This document shows positions 1-49,943 of a stretch of 49,943 nucleotides of DNA, in pieces. The DNA is from Limisphaerales bacterium. GTDB lineage: Bacteria > Verrucomicrobiota > Verrucomicrobiia > Limisphaerales > UBA1100. Numbering within the stretch: position 1 is the stretch's first letter; each line of letters begins with the position of its first letter. Both the position numbers and the translations under genes were made by a program. The notes under the pieces were generated by a model, which saw only the letters and a program-made list of their open reading frames with translations, did no database searches and was not told the DNA's origin. The stretch is from NCBI GenBank assembly GCA_014382585.1, contig JACNJL010000059.1, forward strand, positions 1 to 49,943, read 5' to 3'.

Positions 1-439
1 TGCAGAGCCGCACGCCGTCGATGATCGAGGCGTGGTTGAGTTCGTCGGAAATGACGGCGTCCTCGGGGCCGAGCAATGTCTCGAATAAACCGCCGTTGGC
101 GTCGAAGCAGGAGCTGTACAGAATCGTGTCCTCGGTGCCCAGAAACTCGGAAAGTTTGTCCTCGAGTTGCTTGTGAATTTTTTGCGTGCCGCAAATGAAG
201 CGCACGCTCGCGAGGCCGTAGCCCCATTCGTCGAGCGCCTCGCGCGCAGCGGCGACGACTTCCGGATGGCTCGCGAGGCCGAGGTAATTATTGGCGCACA
301 TGTTCAGCACCGGCGCCGTGCGGCCCACACCCACGCGCGCAGCTTGTGGCGTATCGATCACCCGCTCGGCCTTGTACAAACCGGCGGCGCGGATTTCGTC
401 GAGTTCAGTTTGGAGTTGGGTTTTTAGGTTGCCGTACAT
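1..439 (-). CDS. kbl: glycine C-acetyltransferase (2-amino-3-ketobutyrate CoA ligase), N-terminal part, cut by window edge
   Basis: Reading the minus strand from the ATG at 439 gives 146 codons that run off the left edge of the window. The frame holds typical alpha-oxoamine synthase stretches: [32 protein letters not shown] and [16 protein letters not shown]. Kbl is a PLP enzyme that splits 2-amino-3-oxobutyrate with CoA into glycine and acetyl-CoA. Complete family members are about 395 aa, so over half is missing here, including the PLP lysine. It lies directly downstream of tdh on the same strand, the usual two-gene threonine degradation unit. About 110 nt of repeat sequence separates the two genes. 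Identification is firm. Confidence 0.95.
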
Positions 440-456
440 TTGTCTTTCAATCGGAA

Positions 457-546
457 TGACCAATAACCAAACCCCCAATCCCCAACTTGGGCCACTGAGA
501 ATTGGTCATTCCTTGGTGATTGGTTCTTGGTCATTGGGCATTAATC
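457..546. repeat. dispersed intergenic repeat, copy 1 (CCAAT/TTGGTCATT type)
   Basis: The stretch between tdh and kbl is built from short words such as AATGACCAA, CCCCAATCCCCAA, TTGGTCATT and TTGGGCATT. Its two halves are roughly complementary (AATGACCAA against TTGGTCATT), so it can fold imperfectly. Similar material lies at 8757-8878 and 34492-34618. No coding sense is apparent. Confidence 0.7.
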
Positions 547-548
547 AT

Positions 549-1571
549 TCACCACTTCAATATTACCTTGCCGCTTTGGCCGCTCAGGGCGGTTTCAAAG
601 CCTTCCTCAAAGTCCTCAAACCCGAACCGGTGCGTGATTACAGGGGCGAGGTCAAGGCCGGCTTCGAGCAGGACGCTCATCTTGTACCATGTCTCGTACA
701 TTTCGCGGCCGTAGATGCCCTTGATGGTTAGCATGTTGAAGACCACGATGTTCCAGTCGATGGCCATCTCGCGCTCTGGAATGCCGAGCATGGCGATCTT
801 GCCGCCATGACACATGTTCGCAAGCATGTCGTTAAACGCATCCGGATTGCCGCTCATCTCGAGGCCCACATCAAAACCTTCGTCCATGCCCAGCTCGGCC
901 TGCACATCGGCGAGCTTTTCCTGCGCCACATTCACCGCGCGCGTCACGCCCATCTGCGTGGCGAGCTCGAGTCGGTACTCGTTGACATCCGTAATCACCA
1001 CGTGCCGCGCTCCGGCGTGGCGGGCGATGGCCGCGGACATGATCCCGATCGGCCCCGCGCCGGTGACCAGCACATCCTCGCCCAGCACCGGGAAACTCAA
1101 CGCCGAATGCGTGGCGTTGCCAAAGGGATCAAAGATCGACGCCACCTCGCGGTCGATGTCCGGTTTGTGCACCCACACGTTGGTCTGCGGCAGCGCGATG
1201 TACTCGGCGAAGGCCCCGGATCGCGTCACGCCGATGCCCGCCGTGTCATTGCACAAATGCCGCCGGCCGGCCATGCAGTTGCGGCAATGCCCACACACCA
1301 CGTGGCCCTCGCCACTGACGATCTCGCCCACGCTGAAATCCTTCACGTCCGCGCCGATCTCCACAATCTCGCCCACGAACTCGTGCCCCACCACCAGCGG
1401 CACCGGCACCGTCTTGCGCGCCCAATCGTCCCACTTATAAATGTGCAGGTCCGTGCCGCAAATGCCCGTGCGATCAATTTTAATCAACACATCGCGAGGC
1501 CCAGCCGTTGGGCGCGGCACTTCCTCCAGCCACAGCCCCGGCGCGTCCTCGCGTTTTACTAATGCTTTCAT
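549..1571 (-). CDS. tdh: L-threonine 3-dehydrogenase
   Basis: 340-aa zinc-dependent medium-chain dehydrogenase, oxidising L-threonine to 2-amino-3-oxobutyrate with NAD. The catalytic zinc ligands Cys38, His63 and Glu64 and the structural zinc cysteines 93, 96, 99 and 107 fall at the same residue numbers as in the well-known E. coli enzyme. The Rossmann motif GAGPIG follows. Length matches the family (about 341). The product feeds kbl immediately downstream. The start is the ATG at 1571, which has a -10-like TAGAAC ending 6 nt upstream and no Shine-Dalgarno sequence, so the message may be leaderless. Confidence 0.96.
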
Positions 1572-1577
1572 TTGAGG

Positions 1578-1606
1578 GTTCTAGTTCGTGTAAATCATTT
1601 TGTGAA
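1578..1606 (-). promoter_or_regulatory. putative sigma-70-type promoter of tdh
   Basis: On the minus strand TTCACA (1606-1601), a 17-nt spacer and TAGAAC (1583-1578). The -10-like box ends 6 nt before the tdh ATG, so initiation would fall at the start codon. Assigned by pattern only. Confidence 0.5.
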
Positions 1607-1632
1607 TTGCAGTACGCGTCATAGAATTATAT

Positions 1633-1775
1633 TTACCAAGCCGTCCAGCCAACGTCGATGGTGAGATTGAGGCCGGTGGTGTAGCTGCCAGCTTCGCTGG
1701 CGAGGAAAATGAGCGCACGTGCCGCTCGCCAATCGAGCCGACCCCGACGATCAAAAAAGTTAGCCGTCCCTTCAT
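1633..1775 (-). pseudogene. fused scar: Gfo/Idh/MocA N-terminus joined to an SDR C-terminus
   Basis: From the ATG at 1775 the minus strand reads MKGRLTFLIVGVGSIGERHV, a typical start of a Gfo/Idh/MocA oxidoreductase with its nucleotide-binding loop. A second frame downstream reads RALIFLASEAGSYTTG, then LNLTIDVGWTAW and a stop at 1633, a typical short-chain dehydrogenase C-terminus. About 20 nt around 1711-1731 are meaningful in both frames: SIGERHVR in one and DWRAARA in the other. This looks like a deletion that joined two genes through a shared short sequence. The open frame crossing the junction is only 64 codons, so no working product is expected. Confidence 0.7.
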
Positions 1776-1855
1776 CTGACAGAAACGCTTGAATCGGTTC
1801 TTTCACAAATCATTGGGTTGATTTAATTGTACCGCCAACCACGGCCAGACTGCGA

Positions 1856-1861
1856 TATAAT
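1856..1861 (+). promoter_or_regulatory. putative -10 box for the M24 peptidase gene
   Basis: A perfect TATAAT ends 8 nt before the ATG at 1870. No convincing -35 is seen 16-18 nt upstream. The leader would be at most a few bases. Confidence 0.45.
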
Positions 1862-1869
1862 TGATTTAA

Positions 1870-2949
1870 ATGATGCCTGACATGTTTCCACAACTGGACC
1901 TCGATTTTTGTCTCAAGCGCCAGCGACGGCTGCTCGAAGTTTTGGAATCTGCCGAAGCCGACCGTGCAATTTTGACGAAGCCGGAACAGGTGTATTATTT
2001 CACCGGCTTCCGGCCACATCACTTGATGGCCGCCGCAGTGTGTATTGATGCCGAAGACTGTTTGCTCGTTGCGCCCAATGAAGAGCCGTCGCGGCATGCC
2101 GCTTCGCGGGTGGTCACTTTCGAGGCGCAGCGACTCTGCACGTTGCGGCAGGATCAACAACACGCCGCGGTTAAAACGCTAAAGGATGCTCTGCCCAATC
2201 CGGCCGCACGGGTGGCCACCGATGGTGTGTCGAGTTGGGAGGGGGTGGACATTGAGCCAGAGATTTTACAACTGCGCCGCCGCAAAGATGCCGATGAAGT
2301 GGCAATGATCCGCCACGCCATTAGGGGCACGGAGGCGATGTACGCGCGCGCGAGAGAAATCATCGTGCCGGGCATTACGGAGTTGCGCGTGTTCAATGAA
2401 CTTCAGTCGACCGCCGTGGAGACCATCGGCGAAATGCTCACCGGCACGGGAAACGACTACCAATGCAACGCTCCCGGTGGCCCGCCGCGCGATCGGGCCG
2501 CGGGCGACGGTGAACTTTATATTTTGGATCTCGGCCCCGCGTATCGCGGTTACTACGCGGACAACTGCCGCACGTTTGCGGTCAACGGCCAGCCGACTGA
2601 CGAGCAGCTGCGCGCGTACGAAGCCATCGTTTCGGTGCTTGATCATGTGGCCGCCACAGTGAAGCCGGGCGTGTCGTGCGCTGCATTGTACGCCGAAGCC
2701 AAAACGATGCTTGATGAGTACGAGCCAGATTCATTCTCTCACCACCTCGGCCACGGCATCGGGCTTTTCCCGCACGAAGCGCCCCGCTTGAATCCGAATT
2801 GGGACGACACCTTTCAGGAAGGCGAAGTGTTCACCGCCGAGCCGGGGCTGTACACCGATGCGCTCCGCGCGGGGATTCGCGTTGAGGAAAATTACCTCGT
2901 CACCGCCAACGGCGTGGAACAATTGACACGCTTCCCGACAGCGCTTTAA
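1870..2949 (+). CDS. M24-family aminopeptidase P (Xaa-Pro dipeptidase-like)
   Basis: 359-aa pita-bread-fold metallopeptidase. An N-terminal creatinase-like domain (about residues 1-130) precedes the catalytic M24 domain. The five expected metal ligands are visible: Asp220 (YILDLG), Asp231 (YYADNCRTF), His295 (HHLGHGIGLFPHE), Glu324 (FTAEPGLY) and Glu339 (GIRVEEN). Family members release an N-terminal residue next to proline or split Xaa-Pro dipeptides; the exact substrate cannot be read from sequence. There is no signal peptide, so it is probably cytoplasmic. Two consecutive ATGs (1870, 1873) are both possible starts. It appears monocistronic. Confidence 0.9.
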   Translation: MMPDMFPQLDLDFCLKRQRRLLEVLESAEADRAILTKPEQVYYFTGFRPHHLMAAAVCIDAEDCLLVAPNEEPSRHAASRVVTFEAQRLCTLRQDQQHAAVKTLKDALPNPAARVATDGVSSWEGVDIEPEILQLRRRKDADEVAMIRHAIRGTEAMYARAREIIVPGITELRVFNELQSTAVETIGEMLTGTGNDYQCNAPGGPPRDRAAGDGELYILDLGPAYRGYYADNCRTFAVNGQPTDEQLRAYEAIVSVLDHVAATVKPGVSCAALYAEAKTMLDEYEPDSFSHHLGHGIGLFPHEAPRLNPNWDDTFQEGEVFTAEPGLYTDALRAGIRVEENYLVTANGVEQLTRFPTAL

Positions 2950-3087
2950 GGGTTGTTGAAAAATTAACCGCGGATTCAATTAATTGGCTCAGCGCATACG
3001 CAGTTTGTTTGGTAACCGAGCCATCCGGTTTGCCGAGTCAGGTGCGGGCGAGGTCGAGGTTGTCCGAACCGCAGCGGCGCCCATAGT
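2950..3087. other. intergenic gap between convergent genes
   Basis: 138 nt between the ends of the M24 peptidase and the SDR. No gene, strong hairpin-plus-T-run terminator or repeat was recognised. Confidence 0.5.
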
Positions 3088-3876
3088 TTAATCTTTTGGC
3101 GTTGCGATTTCTTCGGCGGCACAGCCTTTAAAACGAATGCCGCCATCGACGGGGAGCACAACCCCGGTGATATAATCGGCGGCGGCGGAACAGAGAAATG
3201 CCGCGGCACTACCGATTTCATCCGGCCGACCCATCCGGCCCCACGGCAGTTTGGGGCCTTCTTGCTGGATGGTGACCTCGGTAAAATGCTCGCGCTCGCC
3301 GGGGGTATCGATCCAGCCCGGAGCAATGGCGTTGACGTTGATGCGATGTGGCAGCAGCTCGACGGACATCGACCGGGCAAGATGGTTTAGGCCGGCCTTG
3401 GCGGCGTTATAGCCGTTGGCGAGAGAGAGCGGCATTTCACCGTGCACGCTGGAAATAAACACAATCTTGCCGCCGCCGCCGCGGTCGACCATATGCTGCG
3501 CCACGATTTGTCCGATATGAAATCCGCCGGTCAACGTCCGCTGCAATGTCTTTTCAAAAAGGTCCGGATCAGAATCTAGAAACCCAATTTTCTGGCTGAA
3601 AGCGGGGTTGCTGATGAGGATGTCGATGCGGTCGGTGGCCTTGAGCGCGTCGGCCAACATTTGCTCGCAGCCGGCCCGCGAAAATGCGTCGGCCTCGATG
3701 GGGGTACATTGGCGGCCTAGCGCGCGGATCGCGTCAGCGGTCGCCGCGAGGTCCGGGCTGCTGGGGCGGTCATTGAGCAAAATGTCCGCGCCGTGCCGTG
3801 CCAGCTCGAGCGCGCAGCCTTTGCCAATGCCGCGGCCGCCGCCGGTGACTAATGCGATTTTACCGGTTAGATTCAT
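3088..3876 (-). CDS. short-chain dehydrogenase/reductase (SDR) family oxidoreductase
   Basis: 262-aa classical SDR. The cofactor loop TGGGRGIG lies at residues 11-18 and the catalytic Tyr156-x3-Lys160 in NGYNAAK, with a serine pair just before at 142-143. The PG motif (NAIAPGWIDTPGE) and a C-terminal ITGVVLPVDGG segment are also typical. The length is normal for FabG-like enzymes. The substrate is unknown, since sugar, alcohol and oxoacyl reductases share this fold. There is no partner gene; the upstream sequence is a decayed remnant, so this gene may be the survivor of a larger cluster. Confidence 0.9.
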   Translation of the reverse strand: MNLTGKIALVTGGGRGIGKGCALELARHGADILLNDRPSSPDLAATADAIRALGRQCTPIEADAFSRAGCEQMLADALKATDRIDILISNPAFSQKIGFLDSDPDLFEKTLQRTLTGGFHIGQIVAQHMVDRGGGGKIVFISSVHGEMPLSLANGYNAAKAGLNHLARSMSVELLPHRINVNAIAPGWIDTPGEREHFTEVTIQQEGPKLPWGRMGRPDEIGSAAAFLCSAAADYITGVVLPVDGGIRFKGCAAEEIATPKD

Positions 3877-3879
3877 TGT

Positions 3880-4165
3880 TTAATTCAGATCACCCAACTG
3901 CATGGCGCCAGCCGAACGTTCCATGGACCAGCCGTGGAACTCGCTGCCTGCGATGAGCATTTGTGCGCCGAGTTGATTTAGTTTTTAAGGTCACCGGGGC
4001 CGGCGTTGTTGCGGTCCACAGCGGCCAACGCACCCAGTGTGTTGTGCATCACCTTCACGGCAGTCTCGAGTTGTTCGATCTGTGTGGCCTAGTCGCCCTT
4101 CTCCTTCGCGTGGCCCGCGAGTCGCACGGCCTCGAGGCGCGTGAAATAATGCAGCGCAATATGGA
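3880..4165 (-). pseudogene. decayed protein-coding remnant of unknown family
   Basis: The minus strand holds about 95 codons of protein-like sequence broken by two lesions. The first part reads YFTRLEAVRLAGHAKEKGD and then hits an in-frame TAG, continuing as ATQIEQLETAVKVMHNTLGA and RNNAGPGDLK. After a run of five A (around 3983-3987) the sense continues one frame over as LNQLGAQMLIAGSEFHGWSM and ends MQLGDLN at 3880. Restoring one A to the run joins the two frames as GDLKKLNQLGAQ. I do not recognise the family. The N-terminal side appears to be missing. Confidence 0.5.
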
Positions 4166-4206
4166 GCCCGAAGGTGGAAGATTCAAGAACCAAGGATCAA
4201 TCTTTT

Positions 4207-4236
4207 TTGACAAGGGACCACCGCACTCCATATAAG
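4207..4236 (+). promoter_or_regulatory. putative upstream sigma-70 promoter of the PVC cytochrome gene
   Basis: A perfect TTGACA (4207-4212), an 18-nt spacer and TATAAG (4231-4236). It lies upstream of a second promoter-like pair that abuts the start codon, suggesting tandem promoters. Confidence 0.45.
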
Positions 4237-4249
4237 CCGGGGCATTTTC

Positions 4250-4277
4250 TTGAACCTTTTCATCCGCTCGTTATCAT
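4250..4277 (+). promoter_or_regulatory. putative start-proximal promoter of the PVC cytochrome gene
   Basis: TTGAAC (4250-4255), 16-nt spacer, TATCAT (4272-4277), then exactly 6 nt to the ATG at 4284. No Shine-Dalgarno sequence lies between. It matches the leaderless layout seen at other genes in this window. Confidence 0.55.
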
Positions 4278-4283
4278 CGACGA

Positions 4284-7076
4284 ATGCTACGCCTATTCCT
4301 CTCGATAGTTTTGATTGGGTTCGGGTTGTCGGCGGCGCCGGGGCCGCTTTCGCCGGCGCAGGCGCTCAAGGCGTTTCAAATGGAGAAGGGTGTGCGGGTG
4401 GAATTGGCGGCGGCGGAACCGCAGGTGAAGGATCCGGTGGCGATGTGTTTTGATGACGCGGGGCGGATGTTTGTGGTGGAAGGGCGCGGGTATCCGTTTC
4501 TACCGGCGAAGGATGGCAAAGGGAAAACGCCGCCCAAGCTGGGCACGGTGGCGTTGCTGGAGGATACCGATGGCGACGGACGATTTGAGAAGCGCACCAC
4601 GTACGCCGAGGGGTTCACCTTTCCCAATGGCATCCTGCCGTGGAAGGGCGGCGTGTTCGTCACGTGCGCGCCGGATATTTGGTATCTCAAGGACACCACC
4701 GGCGATGGCAAAGCGGATGTGCGGCAAATCGTATTGACCGGTTTCGGCACCAAGAGCAGCAGCGAACAACTCCGTGTCGCCAGCCCCACGCTCGGGCCTG
4801 ATGGCTGGGTGTACGTCACTAGCGGACTCACGGATGCGAGCGTAACCAGTCCGCTGCATCCGAAGCGTAAACCGGTTGTTTCCAAACGGCAGGACGGCCG
4901 CTTTCATCCGGAGAGCTTTGTGTATGAACCACTCGCAGGCACTGGCCAGTTCGGCCAATGCTTTGATGCCGCCGGCAACCGCTTTGTTTCCAGCAACCGC
5001 AACCCGCTCATGCACGTCGTCGTGGCGCCCGGGCTGCTGCAGCGCAATCCGCATTATTCGTTCACTGACACCATCGAGAACGTCATCCCTGCCGCGGCCA
5101 AGGTCTATCCGCTGAGCCCCGACACCACGGCGGCGAGCTACATTCCCAGCCTCATCAGCCGCCAACACGCCGGCACTTACACCAGCGCCAGCGGCATCGT
5201 CATCCGCGGACGCAGTGCGTTCATTTGCGAGCCCGCGCAAAACCTCGTGCAACGCCAAGTGCTTACCCCCGCCGGCGCCACCTACACCGCCGCGCATCCC
5301 TCGCCTGGCCGCGATTTTCTGGCCACGCCCGACCAATGGTTTCGCCCCGTCCACACCACCGTCGGCCCTGACGGCGCGTTGTACCTGTGCGACATGGTCC
5401 GCCAATACATCGACCACCCGCGCTATCTCCCCGAGAACATCCGCGGCCAGCTCCCCTTCAAAGCCGGTACCAACCACGGACGCATTTGGCGCATCCAACT
5501 GTCCACCCCCGCCTCGCCCAAGCCTAGCGCCACCCACCCAAACTTGGCCACTCATCCAAACTTAACCATCCGCCAAGGCAAGTTTCCGGAAACGGCCGTC
5601 GAGGATTTGTTGAAACAAGCCGGGTCGAAGGACGCGAATGCGCGTTTTCTGGCGGTGTTGCAGTTGAGCAAACAGAACCATGCTCGCAAGGCCGATGTGC
5701 TGGCGGCGGCGCTCATGAAAGATCCCAACGATCAGTGGCTGCGCGCCGCGGTGTTCAATGCGCTTTCCAAAGGGGAATCCATGGCCGTTTTGGATTTCAT
5801 CCGATCACAGCCGTACCGAGTGGATGGCATGACCCGATCTAGTTTACTCACGGCCCTCAAGGAACTGGGCGAAATCGTTGCGCAAGATTGTACGCCGGAC
5901 CAAATGATTTTCTTTTGGAACCTCGGCACGCAAATGGCCCAACCGAAACTCAAGAAGGAGCCGGTCAATATTTCGGTTTGGGAACGGGTCGCCTTTCTCA
6001 ACGGGCTGATCCTCGGAGCCAAAAAGAAGGGCGTGACGCTCACCGCCACGCATCCCGATGCGCATCCCCTGCGAAACTTCATCCCGCTGAAATCCAAACT
6101 AACGCCGGCCGAAATCAAGACTCAGTATGACCGCAACGAACTGCCCATGGACGTGGTGGCTGACTTTACGATTAAATCAACGCTGGGCTCGGCTCGGAAT
6201 TCCGTAGTGGCAGGCATCTCATTACCACGCCGCTTTGCCGCCATCGAGTTGATGGGCCATACAGACTACGATTATGCCGGCGACACATTGCTGCGCTTAC
6301 TGAGGCCCCTTGATGATCAAACCGACATCGGCCTTCGCGCGCCTGAAATCCAATCCGCCGCCATCCAAGCCCTCGCCAACCTAAACGATGCACGCGTCAC
6401 CCCAATCCTGCTCGAACCGAAAGAGTGGACGAGCTACAATCCGACGGTTCGGGAATCCATCTTAGGCATGGCCACCAGCCGCGCCCTACACCACCCCGCC
6501 CTCATGGACGCCCTCGAAAAGGGCACTGTGCCCGTCCACGCTCTTTCCCCCGCGCGACGGCGGTCGTTGGAACGCAGCAAAACCATCGGCGCGCGGGCCA
6601 AGAAGCTGTTTGCCCAACACGCCGGGGGCGATCGGATGAAAGCGTACGAAGCCGCCCAGCCGATTTTGAAAATGAAAGCCGACGCCGCCAATGGCGCGAA
6701 GATGTTCACGCGCGCGTGCGCCCTCTGCCACACCCACAGCGGCCAAGGCCACGCGGTGGGACCGGATCTCACCGGCCTGCGTAATCAACCCGCCGCCACG
6801 CTGCTGCTCCACATCATCGTGCCCAACCACGAAGTCCAAGGCGCCTACACGCTTTACGAGGTGGACACCCAGGACAACCAAACCTTCGCCGGTCTCCTCG
6901 CCGCCGACACGCCCGACCAAATCACCCTCAAGCTCCCGCTCGGCCTCACCCAAACCATCCTCCGGAAAAACATCAAGACCCTCCGCGCCAGCGCCAAGTC
7001 ATTGATGCCCGAGCAACTGGAAAAGGCGATGACCCAGCAGGAGCTAGCCGATCTGCTTACGTTTTTGAAAAAGTAA
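4284..7076 (+). CDS. PVC-type haem-binding CxxCH protein with sorbosone dehydrogenase-like beta-propeller and HEAT-like repeats
   Basis: 930 aa. A signal peptide covers about residues 1-18 (MLRLFLSIVLIGFGLSAAPG). Residues about 40-400 resemble the beta-propeller of membrane-bound dehydrogenase-like proteins common in Planctomycetes and Verrucomicrobia (EDTDGDGRFEKRT, LYLCDMVRQYIDHPRY). About 430-750 is helical and HEAT-like. The C-terminus is a single-haem cytochrome c domain with CALCH at Cys812-His816 followed by GPDLTG. It is probably periplasmic and passes electrons from oxidation of a small, perhaps sugar-derived substrate. The real substrate is unknown. A secreted sulfatase follows on the same strand. 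Confidence 0.88.
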   Translation: MLRLFLSIVLIGFGLSAAPGPLSPAQALKAFQMEKGVRVELAAAEPQVKDPVAMCFDDAGRMFVVEGRGYPFLPAKDGKGKTPPKLGTVALLEDTDGDGRFEKRTTYAEGFTFPNGILPWKGGVFVTCAPDIWYLKDTTGDGKADVRQIVLTGFGTKSSSEQLRVASPTLGPDGWVYVTSGLTDASVTSPLHPKRKPVVSKRQDGRFHPESFVYEPLAGTGQFGQCFDAAGNRFVSSNRNPLMHVVVAPGLLQRNPHYSFTDTIENVIPAAAKVYPLSPDTTAASYIPSLISRQHAGTYTSASGIVIRGRSAFICEPAQNLVQRQVLTPAGATYTAAHPSPGRDFLATPDQWFRPVHTTVGPDGALYLCDMVRQYIDHPRYLPENIRGQLPFKAGTNHGRIWRIQLSTPASPKPSATHPNLATHPNLTIRQGKFPETAVEDLLKQAGSKDANARFLAVLQLSKQNHARKADVLAAALMKDPNDQWLRAAVFNALSKGESMAVLDFIRSQPYRVDGMTRSSLLTALKELGEIVAQDCTPDQMIFFWNLGTQMAQPKLKKEPVNISVWERVAFLNGLILGAKKKGVTLTATHPDAHPLRNFIPLKSKLTPAEIKTQYDRNELPMDVVADFTIKSTLGSARNSVVAGISLPRRFAAIELMGHTDYDYAGDTLLRLLRPLDDQTDIGLRAPEIQSAAIQALANLNDARVTPILLEPKEWTSYNPTVRESILGMATSRALHHPALMDALEKGTVPVHALSPARRRSLERSKTIGARAKKLFAQHAGGDRMKAYEAAQPILKMKADAANGAKMFTRACALCHTHSGQGHAVGPDLTGLRNQPAATLLLHIIVPNHEVQGAYTLYEVDTQDNQTFAGLLAADTPDQITLKLPLGLTQTILRKNIKTLRASAKSLMPEQLEKAMTQQELADLLTFLKK

Positions 7077-7082
7077 TTCACC

Positions 7083-7182
7083 ACTGAGACACAGAGGGCA
7101 CAGAGGGCACAGAGGGCACAGAGGGCACAGAGGGCACAGAGGGCACAGAGTTTTGACCCATTACATCTCTGTGTCTCTATGA
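7083..7182. repeat. 9-nt tandem repeat with flanking inverted ends
   Basis: About six copies of ACAGAGGGC follow the cytochrome stop, preceded by CTGAGACACAGAG and followed by TCTCTGTGTCTCTA. The flanks are complementary, so the whole can fold with the tandem part in the loop region. Copy number is likely variable. Nothing coding is seen; the sulfatase start lies at 7278. Confidence 0.8.
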
Positions 7183-7277
7183 TAAAATATATCGCCGGAT
7201 TTCATTGCGCCCGCCCCCAAAAAGGCGCACGATGCCCCAACACCTTCCCCCATCACACGGCGGAAGCCTCTTCAGAA

Positions 7278-8753
7278 ATGAAAATTGGAAAACGAATTTT
7301 GCTGATGCTCGCGGCCCTTGTGACGGTTGCGCTACCCGCCGCCGAGAAAAACATCGTCTTCGTCATCGCCGATGACCTCAGCCCCACGCTTGGTTGCTAC
7401 GGTGATATGACCGCCGTCACGCCGAACATCGATCGCCTCGCCGCTGACGGCACGCTCTTTCGCTACGCCTTCGCCACCACCGCCAGTTGCAGCGCCAGCC
7501 GCTCGGTCATACTCAGCGGACTGCACAATCATCGCAACGGCCACTACGGTCACCTCCACGCGTATCACAAATTCAGCAGCTTCCCGTGGGTACAGACGCT
7601 GCCCGTGCTGCTCGCCAAAGCCGGCTACCGCACCGCCCGCGTTGGCAAACATCACAACGGGCCGGAGGATATTTATTTCTTTGAAACAAAAATCAATGCC
7701 AACAGCCGCAGCACCGTCGAAATGGCCAACAGCTGCGAGGCATTTATTAAGGCCGACGACAACAAGCCGTTCTTTTTATACTACGCCACCAGCGACCCTC
7801 ATCGCGGCGGCGGCGACGCCAACGAGCTGCCGCACAAACCCAATCGGTTCGGCAACAAACCCAACAAAGGCGCGTACCCCGGCGTGAAGGAAGTTTTTTA
7901 TGACCCCGCCAAAGTCACCGTGCCGCCTTTCCTGCCGGACACCCCCGAGACCCGCGCCGAGCTGGCGCAGTATTATCAGAGCACCTCGCGCGTGGACCAA
8001 GGGCTCGGGCGGTTGATGGAGATCCTCAAGAAAAACGGCAAGTGGGAAAACACGATTATTATTTTCACCAGCGACCACGGCATGGCCTTCGCCGGCGGCA
8101 AAACCACCGTCTACGAAGGCGGCCTTCGCGTGCCCTTCATTGTACGCAATCCGTACCAAAAAGAACGCGGCAATACCAACAACGCGATGCTTTCCTTCGT
8201 GGACATCGTGCCGACGCTGCTCGACTTCGCCGGCGGTTACGACGCCAAGACCGGCGCCGCCAAACCCGAACTGGCCATGATGCCCGCCGGTCGCGGCACC
8301 AAAAAAGGCCCGTACAAATTTCACGGCCGCTCATTCCTCCCCATCCTCGCCGATAAAAATCCGAAGGACTGGGATCAAGTCAACGCCAGTCACACCTTTC
8401 ACGAAATCCAAATGTACTACCCCATGCGCGTCGTGCGCGACCGCAAGTACAAACTCATCTGGAACATTGCCCACCCGCTCCCCTACCCCTTCGCCAGCGA
8501 TCTCTGGGCTGCGCCCAGTTGGCAGGCACAATGGAAAAAAGGGCAAAGCGCCCCGTACGGAAAAAAGACCGTGCGCGAATACATCAACCGCCCGCAGTTC
8601 GAACTATTCGATATCAGCGCCGACCCCAACGAAGCGGTCAACCTCGCCACCGACGCGAAATACGCCAAGGTCTTGGAAGAATACAAGGCGAAGCTGAAAA
8701 AATTCCAGCAAGATACGCAAGACCCGTGGGTGCTCAAGTGGCGCTACGAGTAG
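7278..8753 (+). CDS. secreted sulfatase (alkaline phosphatase superfamily, family S1-like)
   Basis: 491 aa from the ATG at 7278. That start gives a good signal peptide (MKIGKRILLMLAALVTVALP); a longer frame from 7179 begins in repeat-derived sequence and is unlikely. Metal-binding NIVFVIADDLSPTLGCYGD is followed by the formylglycine site CSASR at Cys71-Arg75, a CxAxR variant of the usual C/SxPxR. SDHGMAF and an IIFTSDHG segment form the second metal site. It hydrolyses sulfate esters, most plausibly on algal or host polysaccharides, in the periplasm or outside. Activation needs a formylglycine-generating enzyme that is not in this window. Confidence 0.92.
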   Translation: MKIGKRILLMLAALVTVALPAAEKNIVFVIADDLSPTLGCYGDMTAVTPNIDRLAADGTLFRYAFATTASCSASRSVILSGLHNHRNGHYGHLHAYHKFSSFPWVQTLPVLLAKAGYRTARVGKHHNGPEDIYFFETKINANSRSTVEMANSCEAFIKADDNKPFFLYYATSDPHRGGGDANELPHKPNRFGNKPNKGAYPGVKEVFYDPAKVTVPPFLPDTPETRAELAQYYQSTSRVDQGLGRLMEILKKNGKWENTIIIFTSDHGMAFAGGKTTVYEGGLRVPFIVRNPYQKERGNTNNAMLSFVDIVPTLLDFAGGYDAKTGAAKPELAMMPAGRGTKKGPYKFHGRSFLPILADKNPKDWDQVNASHTFHEIQMYYPMRVVRDRKYKLIWNIAHPLPYPFASDLWAAPSWQAQWKKGQSAPYGKKTVREYINRPQFELFDISADPNEAVNLATDAKYAKVLEEYKAKLKKFQQDTQDPWVLKWRYE

Positions 8754-8756
8754 GGT

Positions 8757-8878
8757 GAAATGACTCAGGCCGAGGGGAATCCCCAATGGCCCAATAAAGC
8801 TCCAAACCGTATTGAGTCATTGATTTTTGGGACTTCCTTGGGGGCTTGGACATTGGAATTTTGGGCATTCTCCCCGAG
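8757..8878. repeat. dispersed intergenic repeat, copy 2
   Basis: After the sulfatase stop, words such as ATCCCCAATGGCCCAA, CTTCCTTGGGGGCTTGG and TTTTGGGCATTC recur in the same style as at 457-546 and 34492-34618. Left and right halves are loosely complementary. Confidence 0.65.
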
Positions 8879-8991
8879 TTGTCCCCACATTATCCACACT
8901 TCATTTTTCTCAAATAGAACTGTTTTTACGGTGTTTCCGGTCACGAGGGAGATAACTTCCGAGGTTGTCAACAGCCTCTTTCGCAGCCTGT

Positions 8992-9008
8992 TTGGCACTC
9001 AAATTGCT
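8992..9008 (+). promoter_or_regulatory. sigma-54 (RpoN) type -24/-12 promoter
   Basis: TTGGCACTCAAATTGCT contains the invariant GG (8994-8995) and GC (9006-9007) separated by exactly 10 nt, and matches the consensus TGGCAC-N5-TTGCW at every fixed base. Initiation would be expected near 9018-9021, just before the ATG of a 31-codon frame at 9023. Transcription in this direction then opposes the gene at 9132-9764. The promoter match is seen directly; activity is inferred. Confidence 0.6.
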
Positions 9009-9022
9009 ATGTTACCATTGCA

Positions 9023-9118
9023 ATGAAAAACTTGGCCCCGATTGACATTTTTTTCCTGTGCCTCACCGCCGGCACCGCTGCGTTCGCAGTCGTGTGCATG
9101 GTGATGATGAGAGCATGA
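9023..9118 (+). CDS. putative 31-aa single-span membrane peptide
   Basis: ATG at 9023 to TGA at 9118 encodes MKNLAPIDIFFLCLTAG, then TAAFAVVCMVMMRA. Residues 8-28 form one uninterrupted hydrophobic span flanked by a short polar N-terminus and a C-terminal Arg. No Shine-Dalgarno sequence is present, but the sigma-54-like promoter just upstream would start the RNA within a few bases of the ATG. The peptide is too short to assign to a family. A chance frame is possible; the promoter position and membrane-span composition argue for a real micropeptide. Confidence 0.35.
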   Translation: MKNLAPIDIFFLCLTAGTAAFAVVCMVMMRA

Positions 9119-9131
9119 AGCGCCGTTTGCC

Positions 9132-9764
9132 TTATGAAAACCGATCGTCGGTCCAAGGGTCGGCGGTGTTGGAATAGCCGCGCACTTCCCAGAAACCGAG
9201 GATGTCGCGATCGAGAAAAATGATTTCGCTCACCCACTTGGCACCTTTCCACGCGTAGAGCTTGGGAATAATCACCCGCGCCGGGCCACCGTGTTCGGTG
9301 GTAATGGGAGCAGCGTTCCACGTGTGGGCGATGAGGGTATCATCGTCCATCACGGCATCAAACGTGGTGTTGGTGGAATAACCGTCGTAACCCTTGTAAA
9401 ACACGTGGCTCACTTCGTCCTTGGGTTTCACCAATTCCGTAAGCGTGAAAAACGAAACTCCGCCCCATTCCATTTCGTACTGGCTCCAAGTGGTGACGCA
9501 GTGGAAATCGCTGGTGTCGGCAAACTGATCGAGCGCCATAAACTGCTCCCAATCGAGCGTCACCGGATTCTCCACCAACCCGTGAATTTTCAACCGCCAA
9601 TCCTTGCGCGCCACTTCCGGCTGAATGCCCATATCAAGCACCGGAAAATTTTTGACCTCCCGCTGCCCCGGCGGCAGTCGATCCGTGGAACGCACCACGC
9701 GAGGCGCCCGCCCCGCGCGCTTCGCCGCCCAACGCTCTTTCGCGGCAATGTATTTATCCTTCAT
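9132..9764 (-). CDS. sulfite oxidase-like molybdopterin-dependent oxidoreductase
   Basis: 210 aa, the size of short single-domain molybdopterin oxidoreductases. Recognisable blocks include LPPGQREVKNFPVLDMG, DWRLKIHGLVENPVTLDWEQ, the molybdenum-ligating Cys89 in DFHCVTTWS, EHGGPARVIIPKLYAWKGAK and the C-terminal YSNTADPWTDDR. There is no twin-arginine signal and no haem domain, so it is likely cytoplasmic; electron acceptor and substrate are unknown. Its ATG at 9764 overlaps the 3' end of the toxin gene by 11 nt, so translation may be coupled to the toxin-antitoxin unit. Confidence 0.9.
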   Translation of the reverse strand: MKDKYIAAKERWAAKRAGRAPRVVRSTDRLPPGQREVKNFPVLDMGIQPEVARKDWRLKIHGLVENPVTLDWEQFMALDQFADTSDFHCVTTWSQYEMEWGGVSFFTLTELVKPKDEVSHVFYKGYDGYSTNTTFDAVMDDDTLIAHTWNAAPITTEHGGPARVIIPKLYAWKGAKWVSEIIFLDRDILGFWEVRGYSNTADPWTDDRFS

Positions 9765-10062
9765 CGGTTAGCTTAGGTTCCCCGCGCGCGCCGTGCCAAA
9801 TTCTGTGGATTTCAATCAGTTTCGAATCCGGATACACGCTATAGAAAATCCGATATGATTTGAAAACCCATTCACGAATGACTCGGCCCTTCCTCGTGCA
9901 AAAAATCCGGCCCATTTCAGGCATAGATGCCAACCGAAAAGTTCGAGTCAGTAGTGCATCTCCGAATTTGAATGCGGCCCCGGGATTGTCCTTTGCGATG
10001 TACGCGACGATAGCTTCCAAGTCACCGATTGCAACTGGCGAGAGATTTACTTTGAAATCCAT
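9754..10062 (-). CDS. RelE/ParE-family toxin
   Basis: 102 aa with the family pattern: LSPVAIGDLEAIVAYIAKDN at the N-terminus, a central MPEMGRIF, then REWVFKSYRIFYSVYPDS and the late IHRIWHGAR. ParE toxins inhibit gyrase and RelE toxins cleave mRNA; the two cannot be told apart here, but the IAKDNP and WHGAR segments look ParE-like. It overlaps the antitoxin upstream by 16 nt and the molybdopterin oxidoreductase downstream by 11 nt. The antitoxin-first order is the usual type II arrangement. Confidence 0.87.
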   Translation of the reverse strand: MDFKVNLSPVAIGDLEAIVAYIAKDNPGAAFKFGDALLTRTFRLASMPEMGRIFCTRKGRVIREWVFKSYRIFYSVYPDSKLIEIHRIWHGARGEPKLTDEG

Positions 10063-10232
10063 GAGCGCAATTGCTTTCGAACCTCTTCCACCGGCACTCC
10101 CTCGCCGCGGTCAAGCTGTTCAATGCTTCGCTCAATGCCTGCAATCAATTCCATTTGATCAAAGATTTCATCCATCGTGGCCTCGTCTGGCATGTTTCCA
10201 ACAGTTTCGAGTACCTGAGCTTTAGCGGTCAT
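10047..10232 (-). CDS. probable antitoxin of the RelE/ParE pair
   Basis: 61 aa (MTAKAQVLETVGNMPDEATM at the start), acidic and helical, resembling the small Phd/ParD-like partners that accompany ParE toxins with a DEIFDQMELIAGIERSIEQL segment. There is no clear DNA-binding ribbon. It starts at the ATG at 10232 and its end overlaps the toxin start by 16 nt, consistent with translational coupling. Assigned mostly by context. Confidence 0.75.
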   Translation of the reverse strand: MTAKAQVLETVGNMPDEATMDEIFDQMELIAGIERSIEQLDRGEGVPVEEVRKQLRSWISK

Positions 10233-10275
10233 AATGGGGAGATATTGCCTTAAAAAAGGCGGGCTGGCAAGGGCG

Positions 10276-10638
10276 TCATTTCAGGCGCACTTGATCGCCG
10301 GGTTTGAGGATGGTCTTGGCCGTGGCTTGAATGGTTTGTGCGCCGCGGATGACCTCGACCGCGCGATTGGCAGTTTGGATTTGGGCCACATCGAGCCCCT
10401 TTTCCCACGGCACTTTTTGGCTGACGCCGGTGGTGGTGTCGATGACGGTGACGGCGCCTTTTTTGAAGGCGGCCCCGGCGATGTCGAAGGTGGTGTTGAT
10501 AGCGGTTTTAGTGACTGCGCCACCGACTTTGAGAGTGGTCTTGGCGATTGCGCCGGTGGTTTTGAGCGTGTAAGTGGCAACGGTTTTGCAACCGATGACA
10601 GCGGCCAACGCGCAGAAAATAAAAATGCGGGCGGTCAT
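10276..10638 (-). CDS. small putative lipoprotein, paralogue of the upstream gene
   Basis: 120 aa. A lipobox-like AVIGC ends the signal peptide at Cys17 (ARIFIFCALAAVIGC). Ala/Thr/Gly-rich sequence follows, with regularly spaced TKTAINTTFDIAGAAFKKGA that may form amphipathic helices. The C-terminus TILKPGDQVRLK parallels ALLEPGDVLRFVSQ in the neighbouring protein. Its ATG overlaps the stop of the upstream gene (ATGA), so the two are co-translated. No known family recognised; the PGD ending recalls SLBB/LysM-like or polysaccharide-export domains only loosely. Confidence 0.7.
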   Translation of the reverse strand: MTARIFIFCALAAVIGCKTVATYTLKTTGAIAKTTLKVGGAVTKTAINTTFDIAGAAFKKGAVTVIDTTTGVSQKVPWEKGLDVAQIQTANRAVEVIRGAQTIQATAKTILKPGDQVRLK

Positions 10639-11039
10639 TGAGAAACGAATCGCAGCACGTCGCCGGGTTCGAGAAGGGCTTTGGGAGTGGCATCGAGCAA
10701 TTCGTCACCGCGTTCGATTTTGCACGGGCCGGGCGGGCGGTTGAGGCCGGCGGTGCGGCGGGCGGTGTACACGGTCATTCCTTCGCGCCACGGCAGCACT
10801 TTTTGCAATCCGGTTTCGGGGACGAGCACGGTGATGATTTGTGGCTCGGCGGCCGCTTCGCCGCCGGGATCGGTCACCACATCCACCGCCAAACCGACGG
10901 CGGCATTTTGCGCGCCGGCCACGGGATTGCCTCCGGACGTAATGGTGCCGGTTGCAAATCTCACCACAGTTTTGCAACCTCCCGCAAAGAGCAGCAGGCC
11001 GAGTGCACCGTGGCAAACGATGCGTGTTACATGGTGCAA
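10635..11039 (-). CDS. small putative lipoprotein with PGD C-terminal motif
   Basis: 134 aa if read from the TTG at 11039, the only plausible initiator upstream of the signal peptide. A hydrophobic segment ends in the lipobox LFAGGC (Cys22). The mature part is Gly/Ala-rich, then GLQKVLPWREGMTVYTARR and a C-terminal ALLEPGDVLRFVSQ. The same order (VPWEKGLDV, then ILKPGDQVRLK) occurs in the downstream gene, so this is a tandem duplication that has diverged strongly. The start overlaps the end of the aldo/keto reductase gene by 13 nt. Function unknown, envelope location likely. Confidence 0.65.
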   Translation of the reverse strand: MHHVTRIVCHGALGLLLFAGGCKTVVRFATGTITSGGNPVAGAQNAAVGLAVDVVTDPGGEAAAEPQIITVLVPETGLQKVLPWREGMTVYTARRTAGLNRPPGPCKIERGDELLDATPKALLEPGDVLRFVSQ

Positions 11040-12163
11040 ACCAAGTCGCGCTCGGGCACGATGCCCCAGCGTTCGCTAACCTCCTTGTGCCCGGGCTGTA
11101 ATCCCCAGCGATCGGGCAACGGCTCGGGGCCTTCGAAATTCGGATTGGCGCCTTTCAAATCCATACAACCGGCGTTGTTTCCGATGTCGGTAATGAAATC
11201 GCGCTCGTCGTCGGTGAGTGAAATTTCCGGCAAAGCGGCGAGGTCATCCAGCTTGGCCTCGATGGTCTTGGCGTCGTCGCCCGCTTCTTGGATGAGCGTG
11301 GGGATGACGCTTTCCACCGCCGGATGCGCGAGGTTCCAAAGGCACGCGAGTTGCAGCAGCGACACGCCGTGCGTTTCGGCGACTTTAATCATCCGATCAA
11401 TTTTTTCGCTGCCGCGTTCCACCCAACCGCTCGGCCGATACACCCGATGATCGCCCTCGGCAAACGCGTGCCCCGGCCGCACATCGCCGTGAAACAGCCC
11501 GCCGTGATCCACCACGCGCGTGATGACTTTCACGCCAAATTCTTCCGCCGCCGGCAGCACCAACGCGCCCGGCCACGGCTCCAGCGGATTCAAAATCACC
11601 ATCGCCCAGTCGATCGTGTCCGCAAATTTTTCCATACACAAAAGCATATCCAGCGTGAACCCATTCGCCGGCCCGGGCGCGATGCCGAGTTGTTCGGTGA
11701 GCCCCGCCTCCTTCAACGCCGCCATGCCTTCCCAAACCGCTTCGCTGGTGTAGCCGATCACGTCGGGATTATGCAGCAGCAACAAATCAAATTGCTCCGC
11801 GCCGCAGCGTTCGAGTTCCTTCTCCGTGGCCATTCGGAGGTAGTCGGCGTAATCCTCGGAGCCGCGCAATTGGGGGTCAGTGAAGCGCGGAAAGCCACGA
11901 GAGCCCGCGCGTTCGCCATTGTAAAAATCGTGCCCCACCGCGCCCACGAGGCAATAGCTATCGCGCGGTTTTCCCGCCAGCCCGCGCGCAAGCATCTCGT
12001 CCGACGCGCCTTGGCCGTACACATCCGCCGTCATAAACGTGCGCGCGCCCTTTTCGTAAGCCCGATCGATGAGTGCGAGGAAGCGCTCCTCATCGAGCTT
12101 CTCGCCAAAATGCATATATCGGCCCCCACTCCAAGTACCAAACGCTGTACGTGTTAAATTCAC
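11027..12163 (-). CDS. aldo/keto reductase family protein
   Basis: 378 aa from GTG at 12163 (VNLTRTAFGTWSGGRYMHFG). TIM-barrel AKR features include LIDRAYEKGARTFMTADVYG with the usual Asp and Tyr, DLLLLHNPD, and a C-terminal cofactor region SLLQLACLWNLAHPAVESVI. It probably reduces aldehydes or ketones with NADPH. A longer frame begins at TTG 12199, but that TTG is the first half of a -35-like TTGAAA paired with TATACT at 12177-12172, so the GTG at 12163 is preferred. Lipoprotein genes follow with overlap. Confidence 0.85.
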   Translation of the reverse strand: MNLTRTAFGTWSGGRYMHFGEKLDEERFLALIDRAYEKGARTFMTADVYGQGASDEMLARGLAGKPRDSYCLVGAVGHDFYNGERAGSRGFPRFTDPQLRGSEDYADYLRMATEKELERCGAEQFDLLLLHNPDVIGYTSEAVWEGMAALKEAGLTEQLGIAPGPANGFTLDMLLCMEKFADTIDWAMVILNPLEPWPGALVLPAAEEFGVKVITRVVDHGGLFHGDVRPGHAFAEGDHRVYRPSGWVERGSEKIDRMIKVAETHGVSLLQLACLWNLAHPAVESVIPTLIQEAGDDAKTIEAKLDDLAALPEISLTDDERDFITDIGNNAGCMDLKGANPNFEGPEPLPDRWGLQPGHKEVSERWGIVPERDLVCTM

Positions 12164-12171
12164 AGCGCGGG

Positions 12172-12199
12172 AGTATACCAAAAAATGACCAATTTTCAA
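12172..12199 (-). promoter_or_regulatory. putative promoter of the aldo/keto reductase gene
   Basis: Minus strand TTGAAA (12199-12194), 16-nt spacer, TATACT (12177-12172), then 8 nt to the GTG at 12163. This decides the gene start and implies a leader of about 0-2 nt. Confidence 0.6.
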
Positions 12200-12256
12200 T
12201 GCTGCAGTTCATTTGCCTGTGAATGAAAAAACATTTCCGCCGCGGTGCCCTTCAAT

Positions 12257-12262
12257 TAAGCT
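12257..12262 (+). promoter_or_regulatory. putative -10 box of the hexapeptide transferase-dinG operon
   Basis: TAAGCT ends exactly 6 nt before the ATG at 12269. The -35 region is poor (TTTCCG-like at 17 nt). Confidence 0.35.
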
Positions 12263-12268
12263 GCCCAA

Positions 12269-12952
12269 ATGTTCAAGGCGGCGGACTTATTTGACCTCAG
12301 CCAAACCGAGCACGCCGCCCTCTTTGATGGCGACGGCCCGGCGTGGGAGGTGTTGCCGCGCATCAAAGATTACCTCGCCGACAATCTGCAGCTGACCAAT
12401 CACGCCACCGTTTCGTCCGGCGCGGTAGTAGGCGAAAATGTATTTCTCGGCGAAGGCACGGTGGTGGAGCCGGGCGCGACCATCATCGGCCCGGCGATCA
12501 TTGGCGCGAATTGCCAAATTCGGCACAACGCGTACATCCGCGAAAATGTCATCATCGGCGACAACTGCGTGATCGGCAATTCGTGCGAGTTAAAAAACGC
12601 GCTGCTGTTCAACAACTGCCAAGTGCCGCATTTTAATTATGTGGGCGATTCGATTCTGGGCCATCACGCGCATCTCGGTGCGGGGGTGGTGTTGTCCAAC
12701 TTCAAATCGCTCCCGGGCGATGTGACCGTGCAGCACGGGGAGGAAAAGATCGACACCGGCCTGCGGAAATTCGGCGCGCTGATTGGCGATCACGCAGAGC
12801 TTGGCTGCAACAGCGTGCTCAATCCCGGCAGCATCATCGGCCGCCGCAGTGTGGTGTATCCCAATGCGAACTGGCGCGGCGTGCTGGCGGCGGATCGGAT
12901 TGCAAAGCACCGCGGGGAGATGGAACTTGTGGAGCGGGATGCTTCACGATGA
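12269..12952 (+). CDS. left-handed beta-helix (hexapeptide repeat) acyltransferase-like protein
   Basis: 227 aa. After about 45 helical residues (FDLSQTEHAALFDG) comes a long run of hexapeptide repeats such as GAVVGENVFLGEG, GPAIIGANCQIRHNAYIREN and VIIGDNCVIGNSCELKNALL, ending in NPGSIIGRRSVVYPNANWRG. This fold is used by sugar N-acyltransferases and by the acetyltransferase half of GlmU; no nucleotidyltransferase domain is present. It likely acetylates a sugar nucleotide. The stop overlaps the dinG start (ATGA), so the two form an operon, without an obvious functional link. Confidence 0.82.
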   Translation: MFKAADLFDLSQTEHAALFDGDGPAWEVLPRIKDYLADNLQLTNHATVSSGAVVGENVFLGEGTVVEPGATIIGPAIIGANCQIRHNAYIRENVIIGDNCVIGNSCELKNALLFNNCQVPHFNYVGDSILGHHAHLGAGVVLSNFKSLPGDVTVQHGEEKIDTGLRKFGALIGDHAELGCNSVLNPGSIIGRRSVVYPNANWRGVLAADRIAKHRGEMELVERDASR

Positions 12953-15051
12953 TTCTTTCTTCCGATCAACTCCCCGCAGAATCCTCAGGCCTCGAAGCGC
13001 AGGTGGAGGAAATTTTTGGCCCGGGCGGGCTCTTATCGAATTCGAAAAATTTCGAGTACCGACCTCAACAACAAGCGATGGCCACGGGCGTGGCGCGCGC
13101 GTTGGAGGCGGGGAAGAATTGCGTGGTCGAAGCCGGCACGGGTGTGGGGAAGAGCCTCGCCTATTTAGTTCCAGCCATTTTGCACGGACAGGCCAGCGTG
13201 AAGAAGGCGATCATTTCCACGCACACCATTAATTTGCAGGAGCAGTTGGCGGAAAAAGATTTGCCGATGTTGCAGCGGATTTTGCCGGTGGAGTTCAGCT
13301 ACACGATGCTAAAGGGGCGCGGCAATTATTTGTGCACGCGGCGGCTGCATCGCGCCCTGCAACGGGCGGATGGGCTGTTCACCTCGCCTGAGGTTGCCGA
13401 GCTCAAGCGCGTGGCGGAATGGGCGGCAAAAACGGAGGACGGCAGCTTGTCGGATCTCGATGTGGAGCCGGATCCAAAGGTGTGGGAAGCGGTGTGCTCC
13501 GAGCGCGGCCTGTGCTCGCCCAAGTTTTGCGGGCGCGGCAGTGACACGGCGGCGTTGCACGGCGAATGTTTTTTTCAGAGAGCGCGCCGGCGTTTTCTGA
13601 GTGCGGATGTGTTGGTGCTCAATCACTCGCTCTTTTTCGCCAACCTCACGATGACGTTGGAGGGGTATGCCGATGAGCAAGAGGAAGGCGTGGAGGGCGG
13701 TTTGCTTTTCAAAAATGATTTTGTGATTTTCGATGAGGCACAGCATCTCGAACGCGTGGCGTCGCGCCATATTGGGCTGAGCGTTTCCAGCGGGCAAATT
13801 CGGTTCAACCTCCAGCGACTATGGAATCCGCGCACAGAAAAAGGCATTCTCTCAATCCTGCGCAAGGGCGACGTGGTAAAAGGCGTAGGGGAAACACTCG
13901 ACGCGGCGGATCAACTGTTCGATGAAGTGGAAGCCGCCTGCAACACCTCGCACGATAAATCGGCGCGCCGCGCGCGCGAATGGAACGAACTGCGCGTACG
14001 CGAGGCGGATTTTGTGGAGGACACCGTGTCGCGTCCGCTGCAAGCCCTGCGCGAAGCACTCGGCCACCTCATCGAAGCCAGCGAGGGTGACGAGGAAACC
14101 ACCGCCGAACTCATCGAATGCAACCGCCGCATCGCTGAGATTCGCGAGGCGGTCGCGGTGTTCATTGGGCAATCGGCCGAGCAGCACGTTTACTGGGTGG
14201 AACGCTCCGGCCGACAGCGCCAAAATCTCACGCTCAATGCCGCGCCCACCGACACGGCGGCGTTTCTGCGCCAGCGCGTATTTGGCAGCGGGTCGTCCGT
14301 CATCTGCGCCAGTGCCACGCTGGCGGTTGAGGACTCCGAACGCTGCAAGCTGCCGCCCGAGCAAAAGGCGATGTGTCCTGGCTTGGAATATTTCATCAAT
14401 CAAGTGGGCGCAGAAACTTCCCGCCGCGCTCAGCTTGGCTCGCCCTTTGATTATCAACAAAATGTGAAACTTTATGTGGCCGGCAAAATGCCTGACCCGC
14501 GGGCGGACGAATATGCCGAAGCGCTCGTGCATTGGATCGGCCATTTTATCCGCATGACGCACGGCAAGGCGTTTGTGCTTTTCACCAACGGCAAACTGAT
14601 GCGCGAGGTGGCGGAGGAATTGGAGCCGCTCATTGACGAATTAGGCATTCGCGCGTTCATTCAAGGCACTGGCACGCCGCGTGCCACAATCCTCGAGCAG
14701 TTTAAGCACGACACCGATTCGGTGCTGTTCGGGTTGGACAGTTTTTGGCAGGGCGTCGATGTGCCGGGTGAATCGCTGAGCAATGTCATCATTACGCGCC
14801 TCCCCTTCGCCGTGCCGGATCATCCCCTCATCGAGGCTCGCGTGGAGGCGATTGAAGCGCGCGGCGGCAATGCATTTATGGAATTTAATTTGCCCGAGGC
14901 GATTTTGAAATTCCGCCAGGGCGTCGGCCGGCTCATCCGCACGCAGGGTGATAGCGGCATCATCGCCGTACTCGACAACCGCGTGCTCACCAAACGGTAT
15001 GGTCAAATGTTCATCGACTCGCTGCCGAAAATGGAGGTGGAAATCGTGTGA
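12949..15051 (+). CDS. dinG: DinG-type iron-sulfur DNA helicase
   Basis: 700-aa superfamily 2 helicase of the XPD/DinG group. Walker A is EAGTGVGKS and the DEAH-type box is FDEAQH. Cysteines 129, 183, 189 and 194 (YLCTRR, then CSERGLCSPKFC) are spaced like the four ligands of the 4Fe-4S cluster in DinG/XPD. The C-terminal motif VI reads QGVGRLIRTQGD. It unwinds 5'-tailed DNA and R-loops ahead of replication. No exonuclease domain is fused. It is translationally coupled to the hexapeptide transferase gene. No SOS box was recognised upstream. Confidence 0.92.
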   Translation: MILSSDQLPAESSGLEAQVEEIFGPGGLLSNSKNFEYRPQQQAMATGVARALEAGKNCVVEAGTGVGKSLAYLVPAILHGQASVKKAIISTHTINLQEQLAEKDLPMLQRILPVEFSYTMLKGRGNYLCTRRLHRALQRADGLFTSPEVAELKRVAEWAAKTEDGSLSDLDVEPDPKVWEAVCSERGLCSPKFCGRGSDTAALHGECFFQRARRRFLSADVLVLNHSLFFANLTMTLEGYADEQEEGVEGGLLFKNDFVIFDEAQHLERVASRHIGLSVSSGQIRFNLQRLWNPRTEKGILSILRKGDVVKGVGETLDAADQLFDEVEAACNTSHDKSARRAREWNELRVREADFVEDTVSRPLQALREALGHLIEASEGDEETTAELIECNRRIAEIREAVAVFIGQSAEQHVYWVERSGRQRQNLTLNAAPTDTAAFLRQRVFGSGSSVICASATLAVEDSERCKLPPEQKAMCPGLEYFINQVGAETSRRAQLGSPFDYQQNVKLYVAGKMPDPRADEYAEALVHWIGHFIRMTHGKAFVLFTNGKLMREVAEELEPLIDELGIRAFIQGTGTPRATILEQFKHDTDSVLFGLDSFWQGVDVPGESLSNVIITRLPFAVPDHPLIEARVEAIEARGGNAFMEFNLPEAILKFRQGVGRLIRTQGDSGIIAVLDNRVLTKRYGQMFIDSLPKMEVEIV

Positions 15052-15072
15052 TGTGCTGCCGAAAGCACGAGC

Positions 15073-15100
15073 TTGATTCCCGATGTCATCCTGTTAAACT
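15073..15100 (+). promoter_or_regulatory. putative promoter of the DUF1232-like gene
   Basis: TTGATT (15073-15078), 16-nt spacer, TAAACT (15095-15100), then exactly 6 nt to the ATG at 15107. No Shine-Dalgarno sequence. Confidence 0.55.
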
Positions 15101-15106
15101 CTCCGT

Positions 15107-15511
15107 ATGTCCGACATTGCCGAATTTGTTCATTCCAACGCAGCCAAAGTGTCACCCAAAATCCTTCACGGGATTCACCAGAAGCTGCCGCAATTGAAGC
15201 TGGAATTTGCCGAAATCCACGCACCAAAATTTCCGCACCTCGTCGATCAGCTTGAACTTTTGGCCGATGTCATCGAAGACTACGCCGAAGGTGCGGATCA
15301 GGAAATTCCCTTTTTCGTGGTCGCTGAATCCTGCTTCGCGCTCGCCTACGCGCACAAGCAAACCCACCTCATCCCCGACCACGTCGCCGATGTGGGCTAT
15401 GCCGATGAATCCTCCGTGGTGCGCACCGTGCTCATCGAAAACGAAAAAACCCTCAGCGAATACTGCAAACGCCACGGCTTGGACTTCGCGGAAGTGACCA
15501 CCCAGGCGTAG
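15107..15511 (+). CDS. DUF1232/YkvA-like small protein
   Basis: 134 aa. The central segment ALAYAHKQTHLIPDHVADVG followed by YADESSVVRTVL resembles the YLLSPIDLIPDxIPxxGxxDD signature of DUF1232 (YkvA), though it is more polar than usual and the membrane-like helix is weak. The N-terminal half is helical and charged (LEFAEIHAPKFPHLVDQLEL). Function of the family is not established. It stands alone between dinG and an exported oxidoreductase, each with its own promoter-like sequence. Confidence 0.75.
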   Translation: MSDIAEFVHSNAAKVSPKILHGIHQKLPQLKLEFAEIHAPKFPHLVDQLELLADVIEDYAEGADQEIPFFVVAESCFALAYAHKQTHLIPDHVADVGYADESSVVRTVLIENEKTLSEYCKRHGLDFAEVTTQA

Positions 15512-15522
15512 ACGCTTTCCCA

Positions 15523-15550
15523 TTTACAAACGCACGGCGGGCGTTAGCCT
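15523..15550 (+). promoter_or_regulatory. putative promoter of the exported Gfo/Idh/MocA gene
   Basis: TTTACA (15523-15528), 16-nt spacer, TAGCCT (15545-15550), then 10 nt to the ATG at 15561. Confidence 0.45.
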
Positions 15551-15560
15551 TGGGGCCTCT

Positions 15561-16523
15561 ATGAAACGCATCACCGTACTTTTCCTTTCGTTCGCCTTCA
15601 CCGCCGTTGCGATGGCTGAAGATCTCCGCATTGGCCTCATCGGGCTGGACACTTCGCACGTCATAGCCTTCACCAAAATCATCAATGACCCCAAGGCCAC
15701 TGGCCCGCTCGCGAATGCAAAAGTAGTTGCAGCCTTCAAGGGCGGCAGCCTCGACGTCCCTTCCAGTGCCGATCGCATTGATAAATACACCGAAACGCTT
15801 ACGAACGATTACGGCCTCAAACTCTACCCCACCATCGCCGAGCTGTGCAAAAATGTAGACGCCATCATGCTCGAAAGCGTTGACGGCCGACCCAAAGTGC
15901 GCCAAGTCATTCCCGTCATTGATGCCGGATTGCCGCTCTTCATCGACAAGCCGATGGCCGGTTCGCTCGCTGACGCGATTTTCATTTTTGAGTACGCCAA
16001 GAAGAAAGGCGTGCCCGTTTTCAGCTCATCCTCGCTGCGCTACGGCAAAACGAATCAAGCCATTCGCAATGGCTCCATTGGCACTGTCACCCGCGCCGAG
16101 GTGCACAGTCCCTGCTCGCTGGAGGTACATCATCCGGATTTATTTTGGTACGGCGTGCACGGCTGCGAATCGCTCTTTACCGTGATGGGCCCCGGCTGCC
16201 AAAGCGTCGTGCGGCGCACCACCGCCGATGGCAAAATCGAGGTGGAAGGCCAATGGAAAGGCAAACGCATCGGCATCTTCCGCGAAGGCAAAGGCTACGG
16301 CGGCAAGGCCAAGGGCACCAAAGGCGAAAGCGAAGCGGGCAAGTACGACGGCTACGCACCACTAGTGGTCGAAGCCGTAAAAATGTTTCAAACCGGCAAA
16401 GTGCCCGTGAGCGCGCAGGAAACTATCGAGATGTTCGCCTTTATGGCCGCCGCCGATGAAAGCAAACGCCGCGACGGAAAACCGGTGACGATTAAAGAAA
16501 TGATCGAACAAGCGCGGCAGTAA
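15561..16523 (+). CDS. exported Gfo/Idh/MocA-family oxidoreductase
   Basis: 320 aa. A Sec-type signal peptide (MKRITVLFLSFAFTAVAMA) precedes a Rossmann start LRIGLIGLDTSHVIAF, where the usual GxGxxG is altered to GLIGLDTS. The FIDKPMAGS segment corresponds to the family EKP motif (here DKP), whose lysine helps bind cofactor and substrate. The C-terminal part is the alpha/beta substrate domain. Family members oxidise or reduce sugars with NAD(P); an exported member must carry its cofactor along or have another role. Substrate unknown. Confidence 0.85.
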   Translation: MKRITVLFLSFAFTAVAMAEDLRIGLIGLDTSHVIAFTKIINDPKATGPLANAKVVAAFKGGSLDVPSSADRIDKYTETLTNDYGLKLYPTIAELCKNVDAIMLESVDGRPKVRQVIPVIDAGLPLFIDKPMAGSLADAIFIFEYAKKKGVPVFSSSSLRYGKTNQAIRNGSIGTVTRAEVHSPCSLEVHHPDLFWYGVHGCESLFTVMGPGCQSVVRRTTADGKIEVEGQWKGKRIGIFREGKGYGGKAKGTKGESEAGKYDGYAPLVVEAVKMFQTGKVPVSAQETIEMFAFMAAADESKRRDGKPVTIKEMIEQARQ

Positions 16524-16535
16524 ATGCTTGGGAGG

Positions 16536-16569
16536 ACGCCCCGCCCTACCTACCTTCTACCTTCTACCC
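16536..16569. repeat. short CTACCTT tandem in a convergent gap
   Basis: The 40 nt between the exported oxidoreductase and the trpG/pabA stop contain ACGCCCCGCCCTACC followed by repeated TACCTTC units. Low-complexity intergenic repeat, no coding sense beyond the last codons of trpG. Confidence 0.5.
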
Positions 16570-17130
16570 TAACTTCAAAAAATTCCGCAACAACGTCCGA
16601 CCCTCCTCGGTCAGAATGCTTTCGGGATGAAACTGCACGCCCCAAATGGGATGTTCCTTGTGACGTAACCCCATCACTTCGCCGGCTTCGGTTTCAGCGG
16701 TAATTTCTAGGCAGTCGGGAACGGTGTCGCGTTTGACAACGAGTGAGTGATAGCGTGTGGCGACGAAAGGATCGGGCATATCCGCAAATAGAAATTTCCC
16801 GTCGTGCGAAATAGGCGAGGTTTTGCCGTGCATGATTTGGTCGTTCACCACCACCTCGGCACCAAACGAATGCCCAATGCATTGATGCCCGAGGCACACG
16901 CCCAAGAGCGGCGTGCGCGGGCCGAAGGTTTTAATGATGTCGTTGGAGAGCCCCGCCTCGCGCGGCGTACACGGCCCGGGCGAAATCAGAATGCGCTCCG
17001 GCTTAAGCGCCTCAATTTGTTCCAGCGTGATTTCATCATTCCGATGCACCTCCATCGCCACATCCTCCTCGCCGAGATACTGGACGAGGTTAAACGTAAA
17101 CGAATCGTAGTTGTCGATGACGAGTAGCAT
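16564..17130 (-). CDS. trpG: anthranilate/aminodeoxychorismate synthase glutamine amidotransferase subunit
   Basis: 188-aa class I glutamine amidotransferase. The nucleophile is Cys79 in [13 protein letters not shown], with His168 and Glu170 in FHPES completing the triad. It supplies ammonia to the TrpE or PabB partner that converts chorismate. TrpG and PabA cannot be separated by sequence alone and the partner is not in the window. The gene follows an unknown gene by 4 nt and lies in a run with aroB, which fits the shared chorismate branch. No signs of damage. Confidence 0.9.
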
Positions 17131-17134
17131 TGAA

Positions 17135-17743
17135 TTACTGTTTTGCCTTCCGCTTGGGCTTGGGCTGGGGCGTATTGAATAACTCCAATTGTGGGGCGGC
17201 GAATAGGTCGTAGTTTTTTAGGATGCGAATGATTTGGAGGAGGTCACTTTTTTGGTAGTTGCGGTTGACCTCAATGTGGTCGATGAGGTCGGAGAGCATG
17301 GTGCGAAAGGCAATGACGGCGTCAATGCCCTTGGCGCGGAGCACGTCGATGCTTTGCTGGCGGGCCTCGCCGGCGGTAGGAAGGGCGGGGACGACAAGGA
17401 TTTTGGTGAGCGGTCCGGGGCCGCCGAAGGCGTGGGTGGCGCGGGCGAAAGTTTCGGGCCCGGCGAAGCGGAACATTTCCGGCGCGTGGGCGAGGACGGC
17501 TTGGGTGAAAACTTCGGTGTGCCACGCTTTCACGACCACCACGGCACGCGTGAGGTGCTTAAGGTCGGCGGCGGATTCGAGGACGAAGGGGACGTCATTT
17601 TTGTCGGCGGCGCCGCCGGGATTGTGCACGTAAAAATCAACTTCGTCATCCTCGCGCTTGGGCGCGATGTGCTTGCGCTGCTGCCGCACGAAAAAGCCAT
17701 GCAACTCAAAGAACTCACGGACGATGGTTTCGCTAACTGCCAC
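17135..17743 (-). CDS. conserved-looking hypothetical protein between aroB and trpG
   Basis: 202 aa from GTG at 17743 ([20 protein letters not shown]). The open frame extends further upstream, but that part is out-of-frame aroB sequence plus a CTCAACC repeat, so the GTG 4 nt after the aroB stop is preferred. Visible blocks are [54 protein letters not shown] and [20 protein letters not shown]. It has no signal peptide or membrane span and ends in a basic tail. I do not recognise the family. Position suggests co-expression with aromatic biosynthesis. Confidence 0.75.
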
Positions 17744-17747
17744 CGGG

Positions 17748-18848
17748 TTAGTTGAGGGTTGAGGGTTGAGGGTTGAGGGATTGGCGGATGATGGGAGGGG
17801 AAACTTTTTGGTGCGTGACCACTTGGCCGATTTTTTTTGCCAGGACAAAATTGATTTGGCCGGCGGTGACTTTTTTGTCGAGCTGGATGGCGGTGAAAAG
17901 GCGTTTGGACTGGGCGGGGGTGAGTTTTACTTCGGTGGGGAGGCCGGCGTTTTGGAAGAGGGCGATGACGCGGGCGGTGTCCTTTGCGGTGAATCCGGTT
18001 TGGGCTTGGGAAATTTTTGAGGCGGCGACTTGACCGATGCTGATGGCTTCGCCGTGGAGGTATTTTCCGTATTTGGAAATGGCCTCGAGTCCGTGGCCGA
18101 GGGTGTGGCCGAAATTCAATATCGCTCGAAGGCCCGATTCTTTTTCGTCTTGGCCGACGACTTCGGCTTTGATTTGGCAACAGCGCGCGATGACGGCGGT
18201 GAGGGTGGCGGGGTCCTGTTTCAGCAGCTTGGGCAATTCGCACTCGAGGCGGGTGAAGAGTTTGGCGTCGTAAATAATGCCGTATTTGATGACCTCCGCG
18301 AGACCGGCGCGGAACTCGCGCCGCGGCAAGGTTCGCAGCGTGTCGAGGTCGCACAGCACAAGTTTGGGTTGGTGAAATGCGCCGACTAAGTTTTTTCCGG
18401 CGGGGAGGTTAACGCCGACTTTGCCGCCGACGGAGCTATCCACCTGCGCGAGGAGCGTGGTGGGCACTTGCACGAAATCAATTCCGCGCAAATACGTGGC
18501 GGCCACGAAACCGGCGAGGTCGCCGACCACACCACCGCCCAACGCGACGACAAATGAGCCGCGCTCGATGCGGTGTTTGGCGAGTTGATCGTAACACGCC
18601 TGCACGTTTTTGAGCGTCTTAGCCTGTTCCCCGGCAGGTTGGGAAATGAAGACAGGCGCAAAGCCGGCGGCCTTGAGCGAAGCGAGAGCAGGTTTGCGAT
18701 AACGTCGGGCAACGGTAGCATCTGAAATCACCGCACACCGTTGGCCGAGCTTGAGACGTGCGCAATGTTTTCCCAAGTCCGCGAGCAATCCCGCCCCGAC
18801 CTGAATCGGGTACGATCGATTTGCCAGCGGTACCTTGACCGTACGCAC
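17748..18848 (-). CDS. aroB: 3-dehydroquinate synthase
   Basis: 366 aa. The hallmark GGGVVGDLAGFVAATYLRGI and TTLLAQVDSSVGGKVGVN blocks, plus NFGHTLGHGLEA with the metal-binding histidines, identify AroB, which cyclises DAHP in the shikimate pathway using NAD and zinc. The start is GTG at 18848, only 6 nt after the greA-like stop, so it is operonic. The last dozen residues (SLNPQPSTLN) are encoded by an intergenic CTCAACC tandem repeat that also provides the stop codon, a recent 3'-end replacement outside the conserved fold. Confidence 0.93.
   Translation of the reverse strand: MRTVKVPLANRSYPIQVGAGLLADLGKHCARLKLGQRCAVISDATVARRYRKPALASLKAAGFAPVFISQPAGEQAKTLKNVQACYDQLAKHRIERGSFVVALGGGVVGDLAGFVAATYLRGIDFVQVPTTLLAQVDSSVGGKVGVNLPAGKNLVGAFHQPKLVLCDLDTLRTLPRREFRAGLAEVIKYGIIYDAKLFTRLECELPKLLKQDPATLTAVIARCCQIKAEVVGQDEKESGLRAILNFGHTLGHGLEAISKYGKYLHGEAISIGQVAASKISQAQTGFTAKDTARVIALFQNAGLPTEVKLTPAQSKRLFTAIQLDKKVTAGQINFVLAKKIGQVVTHQKVSPPIIRQSLNPQPSTLN
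17751..17779. repeat. GTTGAGG tandem repeat overlapping the aroB 3' end
   Basis: Four copies of a 7-nt unit (TTGAGGG on the plus strand). Read on the minus strand it encodes the last residues of aroB and its stop. A related run also occurs in the unused upstream part of the next frame. Confidence 0.8.
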
Positions 18849-18854
18849 GGCGGT

Positions 18855-20708
18855 TTAGGCGGTCGCCTGTTCAGCGACGTAAGGGGCGATGCCTTCCACG
18901 CGCAGACGACGGGTTTCGCCGCCGAGTTCAAATTCGATTTCCTCTCCGGCAGTGCGGCCCAGAATGGCCTGGCCCATCGGGGTGAGGTAGCTGATGAGGT
19001 TGTGATCCGGATCGCCATCCCACGCGCCGAGCAGCGCAAACTCCTCGCGCACGCCGCTGCCCAGATGAGTAACGGTAACGCGCGTGCCCACGTTCGCAGC
19101 AGCGGTATCGGCCTCGGAGTAATTCATCCCGCGCGCGCGATCGAGGTCGCGCTCCCATTCGGCTTGCAGCGCAGTCAGCACTTTTTGTTGTTCCTTGGCG
19201 GCTTTGAATTCGTGGTTCTCGCGGAGATCGCCGTACTCGCGGGCGATTTCGATTTCCTTGGAGTTGGCGGGAATACGCTTTTGCTTCAAGTCTTCCAACT
19301 CCGCGGCACGACGTTCGAGGCTAGCCCACGACACCATCAGCGTGCCTTCGCCTTCGGCCTTCTTCTCCGGTTTTTCCTTGTCGGCGCCGGTAATGAACTC
19401 CTGAATCTCCGGCCGCGTCTTCACGATTTTGCCGAGCACAGAGCGTTTATCCATTCCCTCAAAACAGGTGGAAAGCTGAATGGCGCGGGTGATGTCCTGC
19501 ACCACTTCAAGGTCGGCCGATTCGGTGAGCGTTTCGATGAGGCCGGTGTCGGCCAAAATATAATCGCGCAGTTTGCACGCGCGCTTTTCGTCGCTGGTTT
19601 CACGTTCAATGGCCGAGAGCATTGCTCCGAAGGCATCCGTCGTGAGTAAATCGGTGTACGCTTCCGGGCGCTCTTTGGCCAACCACAGCAACAGCTCGGC
19701 GGCGGCAGCGTGGTGGTTGATGAGATGTTCCAGCTCTTCCTTGAACACGCCGGCTTGGTTATGCGCGGCGAGCAGATTCGCGCACTCGCCCACCAATCGA
19801 GCGGGCACTTGGTTGGCCATCACCAGCAACGAGGTCGCCCACTCTTCGTTGTGCGCCTGGAACGAATCAAGCACGCGTCGTTGTCGCGCGGCCGGCACGG
19901 CGGTCACCACATCTTTCACCATCGGATTTGTCTCCCACACCGTGGCCTCAATAGGTGCGTCTTCGCCGATCTCTGTGCCCAGCGCTTTGGCGAGATCATC
20001 CCGCGCCATCACCGCCTCTAACGCGAGCGGTGCCTGCGTTTTGGCGTGGCTGGTAATTTCTTCGTTTAACTTTCCGAGTGTGCTTTCCGCCATCGCGGCG
20101 GCATCGTCGAGGTCTCCGCTATTCTTCGAAATTTCCGCCGTGACCGCCAAGCGCGCCTTCAGCCCTTTGGCTTTAGTAAAATCCTGAAGCAATCGTTCCT
20201 GCAACGGAATCTCCTGCGATTGATATTCGATAGCCTCGGTTTTTTTGGTCGGCAGCTTGAAGTGACCGTCCTTTTTCATTTCGCGCCGCGCGGTCTCCCA
20301 CCATTTTTTGTAATCGTCTTTATCAATCACCTCGGGCACGAGCGCTTCCTGCACTTTATCATTCGTCGCATAAACGCCGTAGCTGTCGATAATAACCTTG
20401 ATGACCTCGTGATGCTGCAGCGCGGCCATTTGTTTCAGTCCGGTCATATCCGTAGCCTTGCGCGCCTCGATGTGGTCTTTGGAAATCGGCGTGAGAATTT
20501 TGGGCGCGAAGGCAAGGTCGATGCTGTGGCCGGGACGGCTGGCAAAATCCACCGCCATTTTGCCGAGCACCACATCCACGGTTTTGATGCGACCGAAGCC
20601 CCAGCTCTTGTGCATGCAAAACCCTTCGGTCGCCATTTGCACGAGGGTTTCCACATCGCCGGGGAGAATTTTGCCGGAAGCCGCCAGTTTTTCGAATTCT
20701 TCTTTCAT
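18855..20708 (-). CDS. greA: GreA-type transcription elongation factor with long N-terminal extension
   Basis: 617 aa from ATG at 20708; a longer frame reaching 21008 is antisense to rsmB and unlikely. The last ~160 residues are a complete GreA: a coiled coil whose acidic tip reads IAREYGDLRENHEFKAAKE, then the C-terminal FKBP-like domain (ISYLTPMGQAILGRTAGEEI). GreA rescues backtracked RNA polymerase by stimulating transcript cleavage. The preceding ~450 residues are helical, without membrane spans or a motif I can name. Long GreA proteins are known in Chlamydiae. It heads a tight run with aroB, an unknown gene and trpG. Confidence 0.88.
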   Translation of the reverse strand: MKEEFEKLAASGKILPGDVETLVQMATEGFCMHKSWGFGRIKTVDVVLGKMAVDFASRPGHSIDLAFAPKILTPISKDHIEARKATDMTGLKQMAALQHHEVIKVIIDSYGVYATNDKVQEALVPEVIDKDDYKKWWETARREMKKDGHFKLPTKKTEAIEYQSQEIPLQERLLQDFTKAKGLKARLAVTAEISKNSGDLDDAAAMAESTLGKLNEEITSHAKTQAPLALEAVMARDDLAKALGTEIGEDAPIEATVWETNPMVKDVVTAVPAARQRRVLDSFQAHNEEWATSLLVMANQVPARLVGECANLLAAHNQAGVFKEELEHLINHHAAAAELLLWLAKERPEAYTDLLTTDAFGAMLSAIERETSDEKRACKLRDYILADTGLIETLTESADLEVVQDITRAIQLSTCFEGMDKRSVLGKIVKTRPEIQEFITGADKEKPEKKAEGEGTLMVSWASLERRAAELEDLKQKRIPANSKEIEIAREYGDLRENHEFKAAKEQQKVLTALQAEWERDLDRARGMNYSEADTAAANVGTRVTVTHLGSGVREEFALLGAWDGDPDHNLISYLTPMGQAILGRTAGEEIEFELGGETRRLRVEGIAPYVAEQATA

Positions 20709-20783
20709 AGGTTGGACAACGCGCCGCCCCGCGATGTTGCGAAAGGACTCGCGTGACTGAGTGCGTGGCGGGATACTAGCCGC

Positions 20784-22103
20784 GTGCCAAGGCAAAGTCC
20801 AAGAGAAATCGCTGCGCGCCTCCTGCGAGAGTGGGAACGGGGCCCGGAAACCGCTGACATCCTGCTGGCCGACGCCCTGCCGCATTTGGGCCCGCGCGAT
20901 CGCGGCCTGTGCCAGGAGCTGGTGCTCGGCGTCATCCGGCATCGGGCCGCGCTGGATTGGTTGATCGACCAAAAAACCAACGGGCGTCGCCAGCAGGCGC
21001 TCGCGCAAATTCTGTTGCGGCTTGGTTTATACCAGATTTTCTGGCTCGATCGCATCCCCGGCCACGCCGCCGTGAACGAAACGGTCAACCTCGCCCGCCG
21101 GCACGATCTCGGCCCGCAAGCGGGATTTCTCAATGCCGTGCTCCGAAATTGCCTCCGCGAAATGGACGACTGGCGCGCGCGACTGGACGATCTCCGCCGT
21201 GAACGCCCGGCCATCGGCCACTCCCATCCGCAATGGCTCGTGCAACGCTGGCAGGATCGCTGGCCGGATTATGACAAACTCCTTGAGTGGAACAACACCC
21301 CCGCGCCCGTTTTTGCCCGCCGCAATCCGTTGCGCGCCACCGCCGCCGAGTTGGAGGCGCAATGGGAAAAAGAGGGCGCAACCTTCGCGGCCGTGAAACG
21401 CGATTGGCTTGGCTCTCACGAAATGTATCAATTAAAAACCGAACGCTCGCCTGCCGCACTGGACAGTTTTGGCGAAGGGAAATTTTATGTGCAGGATCCG
21501 AGCACGCTCGTTTCGGTGTACGAACTCAACCCGCAACCGGGCGAAAACATTCTCGACCTCTGCGCTGCGCCCGGCGGCAAGTCCACCGCCATCGCGGAAC
21601 GAATGAACAACGAAGGCAGCGTGCTCGCCATCGACCTCAATGAAGCCCGCCTCGGACGCTTGCGCGAAAACATCTCGCGCCTCGGCCACACTTGCATCCA
21701 GCCCAAGCCGCTGCACGGCATTGACCTCAAAAACGCCGGGCCCTTCGATCGCATTCTCGTCGATGCCCCCTGCTCCAACACCGGCGTGATGCGCCGCCGC
21801 GTGGACGTCCGCTGGCGGCTGCACGCGCGCGAACTGGCCGTGCTGGCCCGCACGCAACTGGATTTGCTCCAGCGCGCCGCGCGCCTGTTGCCCGTGGGTG
21901 GCACGCTCGTTTACAGCACGTGCAGTTTGGAGCACGAGGAAAACGAAGCCGTCGTGGAAAAGTTTTTGCACAAGCGTAAAGATTTCGAGCAGGAAATCGC
22001 CCGCACAATTACGCCGATGAATGACGGGGTGGACGGCGCATTTGTCGCGTGTCTGCGCCGCGTGGAAACAGGAACTACTGCGCCGGAACCAGCAGCTTGC
22101 TAA
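20784..22103 (+). CDS. rsmB: 16S rRNA (cytosine-5) methyltransferase RsmB (Sun/Fmu)
   Basis: 439 aa from GTG at 20784. An N-terminal NusB-like helical domain (LLADALPHLGPRDRGLCQEL) precedes the methyltransferase domain: SAM loop LDLCAAPGGKSTAIAE, then VLVDAPCSNTGV with the motif IV cysteine and YSTCSLEHEENE with the catalytic motif VI cysteine. The enzyme methylates C967 of 16S rRNA. A -10-like GATACT ends 6 nt before the start. The 3' end overlaps the convergent spermidine-synthase-like gene by 29 nt. Confidence 0.93.
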   Translation: MPRQSPREIAARLLREWERGPETADILLADALPHLGPRDRGLCQELVLGVIRHRAALDWLIDQKTNGRRQQALAQILLRLGLYQIFWLDRIPGHAAVNETVNLARRHDLGPQAGFLNAVLRNCLREMDDWRARLDDLRRERPAIGHSHPQWLVQRWQDRWPDYDKLLEWNNTPAPVFARRNPLRATAAELEAQWEKEGATFAAVKRDWLGSHEMYQLKTERSPAALDSFGEGKFYVQDPSTLVSVYELNPQPGENILDLCAAPGGKSTAIAERMNNEGSVLAIDLNEARLGRLRENISRLGHTCIQPKPLHGIDLKNAGPFDRILVDAPCSNTGVMRRRVDVRWRLHARELAVLARTQLDLLQRAARLLPVGGTLVYSTCSLEHEENEAVVEKFLHKRKDFEQEIARTITPMNDGVDGAFVACLRRVETGTTAPEPAAC

Positions 22104-22968
22104 TCGGCGCGTGGTCATCCGTGAGCACCAGCGATTTTGCCGCGCTCAGCGGTGCATTCGCCTGAATGCGCCCCAACCGTGGCCCGAAGTGCGCGGGCAA
22201 TTTCGGCTGTGCACGCCGCAGCAAATCCACTCGCGCCCGCAGAGTCGCGCTGGTCAACCCGCCGGATTTCGCCTTCACCCCCACCAGCACAATGTTGCGC
22301 GAATCGGCTGCCGGGAAATGGTACACGTGCGGGAAAACCGTTTTCATCGTGCGATACATCGACCCCACGATATCCGCGCGCCACTCATTGTACGTGCCAA
22401 TCACGTTGTACGCGAGCACTCCGTTGGCCGTGAGATCCTCCGCCGCGAGTTGGAAAAATTCTTTGGTCGCCAAGTGATAGGGAATGAATGAGCCGTAGGT
22501 GTTCGACGAATACGCATCCATCAAAATCGCCTCGTATTTCCGATCCTTGTTGCGGCGCAAATAACCGCGCCCATCGCTGATGTGAATGGTATGAGTTTTT
22601 GTTTCCTTCACCCCAAACCATTCCTTGGACACCTTAGCCACCGCGGGATCCAGCTCCACGGTGTCCACGTGCACAGTTGGGTAATAATGCTGGAACGCGC
22701 GTTGCGTGCTGCCGCCGCCCAGTCCCATCACCAGCACGCGCTTGGCTTTGGGATTCCAGAGGAGCGGCATTTGAAAATAATCGGTGTACTCAAAATGCCC
22801 AAGCAACGGATTGGCAATCAGCAACCGCGTTTCCATCGAGCCATTGAAGCGCAGCATTCGATAGCCGCCTTGGTCTTCCACCACAATTTGATTGTGCGCC
22901 GATTGGCTGCGATGCCGCACGGCACCCTCCGCTGCCGCTGCGCAAAGCAGCAGCAACGCCAGCATCAT
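22075..22968 (-). CDS. spermidine synthase-like methyltransferase-fold protein, exported
   Basis: 297 aa from ATG at 22968, which overlaps the stop of the membrane gene upstream (ATGA). The start gives a hydrophobic leader MMLALLLLCAAAAEG. The core carries VLVMGLGGGSTQRAF (nucleotide loop), VELDPAV and DAYSSNTYGSFIPYHLATKE, the pattern of spermidine synthase-related domains. The missing N-terminal membrane part of such fused transporters/synthases is encoded by the upstream gene, so this is a split version. Polyamine synthase activity is not assured; many membrane-linked members have unknown substrates. It converges on rsmB with a 29-nt overlap. Confidence 0.82.
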   Translation of the reverse strand: MMLALLLLCAAAAEGAVRHRSQSAHNQIVVEDQGGYRMLRFNGSMETRLLIANPLLGHFEYTDYFQMPLLWNPKAKRVLVMGLGGGSTQRAFQHYYPTVHVDTVELDPAVAKVSKEWFGVKETKTHTIHISDGRGYLRRNKDRKYEAILMDAYSSNTYGSFIPYHLATKEFFQLAAEDLTANGVLAYNVIGTYNEWRADIVGSMYRTMKTVFPHVYHFPAADSRNIVLVGVKAKSGGLTSATLRARVDLLRRAQPKLPAHFGPRLGRIQANAPLSAAKSLVLTDDHAPISKLLVPAQ

Positions 22969-23768
22969 TCGTCCTGTAATTCTTCCGGCCATTGCCAATC
23001 AATGAGACAACATAACCCACCCAGCCCCAAAGTCAACGCCCCGGTCAGTTGAAAAATTTGTGTGGTGGTAAAAAGATCGATCAGCACATAAGCCGAAATA
23101 AATACGCCCGCAATGCTGCCCACCGTGCTGGCCGCGTACACCAGCCCGCTCACCGTCCCCACGTGCGCCACTTGCCGCGCCGCCAGCCGCACCATAAACG
23201 GCGAAATCATTGCCAGCACAAAACACGGAAATAAAAACACCACCGCACTGCCGATCGCCGGATCGAGCTTGCGCCACAGTGCAGGAATTTCTGAAGGCGC
23301 CGCGTCATCGACCGGCGGCGCGGGCAACGCGTTGGCGGCGTTGTTTGTGTTGCCCTCCAAAAAATCTTTGGGCAGTTCGGAAAGCAAGTTTGTTTCTGTG
23401 ATAACCGGTTCCGCGGACGCCTCTTTTGGCGCGGCAGCATTTTCGTGCCGATCGACGATGCTGTTCAACACACCCGGTGCCATCTGCGGAATCAGCAATA
23501 TAAAAATCCCCGCCGGCGCCAGTAGCAGTGACAGAAAGCGCGCCTTTTTGAATCGATCCGCCAAGTGCCCGCCCACGCCGTAGCCGAGCGCCAGCGCCAA
23601 CATCACCATTCCGATTTGGCTGGTCCACACGTAAAACGCCCCGCCAAACCACGGTTGCAAATATCGCGCGCCGACAATTTCCAGCACCATCACCGCAAAG
23701 CCGCCGAGCAAAACCAGCGCCCCCAAGGCGAGGGTGCGTCCGCGTGGCCCTGTGTTTGCCCCGTCCAT
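22965..23768 (-). CDS. multi-span membrane protein, transmembrane half of a spermidine synthase-like pair
   Basis: 267 aa from ATG at 23768 (MDGANTGPRGRTLALGALVL); the longer frame upstream is radical SAM sequence in another frame. About six to seven hydrophobic helices are visible, with VLEIVGARYLQPWFGGAFYV and WTSQIGMVMLALALGYGVGG typical of the membrane domain fused to spermidine synthases. A polar 80-residue loop rich in Ala, Pro and Glu interrupts it. The start is 1 nt after the radical SAM stop and the end overlaps the synthase-like gene by 4 nt, so the three are one operon. Confidence 0.82.
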   Translation of the reverse strand: MDGANTGPRGRTLALGALVLLGGFAVMVLEIVGARYLQPWFGGAFYVWTSQIGMVMLALALGYGVGGHLADRFKKARFLSLLLAPAGIFILLIPQMAPGVLNSIVDRHENAAAPKEASAEPVITETNLLSELPKDFLEGNTNNAANALPAPPVDDAAPSEIPALWRKLDPAIGSAVVFLFPCFVLAMISPFMVRLAARQVAHVGTVSGLVYAASTVGSIAGVFISAYVLIDLFTTTQIFQLTGALTLGLGGLCCLIDWQWPEELQDE

Positions 23769-23769
23769 T

Positions 23770-24648
23770 TTAGGGGAAGACCGCCACCGTGAGGCCCGTG
23801 CGTTCGCGCACGATGGCCGCCATTGTTTCCAATTCCGCCAAATCCAATTTGGTGGCAAACGCCTCCGGGGTGGGCCGCGCCACGGTGTACAAATGCACCT
23901 CACTGATTTGGCCGCCACCCGCGGTGAGCTCGTTGAGCCGTCCGCAATACGCCGCCAATTCTGCGTCGCTCATTGCCTCGCCGTGGACTTTCAGAAAAAG
24001 ACTCTGGATGATCATCGCGCGCGCCTTCGCGGTGGCCAGCAGGTTGTCGAGAATGCGCTGGAATTTGACGTTGGTGCGGTTGACGCGTTTGAAATACGCC
24101 TCGGTGCCGGCATCGAGTTTGCCCCACACTTCACCTTCGTGCGCGTCCATTAGCTCCAAGCCCTGCTTTACGTTCGCCTTGTCTAGTCCGGCGGCGTCGG
24201 TGATGAGGACGATTTGCGTGGCGCCCAGGTCTTCCGACTGTTTCACATCCACCACGGTTTGCACGCACTCGGCGAAATTATGAATCATTGTGGGCTCGCC
24301 GTCGCCACTGAAGGCGATGTCCTTCACCTCGCGCGTGAGCCACGGGACTTCGTCAAACTTGGGTTCCTTCGCCAAGCCGCCGTCTTTGGCAAAACGAATC
24401 ATCGCGGTCAGCTCATCCTTCATTTGGCGAAGATCTACTTCCGTGACCGCGCCCGGGATTCGGCGATCCACCTCGCAATAAATGCAGTCGAAATTGCACA
24501 CCTTGTCGGGGTTGAGATTCACGCCGATGGAAAGCCCTTTGCTGCGGCGCGAGATGACGGGATACACAAACGTAAAATCCGAGAAGTGCCGCGTGTGATC
24601 CTGCACCGCCGCCCAGCTTGATTTGATTTCCATGGCACCTTCGTCCAT
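23770..24648 (-). CDS. radical SAM protein
   Basis: 292 aa from ATG at 24648. The cluster motif CNFDCIYC (CxxxCxxC) is followed by a radical SAM barrel with FSGDGEPTM, the usual GGE-like SAM-binding strand. NLNPDKVCNFDCIYCEVDRR and the ISRRSKG start resemble a widespread family of radical SAM enzymes of unknown substrate. The longer frame starts at TTG 24684, which is the -35-like TTGGCA of the probable promoter, so it is rejected. An alternative ATG at 24633 remains possible. First gene of a three-gene unit. Confidence 0.85.
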   Translation of the reverse strand: MDEGAMEIKSSWAAVQDHTRHFSDFTFVYPVISRRSKGLSIGVNLNPDKVCNFDCIYCEVDRRIPGAVTEVDLRQMKDELTAMIRFAKDGGLAKEPKFDEVPWLTREVKDIAFSGDGEPTMIHNFAECVQTVVDVKQSEDLGATQIVLITDAAGLDKANVKQGLELMDAHEGEVWGKLDAGTEAYFKRVNRTNVKFQRILDNLLATAKARAMIIQSLFLKVHGEAMSDAELAAYCGRLNELTAGGGQISEVHLYTVARPTPEAFATKLDLAELETMAAIVRERTGLTVAVFP

Positions 24649-24655
24649 GCGCGAT

Positions 24656-24684
24656 ACTGTACGCCGACTGCGGTCCCGTGCCAA
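24656..24684 (-). promoter_or_regulatory. putative promoter of the radical SAM operon
   Basis: Minus strand TTGGCA (24684-24679), 17-nt spacer, TACAGT (24661-24656), then 7 nt to the ATG at 24648. Confidence 0.55.
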
Positions 24685-24696
24685 CGCTCAAGCGTG

Positions 24697-26109
24697 TCAC
24701 GCCCCGAATCGATTTGTAACTTTGCCGTAAGTGCGTGACTTTCCGTCTCCGCCAAACTGCTCCCACGTGTGGAGTTCGCCCTCGCGGTATTCTGAACGAA
24801 AGCTGGGCGAACCGTCTTCGTGCCAGCCCTGCCAAATGCCTGCGCGGCGATTGAGGATAAAGAAGCCTTCCATCTCTTTCTTGCCGTTGGAGTGGTAAAA
24901 AACGACCGAGCCGTGCTTTTTGCCGCGGATTAATTCCGTCTCCTCGCGCAGCTGCCCCTCCTCGTCCCAGCGCTGCTTCAGCCCTTCTCGATGTCCGTCG
25001 ACTAGCTTGTATTTTAGCTGTGGTGTGCCATTCGGGTATTCCACGATGACGGTGCGATTGTTTAAAAGATACCGCTCGCGCGCCTTGTGTTCTGATTCTT
25101 CCTTCTCCTTGCGTTCTCGTTCTCTGGCCTCACGCTGTTCTTTCTCGTTCCGTTCCTTATCTCGCCGCATCTTCTCGGCAAACTCGCGTTCTTTGCGTTC
25201 GCGCTCCTCGCGTTCCAAACGCCCTTTATGCTGTAAATACCATCCTGCGTAATCAGCCGCGGCCACCCCGTCGGGCCATGAATCTATCTCTTCACTTTTG
25301 GATTGCCAAGTGGACCGGCGCATCCAATCACTCCATTGGTCACACCGCTCGTCCGCCAGATCCGCCTGACTGATGCGTTCGGGCCACTCGGCCGGATCCA
25401 TCTGGTAAATACGCACCATCCAGTCATAAAGATCCCGTCGCATAAATTTCACCATTTCAGACCGCTCAAAGAATGCCTCCGTGGCGCAGGTTAAAAACTC
25501 AGCTTTATCGGTGGTGGCATATTTGCGAATGATTTCGTTGCCTGTTTTCTTCTCCCATGCGTTGCAAATATCCGCGTATTCTTCTTCAAGGAAAAGTTGG
25601 TAGTCAAACCTGGCGGCCTTGCTGTCAAAGTGCGGAACACTATCAAAATCGGAATCTTTGTAATCGAGCATGTGGCCGAACTCGTGTAACGTGAGGTTAT
25701 GATTGTCGATTCCATCCCTCATCCCGTATCTTGTGCTCTCCCACCGCTGCCGAATGGTTCCCCCCGGCTCTGCCCATCCTGCACATTTGTCGCCGTCCTT
25801 TGCCACTAGGTACTTTTCATGGAACACAAAAGTATGGAAATGCTGGTAATCCTTCTTGGATCGTCGCGCGATCAAAAGACAGGCTTCGCATGCGACGCAG
25901 ACTTTTTGCATTTCCTTGTCGGGTCTGTAGCCCACCCAATCCTCCCATTTCCAGAACACCTTTTCGACAAACCACGGGATCATTTCTTCCAACACCAATG
26001 TCAGATCTTCCGGCAACCGCCGATACAACGCCACGTTTTTCTCAAGGATATCCCGCCACTTCGGCTTGAAGCCGGGCGGAAATGGGGCAGGGTGAGAAAC
26101 GATGGCCAT
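24697..26109 (-). CDS. M90/MtfA-like zinc metallopeptidase with coiled-coil linker and YwqK/MORN-like C-terminus
   Basis: 470 aa. Residues about 1-240 match the MtfA (Mlc titration factor) peptidase pattern: KDYQHFHTFVFHEKYLVAKD, then the zinc site HEFGH at 142-146 in NLTLHEFGHMLDYKD. About 295-345 is an extremely charged Glu/Arg/Lys coiled coil. About 350-460 holds repeats of the YwqK/MORN kind, for example EYPNGTPQLKYKLVDGHREG and YHSNGKKEMEGFFI. There is no signal peptide. E. coli MtfA acts on the glucose repressor Mlc; the added repeats suggest a different partner or membrane contact. Confidence 0.82.
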   Translation of the reverse strand: MAIVSHPAPFPPGFKPKWRDILEKNVALYRRLPEDLTLVLEEMIPWFVEKVFWKWEDWVGYRPDKEMQKVCVACEACLLIARRSKKDYQHFHTFVFHEKYLVAKDGDKCAGWAEPGGTIRQRWESTRYGMRDGIDNHNLTLHEFGHMLDYKDSDFDSVPHFDSKAARFDYQLFLEEEYADICNAWEKKTGNEIIRKYATTDKAEFLTCATEAFFERSEMVKFMRRDLYDWMVRIYQMDPAEWPERISQADLADERCDQWSDWMRRSTWQSKSEEIDSWPDGVAAADYAGWYLQHKGRLEREERERKEREFAEKMRRDKERNEKEQREARERERKEKEESEHKARERYLLNNRTVIVEYPNGTPQLKYKLVDGHREGLKQRWDEEGQLREETELIRGKKHGSVVFYHSNGKKEMEGFFILNRRAGIWQGWHEDGSPSFRSEYREGELHTWEQFGGDGKSRTYGKVTNRFGA

Positions 26110-26158
26110 GGAGAGAGGCCATTACGCAATGAAGCGGATTTGTTTCCAAGCAAAAAGG

Positions 26159-26932
26159 CTACATGCCCATCACTTGATATCCGCAATCGACATAGAGCAC
26201 TTGGCCTGTGATCGCCGCCGCGCCGTCGCTGGCGAGGAAGGTGCCGGTGGCGCCCAGCTCTTCGGGCAGCACATTACGCTTGAGCGGCGCGTGCGCTTCG
26301 TAATGTTTAAGCATGCTGCTAAAACCCGCTATGCCACGCGCGGCTAACGTATTTACCGGTCCTGCACTGATACAATTCACGCGGATTTTTTGCTCACCCA
26401 AATCGCTGGCCAAATAACGCGTGCTCGCTTCGAGCGCAGCCTTGGCCACGCCCATCACGTTGTAATGCGGGATCACCTTTTCCGCGCCGTAATAACTCAT
26501 CGCCACAACGCTGCCGCCTTCGGTCATCAACGGAGCCGCCGCGCGGGTCAGCGCCACCAACGAGTACGCACTCACATCATGCGCCACGCGGAAGGCCTCG
26601 CGAGTGGTAGCCACAAACGTTCCCTCGAGCGCTTCCTTCGGCGCGAAGGCCACCGCGTGCAGCAACAAATCCAGCTTGCCGCCAAACTTGTCGCCCACTT
26701 CGTTGAACACCCGATCAATGTGATCATCCTGCGTCACATCGCATTCGGTAATCAGCGTGTCATCGCCAAAAGTCTCCGCCAATTGGCTCACGTTATCTTT
26801 CAGCCGTTCGCCTTGGTAGGTGAACGCCAGATTCGCGCCCGCCTCTTTCCACGCCTGCGCAATCGCCCACGCGATGGATCGCTTGTTCGCCACGCCGAAA
26901 ACGACGCCTGTTTTGCCCGATAAAATTCCCAT
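26159..26932 (-). CDS. fabI: enoyl-[acyl-carrier-protein] reductase (NADH)
   Basis: 257 aa from ATG at 26932 (MGILSGKTGVVFGVANKRSI). The glycine-rich loop GVANKRSIAWAIA and the catalytic Tyr-x6-Lys (YNVMGVAK), with SYYGAEKV just before, define FabI, which carries out the last step of each fatty acid elongation cycle. The C-terminus GQVLYVDCGYQVMGM is typical. A promoter-like TTGCAC (26971-26966), 17-nt spacer and TAGGGC (26948-26943) end 10 nt upstream; a longer frame from TTG 26971 coincides with that -35 and is rejected. Confidence 0.94.
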   Translation of the reverse strand: MGILSGKTGVVFGVANKRSIAWAIAQAWKEAGANLAFTYQGERLKDNVSQLAETFGDDTLITECDVTQDDHIDRVFNEVGDKFGGKLDLLLHAVAFAPKEALEGTFVATTREAFRVAHDVSAYSLVALTRAAAPLMTEGGSVVAMSYYGAEKVIPHYNVMGVAKAALEASTRYLASDLGEQKIRVNCISAGPVNTLAARGIAGFSSMLKHYEAHAPLKRNVLPEELGATGTFLASDGAAAITGQVLYVDCGYQVMGM

Positions 26933-27054
26933 AACGCCGTCAGCCCTACGGAAAACCAGCCCGCGGTGCAAGGCACAAATTCACGAGGCGCGCAGGTAGG
27001 ACGTACTCTCCGAGCGCGGCGCGGCGGTTTCGGAAAAGCCCCCCTACCTCTGCG

Positions 27055-27083
27055 TTGAAAACTTCCCGCTCACCGGCTACCTT
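27055..27083 (+). promoter_or_regulatory. putative promoter of the cysteine desulfurase-like/mrp operon
   Basis: TTGAAA (27055-27060), 17-nt spacer, TACCTT (27078-27083), then exactly 6 nt to the ATG at 27090. No Shine-Dalgarno sequence. Confidence 0.6.
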
Positions 27084-27089
27084 CGCCCA

Positions 27090-28214
27090 ATGAAACGCCG
27101 CGTGTATCTTGACCATCTTTCGGGCACTCCCCTTGCGCCCGAAGTACGCGAGGCAATGCGACCGTTTTTCGAGGAGCATCACCACGGCTTAGCCGCACGC
27201 GAAGCCATCGCCACCGCCCGCGAACAATGCGCCCAACTCATCGGCAGCTCTCCCGAAGAAATCCTCTTCGCCAGCAGCGGCACCGAGACCAACAACCTCG
27301 CCGTAAAAGGCACTGCCTTCGCCCAACGCGAACGCGGAAACCATATCGTGCTCTCGAACATCGAGCATCCGTCCATCGAGCAATCCGTCGCGTGGCTGGA
27401 GGAAAATGGATTCACCGCCACGCGCGTGCCCGTGGATGCCGAAGGGTTTATTTCACCCGCGGCCATTGCCGAAGCTTTCACGGACAAAACCATCCTCATC
27501 GCCACCCACCACGCCAGCCACGATCTCGGGACAATCCAAGACATCACCGCCATCGGCGCCCTCGCCGCCGAACGCGCCATTCCGTTTATGGTCGACGCCA
27601 CCGCGAGCGGCCATTGGCTGCCCATCGATGTGGCCGCCGCAAATATCGCGCTGCTCACCCTCGCCCCCCATCGCTTTAGCGGACCGCAAGGCGCGGGCAT
27701 TTTATATCGCAACCGCCGTGCGCCGCTCGCGGCAATTATCCACGGCGGCGCGCAGGAAGACGGCTTCCGTGCGGGCACGGAAAACCTCCCCGTCATCATT
27801 GGCGCGGGAGCCGCCGCCGCGTTGCCCCCGATCGAAGTCTCCGCACTGCAGCGCCAATTGCACGAAGGTTTGCTGAAAACCATCGGGCCCCTTCGGCTCA
27901 ATGGTGCGGCGCTGGGCGCGGGTCGTTTGCCCACGCACCTCAATTATTCCATCGATGGCATTGAGGGTGAAGGGCTGGCACTCGCACTGGATTTGCAGGG
28001 CATCGCCATTGCCAGCGGCGCGGCGTGTGTCACCAAAAATCTCGCCGTGCCGCCTGCGCTGACGGCAATCGGGCTTGACGCCGCATCGGCCAAAGGCAAC
28101 GTTCTCCTCTCCCTCGGCCGCGACACCACGGCAGCGGACATCGACCACGTGCTGGAAGTCATTCCGAAACAAGTTGATAAACTCCGCAGCTTGTCGCCCG
28201 CGTGGGACGCTTGA
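27090..28214 (+). CDS. cysteine desulfurase-like aminotransferase lacking the PLP lysine
   Basis: 374 aa with the NifS/IscS layout: ASSGTETNNLAVKG, the His93-containing NIEHPSIEQ, FMVDATASGHWLPIDV with Asp169, HRFSGPQGAG, and the mobile-loop cysteine in IASGAACVTKN. At the position where the family has a Schiff-base lysine (HKxxGPxG) codon 195 is CGC, arginine. The usual ANNExG loop reads ASHDLG and the Gln after the Asp is Ala. Normal PLP chemistry therefore looks impaired. The mrp gene follows after 1 nt, so a Fe-S or sulfur-related role is still likely. A canonical paralogue lies at 39419-40591. Confidence 0.85.
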   Translation: MKRRVYLDHLSGTPLAPEVREAMRPFFEEHHHGLAAREAIATAREQCAQLIGSSPEEILFASSGTETNNLAVKGTAFAQRERGNHIVLSNIEHPSIEQSVAWLEENGFTATRVPVDAEGFISPAAIAEAFTDKTILIATHHASHDLGTIQDITAIGALAAERAIPFMVDATASGHWLPIDVAAANIALLTLAPHRFSGPQGAGILYRNRRAPLAAIIHGGAQEDGFRAGTENLPVIIGAGAAAALPPIEVSALQRQLHEGLLKTIGPLRLNGAALGAGRLPTHLNYSIDGIEGEGLALALDLQGIAIASGAACVTKNLAVPPALTAIGLDAASAKGNVLLSLGRDTTAADIDHVLEVIPKQVDKLRSLSPAWDA

Positions 28215-28215
28215 A

Positions 28216-29253
28216 ATGAGTTTAGAACAATCCATCGAAGACGCCCTCAAAGGCGTGAACTATCCCGGTTACTCGCGCGACATTGTGTCGTTTGGCCTCG
28301 TGAAAAATATCGCGTCCGCCAATGGCTCCGCCAGCATCGCGCTTGAGCTCACCACTCATAACCCCGAAATTGCCGCCCAACTCAAAGCCGCCGTCGAATC
28401 CGCCGCGACCTCCGTGGACGGTATCAACCGCGCGATGGTGCAAATCAAAATGCCGCCCGCCGGCGAAGCTCCCGCCAGCGGTCAAGCCGGGCCCAATCGC
28501 GTGCCGGGCATCAACAAAGTCATCGCCGTTGCTTCCGGCAAAGGCGGTGTGGGCAAGAGCACTTGCGCGGTGAACCTCGCCTGCGCACTGGCCCAAAACG
28601 GCGGCGAAATCGGTTTGCTCGATTGCGACATCTACGGCCCGAGCGTGCCGTTGATGATGGGCGTGGACGAACGGCCACTGGTGAGCCCCGAAGAAAAATT
28701 GGTGCCATTGATGAGCCACGGCGTGAAGCTGATGAGCATGGGGTTTTTGTTGGACGGCGATCAGCCGGTCATCTGGCGCGGGCCGATGATTATGAAAACC
28801 ATCCAGCAGTTTGTGATGCAAGTGGACTGGGGCACGCTGGATTATTTGCTAATTGATCTGCCGCCGGGCACGGGCGACGCGCAACTTTCACTTTGCCAAA
28901 CTGTGCCGCTCGATGGCGGCGTCATTGTCACCACTCCGCAGGAAGCCTCGCTCGGCGTGGTCCGCAAAGGCATTGCAATGTTCGATCGCGTGAATGTGCC
29001 GATCCTCGGCATCGTAGAAAATATGAGCTACTTCACCGCGCCCAATGGCGACCGCATCGAAATCTTCGGCCACGGCGGAGGCGCGGCGGAAGCGGAGCGG
29101 CAAGAAACAGCCTTCCTCGGCGAGGTGCCGCTGTTTACCGAAATCCGCGAAGGCGGCGATGCCGGCATTCCGGTGGTGGTCAAATCCCCCGAAGGCGCGC
29201 CGGCGCAGGCCTTTGGCAAAGTTGCCGCGGCATTGCGCGAGACGCTCGATTAG
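28216..29253 (+). CDS. mrp: Mrp/NBP35-family Fe-S cluster carrier ATPase
   Basis: 345 aa from ATG at 28216, 1 nt after the previous stop; longer upstream frames are out-of-frame desulfurase sequence. Residues 1-90 form a MIP18/DUF59 domain, then the deviant P-loop VASGKGGVGKST at about 106-117 and LIDLPPGTGDAQLS. The segment after ENMSYF reads TAPNGDRIEIFGHGG and lacks the CxxC pair that bridges a cluster in many ApbC/Nbp35 proteins. It carries Fe-S clusters to apoproteins in the cytoplasm. Co-transcription with a desulfurase-like gene fits that role. Confidence 0.9.
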   Translation: MSLEQSIEDALKGVNYPGYSRDIVSFGLVKNIASANGSASIALELTTHNPEIAAQLKAAVESAATSVDGINRAMVQIKMPPAGEAPASGQAGPNRVPGINKVIAVASGKGGVGKSTCAVNLACALAQNGGEIGLLDCDIYGPSVPLMMGVDERPLVSPEEKLVPLMSHGVKLMSMGFLLDGDQPVIWRGPMIMKTIQQFVMQVDWGTLDYLLIDLPPGTGDAQLSLCQTVPLDGGVIVTTPQEASLGVVRKGIAMFDRVNVPILGIVENMSYFTAPNGDRIEIFGHGGGAAEAERQETAFLGEVPLFTEIREGGDAGIPVVVKSPEGAPAQAFGKVAAALRETLD

Positions 29254-29394
29254 CACTTATCCACTCTATTCACCCGTTGTTCACCGGTGGTTGGGGACAA
29301 TTTGGTGCGGAATTCGCTTTTTTTCCTGAAAAAAGTGTTGTTTGTCTTGAACAGACGGTGCTACCTTCCCGTCCCATTTGGCGGAGAAATCCCG

Positions 29395-29607
29395 ATGGCC
29401 AAGTCCACTGACAATCAGGAATTGCTGAAGCGCTCGTCGCTGTACCGCGAATTTTTGGCGGAACGCGAGGAGATCCTGCGGCACAAGTGGATTGAATCCG
29501 AGAAGGCCGGCATCGACGTCGGCTTCGAGGAGGCACTCACGGGATGGATGCTAAAGCACCGCTCCGAGTGGCGCAAACGCCGGCACGCCGCCCGGCAGTG
29601 TGTGTAA
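29395..29607 (+). CDS. small basic hypothetical protein (70 aa)
   Basis: The ATG at 29395 is preceded by GGAGAAAT, a good Shine-Dalgarno-like sequence, unlike most promoter-proximal genes here. The protein is helical and charged (SLYREFLAEREEILRHKWIE, then a Trp-containing GWMLKHRSEWRKRRHA), with no Cys pairs or membrane span. A longer frame from 29287 is not supported. The charge and Trp/Arg-rich tail would suit nucleic acid or ribosome contact, but no family is recognised. It lies just ahead of the pyr leader and may share its transcript. Confidence 0.7.
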   Translation: MAKSTDNQELLKRSSLYREFLAEREEILRHKWIESEKAGIDVGFEEALTGWMLKHRSEWRKRRHAARQCV

Positions 29608-29618
29608 ATTTTGAAGCC

Positions 29619-29727
29619 CTTTAACGCGGTCCCGCGAGGCCGCCAAGGACGATGAAGAAACGAAACGGATTTTATCCGCGTTGGATTCACGTGCAATCAA
29701 GCACGCGAAAACGGCGCGGCTTTTTTT
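29619..29727 (+). promoter_or_regulatory. PyrR-binding leader and attenuator of pyrRB
   Basis: CCTTTAACGC, then GGTC-CCGCGA-GGCC and GCCAAGGAC (29619-29650) match the PyrR anti-antiterminator: a GGUC/GGCC stem closing a six-base loop, flanked by CCUU and AAGG, as in Bacillus pyr leaders. Downstream, CCGCGTTG (29676-29683) pairs with CGGCGCGG (29712-29719), with an inner CGTGC/GCACG hairpin, followed by seven T (29721-29727). This is a rho-independent terminator that ends directly at the pyrR start codon. UMP-bound PyrR would favour termination. Confidence 0.8.
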
Positions 29728-30267
29728 ATGGCTGACCCAAACGCATCGCGCACCGTGCTCGAAGCCGACGCCCTTGCGCGCGCGTGGCGGCGCGTGGCGC
29801 ACGAGATCGCAGAAGCCCACGCGGACGGGGGCACCATTTTGCTCGTGGGCATCCAACGCGGCGGAGTCGCGCTGGCGCAGCAGCTCGGCAAAACGCTCAC
29901 CGGCATTTATGGTCAACCCGTCGCCGTGGGTTCGGTGGAGCCGGGCTTGCACCGCGATGATCTTTCCCAGCGCGGCATGGCCGAACTGCGCCCCACCGAG
30001 TTGCCCGCCGATTTGGCAAACAACGTGGTGGTGCTCATCGACGACGTCCTCAGCACCGGCCGCACCGTACGGGCCTCCATTGATGCCGTGATGGGCTTTG
30101 GCCGGCCGCAGTGCATTCGGCTGGCGGTCCTCATTGATCGCGGCCATCGCGAGCTGCCCATCCGGCCGGATTTCGTCGGCAAAAATCTCCCCACCCATCC
30201 CGACGAGCACGTGGAAGTGCGCACGGCCGATTCCGGTGCGCCCATCGCCGTCACGATTAAAAAATGA
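29728..30267 (+). CDS. pyrR: bifunctional pyr operon regulator / uracil phosphoribosyltransferase
   Basis: 179 aa. The PRPP-binding motif [20 protein letters not shown] and the N-terminal [17 protein letters not shown] are typical of PyrR, an RNA-binding attenuation protein that senses UMP and keeps weak uracil phosphoribosyltransferase activity. The start is the ATG at 29728, immediately after the T-run of the leader terminator, leaving no room for a normal ribosome site. The next gene overlaps by 4 nt (ATGA). The leader carries a recognisable PyrR binding loop, so the gene should be autoregulated. Confidence 0.93.
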
Positions 30268-31196
30268 GTTGGCATCGCAAACATCTGCTGGACATCGAAA
30301 GCCTCAGCGCCGAGGAACTCACCACCGTGCTCGACACTGCGCGTGAATTCAAAGCCGTGGGCGAGCGCGACATCAAAAAAGTCCCCGCGCTCCAAGGCAA
30401 AACGGTGGTGAACTTTTTTGTCGAACCCTCCACCCGCACGCGGGTGAGCTTTGAACTTTCCGCGAAGCGATTGAGCGCGGACATCATCAATTTTTCCGCC
30501 GACGCCTCGTCGTTCCAAAAAGGCGAGAGCCTCAAGGATACCGCGCGCACGCTCGAAGCACTCAATGCCGACATCATCGTCATCCGGCACAAGGCCGCCG
30601 GAGCGCCGCATTTCCTCGCGCGCTTTCTCAATGCCCACGTCGTCAACGCTGGCGACGGCGCGCACGAGCACCCCACACAGGCACTGCTTGACGTGTTTAC
30701 CATTCGCGAAAAGAAGGGCGACATCGCCGGACTCAATGTCACCATCCTCGGTGATATTTTGTTCAGCCGCGTGGCGCGCTCCAACATTTGGGCCCTGCGC
30801 AAGCTCGGCGCAAACGTCACCCTCTGTGGCCCAAGCACGCTCGTGCCGCGCGTCTTCGAGCAAATGGGATGTCGCGTCACTTACGATCTTGATGAAGCAT
30901 TGGCCGGCGCCGATGTCATCAACCTCCTGCGCATCCAGCACGAACGCCAGCGCAAAACGATGTTCCCCAGTATCGGCGAATACGCCCGCCTCTTCGGCCT
31001 CAACCGCGCACGCCTCGCCAAAGCGAAACCCGACGCCCTCATCATGCATCCGGGCCCAATGAACCGAGGTGTGGAAATCGAAAGCGAACTCGCCGACGGC
31101 AACCGCGCCGTGATTTTAGAACAAGTCACCAACGGCATCGCCGTCCGGATGGCGGTGTTATACTTAGTGAACGGCGGAAATGCCGAAGAGCTTTAG
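30264..31196 (+). CDS. pyrB: aspartate carbamoyltransferase catalytic subunit
   Basis: 310 aa, the usual catalytic-chain length. [14 protein letters not shown] holds the carbamoyl-phosphate STRTR motif, [14 protein letters not shown] the His/Gln contacts, and [11 protein letters not shown] the aspartate loop. It condenses carbamoyl phosphate with aspartate, the first committed step of pyrimidine synthesis. No pyrI regulatory chain or pyrC follows; the next genes are on the opposite strand. Expression is expected to follow the pyrR leader, with which it shares an overlapping start. Confidence 0.96.
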
Positions 31197-31238
31197 AGGC
31201 TAATAGGAGGGACGCATTCCACCTCGTCCCATTTTTCA

Positions 31239-31300
31239 GACACGGATTTCACAGATTTTCACGGATGGTTTAATCTGTGCGAATCTGTGAAATCCTTGTC
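31239..31300. repeat. long inverted repeat between convergent genes
   Basis: GGATTTCACAGATT (31244-31257) is a perfect 14-bp inverted match to AATCTGTGAAATCC (31282-31295). GACA/TGTC extends the stem past one mismatch, and the loop is 24 nt. It lies between the convergent ends of pyrB and the fumarase beta gene. There is no T-run, so it is a hairpin-forming extragenic repeat that may stabilise 3' ends rather than a standard terminator. Confidence 0.75.
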
Positions 31301-31334
31301 CTAGTTTCGGGTAAGGGGGAACTCGACCCTCCCA

Positions 31335-31910
31335 TCACAAATTCTCGTCCAACACCGCTTGGCTCGCTTCGGCCACTTCGGCGTGGAGCGAGCGCCCGTG
31401 GCTGTCCATCGTAACGACGGCTGGGAATTGATTCACTTCCAATTCCCAAATCGCCTCCGGGCTGCCAAACTCTTCCAGGAAATACACAGCTCGCACTTGG
31501 GTGATGTGCTCGGCCAACACTTGCGCTGCGCCGCCGATGCCGTGCAAATACACGCCGCCATTTTCCGCGCAGCCCGCGAGCGTTTTCGAGCCCATCCCGC
31601 CCTTGCCAATCACGCCGCGCACGCCGAATTTTTTCATAATATCCGCTTGATACGGCTCCTCGCGAATGGAAGTCGTGGGGCCGGCCGCAGTCACTTTCCA
31701 TTCGCCCGCGTCATCCTTCACCACCACCGGGCCGCAATGATAAATGATGCTGCCCTCCAAATTCACGTCCCCGGGAAGCTCGCCCCCTTCGTGCAAATAT
31801 TTATGAACCGCATCGCGCCCGGTAAAAACTACACCCGAAATCGCCACCGGATCGCCAACCTTCAGTTCGCGAATCTTTTCTTCGGATATCGGCGTGGTGA
31901 GTTCGGTCAT
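31335..31910 (-). CDS. class I fumarate hydratase, beta (C-terminal) subunit
   Basis: 191 aa from ATG at 31910, 1 nt after the alpha subunit stop. Typical FumA/TtdB C-terminal domain blocks are visible: GRDAVHKYLHEGGELP, IIYHCGPVV, AAGPTTSIREEPY and GKGGMGSKTLAGCAENGGVY. With the alpha subunit it makes an oxygen-sensitive 4Fe-4S hydratase interconverting fumarate and malate; tartrate dehydratase has the same two-subunit design and cannot be fully excluded. A longer frame from 31958 overlaps the alpha gene and is unlikely. Confidence 0.92.
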   Translation of the reverse strand: MTELTTPISEEKIRELKVGDPVAISGVVFTGRDAVHKYLHEGGELPGDVNLEGSIIYHCGPVVVKDDAGEWKVTAAGPTTSIREEPYQADIMKKFGVRGVIGKGGMGSKTLAGCAENGGVYLHGIGGAAQVLAEHITQVRAVYFLEEFGSPEAIWELEVNQFPAVVTMDSHGRSLHAEVAEASQAVLDENL

Positions 31911-31911
31911 T

Positions 31912-32790
31912 TTAATAAATCCACTCCGTGATTTCTCCTCCGTCATCCAACGTCGCACCGTGGCGGCGGAAGGCCCAGCACATGTAGCTGACGCTGACGA
32001 AGTACGAAGCGGGCACGCGATTGGCGGCGCAAATTTTTACTCCGAGCAAGGTGGTGTTGCCGCCGAAACCCATCGGGCCGATGCCGAGTTTGTTTGCGGT
32101 GGTGAGAATGTCTTTTTCCAGCGCAGCCAATTCGGCATTTTCATTTTCGTCATCAAGGTCGCGCAGGAATTGTGTTTTCGAAAGCTCATAGCCGGTGGCG
32201 CGATCGCCGCCGATGCACACGCCAAGGATGCCCGGGCCGCAGCCTTTGCCTTGAGCTTGTTGCACGGCATCGAGAATGACCTTGCGGCAGCCGTCGAGGT
32301 CGCGATTCGCGTTCAGCTTCGTGTTCGGCAGCGAGTATTGCGCACCAACGTTTTCGCAGCCGCCGCCTTTAAGCACGAGCCGCACGGTGACGCTTGCTTC
32401 ACGGGTTTGATGAAAATGAAAGGTGGGCGCGCCGGGGCCGATGTTGGTGCCGTCATTTTTACCGGTGAGCGAATCCACAGAATTTTGCCGAAGGAAACCG
32501 CGCTTCGTCGCTTCGGTGACCGCCGCGCGCGCGGTGTCGCCAAATTCCATTTGATCGTACCCCACCGGACAATCCACATAAAAAAGCACGCTGCCGGTAT
32601 CCTGACACAACGGCTGGGATTTCTCTTTGGCGAGCGCGATGTTGCGCTCAATGATTTCCATCGCGTTCTTGGCGATGGTATCCTGCTTTTCGTTTTCGAG
32701 CGCCGCGAGGATGGCGCGCTGCACGTCATCGGGAATCTCCGCCGATGTGCGGCGGATGATTTCGATCAGCGATTCAAACAGCGGACCCAT
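31912..32790 (-). CDS. class I fumarate hydratase, alpha (Fe-S) subunit
   Basis: 292 aa, the normal size for the separate N-terminal subunit. Cluster cysteines are seen in PLCQDTGS, GGGCENVGA and GCGPGILGVCIGG. GPGAPTFHFHQ and GFGGNTTLLGVKI are conserved around the active site. Its promoter-like TTGACA (32828-32823), 17-nt spacer and TAACGT (32805-32800) end 9 nt before the ATG. The coiled-coil membrane gene is divergent, with a mirrored promoter 20 nt away. Confidence 0.93.
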   Translation of the reverse strand: MGPLFESLIEIIRRTSAEIPDDVQRAILAALENEKQDTIAKNAMEIIERNIALAKEKSQPLCQDTGSVLFYVDCPVGYDQMEFGDTARAAVTEATKRGFLRQNSVDSLTGKNDGTNIGPGAPTFHFHQTREASVTVRLVLKGGGCENVGAQYSLPNTKLNANRDLDGCRKVILDAVQQAQGKGCGPGILGVCIGGDRATGYELSKTQFLRDLDDENENAELAALEKDILTTANKLGIGPMGFGGNTTLLGVKICAANRVPASYFVSVSYMCWAFRRHGATLDDGGEITEWIY

Positions 32791-32799
32791 TGCGGCAAC

Positions 32800-32828
32800 A
32801 CGTTAAAGCCCAGACGCGCCAGTGTCAA
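32800..32828 (-). promoter_or_regulatory. putative promoter of the fumarase operon
   Basis: Perfect TTGACA (32828-32823), 17-nt spacer, TAACGT (32805-32800), 9 nt from the ATG at 32790. Confidence 0.6.
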
Positions 32829-32845
32829 TCGGGGGACGGTTGGCG

Positions 32846-32874
32846 TTGACCTCGGCGCGGCAAGCGGGCAACGT
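32846..32874 (+). promoter_or_regulatory. putative promoter of the coiled-coil membrane protein gene
   Basis: TTGACC (32846-32851), 17-nt spacer, CAACGT (32869-32874), then 6 nt to a GTG at 32881 that directly precedes the ATG at 32884. Divergent to the fumarase promoter. Confidence 0.45.
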
Positions 32875-32883
32875 GCCGCCGTG

Positions 32884-33708
32884 ATGAGCAAGGGCCCCAA
32901 AAGCAAAGATGCAAAATCCAGCAAATCCAGCACGCCCAAGGCGTTGCCGTTGCCTGTGACCGTTCCGAAGTGGCCGTTCCTATTGGCGGACATTATTTTC
33001 ATTGGACTCGCCTATTGGATCAGCACGCTCATCGACGGCCCTGCGCAACAGTGGCACATCTCTAGCATTTTAGTGTGCGCCGGATTGGGCGCGGCGTTTG
33101 CAGTGGCGCCGTTTTATTTTGAGTATCGCGCGGAAGCCAAGGCGGTGGAGATTGCCCAGCTCACCACCGTGGCCAAGGAGGTCAACAACATGGAAACCGT
33201 GGCCGCTCAAATTTCCGAAGCCACCGCCAGCTGGAATGCTGTGCAGGAATCCTCCGGCCAAACCGCTCAGCTTGCAGAAGAGATTGCCGCCGGCATCGCC
33301 GCCACGGTGAAAGAGCATCACGAGTTTATGGCCAAGGCAGGCAATGACGAACACGCCACGCTGAAGCTCGAAGTGGAAAAACTGCGCCGCGCCGAACAGG
33401 ATTGGGCGTCGACACTGGTGGGCCAGCTCGATTTGATTTTTCGCCTCGAACGTTCAGCCGCTGCGTCCGGCAAAGAACCGTTTATGCAAACGATGGCCAC
33501 CTTCCAGGGCCAATGCCGCGAGCTCGCCAAACGCGTGGGCCTGGTGGCGTTTGAAGCGGACGCAGATGCTGCTTTTGACGCTGAACATCACGCCGTACTC
33601 GATAACGAGCCCAAGCCCACCGATGGCGACAAGGTCACCGAAACCCGCCTGCCCGGCATCCGCCTCCAAGGCCGGTTGATCCGCAAGCCGTTGGTGTCGG
33701 TAGCTTAA
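32884..33708 (+). CDS. membrane-anchored coiled-coil protein of unknown function
   Basis: 274 aa from ATG at 32884 (or GTG at 32881, which sits 6 nt after a -10-like box). A lysine/serine-rich N-terminus (SKGPKSKDAKSSKSSTP) is followed by two transmembrane helices at about 30-52 and 60-80. A long Ala/Glu-rich coiled coil follows (EIAQLTTVAKEVNNMETVAA, then LAEEIAAGIAATVKEHHEFM), and the tail ends in RLQGRLIRKPLVSVA. The design recalls methyl-accepting or RmuC-like proteins but no defining motif is present. The longer frame back to 31894 is antisense to fumarase. It converges on lpxA with a 4-nt stop overlap. Confidence 0.75.
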   Translation: MSKGPKSKDAKSSKSSTPKALPLPVTVPKWPFLLADIIFIGLAYWISTLIDGPAQQWHISSILVCAGLGAAFAVAPFYFEYRAEAKAVEIAQLTTVAKEVNNMETVAAQISEATASWNAVQESSGQTAQLAEEIAAGIAATVKEHHEFMAKAGNDEHATLKLEVEKLRRAEQDWASTLVGQLDLIFRLERSAAASGKEPFMQTMATFQGQCRELAKRVGLVAFEADADAAFDAEHHAVLDNEPKPTDGDKVTETRLPGIRLQGRLIRKPLVSVA

Positions 33709-34484
33709 TCCGATACGCTGGCTTTGCGGCTGGCGTGCGCGCATACGCCGCGATCACTCGCGACGATAAATTCCAAAAAATCCCCCGCTTGGGGCCCCAC
33801 GGTTTCTTTCAATAATTCCGCCGCCTTTTCGCCTTCCAAAAACACCCGGCGATAGCACGCCTTTAACATCGAGCGCTCCTGCGCTCCCACGCCCGCACGG
33901 CGAAGGCCAACGATGTTGAGGCCGCATAATTTGTTCACGCCGAACCCCATCGTGTAGGGCGGCAAATCCTGGCTCACCGCGGCGTTGCCTTGCATCATCG
34001 CCAGCGTCCCGATGCGCACGAATTGATGCACGGCGCAGTTGCCAGAAAGAAATACGCGATCGGCAATCACCGCGTGCCCGCCCACGAGCGCGCCATTGGC
34101 GAAAATGTTGTGGTCGCCCACCACGGCGTTGTGGCCCACATGACTGGCCGCCATAAAAAAATTGTGGCTGCCGATGATGGTGTCTTCTTCTGGCGAGTTG
34201 GATCGATGCAGCGTGACGTGCTCGCGAATCACATTGTCATCGCCAATGCGTAATCGCGTCGGTTCGCCCGTGTATTTCAAATCCTGCGGCGCATCGCCCA
34301 ACACTGCGCCGGCGTGGATGCGATTATTTTTGCCCAGCGTGATTTCGCCTGTGAGATGAATGTGAGGCCCAATGACGCAGTCCGCGCCCACCGTCACTCC
34401 GGAGTCAATGACGGTGTACGGTCCAACGGAGACGGTTTCGTGCAGCTCGGCTTTGGGGTCGATGATAGCGGTGGGATGAATCAT
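33705..34484 (-). CDS. lpxA: UDP-N-acetylglucosamine acyltransferase
   Basis: 259 aa from ATG at 34484 (MIHPTAIIDPKAELHETVSV), matching the usual ~262. Hexapeptide repeats form the left-handed helix, and the catalytic histidine lies in AASHVGHNAVVGDH; the C-terminal helical domain (RAGVGAQERSMLKACYRRVF) is present. It starts lipid A synthesis by adding a hydroxyacyl chain to UDP-GlcNAc, so the organism makes LPS. The longer frame from 34520 begins in the intergenic repeat. The rest of the lpx set is not adjacent. Confidence 0.94.
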   Translation of the reverse strand: MIHPTAIIDPKAELHETVSVGPYTVIDSGVTVGADCVIGPHIHLTGEITLGKNNRIHAGAVLGDAPQDLKYTGEPTRLRIGDDNVIREHVTLHRSNSPEEDTIIGSHNFFMAASHVGHNAVVGDHNIFANGALVGGHAVIADRVFLSGNCAVHQFVRIGTLAMMQGNAAVSQDLPPYTMGFGVNKLCGLNIVGLRRAGVGAQERSMLKACYRRVFLEGEKAAELLKETVGPQAGDFLEFIVASDRGVCAHASRKASVSD

Positions 34485-34491
34485 AAGAATG

Positions 34492-34618
34492 GTTGGGAAT
34501 GACCAATGACCAAAATCCAATACCCAAGGAATGCCCCAATCCCAAGCCCCAAATTAGATTATTGAAAGTTGGGCATTGGGGTTTCCTTGGTCTTTGGGCC
34601 TTGGTTGTTGGAACCCGG
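34492..34618. repeat. dispersed intergenic repeat, copy 3, with imperfect inverted halves
   Basis: CCAAGGAATGCCCCAATCCC and the later TTGGGCATTGGGGTTTCCTT are near-complementary over about 22 nt with a few mismatches. The edges read AATGACCAATGACCAAA and GGCCTTGGTTGTTGG. Same style as 457-546 and 8757-8878. It fills the gap between radC and lpxA. Confidence 0.75.
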
Positions 34619-35329
34619 TTATTTGTAAATGTACCCGTGCTCTTTCAGAGAAAAATAATCGCGCGCGCGGTCGGTGGTGCGTTGGCCGAGGATGACGTGG
34701 TCGAGCACTTCGATTTTTAAAAGTTGCCCGGCGCGCACGAGATCGCGGGTGACGGTGATGTCCGCTTTGGACGGTGTGGGGTCGCCGCTGGGATGATTGT
34801 GGACGAGGATGACGGCGGAGGCATTGGCGGCCACGGCGTGGCGGAAGACGTCGCGGGGGTGGACGATGGCGGCGTCGAGTGTGCCGTTGGAGAGATGCAC
34901 TTTGCGAATGAGGCGGCGGCGAGTGTTGACGAAGATGGCATAAAAATGTTCGACCTCGTAAGGGCGGCACTCTTCGCGCAAAAGTTCTGCAACGGAATCC
35001 GGCGTGTCGAGCACCGGCGCGGATTCTCGAATCTCCGCTGCCATCCGACGCGCGAGGGTAAAGGCGCTTTGCAGCGCGATGGCTTTGTCGCGGCCGATGC
35101 CTTTGATGGTTTGCAATTCCTCCAGCGTGGCTTGGGAAAGGGCACTAAGGGTCCCAAATTGGTGGACCAATTCTGTGCCCACATCCACTGCTGATTTTCC
35201 CTGCAGACCGGTGCGCAAAAGAATGGCGATGAGTTCCGCATCGGAAAGCGCGTCCGGCCCCAGCTCGGCCAATCGTTCACGCGGACGCTCGCGGTTTGGT
35301 AAATCTTTGATGCGCGTGGCAAGAGTCAT
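34619..35329 (-). CDS. radC: RadC-family JAB-domain protein
   Basis: 236 aa. The N-terminal helix-hairpin-helix region (LPNRERPRERLAELGPDALS, then TIKGIGRDKAIAL) precedes the JAB1/MPN metal site HNHPSGDPTPSKAD. RadC was first linked to DNA repair, but its biochemical role is unsettled. A promoter-like TTGCAG (35363-35358), 16-nt spacer and CATTCT (35341-35336) end exactly 6 nt before the ATG. It appears to be transcribed alone. Confidence 0.93.
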   Translation of the reverse strand: MTLATRIKDLPNRERPRERLAELGPDALSDAELIAILLRTGLQGKSAVDVGTELVHQFGTLSALSQATLEELQTIKGIGRDKAIALQSAFTLARRMAAEIRESAPVLDTPDSVAELLREECRPYEVEHFYAIFVNTRRRLIRKVHLSNGTLDAAIVHPRDVFRHAVAANASAVILVHNHPSGDPTPSKADITVTRDLVRAGQLLKIEVLDHVILGQRTTDRARDYFSLKEHGYIYK

Positions 35330-35396
35330 TAGGAGAGAATGATCCTGTTTTTATATTCTGCAAGGGTTTTTTGGTAAGGACACGCGCTGCGCGTCT
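35330..35396. other. short intergenic stretch with GC palindrome
   Basis: Contains the radC promoter and GACACGCGCTGCGCGTCTC, whose core ACGCGC/GCGCGT-like halves are self-complementary. Likely the hflX 3' hairpin or another extragenic repeat. Confidence 0.4.
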
Positions 35397-36668
35397 CTAC
35401 CGAGTAAAGCGGGCGAACTCCGCTTGGGCGTGTTCGGGGATGCGGGCTTTGAGGTGGACGGTGTCGCCTTCGTAGCTTTCCTCATCCACTTGGCCCAGCG
35501 CGCGGATGCGGGCAAGCGTGGCCCCATCGCTGGCAGGAACTTGCAACTCAAGGCACGGACGAATTGGCCGCAGCATTATGCCCAGCTCGGCTTGGAGGTC
35601 ATCAAGCCCTTCGCCGGTTTTGGCGGAAACGCACACCGCGTGCGGGTATTCGGACAACCAATGGAGGTTGCCGTTGCGTTCGGGGAGTTGATCGATTTTG
35701 TTGAAGACCATCAGTGTCGGCTTGTCGTCCGCAGCAATTTCCTTGAGCACTTCGTTGACTGAATTAATTTGGTCGGCGGCTGACTCGCTGGAAACATCGA
35801 CCACATGCAACAGCAAATCCGCTTCGACCACTTCCTCGAGCGTGGCTTTGAATGATTCCACGAGTTGATGTGGCAACTTGCGGATGAAGCCGACGGTATC
35901 GCTGAGCAGCGCGTTTTGATTGGTCGGCAAATTGATGCGGCGCGTGGTGGGATCGAGCGTGGCGAAGAGCTTGTCCTCGGCCAACACCTCCGCGCCGGTG
36001 AGCGCGTTGAGTAGCGTAGATTTGCCGGCGTTCGTATACCCGACGATGGACGCAAGCGGCCATTGACTGCGCTGGCGGCCTTGGCGTTGGGTTGAGCGCA
36101 CGCGTTTGACCTCCTTCAAATCGCGCCGCAATTTGGAAATGCGTTCCTGAATGCGGCGGCGATCCACCTCGAGCTGGCTCTCGCCGTCGCCCCGCATTCC
36201 GATGCCGCCTTTCTGCCGCGAAAGGTGCGTCCACAATCCCGTGAGCCTCGGCAGAATATGCTGCAGTTGCGCCATTTCGATTTGCATCCTGCCTTCCCGC
36301 GTGCGGGCGCGTTGGGCGAAGATGTCGAGGATGAGGGCAGTGCGATCGAGTACTTTGCAGTCAAACACACGCTCGAGGTTGCGCGTTTGGGCGGGTGAAA
36401 GTTCATCATCAAAAATGACGGTGTCGACGTCCCCGAGTTTGCATTCCTCTGCAAATTCCGCCGCCTTGCCTTTGCCAATGTAAGTGGCGGCGTGTGGGCG
36501 GTCGAGGCGTTGGGTGCCTTCGCCGATGATTTTCGCTCCTGCGGTACTGGCGAGCTCGGCTAATTCGGCCATCGTTTCGGCGAGGTCCGCGCCGTTGCGT
36601 TTGCTCAGTTCTGCGCCAATGAGAAAGACTCGTTCGGTGGCTCCAACTTGTTCCGCGAGGGCTTTCAC
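35397..36668 (-). CDS. hflX: GTPase HflX
   Basis: 423 aa. An N-terminal HflX domain (KIIGEGTQRLDRPHAATYIG) and a coiled linker (RQKGGIGMRGDGESQLEVDR) precede the G domain with GYTNAGKST (G1), DTVGF (G3) and FNKIDQ (G4). HflX splits stalled ribosomes, particularly after stress. The ATG overlaps the miaA stop by 4 nt, so it is the last gene of the dnaN-lspA-miaA-hflX run. The miaA-hflX pairing also occurs in Proteobacteria. Confidence 0.95.
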   Translation of the reverse strand: MKALAEQVGATERVFLIGAELSKRNGADLAETMAELAELASTAGAKIIGEGTQRLDRPHAATYIGKGKAAEFAEECKLGDVDTVIFDDELSPAQTRNLERVFDCKVLDRTALILDIFAQRARTREGRMQIEMAQLQHILPRLTGLWTHLSRQKGGIGMRGDGESQLEVDRRRIQERISKLRRDLKEVKRVRSTQRQGRQRSQWPLASIVGYTNAGKSTLLNALTGAEVLAEDKLFATLDPTTRRINLPTNQNALLSDTVGFIRKLPHQLVESFKATLEEVVEADLLLHVVDVSSESAADQINSVNEVLKEIAADDKPTLMVFNKIDQLPERNGNLHWLSEYPHAVCVSAKTGEGLDDLQAELGIMLRPIRPCLELQVPASDGATLARIRALGQVDEESYEGDTVHLKARIPEHAQAEFARFTR

Positions 36669-37549
36669 TTGAGTTGATCAATCAAACGTTGCGCTGTTTC
36701 CGCCGCCGCCTCGTTGGCGGGCACGGTCAGCGTTTGTGCTCCGTGCAGTTTGCGAAACCACGTCATTTGTCTGCGGGCGAATTGCCATGTGCGTGACTTA
36801 ACCAACGCGACGGTTTCCGGCAAGCCTTGTTCGCCGTTAAGGTGCCCAATAACCTGTCGATATCCGAGGGCTTGTTGCGCGACAGGATTGCCCTCCAGCG
36901 CTGAGCGCAGCGAACAAGTTTCTTCGACCAATCCGGCGGCAAACATCGCATCCACGCGGACATCGATGCGATGCCGCAAATCTTTGCGATCCCTTTCGAG
37001 CAGGAAAAAATTTGGTGGCACCTGGCCCGTCCATTCTGCGCGCTGTTCGGAAAACGGTTTGCCGGTGAGGCGAATGACTTCAACTGCACGCACCACGCGT
37101 CTTCGGTTTTGGCGATCGATGGTCGCGTGTGTGGCGGGGTCGCGCTCAAGCAATTCGGCCACGAGGGTTTCTAAATCCTCCTCTTCCAACGCTGTCCGCA
37201 GTGGTGCGTTCGCTTGCGGCGCTTCGCCCAACCCTTCAAGCCACGCGCTGAAATACAATCCGGTTCCGCCACAAAAAATTGGACTCTTTATTTTTTCGAT
37301 GATTGTTTCTGTCCGCGTCACAAAACTTGCGGCATCGAAGGATTCGGTTAAATCAAGTATGTCGATGTGATGATGCAGGACGCGCGCAGTTTCTTCTGCG
37401 GAGGGCTTGGCCGTCCCGAGATTCAGACCCCGGTAAACTTGCATTGAATCGACGGAAATAATTTCTCCGTTTTTCTGTTGGGCCACCTCAAGCGCCACGG
37501 CGGATTTCCCGCTGGCGGTGGGGCCCGCGATGAAGACGGGTGCGCCCAT
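36665..37549 (-). CDS. miaA: tRNA dimethylallyltransferase
   Basis: 294 aa. The P-loop GPTASGKSAVALEVA near residue 9, SVDSMQVYRGLNLGTAKP and the QTWQF-like KSRTWQFARRQMTWF tail identify MiaA, which adds the isopentenyl group to A37 of tRNAs reading UNN codons. It starts 3 nt after the lspA stop and overlaps hflX by 4 nt. Complete and ordinary. Confidence 0.95.
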   Translation of the reverse strand: MGAPVFIAGPTASGKSAVALEVAQQKNGEIISVDSMQVYRGLNLGTAKPSAEETARVLHHHIDILDLTESFDAASFVTRTETIIEKIKSPIFCGGTGLYFSAWLEGLGEAPQANAPLRTALEEEDLETLVAELLERDPATHATIDRQNRRRVVRAVEVIRLTGKPFSEQRAEWTGQVPPNFFLLERDRKDLRHRIDVRVDAMFAAGLVEETCSLRSALEGNPVAQQALGYRQVIGHLNGEQGLPETVALVKSRTWQFARRQMTWFRKLHGAQTLTVPANEAAAETAQRLIDQLK

Positions 37550-37552
37550 CGA

Positions 37553-38113
37553 TTAGGATTCCTTTGCGGTTTCCTCTTTTTCCTCTTCGTCCGGCGTTCC
37601 CTCGCGCCAGGCAAGGAGGAAGAGTAATCCCACTCCGACACAAATGCCCATATCCGCGATGTTGAACGCCGGGTATCCCAGCGGCGTGCCATCGCTGCGG
37701 ATGATATAAAATCTAATAAAATCGATCACGTGTTGGTATGCCACACGATCGATGAGATTGCCAAGGATGCCGCCGATAAGTAGGCCGAATGCGAGCTTTC
37801 CGGTGGAGGTGTGGGTTTCAAAATGATAGCGAAACTTGATGAGCGCAATCAGTGCGACCGCCGAAAGCGCGGCAAGCGGGAGACTGCTTCCCTCAAACAT
37901 ACTCCATGCGGCGCCGGTGTTTTGCCAATTCACAAAGCGAAAAAATCCTTCAATCACTTCCTTTGTTTCTCCTGTGCCGAGTGCGCGGATGACCAACTGT
38001 TTTGAAATTTGATCTGCCGCCAACACGATGGCGGCCGTGATGAGGATGCGTTTTTCCTCAATGAACGGAACGGAGCCGCCGGTGGATTGCCGGTCTGCCG
38101 TGGGGGTTTCCAT
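37553..38113 (-). CDS. lspA: lipoprotein signal peptidase (signal peptidase II)
   Basis: 186 aa with four hydrophobic helices. The catalytic aspartates lie in GNLIDRVAYQHVIDFI and AFNIADMGICVG. It cleaves prolipoproteins after lipid attachment at the inner membrane, and would process lipoproteins such as those at 10276-11039. The C-terminus has a charged tail (EGTPDEEEKEETAKES) beyond the normal end. It begins 5 nt after the dnaN stop. Confidence 0.94.
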   Translation of the reverse strand: METPTADRQSTGGSVPFIEEKRILITAAIVLAADQISKQLVIRALGTGETKEVIEGFFRFVNWQNTGAAWSMFEGSSLPLAALSAVALIALIKFRYHFETHTSTGKLAFGLLIGGILGNLIDRVAYQHVIDFIRFYIIRSDGTPLGYPAFNIADMGICVGVGLLFLLAWREGTPDEEEKEETAKES

Positions 38114-38118
38114 TTTGG

Positions 38119-39225
38119 CTAGTGATGCGTGCGCATCGGCATCAAAACGTAAAGGAAGGGCGTGTTGCTCTTGAGCACGCCGGGGCTGAGGCTGTCGGTG
38201 AGTTCAAAAAACACTTCGTCCCCTTCGAGCACCTTGAGGGGATCCATCAAGAACGTGGGGTTAAAGGCGACTTCGATTTCCGGGCCTTTGTATTTGATGG
38301 CGATGGATTCACGCCCGGATCCCACGTCGGGTGTGTTCGCGGTGATGGCGAGTGTGTCGTTGGCAAACGTTAGCTTTACGGAATTCGCTTTGTCGCTGGT
38401 GATTTGGTCCGCCCGCCGCAATGCGTGGTGGAGCTCCTCCTTGCCGAGCGTGATCCGTTCCTTGAATTCGGCGGGAATAACCTGTTTGAAATTTGGATAA
38501 TTTCCTTCCACCAATTTGCTGTGTAATCTGATCGCTTCGCCGCCGTCCTGCGGGAGTGTGAATTCCACGTGCGTGTCTCCGAGGCGGATTTCCACTTCGC
38601 CCGTGCTTTGCAGTAGCCGTTGCAATTCGGCCACCGCTTTGTTGGGTACGATGAATGCCGCGTCGGTGCCGCCGTTGATTTCCTCTTCCACGAGCGCAAG
38701 TCGCCTTCCGTCCGTGGCCACCAGCGTAAGCCGTTCTTCGCTTATGACGATGTTGATTCCGTTAAGCACGTGGCGCGATTCATCGGTACTCACGGCGTAT
38801 CCGGTTTTGCGAATCATCTCCTTGAATTTCGCCTGCTCCACTTTGATTGTTTCGCTCTTTTTAAATTTCGCTTGCTGTGGATATTCATCCGCTCCAATGC
38901 CGTTGAGCTTGTACTTCGATGCGCCGGCTTGAACCGTGGCCACCTCTTTTTCGCTTACCTCGATGTCAATTTCGTTCGCCTCAATTTCGCGCACCAATCC
39001 GAAGAGCCGTTTGGCGGGCATCGAGGTTGCTCCTTCGCGGTCGACCGTGGCGGGCACCGAGGCGTGCACGCTCACCTCAAGATCTGTGGCGCGCAGTTCC
39101 AGTCGTTTGGCTCCGGCGACGAGCAGTACGTTTGAAAGAATGGGAAGTGTGGACCGAGCGCCCACCACATTTTGGACGGCCTGCAATCCGCTGGCGAGGT
39201 CTTCCTTGGTTACCGAGATTTTCAC
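38119..39225 (-). CDS. dnaN: DNA polymerase III sliding clamp (beta subunit)
   Basis: 368 aa, normal for DnaN. Recognisable blocks include SALPILSNVLL-like GARSTLPILSNVLLVAG, TDLEVSVHASVPA, ATDGRRLALVEEE and the C-terminal VLMPMRTH. The GTG at 39225 is the start. dnaA and recF, the usual neighbours, are absent; lspA, miaA and hflX follow within a few bases. The 190-nt upstream region contains a DnaA-box-like TTATCCACG. Confidence 0.95.
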   Translation of the reverse strand: MKISVTKEDLASGLQAVQNVVGARSTLPILSNVLLVAGAKRLELRATDLEVSVHASVPATVDREGATSMPAKRLFGLVREIEANEIDIEVSEKEVATVQAGASKYKLNGIGADEYPQQAKFKKSETIKVEQAKFKEMIRKTGYAVSTDESRHVLNGINIVISEERLTLVATDGRRLALVEEEINGGTDAAFIVPNKAVAELQRLLQSTGEVEIRLGDTHVEFTLPQDGGEAIRLHSKLVEGNYPNFKQVIPAEFKERITLGKEELHHALRRADQITSDKANSVKLTFANDTLAITANTPDVGSGRESIAIKYKGPEIEVAFNPTFLMDPLKVLEGDEVFFELTDSLSPGVLKSNTPFLYVLMPMRTHH

Positions 39226-39418
39226 AAAGGCTAATTAGATGAATGTTTCAAACAGTATCACACTATTATTAAGGGCCGTGGATAAGGCCAACAACTTGCG
39301 GAGTAAAGGCGGAGCGGCAGGAAAAAGCCAGAAATTTCGGCAAAGAGCAGGGGATAAAAATGGTGGCAAAAACCGGCAAGTCGGAAAAGCAGGGGGAAAA
39401 AGAGTTGATGGGCAAAAA
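39226..39418. other. dnaN upstream region
   Basis: 193 nt without a gene. On the minus strand it has TTATCCACG (39285-39277, one mismatch to the DnaA box TTATNCACA), followed by AT-rich TTAATAATAGTGTGATACTG. A TAATTA ends 6 nt before the GTG but no -35 fits. A single box does not make an origin. Confidence 0.4.
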
Positions 39419-40591
39419 TCATCGAGTGATTCCCATCTTATTAGCAGAACGACAACGCTCGATAACGAGCGGGATAATTTCACACGCTGCGGCAATTTCA
39501 TCAGGGGAAGTTTCACGCCCCAGGGAAAGGCGCACCAACGCATTGGCCGCGGCCGCGGGGGCGCCCATTGCCAGAGCCACGTGAGAAGGGGTGACCGAAC
39601 CGCTGGCGCATGCCGAGCCGGCAGAGGCGCAAAGCCCTTCCAAATCGAGGCCGCTTAACAGGGCAATGCTATCAGTGTTTTCAACGGTAAAAGAAATAGT
39701 GTTGGGCAAACGCATGGCCGGATCGCGATCGCCAAGGAACGAGGCGCCGTCGGAGGCGTCCACCATATCAATCAAATTAGCAGCAAGCGGGGCGAGCGAT
39801 TCCATAGGGAAAACAGGGTTTGGAAAAAAGCGGACAATCGCTTCCGCGAGGCCGATGATGCCGGGGAGATTCTCGGTGCCGGCGCGGCGTTCGTTTTCGT
39901 GCGGGGCGCCGTGGACGATGGGATCGGGCAACAAAGGAGATTTTGCGTAAAGCAGTCCTGCGCCATTGGGGCCGTGAAATTTATGGGCGCACACGGAAAC
40001 CAAATCCGCATTGAAATCCGCAATGCCGCCGAGCGGGATTTTGCCAAAACACTGGACGGCGTCCGTGTGGAAAACCACGCCTTTATTCGCGCACAATTCA
40101 CCAATTTCCGCAACCGGTTGCAGCGTGCCCACCTCGTTATTGGCGGCCATAATGCTGACCAAAACCGTATCGGGCCGAATCGCCTCGCGGACAGATTCCA
40201 CCGACACGCGGCCCGCGGAATCCACGGGCAGAAAAGAGACCTCGAAACCCTCGTTATTCGCAAGATATTCACAGGGTTGCAGCACCGCGTGATGTTCCAC
40301 AGCGGAGGTGATGATGTGCCGGCCTTTATCGCGTAGTTGGCGCGCCATCCCGTGCAAAGCGAGGTTGGTGCTTTCGCTGCCGCCGCTGGTGAAAATGATT
40401 TCGCTGGGCTTACACTTCAGCGTGGCGGCGACGCGATCGCGCGCGTCATCGAGCAACGACCGGGCGCGCTGCCCCACGTGATGCACGCTGGAAGGATTGC
40501 CCCAAACCTCATCGAAGATCGGCAGCATCGCCGCACGCACGTCAGCATCCAGCGGCGTGGTGGCGTTGTAATCCAAATAAATCGTGCGCAC
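39419..40591 (-). CDS. cysteine desulfurase (NifS/IscS family), canonical
   Basis: 390 aa from GTG at 40591. All key positions are present: SGGSESTNLA, EHHAV with the substrate histidine, MAANNEVGTLQ, DAVQ, the PLP lysine Lys204 in CAHKFHGPNG, and the persulfide cysteine in SAGSACASG. It takes sulfur from cysteine for Fe-S clusters and thiolated tRNA. It probably is the working desulfurase, in contrast to the lysine-less paralogue at 27090-28214. A -10-like TAAACA ends 6 nt before the start, divergent to uppP. No iscU/sufU follows. Confidence 0.94.
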   Translation of the reverse strand: MRTIYLDYNATTPLDADVRAAMLPIFDEVWGNPSSVHHVGQRARSLLDDARDRVAATLKCKPSEIIFTSGGSESTNLALHGMARQLRDKGRHIITSAVEHHAVLQPCEYLANNEGFEVSFLPVDSAGRVSVESVREAIRPDTVLVSIMAANNEVGTLQPVAEIGELCANKGVVFHTDAVQCFGKIPLGGIADFNADLVSVCAHKFHGPNGAGLLYAKSPLLPDPIVHGAPHENERRAGTENLPGIIGLAEAIVRFFPNPVFPMESLAPLAANLIDMVDASDGASFLGDRDPAMRLPNTISFTVENTDSIALLSGLDLEGLCASAGSACASGSVTPSHVALAMGAPAAAANALVRLSLGRETSPDEIAAACEIIPLVIERCRSANKMGITR

Positions 40592-40620
40592 GCCCCGTGT
40601 TTACTCCATACTCGCAGCCG

Positions 40621-41433
40621 ATGCCAGACTGGCTTCAAGTCATCCTGCTGGGCGTGGTGGAAGGCATCACGGAATTCCTGCCCGTTTCGTCAACGGGCCA
40701 TCTGCTGCTGGCCGAACTGTGGCTCGGCGCGCGACCGGATCACTTCACTATTTGCATCCAAAGCGGCGCGGTGCTGGCGGTGCTCGCAGTTTTCCGTGAA
40801 CGAGTGCGTTCTCTCTGGTTAAAAAGGAGCGAGGCCGAAACCCAAGATTACCTCAAAAAGCTCGGTTTTTCCTTTGTTTTAACAGGGGTCGGCGGGTTAA
40901 CCCTCAAAGCAGCCGGATGGGAATTGCCCAACACATTCGCCCCCATCGGCTGGGCATTGCTCATCGGCGGATTGCTCTTCATCGCGTACGAACTGCGCCA
41001 ACCCAAAAAAGAAGAGAGCGATGCAGAAGAAAATAAACTGCTGAGTCTCACGTGGACCATCGCGATCGCCTTTGGCTTAGCGCAGTTGGTGGCGATGGTT
41101 TTTCCCGGGGCTTCGCGCAGTGGCACCACGATTTTGATTGGCCTCATTCTCGGGATGGCGCGGCGTGATGCGGTTGAGTTTTCATTTTTGCTTGGCGTGC
41201 CCACGTTGCTAGCTGCGGGCGGATACGAACTCGCTTCAGCGTTAAAGGAAAACTCAAACGCCGTGATCAACGAATGGGATAGTCTCCTGCTCGGCACCGT
41301 GGCCTCGGCGGTGACGGCGTTTATCGTGGTAAAGTGGTTGCTTGGTTATTTGCAACGGAACACTTTTTTAGCCTTCGGTTGGTATCGCTTTGGGGCGGGG
41401 CTTTTGGTGCTGGGGATGGCGGCGATGGCTTAA
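40621..41433 (+). CDS. uppP: undecaprenyl-diphosphatase
   Basis: 270 aa from ATG at 40621. The two BacA/UppP signatures, EGITEFLPVSSTGHLLL and PGASRSGTTILIGLILGM, are intact, in a protein with about eight membrane helices. It dephosphorylates undecaprenyl diphosphate on the outside of the inner membrane so the lipid carrier can be reused for peptidoglycan and LPS; overproduction gives bacitracin resistance. It is divergent from the cysteine desulfurase with 29 nt between starts. Confidence 0.95.
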   Translation: MPDWLQVILLGVVEGITEFLPVSSTGHLLLAELWLGARPDHFTICIQSGAVLAVLAVFRERVRSLWLKRSEAETQDYLKKLGFSFVLTGVGGLTLKAAGWELPNTFAPIGWALLIGGLLFIAYELRQPKKEESDAEENKLLSLTWTIAIAFGLAQLVAMVFPGASRSGTTILIGLILGMARRDAVEFSFLLGVPTLLAAGGYELASALKENSNAVINEWDSLLLGTVASAVTAFIVVKWLLGYLQRNTFLAFGWYRFGAGLLVLGMAAMA

Positions 41434-41485
41434 AACACAAACGGCGAAAAGGCAGAAGTGGAAAAAATCGGACTTTTTCACCGAT

Positions 41486-41494
41486 TTATCCACA
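41486..41494 (+). promoter_or_regulatory. perfect DnaA-box sequence
   Basis: TTATCCACA in the gap between uppP and the convergent porin-like gene. Another perfect copy is at 8890-8898, and one-mismatch copies are at 29258-29266 and 39277-39285. They are scattered, so chance or titration sites are as likely as an origin. Confidence 0.3.
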
Positions 41495-41508
41495 GGCACA
41501 ATGAAGGG

Positions 41509-42651
41509 CTAAAATTCGTAGATGAAATTGAGGTGAGCCCCGTGGTTATTATGGCGGCCATTGACGGGTTCATCGGTGTTATCCCAGCGATATTCCACGC
41601 GCGAGATGACGTTTTCCCAGATTTTGTAATTCAGCGTGAGCGTGAGGCCTTGGCCGTCGGTTTGCTCCGCAGCGCTTTCGCCGGAATACAGTTTGGAGCC
41701 TTCCTGATAAATTTCACCGCGAGCGGAGAGCGTGAGGTCCTCGGAAAACGTGCGGCCCACGTAGAGGCCAAAGACCGAATCGTCGTTGCCTGAGCCCGGC
41801 AAAATGCGCGAGTCGTGCGTGAGGCTGAGATTCCATTTCTCAGAATTCGGTAATAAGCCCAGGCCGAGATAAAGATTTTGAATGGGATCGCTCCCCGTGC
41901 GGTCGCGGCCATTGACGTAGCCCAACGAAAAACGCGAGCCACCTAACGGCCCGAGCGCTTCGGGCAGTTCCCACATCAAACCGGCAAGCAACGTCTTGCG
42001 GTCAGCGTTGGTGGCAGAGCCGTTGATGCGTGGGTCGTTGGTGTTTGCCACGCCGAGGGCGAATTGGTAGCGGCTGTCCCATTCGTAAAGCGCATCCACC
42101 CCCGGTCGACCCGTGCCCGGGAAAAAGGCAAGGATACCCGTGTGCACCGTCGGTTGAATCGTATAGCCCCACGAGCGCGTGTAGTGTGCATTGGCATTGT
42201 GATCGGGTGATTCAAAGCCAACGATGGAATTAAACGTGCCGATGCGCAGATCAAGGCTGGTCGTTTCGCCATCGGTGAGTGGGTTAACCAAGGGAAAGCG
42301 AAGCTCCAAATAAGCCTGTCTCAACTCCGCAGAATTCGAGGTGGAGCCCGTTTCCAAATCACTCGCATCCGGCCCGAGCCAGAGATCCACGCGATAGCCA
42401 GAATCTAAAAGCCAATTCTCCATCGGCCGATGCAGCGAGAGCGCCACCACATCCAGCGAAAACGCATTCGCGCGGCTCGTCGTCCCCGAAAGCCCATAAG
42501 CAAAATTCCCCGTGCCCGGCCCCCAATGGTAGCCCGTGCTCACATATCCCGAAAGCGAAGCCGAAGCCAGCAACGCCGGAGCAGACTCCGCCGCATCCTG
42601 TGCCCACACCACGCCATTCAGGAGCAACCCAAAAAAAATCAATCCACGCAT
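41509..42651 (-). CDS. putative outer-membrane beta-barrel (porin-like), paralogue A
   Basis: 380 aa from ATG at 42651, preceded by GGAGG five bases upstream. A signal peptide (MRGLIFFGLLLNGVVWAQ) leads into amphipathic strands: SLSGYVSTGYHWG at the start and NHGAHLNFIYEF ending in the C-terminal Phe needed for barrel insertion. It shares order and words with the protein at 42754-43866 (SGYVSTGY, VVALSLHRPMENW/VVDLKLSSAQGDG, KIWENVISRVEYR/KIWDNVISRIEYR). Probably a diffusion channel or structural barrel; substrate unknown. Confidence 0.82.
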   Translation of the reverse strand: MRGLIFFGLLLNGVVWAQDAAESAPALLASASLSGYVSTGYHWGPGTGNFAYGLSGTTSRANAFSLDVVALSLHRPMENWLLDSGYRVDLWLGPDASDLETGSTSNSAELRQAYLELRFPLVNPLTDGETTSLDLRIGTFNSIVGFESPDHNANAHYTRSWGYTIQPTVHTGILAFFPGTGRPGVDALYEWDSRYQFALGVANTNDPRINGSATNADRKTLLAGLMWELPEALGPLGGSRFSLGYVNGRDRTGSDPIQNLYLGLGLLPNSEKWNLSLTHDSRILPGSGNDDSVFGLYVGRTFSEDLTLSARGEIYQEGSKLYSGESAAEQTDGQGLTLTLNYKIWENVISRVEYRWDNTDEPVNGRHNNHGAHLNFIYEF

Positions 42652-42702
42652 CCTAACCTCCAGCCCCATTAAACACCCGAATCCCATTCGCATCAAGGCA
42701 AC

Positions 42703-42733
42703 AAAAAACCCCCCCGGTTTCCCGAAGGGGTTT
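42703..42733 (-). terminator. rho-independent terminator after the porin-like gene B
   Basis: Minus strand AAACCCC, an inner TTCGGGAAACCGGG that can itself pair, GGGG and TTTTTT. It lies 21 nt after the stop of the gene at 42754-43866 and separates it from paralogue A. Confidence 0.75.
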
Positions 42734-42753
42734 CAAAGGTTTCTAACAGTGAG

Positions 42754-43866
42754 TTAGAAAGTGTAGATCAAGTTCAACGCAACCACGTCCTGCGTATCAT
42801 CAACAGAACCGGAGGTATCCACCGAATCATTGCGATACTCGATACGGGAGATAACATTATCCCAGATCTTGTGGTTCACGCCGACAGTGAAGGACTGAAG
42901 GTTATCAGCGTTGGCTGTTCCCAATCCTTGTGCGGCCCCAGAGGTAGTGTTGAGGTTGCCCGTTTCGTAACGAACGTTGATCGTGGTGTCTGCATTCAAC
43001 GTGTAGTCGAGGTACAAACCAACAACGTTGGAGTCAGCTTCAATCGTCTCCTTTTCCACGTGATCCCAGACCAGTTTGATGCCGAGATTCGCAACCAACT
43101 CCGGTAGCTCAACGCTAGCGTAGTGATACGCGTCGTTGCCTTTTGAGGCACCATCGGCGTCACCTTGCACGAGGCCGTAGTACAGCTTAGTGCCAGCCAA
43201 GGCACCCGTGCCGGATGGCAAAGTGTAGGAAACAGTAGCAAGAAGAGTCTTGCTCGAACCAACACTTTTTGCGTTGATGGCAGCGCTCGTTGAGTTAGCC
43301 AGACCAAGACCAATTTGCAGGTCGTCAGTCACGGTGTAGGAAGCCAGCAAACCGGTGTGATGAGTCGGCTCAATCGCGAATCCCCAAGAATGAGTGTAGA
43401 ACGGATTCTCGTTGTAGTTGTAGACTTCGTTGCCAACCACTGTGCCAAACTGACCAATTTTCAGGTCAATCCCACTGATCCGCAGATCAATGTTGGCCTG
43501 CATCAGCTCAACAGAGCCATCAGTCACGCCAGTGTCTGCGGTGCCAATGTCACCAGCAGCAGGGCCCATCCACAGCTCAACGGTGTAACCGGTGTCCATG
43601 GCGCCGTCGCCCTGTGCGGACGAAAGTTTCAAGTCAACCACGTCCATGCTGAACGCATTGCGGTCTTCAGCGGCCCGGAAGTAGCCTGTAGGGGCCGCGC
43701 CGTTGGTGCGTTTGTAGCCAGTGCTCACATAACCACTCAGGGTTGTGGAAGCGGCCACGGCTTCTGCGCCCGTGGCGGCATCTTGCGCCTGAGCGACAGA
43801 CGAAAGGGACACGATGCCAGCGGCAGCGAGACCCATGGTCCATTTATTCATTTTCATATTTTTCAT
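42754..43866 (-). CDS. putative outer-membrane beta-barrel (porin-like), paralogue B
   Basis: 370 aa. The start ATG at 43866 follows AGGAG at good spacing. The signal peptide (KWTMGLAAAGIVSLSSVAQA) and the C-terminal VVALNLIYTF are typical of Gram-negative barrels. Wording matches paralogue A throughout, but this copy has a smoother codon pattern, its own ~200-nt upstream leader and a strong terminator, suggesting high expression. Asp/Asn/Thr-rich strands could make an anion- or sugar-permeable pore; this is inference. Confidence 0.83.
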   Translation of the reverse strand: MKNMKMNKWTMGLAAAGIVSLSSVAQAQDAATGAEAVAASTTLSGYVSTGYKRTNGAAPTGYFRAAEDRNAFSMDVVDLKLSSAQGDGAMDTGYTVELWMGPAAGDIGTADTGVTDGSVELMQANIDLRISGIDLKIGQFGTVVGNEVYNYNENPFYTHSWGFAIEPTHHTGLLASYTVTDDLQIGLGLANSTSAAINAKSVGSSKTLLATVSYTLPSGTGALAGTKLYYGLVQGDADGASKGNDAYHYASVELPELVANLGIKLVWDHVEKETIEADSNVVGLYLDYTLNADTTINVRYETGNLNTTSGAAQGLGTANADNLQSFTVGVNHKIWDNVISRIEYRNDSVDTSGSVDDTQDVVALNLIYTF

Positions 43867-44072
43867 TTACTCCTGTTAGTAGGTGTTAACTTTATACTGC
43901 AGTTTACTGTATGGGGAAATGCCGAAGCATAAACCCCGCGCCCAAAAAGGCGCGTGGCGGTGTTAATAAGTTATTTCGCATCACCGATGCAAGCACATTT
44001 TCACAAAAAAATACGTGTCCGTACATTTTTAGAAGTTGATTCTTTACGACAAAAAACACAATTTCTCGGTTC
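43867..44072. promoter_or_regulatory. divergent promoter region with leader hairpin
   Basis: 206 nt between the porin-like gene B and the di-haem peroxidase. Read toward the porin it has TTGCAT, 17 nt, TTATTA (about 43985-43957), then a perfect hairpin CGCGCC-loop-GGCGCG (43937-43954) in what would be the 5' leader, and a second TATAAA near the gene. The hairpin could stabilise the mRNA. Short frames here do not look coding. Confidence 0.4.
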
Positions 44073-45071
44073 GTGAAACAATCCATATTACGCGCGCTTA
44101 CGATTTCATCGCTGGTTCTATTTTTGGGTCAAATTCAGGGGGCAACGGTGCCGGCTGCGATGCGCTCAATTTTCCAACCGCCGCTCACGGCACTGGATCG
44201 CCTGCCACGCAGCGGGGAGGATCAGGCTAAAGTCGATCTCGGACGGCATTTATACTACGAAAAACGCCTGTCCAGTAACAATAAAATCGCCTGTAATTCG
44301 TGCCATTTGCTCGATAAATACGGCGTGGATGGGCTGGATTTCTCGCTGGGCGTGCCCGGCAAACCGGTGGGGCGAAATTCGCCAACCACTTACAACGCGT
44401 TTTTCCATATTGCCCAATTCTGGGATGGCCGTGCTGCCACAGTCGAAGAACAGGCAAAAGGCCCCATTTTAGCCGGAAAAGAGATGGGAATGCCCAGTGC
44501 CGCCGCCGTGGTGGCCAAGCTGAAGGGCATCCCGGAATATCCGCCGCTCTTTAAGAAGGCGTTTCCACGGGATAAGGATGCGGTGACGTTTATGAATGTC
44601 GGCACGGCGATCGGGGCGTTTGAGCGGAATTTGGTGACACCAGGGCGGTTTGATGAATATCTCGCCGGCAAAACCTCCGCACTCACTGCAAAAGAACAAA
44701 AAGGCCTGAAAACGTTTGTCACCACCGGCTGCGTGACCTGTCACACCGGCCCATTGGTGGGCGGGAATAGCTATCAAAAGCTCGGTCTGGTGAAGCCTTG
44801 GCCGAATCAAGGGGATCCGGGGCGTTCGGCGATTGTGGGCGATGATGCGTTTAAGATGTTCTTCAAAGTGCCATCATTGCGGAATATTGAAAAAACCGGT
44901 CCGTATTTTCACGATTCCAGCGCAAAGACGCTGGAAGCAGCTGTCACCAAAATGGCCAAACACCAGCTTGGCCGCGAATTGACCGGTGAACAGCTTGGGG
45001 ATATCGTGTCATTCCTCAAGAGCCTCACCGGTAAAATACCCGAGGAATACATCAAAAAACGCCCGTTCTAG
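44073..45071 (+). CDS. di-haem cytochrome c peroxidase
   Basis: 332 aa from GTG at 44073. After a signal peptide (about residues 1-23) come the two haem sites CNSCH (Cys74-His78) and CVTCH (Cys220-His224). FWDGRAATVEEQAKGPI and FKVPSLRNIEKTGPYFHDSS are family hallmarks of the CcpA/MauG group. It reduces hydrogen peroxide in the periplasm with electrons from small cytochromes; such enzymes need both haems. It stands alone, divergent from the porin-like gene. Confidence 0.93.
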   Translation: MKQSILRALTISSLVLFLGQIQGATVPAAMRSIFQPPLTALDRLPRSGEDQAKVDLGRHLYYEKRLSSNNKIACNSCHLLDKYGVDGLDFSLGVPGKPVGRNSPTTYNAFFHIAQFWDGRAATVEEQAKGPILAGKEMGMPSAAAVVAKLKGIPEYPPLFKKAFPRDKDAVTFMNVGTAIGAFERNLVTPGRFDEYLAGKTSALTAKEQKGLKTFVTTGCVTCHTGPLVGGNSYQKLGLVKPWPNQGDPGRSAIVGDDAFKMFFKVPSLRNIEKTGPYFHDSSAKTLEAAVTKMAKHQLGRELTGEQLGDIVSFLKSLTGKIPEEYIKKRPF

Positions 45072-45206
45072 GCGAGTTTAGCCCCAAACAGGATGCGCAT
45101 AAAAATCCACTTTGGTGGGTGAATAAAGCTTTCGCTAGCTCGTCTCAATATCAGACACGCCACTCAGGCAGTCGAACAGGAGGAAGACATTATAGACAGG
45201 TTGGGT

Positions 45207-45245
45207 AGCCCGTCGGCTCTGGCAACAGACCGGCGGGCTTTTTTT
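45207..45245 (+). terminator. strong rho-independent terminator
   Basis: AGCCCGTCGG (45207-45216) pairs fully with CCGGCGGGCT (45230-45239) through a 13-nt loop, followed by seven T. The 135 nt between the peroxidase stop and this hairpin hold no gene beyond a nine-codon MRIKIHFGG frame and an AGGAGG at 45178-45183. It may end the peroxidase transcript or a short leader/small RNA. Confidence 0.85.
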
Positions 45246-45281
45246 GCCGACAACCCCCTCGCGCCCTGCCACCCTCCGCCA

Positions 45282-45836
45282 ATGGGCGAACTCGATCCCC
45301 AACTCGAACAACACCTCCGCCGCCAACCCAATCTCGGCAAAGGCGTGTACCTCGCCAGCACCGCAGTCGTTGTGGGCGATGTCACCCTCGGCGATCACTC
45401 CAGCGTTTGGTATCACGCTGTACTGCGCGGCGATATCAACTTCATCAAGATCGGCCATCACACCAATATCCAGGACGGCACAGTCGTCCATCTCGCCGAT
45501 GATTACCCCTGCGAAATCGGCAACTGGACCACCATCGGTCACAGCGCGGTAGTCCACGCGTGCCGCATCGGCGATGAATGTCTCATCGGAATGAACAGCA
45601 CCGTCCTCGATGGCGCCGTCATCGGCTCCCAATCCATCATCGGCGCGAACGCACTCGTCACCGGCGGCACCCAAATCCCCGCGGGCTCGCTCGTCCTCGG
45701 CAGCCCCGCTAAAGTAATCCGCCCTCTCACTGAAGATGAACGCGCCGACCTAAAGCCGTGGGCCCAAAAATACGTCGACAACACCGCCTATTGTTTGAAA
45801 CATAATTTGAATGTTGGCGCTCCGCTGTCCACTTGA
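45282..45836 (+). CDS. gamma carbonic anhydrase-like hexapeptide-repeat protein
   Basis: 184 aa from ATG at 45282 (MGELDPQLEQHL); the longer frame begins inside the terminator. The left-handed beta-helix carries VVGDVTLGDHSSVWYHAVLR and the three zinc histidines in VVHLADD and TIGHSAVVHAC. The YrdA/PaaY branch of this family often lacks measurable carbonic anhydrase activity, so the exact reaction is open. Length agrees with the family (about 175-190). Confidence 0.9.
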   Translation: MGELDPQLEQHLRRQPNLGKGVYLASTAVVVGDVTLGDHSSVWYHAVLRGDINFIKIGHHTNIQDGTVVHLADDYPCEIGNWTTIGHSAVVHACRIGDECLIGMNSTVLDGAVIGSQSIIGANALVTGGTQIPAGSLVLGSPAKVIRPLTEDERADLKPWAQKYVDNTAYCLKHNLNVGAPLST

Positions 45837-46051
45837 TTTTCCCTCGATTGAGCTTGCGAATTAAATCCAACTCATCGGCCAAGCGTTGGATTTTGTACAC
45901 ACCGCCGGGAGCAGTAAACGCCACTTTTTTTTGGCAGTAGCAAACGGATTCGGCACAGAACTGGATGCACTCATCAACATCAGGAAGCGCCTGAAGGAAT
46001 CAGGCTGCACGTGATCGCCAGTGGAAGAAGGACATTTACGGACTGGAATGA
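45837..46051. other. intergenic region with possible decayed coding pieces
   Basis: No intact gene. A plus-strand stretch reads FFLAVANGFGTELDALINIR, then KRLKESGCT and a stop near 46014, and a minus-strand stretch at about 45843-45922 reads FTAPGGVYKIQRLADELDLI. Both look protein-like but have no start or recognised family. They may be scraps of lost genes. Confidence 0.3.
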
Positions 46052-46398
46052 TTACTTCGTAGGGGTACTTGAGATTTTGCACTTAGGCAACGCCTTCGGT
46101 AAGCCATCAATTTGGGATTTGGTTAGCGGGTTGTTATTAAGATGCAAATCCTTCAAATTTGTCAGTTTCTCCAGCCCGGCTACGCTGGTTAGGTGGTTGT
46201 TGATTAGAAACAATAACGTCACGCTCTCCAAGTCAGACTTGGTAAGCATTCCGTTCGGCTTATTGATTTTAACACGAATCGTGTTCTCAATCTTGACATT
46301 ATTCGGATCGCTTGGATCAGAAACCCAATTCGGATTCTTTGGAGTAGAGGCACCCCCACCAACGCCATTCCAGCAATTATCAATAGAAGTTGTTTCAT
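46052..46398 (-). pseudogene. frameshifted leucine-rich-repeat lipoprotein
   Basis: The ATG at 46398 opens MKQLLLIIAGMALVG, a lipoprotein-type signal. The frame then loses sense at a G-run (plus strand CCCCC, 46352-46356). One frame over it continues as ASTPKNPNWVSDPSDPNNVK, then MLTKSDLESVTLL and leucine-rich repeats NHLTSVAGLEKLTNLKDLHL, ending LPKCKISSTPTK at 46052. Adding one base near the G-run, for example GTGGGGTGTGCC, would restore a lipobox LVGC-AS and join both parts into about 116 aa. Either a real one-base deletion or a homopolymer sequencing error. Confidence 0.7.
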
Positions 46399-46644
46399 TT
46401 GCGATAAGCTATATCAGCCCCGTTTGGTGACGTAACCCATTAAAGTCTATACTTCCATATCATCAAAAGGCATAAAGCCAAGGGCTTGTCCGCATTTCGG
46501 CGTTTGGCCTGCCATTATTTAAGAGGCTTACTTATGGAAACAATGCGATTGACTGCGCTTAGAATGGCCCCGAGGAGTAGAATTACCTTAAGCGGATTGT
46601 AGTGCCGTCTTCCCGCCGAGCGGGCCTTTGGGCGCAGGATTGGT
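46399..46644. other. intergenic region downstream of the transporter
   Basis: 246 nt without a recognised gene. CCGCCGAGCGGGCCTTTGGG and CGCAGGATTGG near 46612-46640 resemble words at about 49847-49882 upstream of the tRNA. Confidence 0.35.
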
Positions 46645-48165
46645 TCAACCGAAAATTTTCCCCAGCTTGGTAATAGCCAGATACAAGCCGATGCCCACAA
46701 AACTGATAAACGAAATCCACAACATCACATCCCACGCGCGCCCCGATTGCAATCTGGCCTCCCCTTCCCGGTAGCGCAACCACAACACTGCAAACCCGAG
46801 CGGCACCAACAACAGACTTTGGAACATGCCAGAAATCACCACCAGCTTCCCCGGGTTTGGCCAAATGACATACACCAAAACACAGATCAACGGCAGCGCC
46901 GCCCCAAACCCACGCACCCATTTCTCGCGCTGGGCATCATCCAATTTCACCAATCCGGAGATCGCCGCGAAGTCCGTGTACAAGCGACACTTGGTGGCGT
47001 TGGAAATGAAGAACGTGGAAAACAAGACCGCCACTGCGCCCATCAGGAAAACACCGACCGCGTATCCACCGAACACCGGCGTGTACATGACTGAGAGCGT
47101 GCGAATGAGATCCTGCTTTTCGGGCAACAATCCCAAGCGCCCCAGCACCGCCGCGCCGAGCAAATAAAAAACCACCGTGCAAAAAGTGTAGACCACCATC
47201 GACAACCAGGCATCCCACTGCATCACCCGGATCCATCCTTGAGCCCGTGCGAACCAGCCCTCATTTTTCTCCCGCTTCCCCGTCCATCGCCCATACCCCT
47301 TTTCCAGACACCAATACGGATAGGCCACGATCTCCGCTGCGCCCACTCCGATAATCCCAAAAGTCGCTAAAGCGAGCCCGAGTTTTTCAGAACCTGAAGA
47401 CAAAAAACCCAAACCCAAACCCGCCTTCAGATCGGCCGCTCGCACGGCCCATTCCGGTTGTGTTTGTAGCACGAACAAATTGACGATCGTCACCAGCGTG
47501 AAGGCGCCCACCAAAATCGCGGCAAACGCTTCGATAAACCCGAACCCGCCTCGCACTAGCATCACCGCCGTTAAGAGCGCAAGGATCAGAGCCCATACCC
47601 GGTCATCCACCGGTTTGTTTTCGAAGTCAAATCCGTCAACTCGCCCCGCCAACACATTCCGTTTCTCGGCGGACTCCGGATTCGCCCCAACCGCGATCTG
47701 TTGATCGATCACCTGAAGCTTCGCCCGCGCCGAAGCGGCCTCGTTGTAGCGTTGCCCCTTTTCGGTGATCGGCATGGCAATGGCCATAGCTTGCCCAACC
47801 CCGCCCACAATTCCGCCCAACTGCCCAAACCCAAAAATCATGGTGAAAGCCCAAAACAGCACGATCCAGTTGCCCTTAAACCGTCCCACTCTCAGACGTG
47901 GGCCCGGCAGACGATTCAGCAATCCGAGCGTGGTTTCGCCTTTGACGATAGCGTGACGCGCCATTTCGACCTGCGTGAAGCATTTGATCACACAACCGAA
48001 AATAATTAGCCCGAGAAAAACAAATCCCGCCTTGGCCCCGGTATGCGTAGCCGCGATCAGTTCCCCGGAACCCACAATACCGCCGGCCATGATCAGGCCC
48101 GGGCCCAGCATGCGGAGTATCCCGGCGATCTTCTCCGGCGGCTGACGCACCTCCGCCTCGCTCAA
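46645..48165 (-). CDS. Nramp-related multi-span transporter
   Basis: 506 aa from TTG at 48165, which overlaps the sulfatase TGA and has GGAGGA six bases upstream; an ATG at 48216 would overlap the sulfatase by 55 nt. About eleven to twelve membrane helices are visible. The first, LGPGLIMAGGIVGSGELIAA, is Nramp-like, but the metal-binding DPGN motif is replaced by VGSGEL, and the helix-6 MPH motif is replaced by AEIVAYP. Classical Nramp proteins import Mn or Fe with protons. This one has probably lost that metal site and may carry something else, perhaps a product of the coupled sulfatase. Confidence 0.8.
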   Translation of the reverse strand: MSEAEVRQPPEKIAGILRMLGPGLIMAGGIVGSGELIAATHTGAKAGFVFLGLIIFGCVIKCFTQVEMARHAIVKGETTLGLLNRLPGPRLRVGRFKGNWIVLFWAFTMIFGFGQLGGIVGGVGQAMAIAMPITEKGQRYNEAASARAKLQVIDQQIAVGANPESAEKRNVLAGRVDGFDFENKPVDDRVWALILALLTAVMLVRGGFGFIEAFAAILVGAFTLVTIVNLFVLQTQPEWAVRAADLKAGLGLGFLSSGSEKLGLALATFGIIGVGAAEIVAYPYWCLEKGYGRWTGKREKNEGWFARAQGWIRVMQWDAWLSMVVYTFCTVVFYLLGAAVLGRLGLLPEKQDLIRTLSVMYTPVFGGYAVGVFLMGAVAVLFSTFFISNATKCRLYTDFAAISGLVKLDDAQREKWVRGFGAALPLICVLVYVIWPNPGKLVVISGMFQSLLLVPLGFAVLWLRYREGEARLQSGRAWDVMLWISFISFVGIGLYLAITKLGKIFG

Positions 48166-49589
48166 CGCCAATCCTCCGACCACTGAGCCGTTCGCACCTG
48201 ACTGCGTATGTGCCATTCGCGCAGCTCGGCCAGCATCCGCGATTTGGCCTCAGCGCCTGTTGGCGAATCCCAAAGATTATTCATCTCTTCCTGGTCCACC
48301 CGTAGATCGAACAGTTGCCCGTACGGTTCATCCAGAAAATGCACGAGCTTCCAATCGTGATCGCGAATCATGGTCATGAACGGCCCGTCCGTATAAATCC
48401 CATCCGTCATCTGTTCCGCGTACACGTAATCGCGCCCACCCCATTCCTCGCCGCGCAAGGCCGGCAGCACACTCACCGCCTCATTGCCTTCCGGTTGATC
48501 GGCCCCAGCTATTTCCAGAATTGCCGCGCCGATGTCCATGCTTTGCATGAGCCCATTCACCTCCCGGCCTCCGGCAAATTGGCTCGGCGCCCAAACCAAC
48601 ATCGGTACGCGCACAATTTGATCGTACATCGTCCATTTCTGGCTGTGCCCGTGATCCGTTAAGCAATCGCCGTGATCGCTGGTGAAGATGACAATCGAAT
48701 TATCGAGAATCCCTTTGGCCTCCAATCCGGCCATCAATTCGCCGAGCTTTTCATCGATCATCGTCACGTTCGCCAGATAATGCCGGCGCTGGCGCAGGCG
48801 TTGCTCCTCGGTTGGGTTCAGCGAATGCACCACGGAATCGTGGTCCACCTCCACATTATGCTCGCGCATGGACTTAAATGGCGGCGGCTGACTTTCCAAA
48901 TCCGCGTCAGTAACGGGCTGCAACTCAAGCTCACGATCCGCATAGGCCTCCAAATGTCGCGGCACGGGATCGTACGGTGGATGGGGCCCCGGAAACCCAA
49001 TCTGCAAAAACAACGGCTTGTCCACCGGCTTTGTGCGCAGCCACCATTGCGCGAAATCGCCCACGAAGAAATCCGAATGCGTCTCTTCCGGAAGATCCCA
49101 AGTGAAAGCCCCCAACGCGTCGTGGTAGTTTTCGTATTCGCGGTAGAGTTCTCGCTGTTGCTTCACCAAACCGCGCGCCGCCAGCGCCTTGTCCCATTCA
49201 TCAAAATAATAACGCCCCTCAAGAAAACGGTCCTTGTTCTCCACCACGTACCGCTCATGAAACCCGCACGGCGTCTGGAATGGCCACGTATGCATTTTCC
49301 CCACGTTCACGCAATGATACCCGGCATCAGCCAGTTGATTCACCCAACTCCGCCGCCACGCATCGGCATTCTTTAGGATCCCTGTTGTGTGCGGAAAGTA
49401 ACCGGTGAATAGGCTCGCCCGAGAACTAGCGCAGGACGGCGCCGCCACATGACAATTGGAAAACGAAACGCCTTCGCGCACCAGCCGGTCCATGTGCGGC
49501 GTGTCCACAAACGGAAATCCCAACGCGTTGATGGTATCGTACCGTTGCTGATCGGTGATGATGAAAATGATGTTGGGCTGATCGGCCAT
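48162..49589 (-). CDS. sulfatase, no signal peptide
   Basis: 475 aa from ATG at 49589 (MADQPNIIFIITDQQRYDTI). A TTG at 49595 is upstream but would lie only 2 nt from the -10. The formylglycine site is CASSR at Cys53-Arg57 (APSCASSRASLFTG), a CxSxR variant. FTSDHGDCLTDHG and HSQKWTMYDQIVRVP are typical family metal- and substrate-binding blocks. The absence of a signal peptide suggests cytoplasmic action on an imported sulfated sugar, which agrees with coupling to the downstream transporter. Confidence 0.93.
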   Translation of the reverse strand: MADQPNIIFIITDQQRYDTINALGFPFVDTPHMDRLVREGVSFSNCHVAAPSCASSRASLFTGYFPHTTGILKNADAWRRSWVNQLADAGYHCVNVGKMHTWPFQTPCGFHERYVVENKDRFLEGRYYFDEWDKALAARGLVKQQRELYREYENYHDALGAFTWDLPEETHSDFFVGDFAQWWLRTKPVDKPLFLQIGFPGPHPPYDPVPRHLEAYADRELELQPVTDADLESQPPPFKSMREHNVEVDHDSVVHSLNPTEEQRLRQRRHYLANVTMIDEKLGELMAGLEAKGILDNSIVIFTSDHGDCLTDHGHSQKWTMYDQIVRVPMLVWAPSQFAGGREVNGLMQSMDIGAAILEIAGADQPEGNEAVSVLPALRGEEWGGRDYVYAEQMTDGIYTDGPFMTMIRDHDWKLVHFLDEPYGQLFDLRVDQEEMNNLWDSPTGAEAKSRMLAELREWHIRSQVRTAQWSEDWR

Positions 49590-49597
49590 GCGCAATC

Positions 49598-49626
49598 AGT
49601 CTAGGGTTTACGGAAAGGAATCGCAA
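49598..49626 (-). promoter_or_regulatory. putative promoter of the sulfatase-transporter operon
   Basis: Minus strand TTGCGA (49626-49621), 17-nt spacer, TAGACT (49603-49598), then 8 nt to the ATG at 49589. Confidence 0.6.
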
Positions 49627-49900
49627 GTGCCCGAGGCCGCGCCACACCCTTCAGACGAATTTTACTTTGCTGTTCCAACGAAAATGTCTAACCCGCTCCA
49701 TCCCAATCATTCGGCATGTGGCTTCAAGCTTTTGGGCGCGCTCCCCAAATTCCACCGTCCGCCACGTTACCCTTGGGACAAACGGCATGGCCTTCTTGGA
49801 TGTGAACGTGATCTCCGGTATGAGCTAATGTGGAGGCGGTTGTCTGCGCCGAATGAGCTTGCCTCTGGGCGCAGGCTTTGGCACACAGAACGCTTCAGAT
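49627..49900. other. intergenic region before the tRNA
   Basis: No convincing gene. A plus-strand frame from 49687 (MSNPLHPNHSACGF...) stays open to the window end but runs straight through the tRNA, so it is not accepted. Confidence 0.5.
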
Positions 49901-49943
49901 GCGCGGTTAGCTCAGTTGGTAGAGCATCACCTCGACACGGTGG
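49901..49943 (+). tRNA. tRNA-Val(GAC), 5' part, cut by window edge
   Basis: GCGCGGT acceptor strand, then the D arm GCTC-AGTTGGTA-GAGC, base A26 and the anticodon stem TCACC/GGTGG closing the loop TCGACAC, so anticodon GAC. Base 33 reads C instead of the near-universal U. The variable loop, T arm and 3' acceptor strand lie outside the window, so the acceptor stem cannot be checked. Confidence 0.88.

Follow-up and report, generated by a model that had tools for sequence, protein, structure and literature searches.

A probable sigma-54-dependent gene for a 31-residue membrane peptide in a family of Limisphaerales

A consensus sigma-54 promoter stands almost on the start codon of a 31-codon frame in a 49,943-nucleotide stretch of a Limisphaerales genome (the window), and this raises the question of whether the pair is a real gene and, if so, what its product does. 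A reading of the DNA from its letters and open reading frames (the sequence-only reading) had offered two answers, an RpoN-controlled membrane peptide or an antisense RNA to an adjacent molybdopterin oxidoreductase/toxin unit. We conclude that the locus is probably a conserved one-gene unit, in which a sigma-54 promoter would give a leaderless or near-leaderless mRNA for a 31-residue inner-membrane peptide. The family was found via a rare promoter placed on a start codon, which means that a bare promoter motif can reveal a real gene invisible to annotation. The features of the locus are collected in Table 1.

Table 1. Features of the peptide locus, in coordinates of the window
Feature	Position	Strand	Remarks
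31-residue single-TM micropeptide gene	9023..9118	+	Product MKNLAPIDIFFLCLTAGTAAFAVVCMVMMRA; frame intact in 7/7 congeners; profile matches in two other genera
Sigma-54 promoter TTGGCACTCAAATTGCT	8992..9008	+	-24 TTGGCAC, -12 TTGCT; zero mismatches to consensus; 16/17 positions invariant in 7/7 congeners; -24/-12-like site at the same position in two other genera (5 genomes)
Predicted transcription start site (inferred)	9019..9020	+	19 nt past motif centre (rule from the excerpt of PMC4591121)
TTATCCACA	8890..8898	+	Predicted DnaA box; perfect match to the consensus TTATNCACA
CTGTTTTTAC	8920..8929		Conserved block, 8920-8928 invariant in 7/7; possible regulator site
Imperfect palindrome GAYAACC-N5-GGTTRTC + AACAG	8951..8974		8951-8956 and 8964-8974 invariant in 7/7; candidate activator or repressor site

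The promoter and the frame behind it

Only TGGCACTCAAATTGCT, at 8993 to 9008, matches TGGCACN5TTGCW exactly in the window, and it has the exact GG-N10-GC spacing that the sequence-only reading had claimed; the ATG of the frame follows 14 nt past the site. The motif alone is little proof, because at up to two mismatches the window shows no enrichment (40 sites observed versus 31.9 expected), and the case is therefore carried by the exact match and its conservation. Over the whole genome there are 14 exact matches, against 3 for a reversed control pattern. According to the available excerpt of PMC4591121, the transcription start lies 19 bp past the centre of the sigma-54 motif. By this rule the 5' leader is predicted to be 3.5 nt in the window, within the 2 to 5 nt estimated by the sequence-only reading, and 1.5 to 3.5 nt across the peptide genes of the homologs; the peptide mRNA should therefore be leaderless.

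The frame itself is present as described. Its best 19-residue hydropathy window begins at residue 9 and has a mean Kyte-Doolittle value of 2.39, and among the 115 ATG frames of 25 to 40 amino acids in the window it alone reaches a 19-residue mean of at least 2.0. The earlier description of residues 8 to 28 as all hydrophobic is wrong in detail, since residue 8 is an aspartate and two threonines and one glycine lie within. The peptide consists of a short polar cap with a P-[IV]-[DE] motif and one helix rich in alanine, glycine, and threonine (TAGTAAFA), and Cys25 is invariant in all ten aligned family members. None of the ten matched a Pfam profile, and the single NCBIfam match, in one of the ten, was at chance level (E 0.2) and not credible; PDB sequences gave no match to the peptide. 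Among viral contigs, 82 stretches fit a pattern and none was confirmed, so a viral origin of the peptide was rejected. The peptide thus belongs to no family that could be found: Pfam, NCBIfam, PDB sequences, viral contigs, and the genomes of the order beyond its own family (293 genomes in all) gave no credible relative.

Conservation within the genus

The region from 8760 to 9140 was searched against 40 genomes, the window's own and its relatives. It was found in all seven genomes of the genus, here called the congeners (the window's own genome, G000, and G001 to G006), and elsewhere only short, weak matches were seen. The -24/-12 element with GG-N10-GC spacing is exact in the window and in all seven congeners, and the 31-codon frame and the 14-nt gap between site and ATG are likewise kept in all seven. 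Site, spacing, and frame are thus conserved together. Identity in the alignment is 0.97 over the promoter, 0.87 over the frame, 0.68 upstream, and 0.31 past the stop codon. The frame evolves as a protein: 19 of its 31 residues are invariant, the variable sites are distributed 10/3/17 over the three codon positions of 32 codons, stop included (chi-square P value of 0.007), and pN is below pS in all 21 congener pairs. Because the frame is kept in every congener, with this codon-position bias, pN<pS, and these 19 invariant residues, we consider it very probably protein coding. The conservation that the sequence-only reading had proposed to look for was found in both parts, in the promoter (Table 1) and in the intact frame with its consistent pN<pS. 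An 11-nt block inside the frame, 9059 to 9069, is invariant in all seven congeners, synonymous sites included, and hints at a second constraint.

The surroundings of the pair are far less stable. In the window, the minus-strand neighbor at 9132 to 9764 encodes an Oxidored_molyb protein and ends convergently, 13 nt past the peptide stop codon, and the next plus-strand gene, at 12269, encodes a hexapeptide-repeat protein; the arrangement had been read correctly at the outset. The molybdenum cofactor (Moco) oxidoreductase gene lies downstream in G000, G004, G003, and G002. In G005, G001, and G006 it is replaced by a gene on the peptide's strand for a membrane protein of about 200 to 230 amino acids (L018 1913-2602, L020 1093-1746), the G005 copy of which had no Pfam match. 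A ParE-type toxin gene at 9754 to 10062, with a 61-amino-acid frame before it (9754 to 10232 overall), is absent from this place in G003. The proposal of an antisense RNA to the oxidoreductase/toxin unit does not survive these differences, and an antisense RNA to the Moco oxidoreductase was rejected because the downstream gene is not conserved. A short dispersed repeat was also seen in the window at 8819 to 8876; several similar stretches, about 80 to 87% identical, occur elsewhere in G000 and G004.

Homologs in other genera

A profile of the seven congener peptides was run against 293 genomes of the order. It matched a peptide in a second genus (G007, E 7.6e-12) and, weakly, peptides in a third genus, g5 (G010, G013, G014, and G016, E 0.002 to 0.017 per genome). 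The homologs of G007, G013, and G010 were built into a later profile, A4, where their low E values arise by construction; the G014 and G016 homologs do not differ from that of G010 over the profile stretch, and G017 was left out of A4. The case for homology in g5 accordingly rests on the independent E values together with the promoter at a fixed spacing. In G007 the promoter is TGGCATCAGGATTGCT, in the four g5 genomes it is TGGCAC-N7-GCT, and in all five the first in-frame ATG follows exactly 12 nt on; the form common to both genera is TGGCA[CT]-N7-GC[AT]. The peptides have 33 amino acids in G007 (MRFGLKPIEVFFVCLTGGTAAFALVCVLLMLRG) and in G010 (MEDSNMKAGPIDYIFAALTALTVTICVGCILLM). The -12 element is degenerate in g5 (AAGCT, ACGCT), which counts against the one-gene unit proposed here. 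So does a probable homolog in G017 (E 5.9e-5), which has no sigma-54 site within 160 nt.

Promoter and peptide occur together in 12 of the 20 family genomes, separated by 12 or 14 nt. No credible homolog was found in 7 of the 20, several of which are incomplete, or beyond the family among the 293 genomes of the order. Four of the weak matches outside the family (E 0.001 to 0.1) were inspected (G069, G024, G140, and G178), and none had a -24/-12 site immediately before a full-length frame of this kind; the remaining ones were counted as chance without individual inspection. The carrier records are Verrucomicrobiota genomes, mostly metagenome assembled (ANT-112, ANT-88, AH-558-L06, bin84o, FRAM_RAS_EGC1617_bin25, and SZUA-1035), and from the isolate names we read the carriers as marine.

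In G007 the peptide gene still lies behind a sulfatase gene, as in most of the genus. In g5 its neighbors are a LysR gene on one side and a class II tRNA-synthetase gene on the other, and because these are entirely different, promoter and peptide seem to travel together. Genomic comparison indicates a unit that is kept while its surroundings change. One g5 locus (L061 1640-1655) also has, near the peptide promoter, a divergent sigma-54-like site, TGGCACGAAAATAGCT, with one mismatch and aimed at the LysR gene.

The sigma-54 system of the genome

The window's own genome has an rpoN gene (G000:C36, E 4.9e-60), as do 16 of the 20 family genomes, the four without it being 59 to 88% complete. The same genome encodes four proteins with strong PF00158 matches and a receiver-AAA-Fis layout, and Pfam confirmed the receiver and the Fis helix-turn-helix in the two of the four that were scanned. 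The check for rpoN and enhancer-binding proteins that the sequence-only reading had called for thus came out in its favor, and with promoter, spacing, and frame in 12 of 20 family genomes its suggestion of an RpoN-controlled membrane peptide has gained support.

Perfect sigma-54 sites also precede a flgB-like gene (Flg_bb_rod, E 2.3e-4) and genes for FliW, flagellin, and an N_methyl pseudopilin, and two more precede frames with a GFTLIELLVV motif, read by eye. Other perfect sites fall within long frames, such as those of L006 and L009, and may be there by chance. The ATG lies 11 nt after the perfect site at the flgB-like gene (L003, G000:C20:10663-10678) and 12 nt after it at a gene for a 64-amino-acid TM protein. 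The predicted leaders are 0.5 and 1.5 nt, and a start codon on the predicted sigma-54 start site therefore recurs in this genome. The 64-residue protein has a C-terminal TM segment (L007 1529-1723, in G000:C28). Its gene has the sigma-54 site at 12412-12427, preceded at 19 nt by a DnaA box, and runs divergently from a parA-like gene; all five genomes aligned retain the frame, the promoter, and the box. It becomes testable whether leaderless mRNAs are the rule from Verrucomicrobia sigma-54 promoters.

Sigma-54 (RpoN)-dependent promoters serve envelope and motility genes, as stated in the excerpt available of Francke et al. (2011, PMC3162934). Like the promoters described there, the peptide promoter has a -24/-12 site with GG-N10-GC spacing shortly before a start codon, and other sites in the same genome precede flagellar and pseudopilin genes; unlike them, it would serve an orphan peptide of 31 residues whose leader is predicted to be only a few nucleotides long. 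The titles and abstract openings of papers listed for sigma-54 in Verrucomicrobia, for leaderless sigma-54 small proteins, and for RpoN small membrane proteins described no such unit.

Possible function and alternative explanations

On the explanation that we favor, one of the response-regulator-type activators of the genome would fire the sigma-54 promoter, RpoN-dependent transcription would yield a near-leaderless mRNA translated as leaderless, and the peptide would insert in the inner membrane as a single helix. That helix might then dock on a larger membrane protein and tune it, within a sigma-54 envelope and motility programme, a step that we put forward only tentatively. The polar P-[IV]-[DE] cap, the helix rich in alanine, glycine, and threonine, and the retained Cys25 make the peptide suited to packing on a larger membrane protein. 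KdpF, CydX, AcrZ, and MgtS are single-helix proteins of 25 to 50 residues that act on a larger membrane partner. The window peptide is like them in size range and in its predicted single helix, and unlike them it matches no Pfam or NCBIfam family credibly. Most likely, we infer, it is a single-helix membrane regulator or small subunit.

A toxin-like role of the peptide is possible, and its size, its single TM helix, and its want of relatives would all fit a type I-like toxic hydrophobic peptide, silenced by a tight sigma-54 promoter or by an unseen antisense RNA. We nevertheless think this unlikely, since each of 12 genomes has just one copy and the gene is under purifying selection. Neither a terminator nor an antisense promoter of the sigma-70 type was seen near it, the region from 8600 to 9400 having no sigma-70-like site, and Rfam gave no match, although these negative results do not disprove an antitoxin RNA. 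The peptide could instead be a leader or a translational coupler for the gene that follows, as the same-strand membrane-protein gene after it in G005, G001, and G006 and the tRNA-synthetase gene in g5 might suggest; with no close codirectional gene behind it in G000, G004, G003, and G002, and with the peptide staying while the following gene changes, such a role seems very unlikely. A further alternative is a transcript that works as RNA, regulating the Moco oxidoreductase by antisense pairing or acting in trans, with the frame incidental. The codon-position bias and pN<pS speak against it, as do a frame that is kept while the downstream gene changes, the poor conservation past the stop codon, and the lack of an Rfam match, and these leave it highly improbable even though the convergent gene end close behind the stop codon and the block at 9059 to 9069, invariant even at synonymous sites, would suit it.

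Upstream elements and the DnaA box

Under the favored one-gene unit, the promoter should answer to an activator, and a distal activator site of the usual kind was not recognized upstream of it, which counts against that explanation. Four upstream blocks contain runs invariant in all seven congeners, at 8886-8893 (at the TTAT[CT]CACA box), 8920-8928, 8951-8956, and 8964-8974. The palindrome GAYAACC-N5-GGTTRTC, with zero or one mismatch, is present at the peptide locus in six of the seven congeners and at 11 places outside it across the seven. Nine of these 11 were checked and had no strong sigma-54 site nearby, the best having two mismatches (L167). The palindrome was therefore rejected as a genome-wide activator site, not being common to other sigma-54 promoters; it is special to the peptide locus and could serve a dedicated activator or repressor.

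The DnaA-box consensus in Table 1 is that given in the available part of PMC4447404. The box reads TTATCCACA in five of the seven congeners and TTATTCACA in two, so that it varies only at the free N position. No such box was found at the peptide gene in G007 or the four g5 genomes. Over the whole genome there are 18 copies of TTATCCACA, and 3 of them lie at most 100 nt upstream, on the same strand, of one of the 14 exact sigma-54 sites, where 0.0034 would be expected; this test was made after the pattern had been noticed, and the expected number is higher in AT-rich upstream DNA, a 5-fold increase giving a P value of 8e-7. The distances from box to site are 3 nt (fliW), 19 nt (the 64-residue protein gene), and 93 to 94 nt (the peptide). 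Among the 293 genomes of the order, the close-spaced pattern occurs nine times in six genomes, all six in the family, against one match for a control. It is kept at fliW in three congeners (L152, L146, and L153, with TTATCCACA 3 nt before the sigma-54 site) and at the 64-residue protein gene in five genomes; outside the genus, in G009, no small peptide gene was seen behind it.

DnaA bound at the upstream box might time or gate the promoter, and the peptide would then report the state of replication to the envelope or motility machinery, in addition to the one-gene unit and not in place of it. The conserved box in all seven congeners, the association with exact sigma-54 sites, and its retention at the two other genes point this way. 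The unequal spacing, the lack of the box in G007 and g5, the fact that the association was noticed after looking, and the chance that a site of this kind belongs to a sigma-54 activator all weigh against it, and we give the idea a low probability. Broader still, and quite a long shot, is a coupling of chromosome replication to the sigma-54 programme throughout the lineage, in which DnaA boxes would gate the leaderless transcripts of tiny membrane proteins (the 31-residue peptide and the 64-residue protein beside the parA-like gene) together with fliW. If it were true, motility and envelope state would follow the replication cycle. With the peptide locus in hand, it becomes testable whether DnaA acts at sigma-54 promoters.

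Sda is a small protein of Bacillus subtilis. The promoter region of sda contains several DnaA boxes, according to the portion of PMC4447404 available. The window peptide is like Sda in being a small protein with a DnaA box before its gene, and unlike it in having one perfect box and a sigma-54 promoter; the parallel is one of gene layout and bears on the DnaA reading alone. The titles and abstract openings of papers listed for DnaA boxes with sigma-54 and flagellar genes, and for DnaA with RpoN, described no such pairing. A local replication origin was rejected, as the GC skew does not turn sharply at 9 kb and the peptide has a single perfect box nearby. A pair of neighboring DnaA-like boxes, TTATCCGCA and TTATCCACA, lies in an intergenic region elsewhere in the genome (G000:C15, about 44403 to 44422, in L142).

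Follow-up and report, generated by a model that had tools for sequence, protein, structure and literature searches.

A candidate PyrR-gated, ribosome-dependent attenuator in the pyr leader of a Limisphaerales bacterium

Introduction

PyrR is the textbook case of an attenuator operated by a pure RNA switch. The pyr leader studied here, which belongs to a 49,943-nucleotide stretch of DNA from a Limisphaerales bacterium (the window), raises the question of how such control is achieved when the T-run of the terminator ends exactly where pyrR begins, and of how pyrR is translated at all, since no Shine-Dalgarno sequence is found within 17 nt of its ATG at 29728. A preliminary description of the sequence had proposed that a single terminator hairpin touching the start codon serves PyrR in controlling both transcription and translation. 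We have analyzed the leader in the window and in its relatives, and profile matches place pyrR and then pyrB on the + strand, as follows:

29395–29607, + strand: upstream gene of 70 amino acids, resembling the C-terminal end of DUF4032 (PF13224, 20.9 bits, below the cut-off)
29728–30267, + strand: pyrR (NF003549, 195 bits, cut-off 138)
30264–31196, + strand: pyrB (NF002032, 417 bits), sharing 4 nt (ATGA) with pyrR

Results and Discussion

The PyrR-binding hairpin

Judged by every sequence feature that we tested, the element lying ahead of pyrR is a PyrR-binding hairpin:

29617–29648, + strand: predicted PyrR-binding hairpin, with a CCUU/AAGG lower stem and GCGGUC-CCGCGA-GGCCGC, covarying

In the window its letters are CC(C)UUUAACGCGGUC-CCGCGA-GGCCGCCAAGG, and it comprises the UCC.G.GAGG core, a six-base loop, the CCUU/AAGG lower stem and a covarying upper stem. 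It precedes a pyr operon, and PyrR is encoded in the same genome. An Rfam scan at the gathering threshold gave no match, and a search by E-value then aligned RF00515 to positions 29614–29729 at 42.1 bits (E = 3e-4), which falls short of the gathering score of 54. A covariance model trained on 52 related hairpins, that of the window among them, retrieved the window hairpin as its sole site in the 3.7-Mb genome (51.1 bits). The loop and the lower stem are kept nearly letter for letter in relatives and the upper stem covaries, both sides having changed in 36 cells compared with 9 in shuffles. Indeed, the hairpin had already been recognized in the preliminary description from GGUC, a six-base loop and GGCC flanked by CCUU/AAGG, and the covariation analysis which was there proposed as a check upholds it.

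The hairpin starts about 10 nt past the end of the 70-residue gene (29607). Ends related to this gene (ESEK..DIGFE.AL..WI.KHRS.WR) precede the PyrR hairpin in many relatives, which suggests that the leader may be intercistronic, and the upstream gene is possibly co-transcribed with it. A promoter scan found no sigma-70 promoter.

A leader reading frame with its predicted Shine-Dalgarno inside the hairpin

The first Shine-Dalgarno of the operon, as predicted from its position, lies inside the PyrR hairpin and belongs to a short leader reading frame that the preliminary description had missed:

29645–29649, + strand: leader Shine-Dalgarno AAGGA, whose AAGG forms the 3' side of the hairpin lower stem
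29652–29735, + strand: leader ORF of 27 codons, overlapping pyrR by 8 nt (ATGGCTGA)
29676–29727, + strand: predicted intrinsic terminator, with its stem at 29676–29719 and its T run at 29721–29727

The AAGG of the hairpin is followed by A, CG and then the ATG at 29652. The frame thereafter spans the whole terminator, including the T-run, which is read as Phe-Phe-Tyr, and stops at the TGA at 29733–29735, so that ATGGCTGA is common to the leader and to pyrR. The pyrR and pyrB genes in turn overlap by ATGA at 30264–30267, and the leader, pyrR and pyrB would thus form a single chain of stop-start overlaps.

We have drawn pyrR loci from genomes of the order (245), the family (20) and the phylum (288), as well as from public contigs, and a search with the hairpin pattern yielded 87 distinct leaders of pyrR, spread over 27 families within the order of the window. 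In 85 of the 87, AAGG is followed by an ATG at a distance of 1–10 nt, while dinucleotide shuffles gave 8.2 (maximum 19 in 300 runs). In 72/87 leaders the frame ends between −10 and +30 nt relative to the start of pyrR, against 2.3 in shuffles (maximum 7), and even when the leader ATG was kept and only the rest was shuffled, the corresponding value was 46, with a maximum of 57 in 300 runs. In-frame stops are depleted tenfold, amounting to 0.5% of triplets in the leader frame and to 5.1% and 1.5% in the other two. The overlap is exactly 8 nt in 45 of the 87 leaders; this is partly favoured by pyrR's own codons, as Met-Pro/Ser/Ala-Glu/Asp gives ATGNCTGA, and it is for this reason that weight attaches to the second null model and to families whose overlap differs. 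Eleven further loci were later found with the hairpin covariance model, having been missed by the pattern and thus unused in defining the rule: in all 11 a start codon lies 3–7 nt past the hairpin, and the leader stops close to where pyrR starts.

A functional leader peptide was considered and rejected: its sequence is not conserved, and the variable codons of five close relatives are mostly non-synonymous. The peptide has no Pfam match, and no regulatory codon run in the style of amino-acid attenuators was seen in the leaders. The evidence thus speaks for translation and not for the peptide.

Some leaders depart from the common arrangement. In a close relative of the window (L001, identical to L090), an extra T in the terminator run makes the leader frame run 364 nt into pyrR, which may be a true exception, but may also reflect an error of sequencing or mark a site of slippage. 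In four others (L110, L145, L091 and L135) the leader start is in frame with pyrR without an intervening stop, and this may correspond to an N-terminal extension of PyrR or to a reversion to direct translational control. Three (L100, L136 and L142) have 6-codon leaders (MKIVSL, MKIVII) with the stop just ahead of the terminator, perhaps a variant form where the ribosome is held on the stop codon, and L134 lacks a leader ORF.

The 8-nt overlap would explain how pyrR is started without a Shine-Dalgarno, a question that the preliminary description had raised. However, the Shine-Dalgarno is also absent in 43 of 47 relatives lacking the hairpin, a few of which carry a hairpin missed by the pattern; coupling is therefore not strictly needed for the pyrR start, and we have discarded this absence as a proof of coupling. 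One family of the order (f87, with L054, L058, L061, L067 and others) has pyrR with neither a detectable PyrR hairpin nor a Shine-Dalgarno.

Arrangements outside the order

When 188 genomes of the class were searched with the hairpin covariance model, hairpins came to light in other families. At 22 loci of other orders the first start codon past AAGG is in frame with pyrR, and by its placement AAGG is in these loci pyrR's own Shine-Dalgarno, with the same spacing as that of the leader, which argues that the motif works as a ribosome site masked by PyrR. One of the 22 (L229) is also readable as being of the leader type. Loci in which the first start codon opens a leader were also encountered outside the order: in families f125, f127, f128 and f129, eight of the nine leader-type loci have a 4-nt ATGA/GTGA overlap between leader and pyrR, and in a tenth locus (family f6) a frame of 2 codons precedes a start codon that serves pyrR directly. 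The same arrangement is thus built from another sequence and another overlap, and the stop-start contact looks selected.

The terminator

The composite terminator of the preliminary description is also substantiated. Its stem amounts to −26.2 kcal/mol compared with −13.7 kcal/mol in shuffles (z = −4.95), and double compensatory changes are observed at five stem pairs among seven terminators of the window's family, these being restricted to sequences of equal length since MAFFT misplaced those of unequal length. A hairpin followed by a T-run is present in 60 of the 87 leaders under a strict search. At the 3' edge of the window terminator, C 29720 is followed by T7 (29721–29727) and by the ATG at 29728–29730, so that the last T and the start codon are exactly where they had been placed. 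Folding 29600–29760 as a single piece, which had also been proposed as a check, gave nothing better than shuffles (z = −0.50), because alternative states mix in the whole piece; the separate pieces are informative.

The contact between the T-run and the ATG, which had been put forward as a device, is rejected as a conserved feature. It occurs in 32 leaders, whereas in many relatives the T-run lies 12–241 nt from the pyrR start, the total range being 0–241 nt, with the leader ORF and its overlap with pyrR kept. In fact, the overlap persists where the terminator is distant from pyrR or absent, and is therefore no by-product of the T-run. The notion that the terminated state buries the pyrR start is likewise limited, as a transcript ended in the U-run lacks the pyrR ATG; such burial is conceivable for read-through mRNA only.

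A proposed mechanism

The hairpin and the terminator covary, and the leader ORF has a conserved geometry of start and stop. We consider that a PyrR-gated, ribosome-dependent attenuator is the best explanation, with a probability of roughly three in four. At low UMP, PyrR would be off the RNA and a 30S subunit would bind AAGGA at 29645; translation of the 27 leader codons across 29676–29719 would then keep the terminator unfolded and transcription would go on, and the ribosome halting at the UGA at 29733–29735 would re-initiate at the overlapping pyrR AUG at 29728. At high UMP, UMP-bound PyrR would stabilize 29617–29648, the CCUU of the lower stem would pair with the AAGG of the leader and occlude its start, and, the leader being untranslated, the terminator would fold and RNA polymerase would halt in the U-run just ahead of pyrR. 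Any RNA reading through under repression would have no ribosome to pass to pyrR. Control of both transcription and translation, as proposed in the preliminary description, thus probably stands, although by a different route, as the translated target would be the leader ORF. Among the exceptional leaders, L001, L110, L145, the three of 6 codons and L134 speak against this explanation.

Published work lends support of a general kind. Terminators closely behind or inside a gene are suppressed by ribosomes, but in E. coli this suppression is poor for terminators located in the initial 100 bp of a coding region (PMC4824070). Since the terminator starts only 24 nt past the leader AUG, the timing would need help, perhaps from pausing, and U runs of four or more ahead of the terminator could be pause sites. 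In the window there is one such run:

29670–29673, + strand: U tract, possible RNA polymerase pause site, in view of the U-run enrichment in related leaders

Attenuation of pyrBI requires translation of its leader (PMC5021804), and translation is coupled by short overlaps (PMC6728339, PMC10666635).

As a more speculative extension, which we hold as doubtful, the Verrucomicrobiae may contain a class-wide series in which PyrR masks the ribosome site of pyrR directly in some orders, whereas in others a leader ORF and a terminator lie between this site and pyrR, the latter form being a three-input switch. If so, UMP would be read by PyrR-gated leader initiation, UTP by pausing at U tracts, and translation by stop-start coupling.

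Alternative explanations

One alternative would have control purely translational, with PyrR blocking the leader start, a hairpin hiding pyrR until the leader is translated, and termination playing a minor role. This fits several leaders that keep the ORF and the overlap without a T-run (L052, L059 and L064), as well as the direct AAGG-pyrR arrangement of other orders. Nevertheless, the high frequency of terminators in the strict search, and the strong terminator of the window with its perfect T7, argue that termination is not minor, and we regard this explanation as unlikely.

A second possibility is an attenuator of the Bacillus type, in which the leader ORF would be irrelevant and an antiterminator would compete with the PyrR hairpin and the terminator. 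The antiterminator search that had been suggested earlier does identify a pairing in the window:

29620–29629, + strand: possible antiterminator 5' strand UUUAACGCGG, pairing with 29676–29685 CCGCGUUGGA

Its ten pairs amount to −14.7 kcal/mol and appear in the minimum free energy fold when the RNA is cut off at 29690, with the 3' arm of the terminator still to come, and the RF00515 alignment spans the whole element. However, this partial fold is no better than shuffles (z = −0.96), and the pairing is not conserved across the order: when the window's family is left out, cognate arms average −6.27 and non-cognate arms −6.18 kcal/mol (p = 0.92), the comparison over all leaders giving p = 0.14. 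Within the window's family, three leaders (L012, L013 and L083) have largely lost the antiterminator while their terminators are kept and covary, and the compensatory changes which keep the terminator stem break the antiterminator pairing. We have thus rejected the antiterminator as a general switch on the cognate/non-cognate comparison, and as the statistics of the ORF would also be left unexplained, a Bacillus-type mechanism seems to us quite improbable.

A third explanation invokes control as in pyrBI, where UTP-sensitive pausing at U tracts would set the catching-up of the leader ribosome, the PyrR hairpin being an extra or a relic. The leader ORF spans the terminator as it does in pyrBI, and U runs of at least four between the leader AUG and the terminator occur in 22/60 leaders from 11 families, compared with 4 by simple shuffling. 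Against this, most leaders have no U tract and AAAA runs are also somewhat enriched, whereas the near-invariant loop and lower stem, together with the covarying upper stem, are unlike a relic; we thus give this explanation little credit. Finally, that the leader ORF is open by chance can hardly be sustained, as the poor conservation of its peptide and its mostly non-synonymous codon changes are outweighed by a start proximity, a stop position and a stop depletion far beyond shuffles, by the recurrence of the pattern across 27 families as well as beyond the order, and by its correct prediction at all the new loci.

Comparison with known systems

The comparative evidence, drawn from dozens of families, favours an attenuator in which PyrR would control a ribosome and the ribosome would control both the terminator and the pyrR start. 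To our knowledge, ribosome-dependent PyrR attenuation has so far been proposed for one Thermus operon only, and the present data give broad sequence support to this idea. The presence of both architectures within one class makes it possible to study how translational repression passes into attenuation, and the geometry of the leader supplies the exact mutations for testing it.

In E. coli, pyrBI control is not known to involve PyrR and senses UTP by pausing. The leader ORF (pyrL) runs through the terminator and the ribosome prevents termination, as is proposed here, but the leader would in our case be gated at initiation by PyrR. The pyr attenuators of Bacillus subtilis (RF00515) share with the window the UCC.G.GAGG core, the CCUU/AAGG stem and an intrinsic terminator before the gene, and differ in that here the antiterminator is unconserved, the terminator lies within a leader ORF and the RF00515 score is below threshold. 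In Mycobacterium smegmatis, PyrR reportedly acts by translational repression, with no terminator and no leader ORF (Fields and Switzer 2007). The site that PyrR occludes there is the operon's first ribosome-binding site, a layout identical to that of the 22 loci in other orders of the class, whereas in the window the occluded site would belong to a leader ORF controlling the terminator at 29676–29727. On the grounds of the conserved-antiterminator test and of the presence of a terminator, respectively, the window element as predicted is of neither the Bacillus nor the mycobacterial type.

For the pyr leader of Thermus strain ZO5, a translating ribosome, and not an antiterminator, was reportedly proposed to prevent termination (Van de Casteele et al. 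1997). This leader reportedly also has a PyrR hairpin and a terminator ahead of pyrR. A search of plasmids for a Thermus pyrR found none. We know of no such Thermus-type attenuation in Verrucomicrobiota. The Thermus case is a proposal for one operon, whereas here the start and stop geometry extends over many families and includes an exact stop/start overlap. By analogy, the mode of control in the window would resemble the ribosome-dependent attenuation proposed for Thermus ZO5, crossed with translational repression of the Mycobacterium type.
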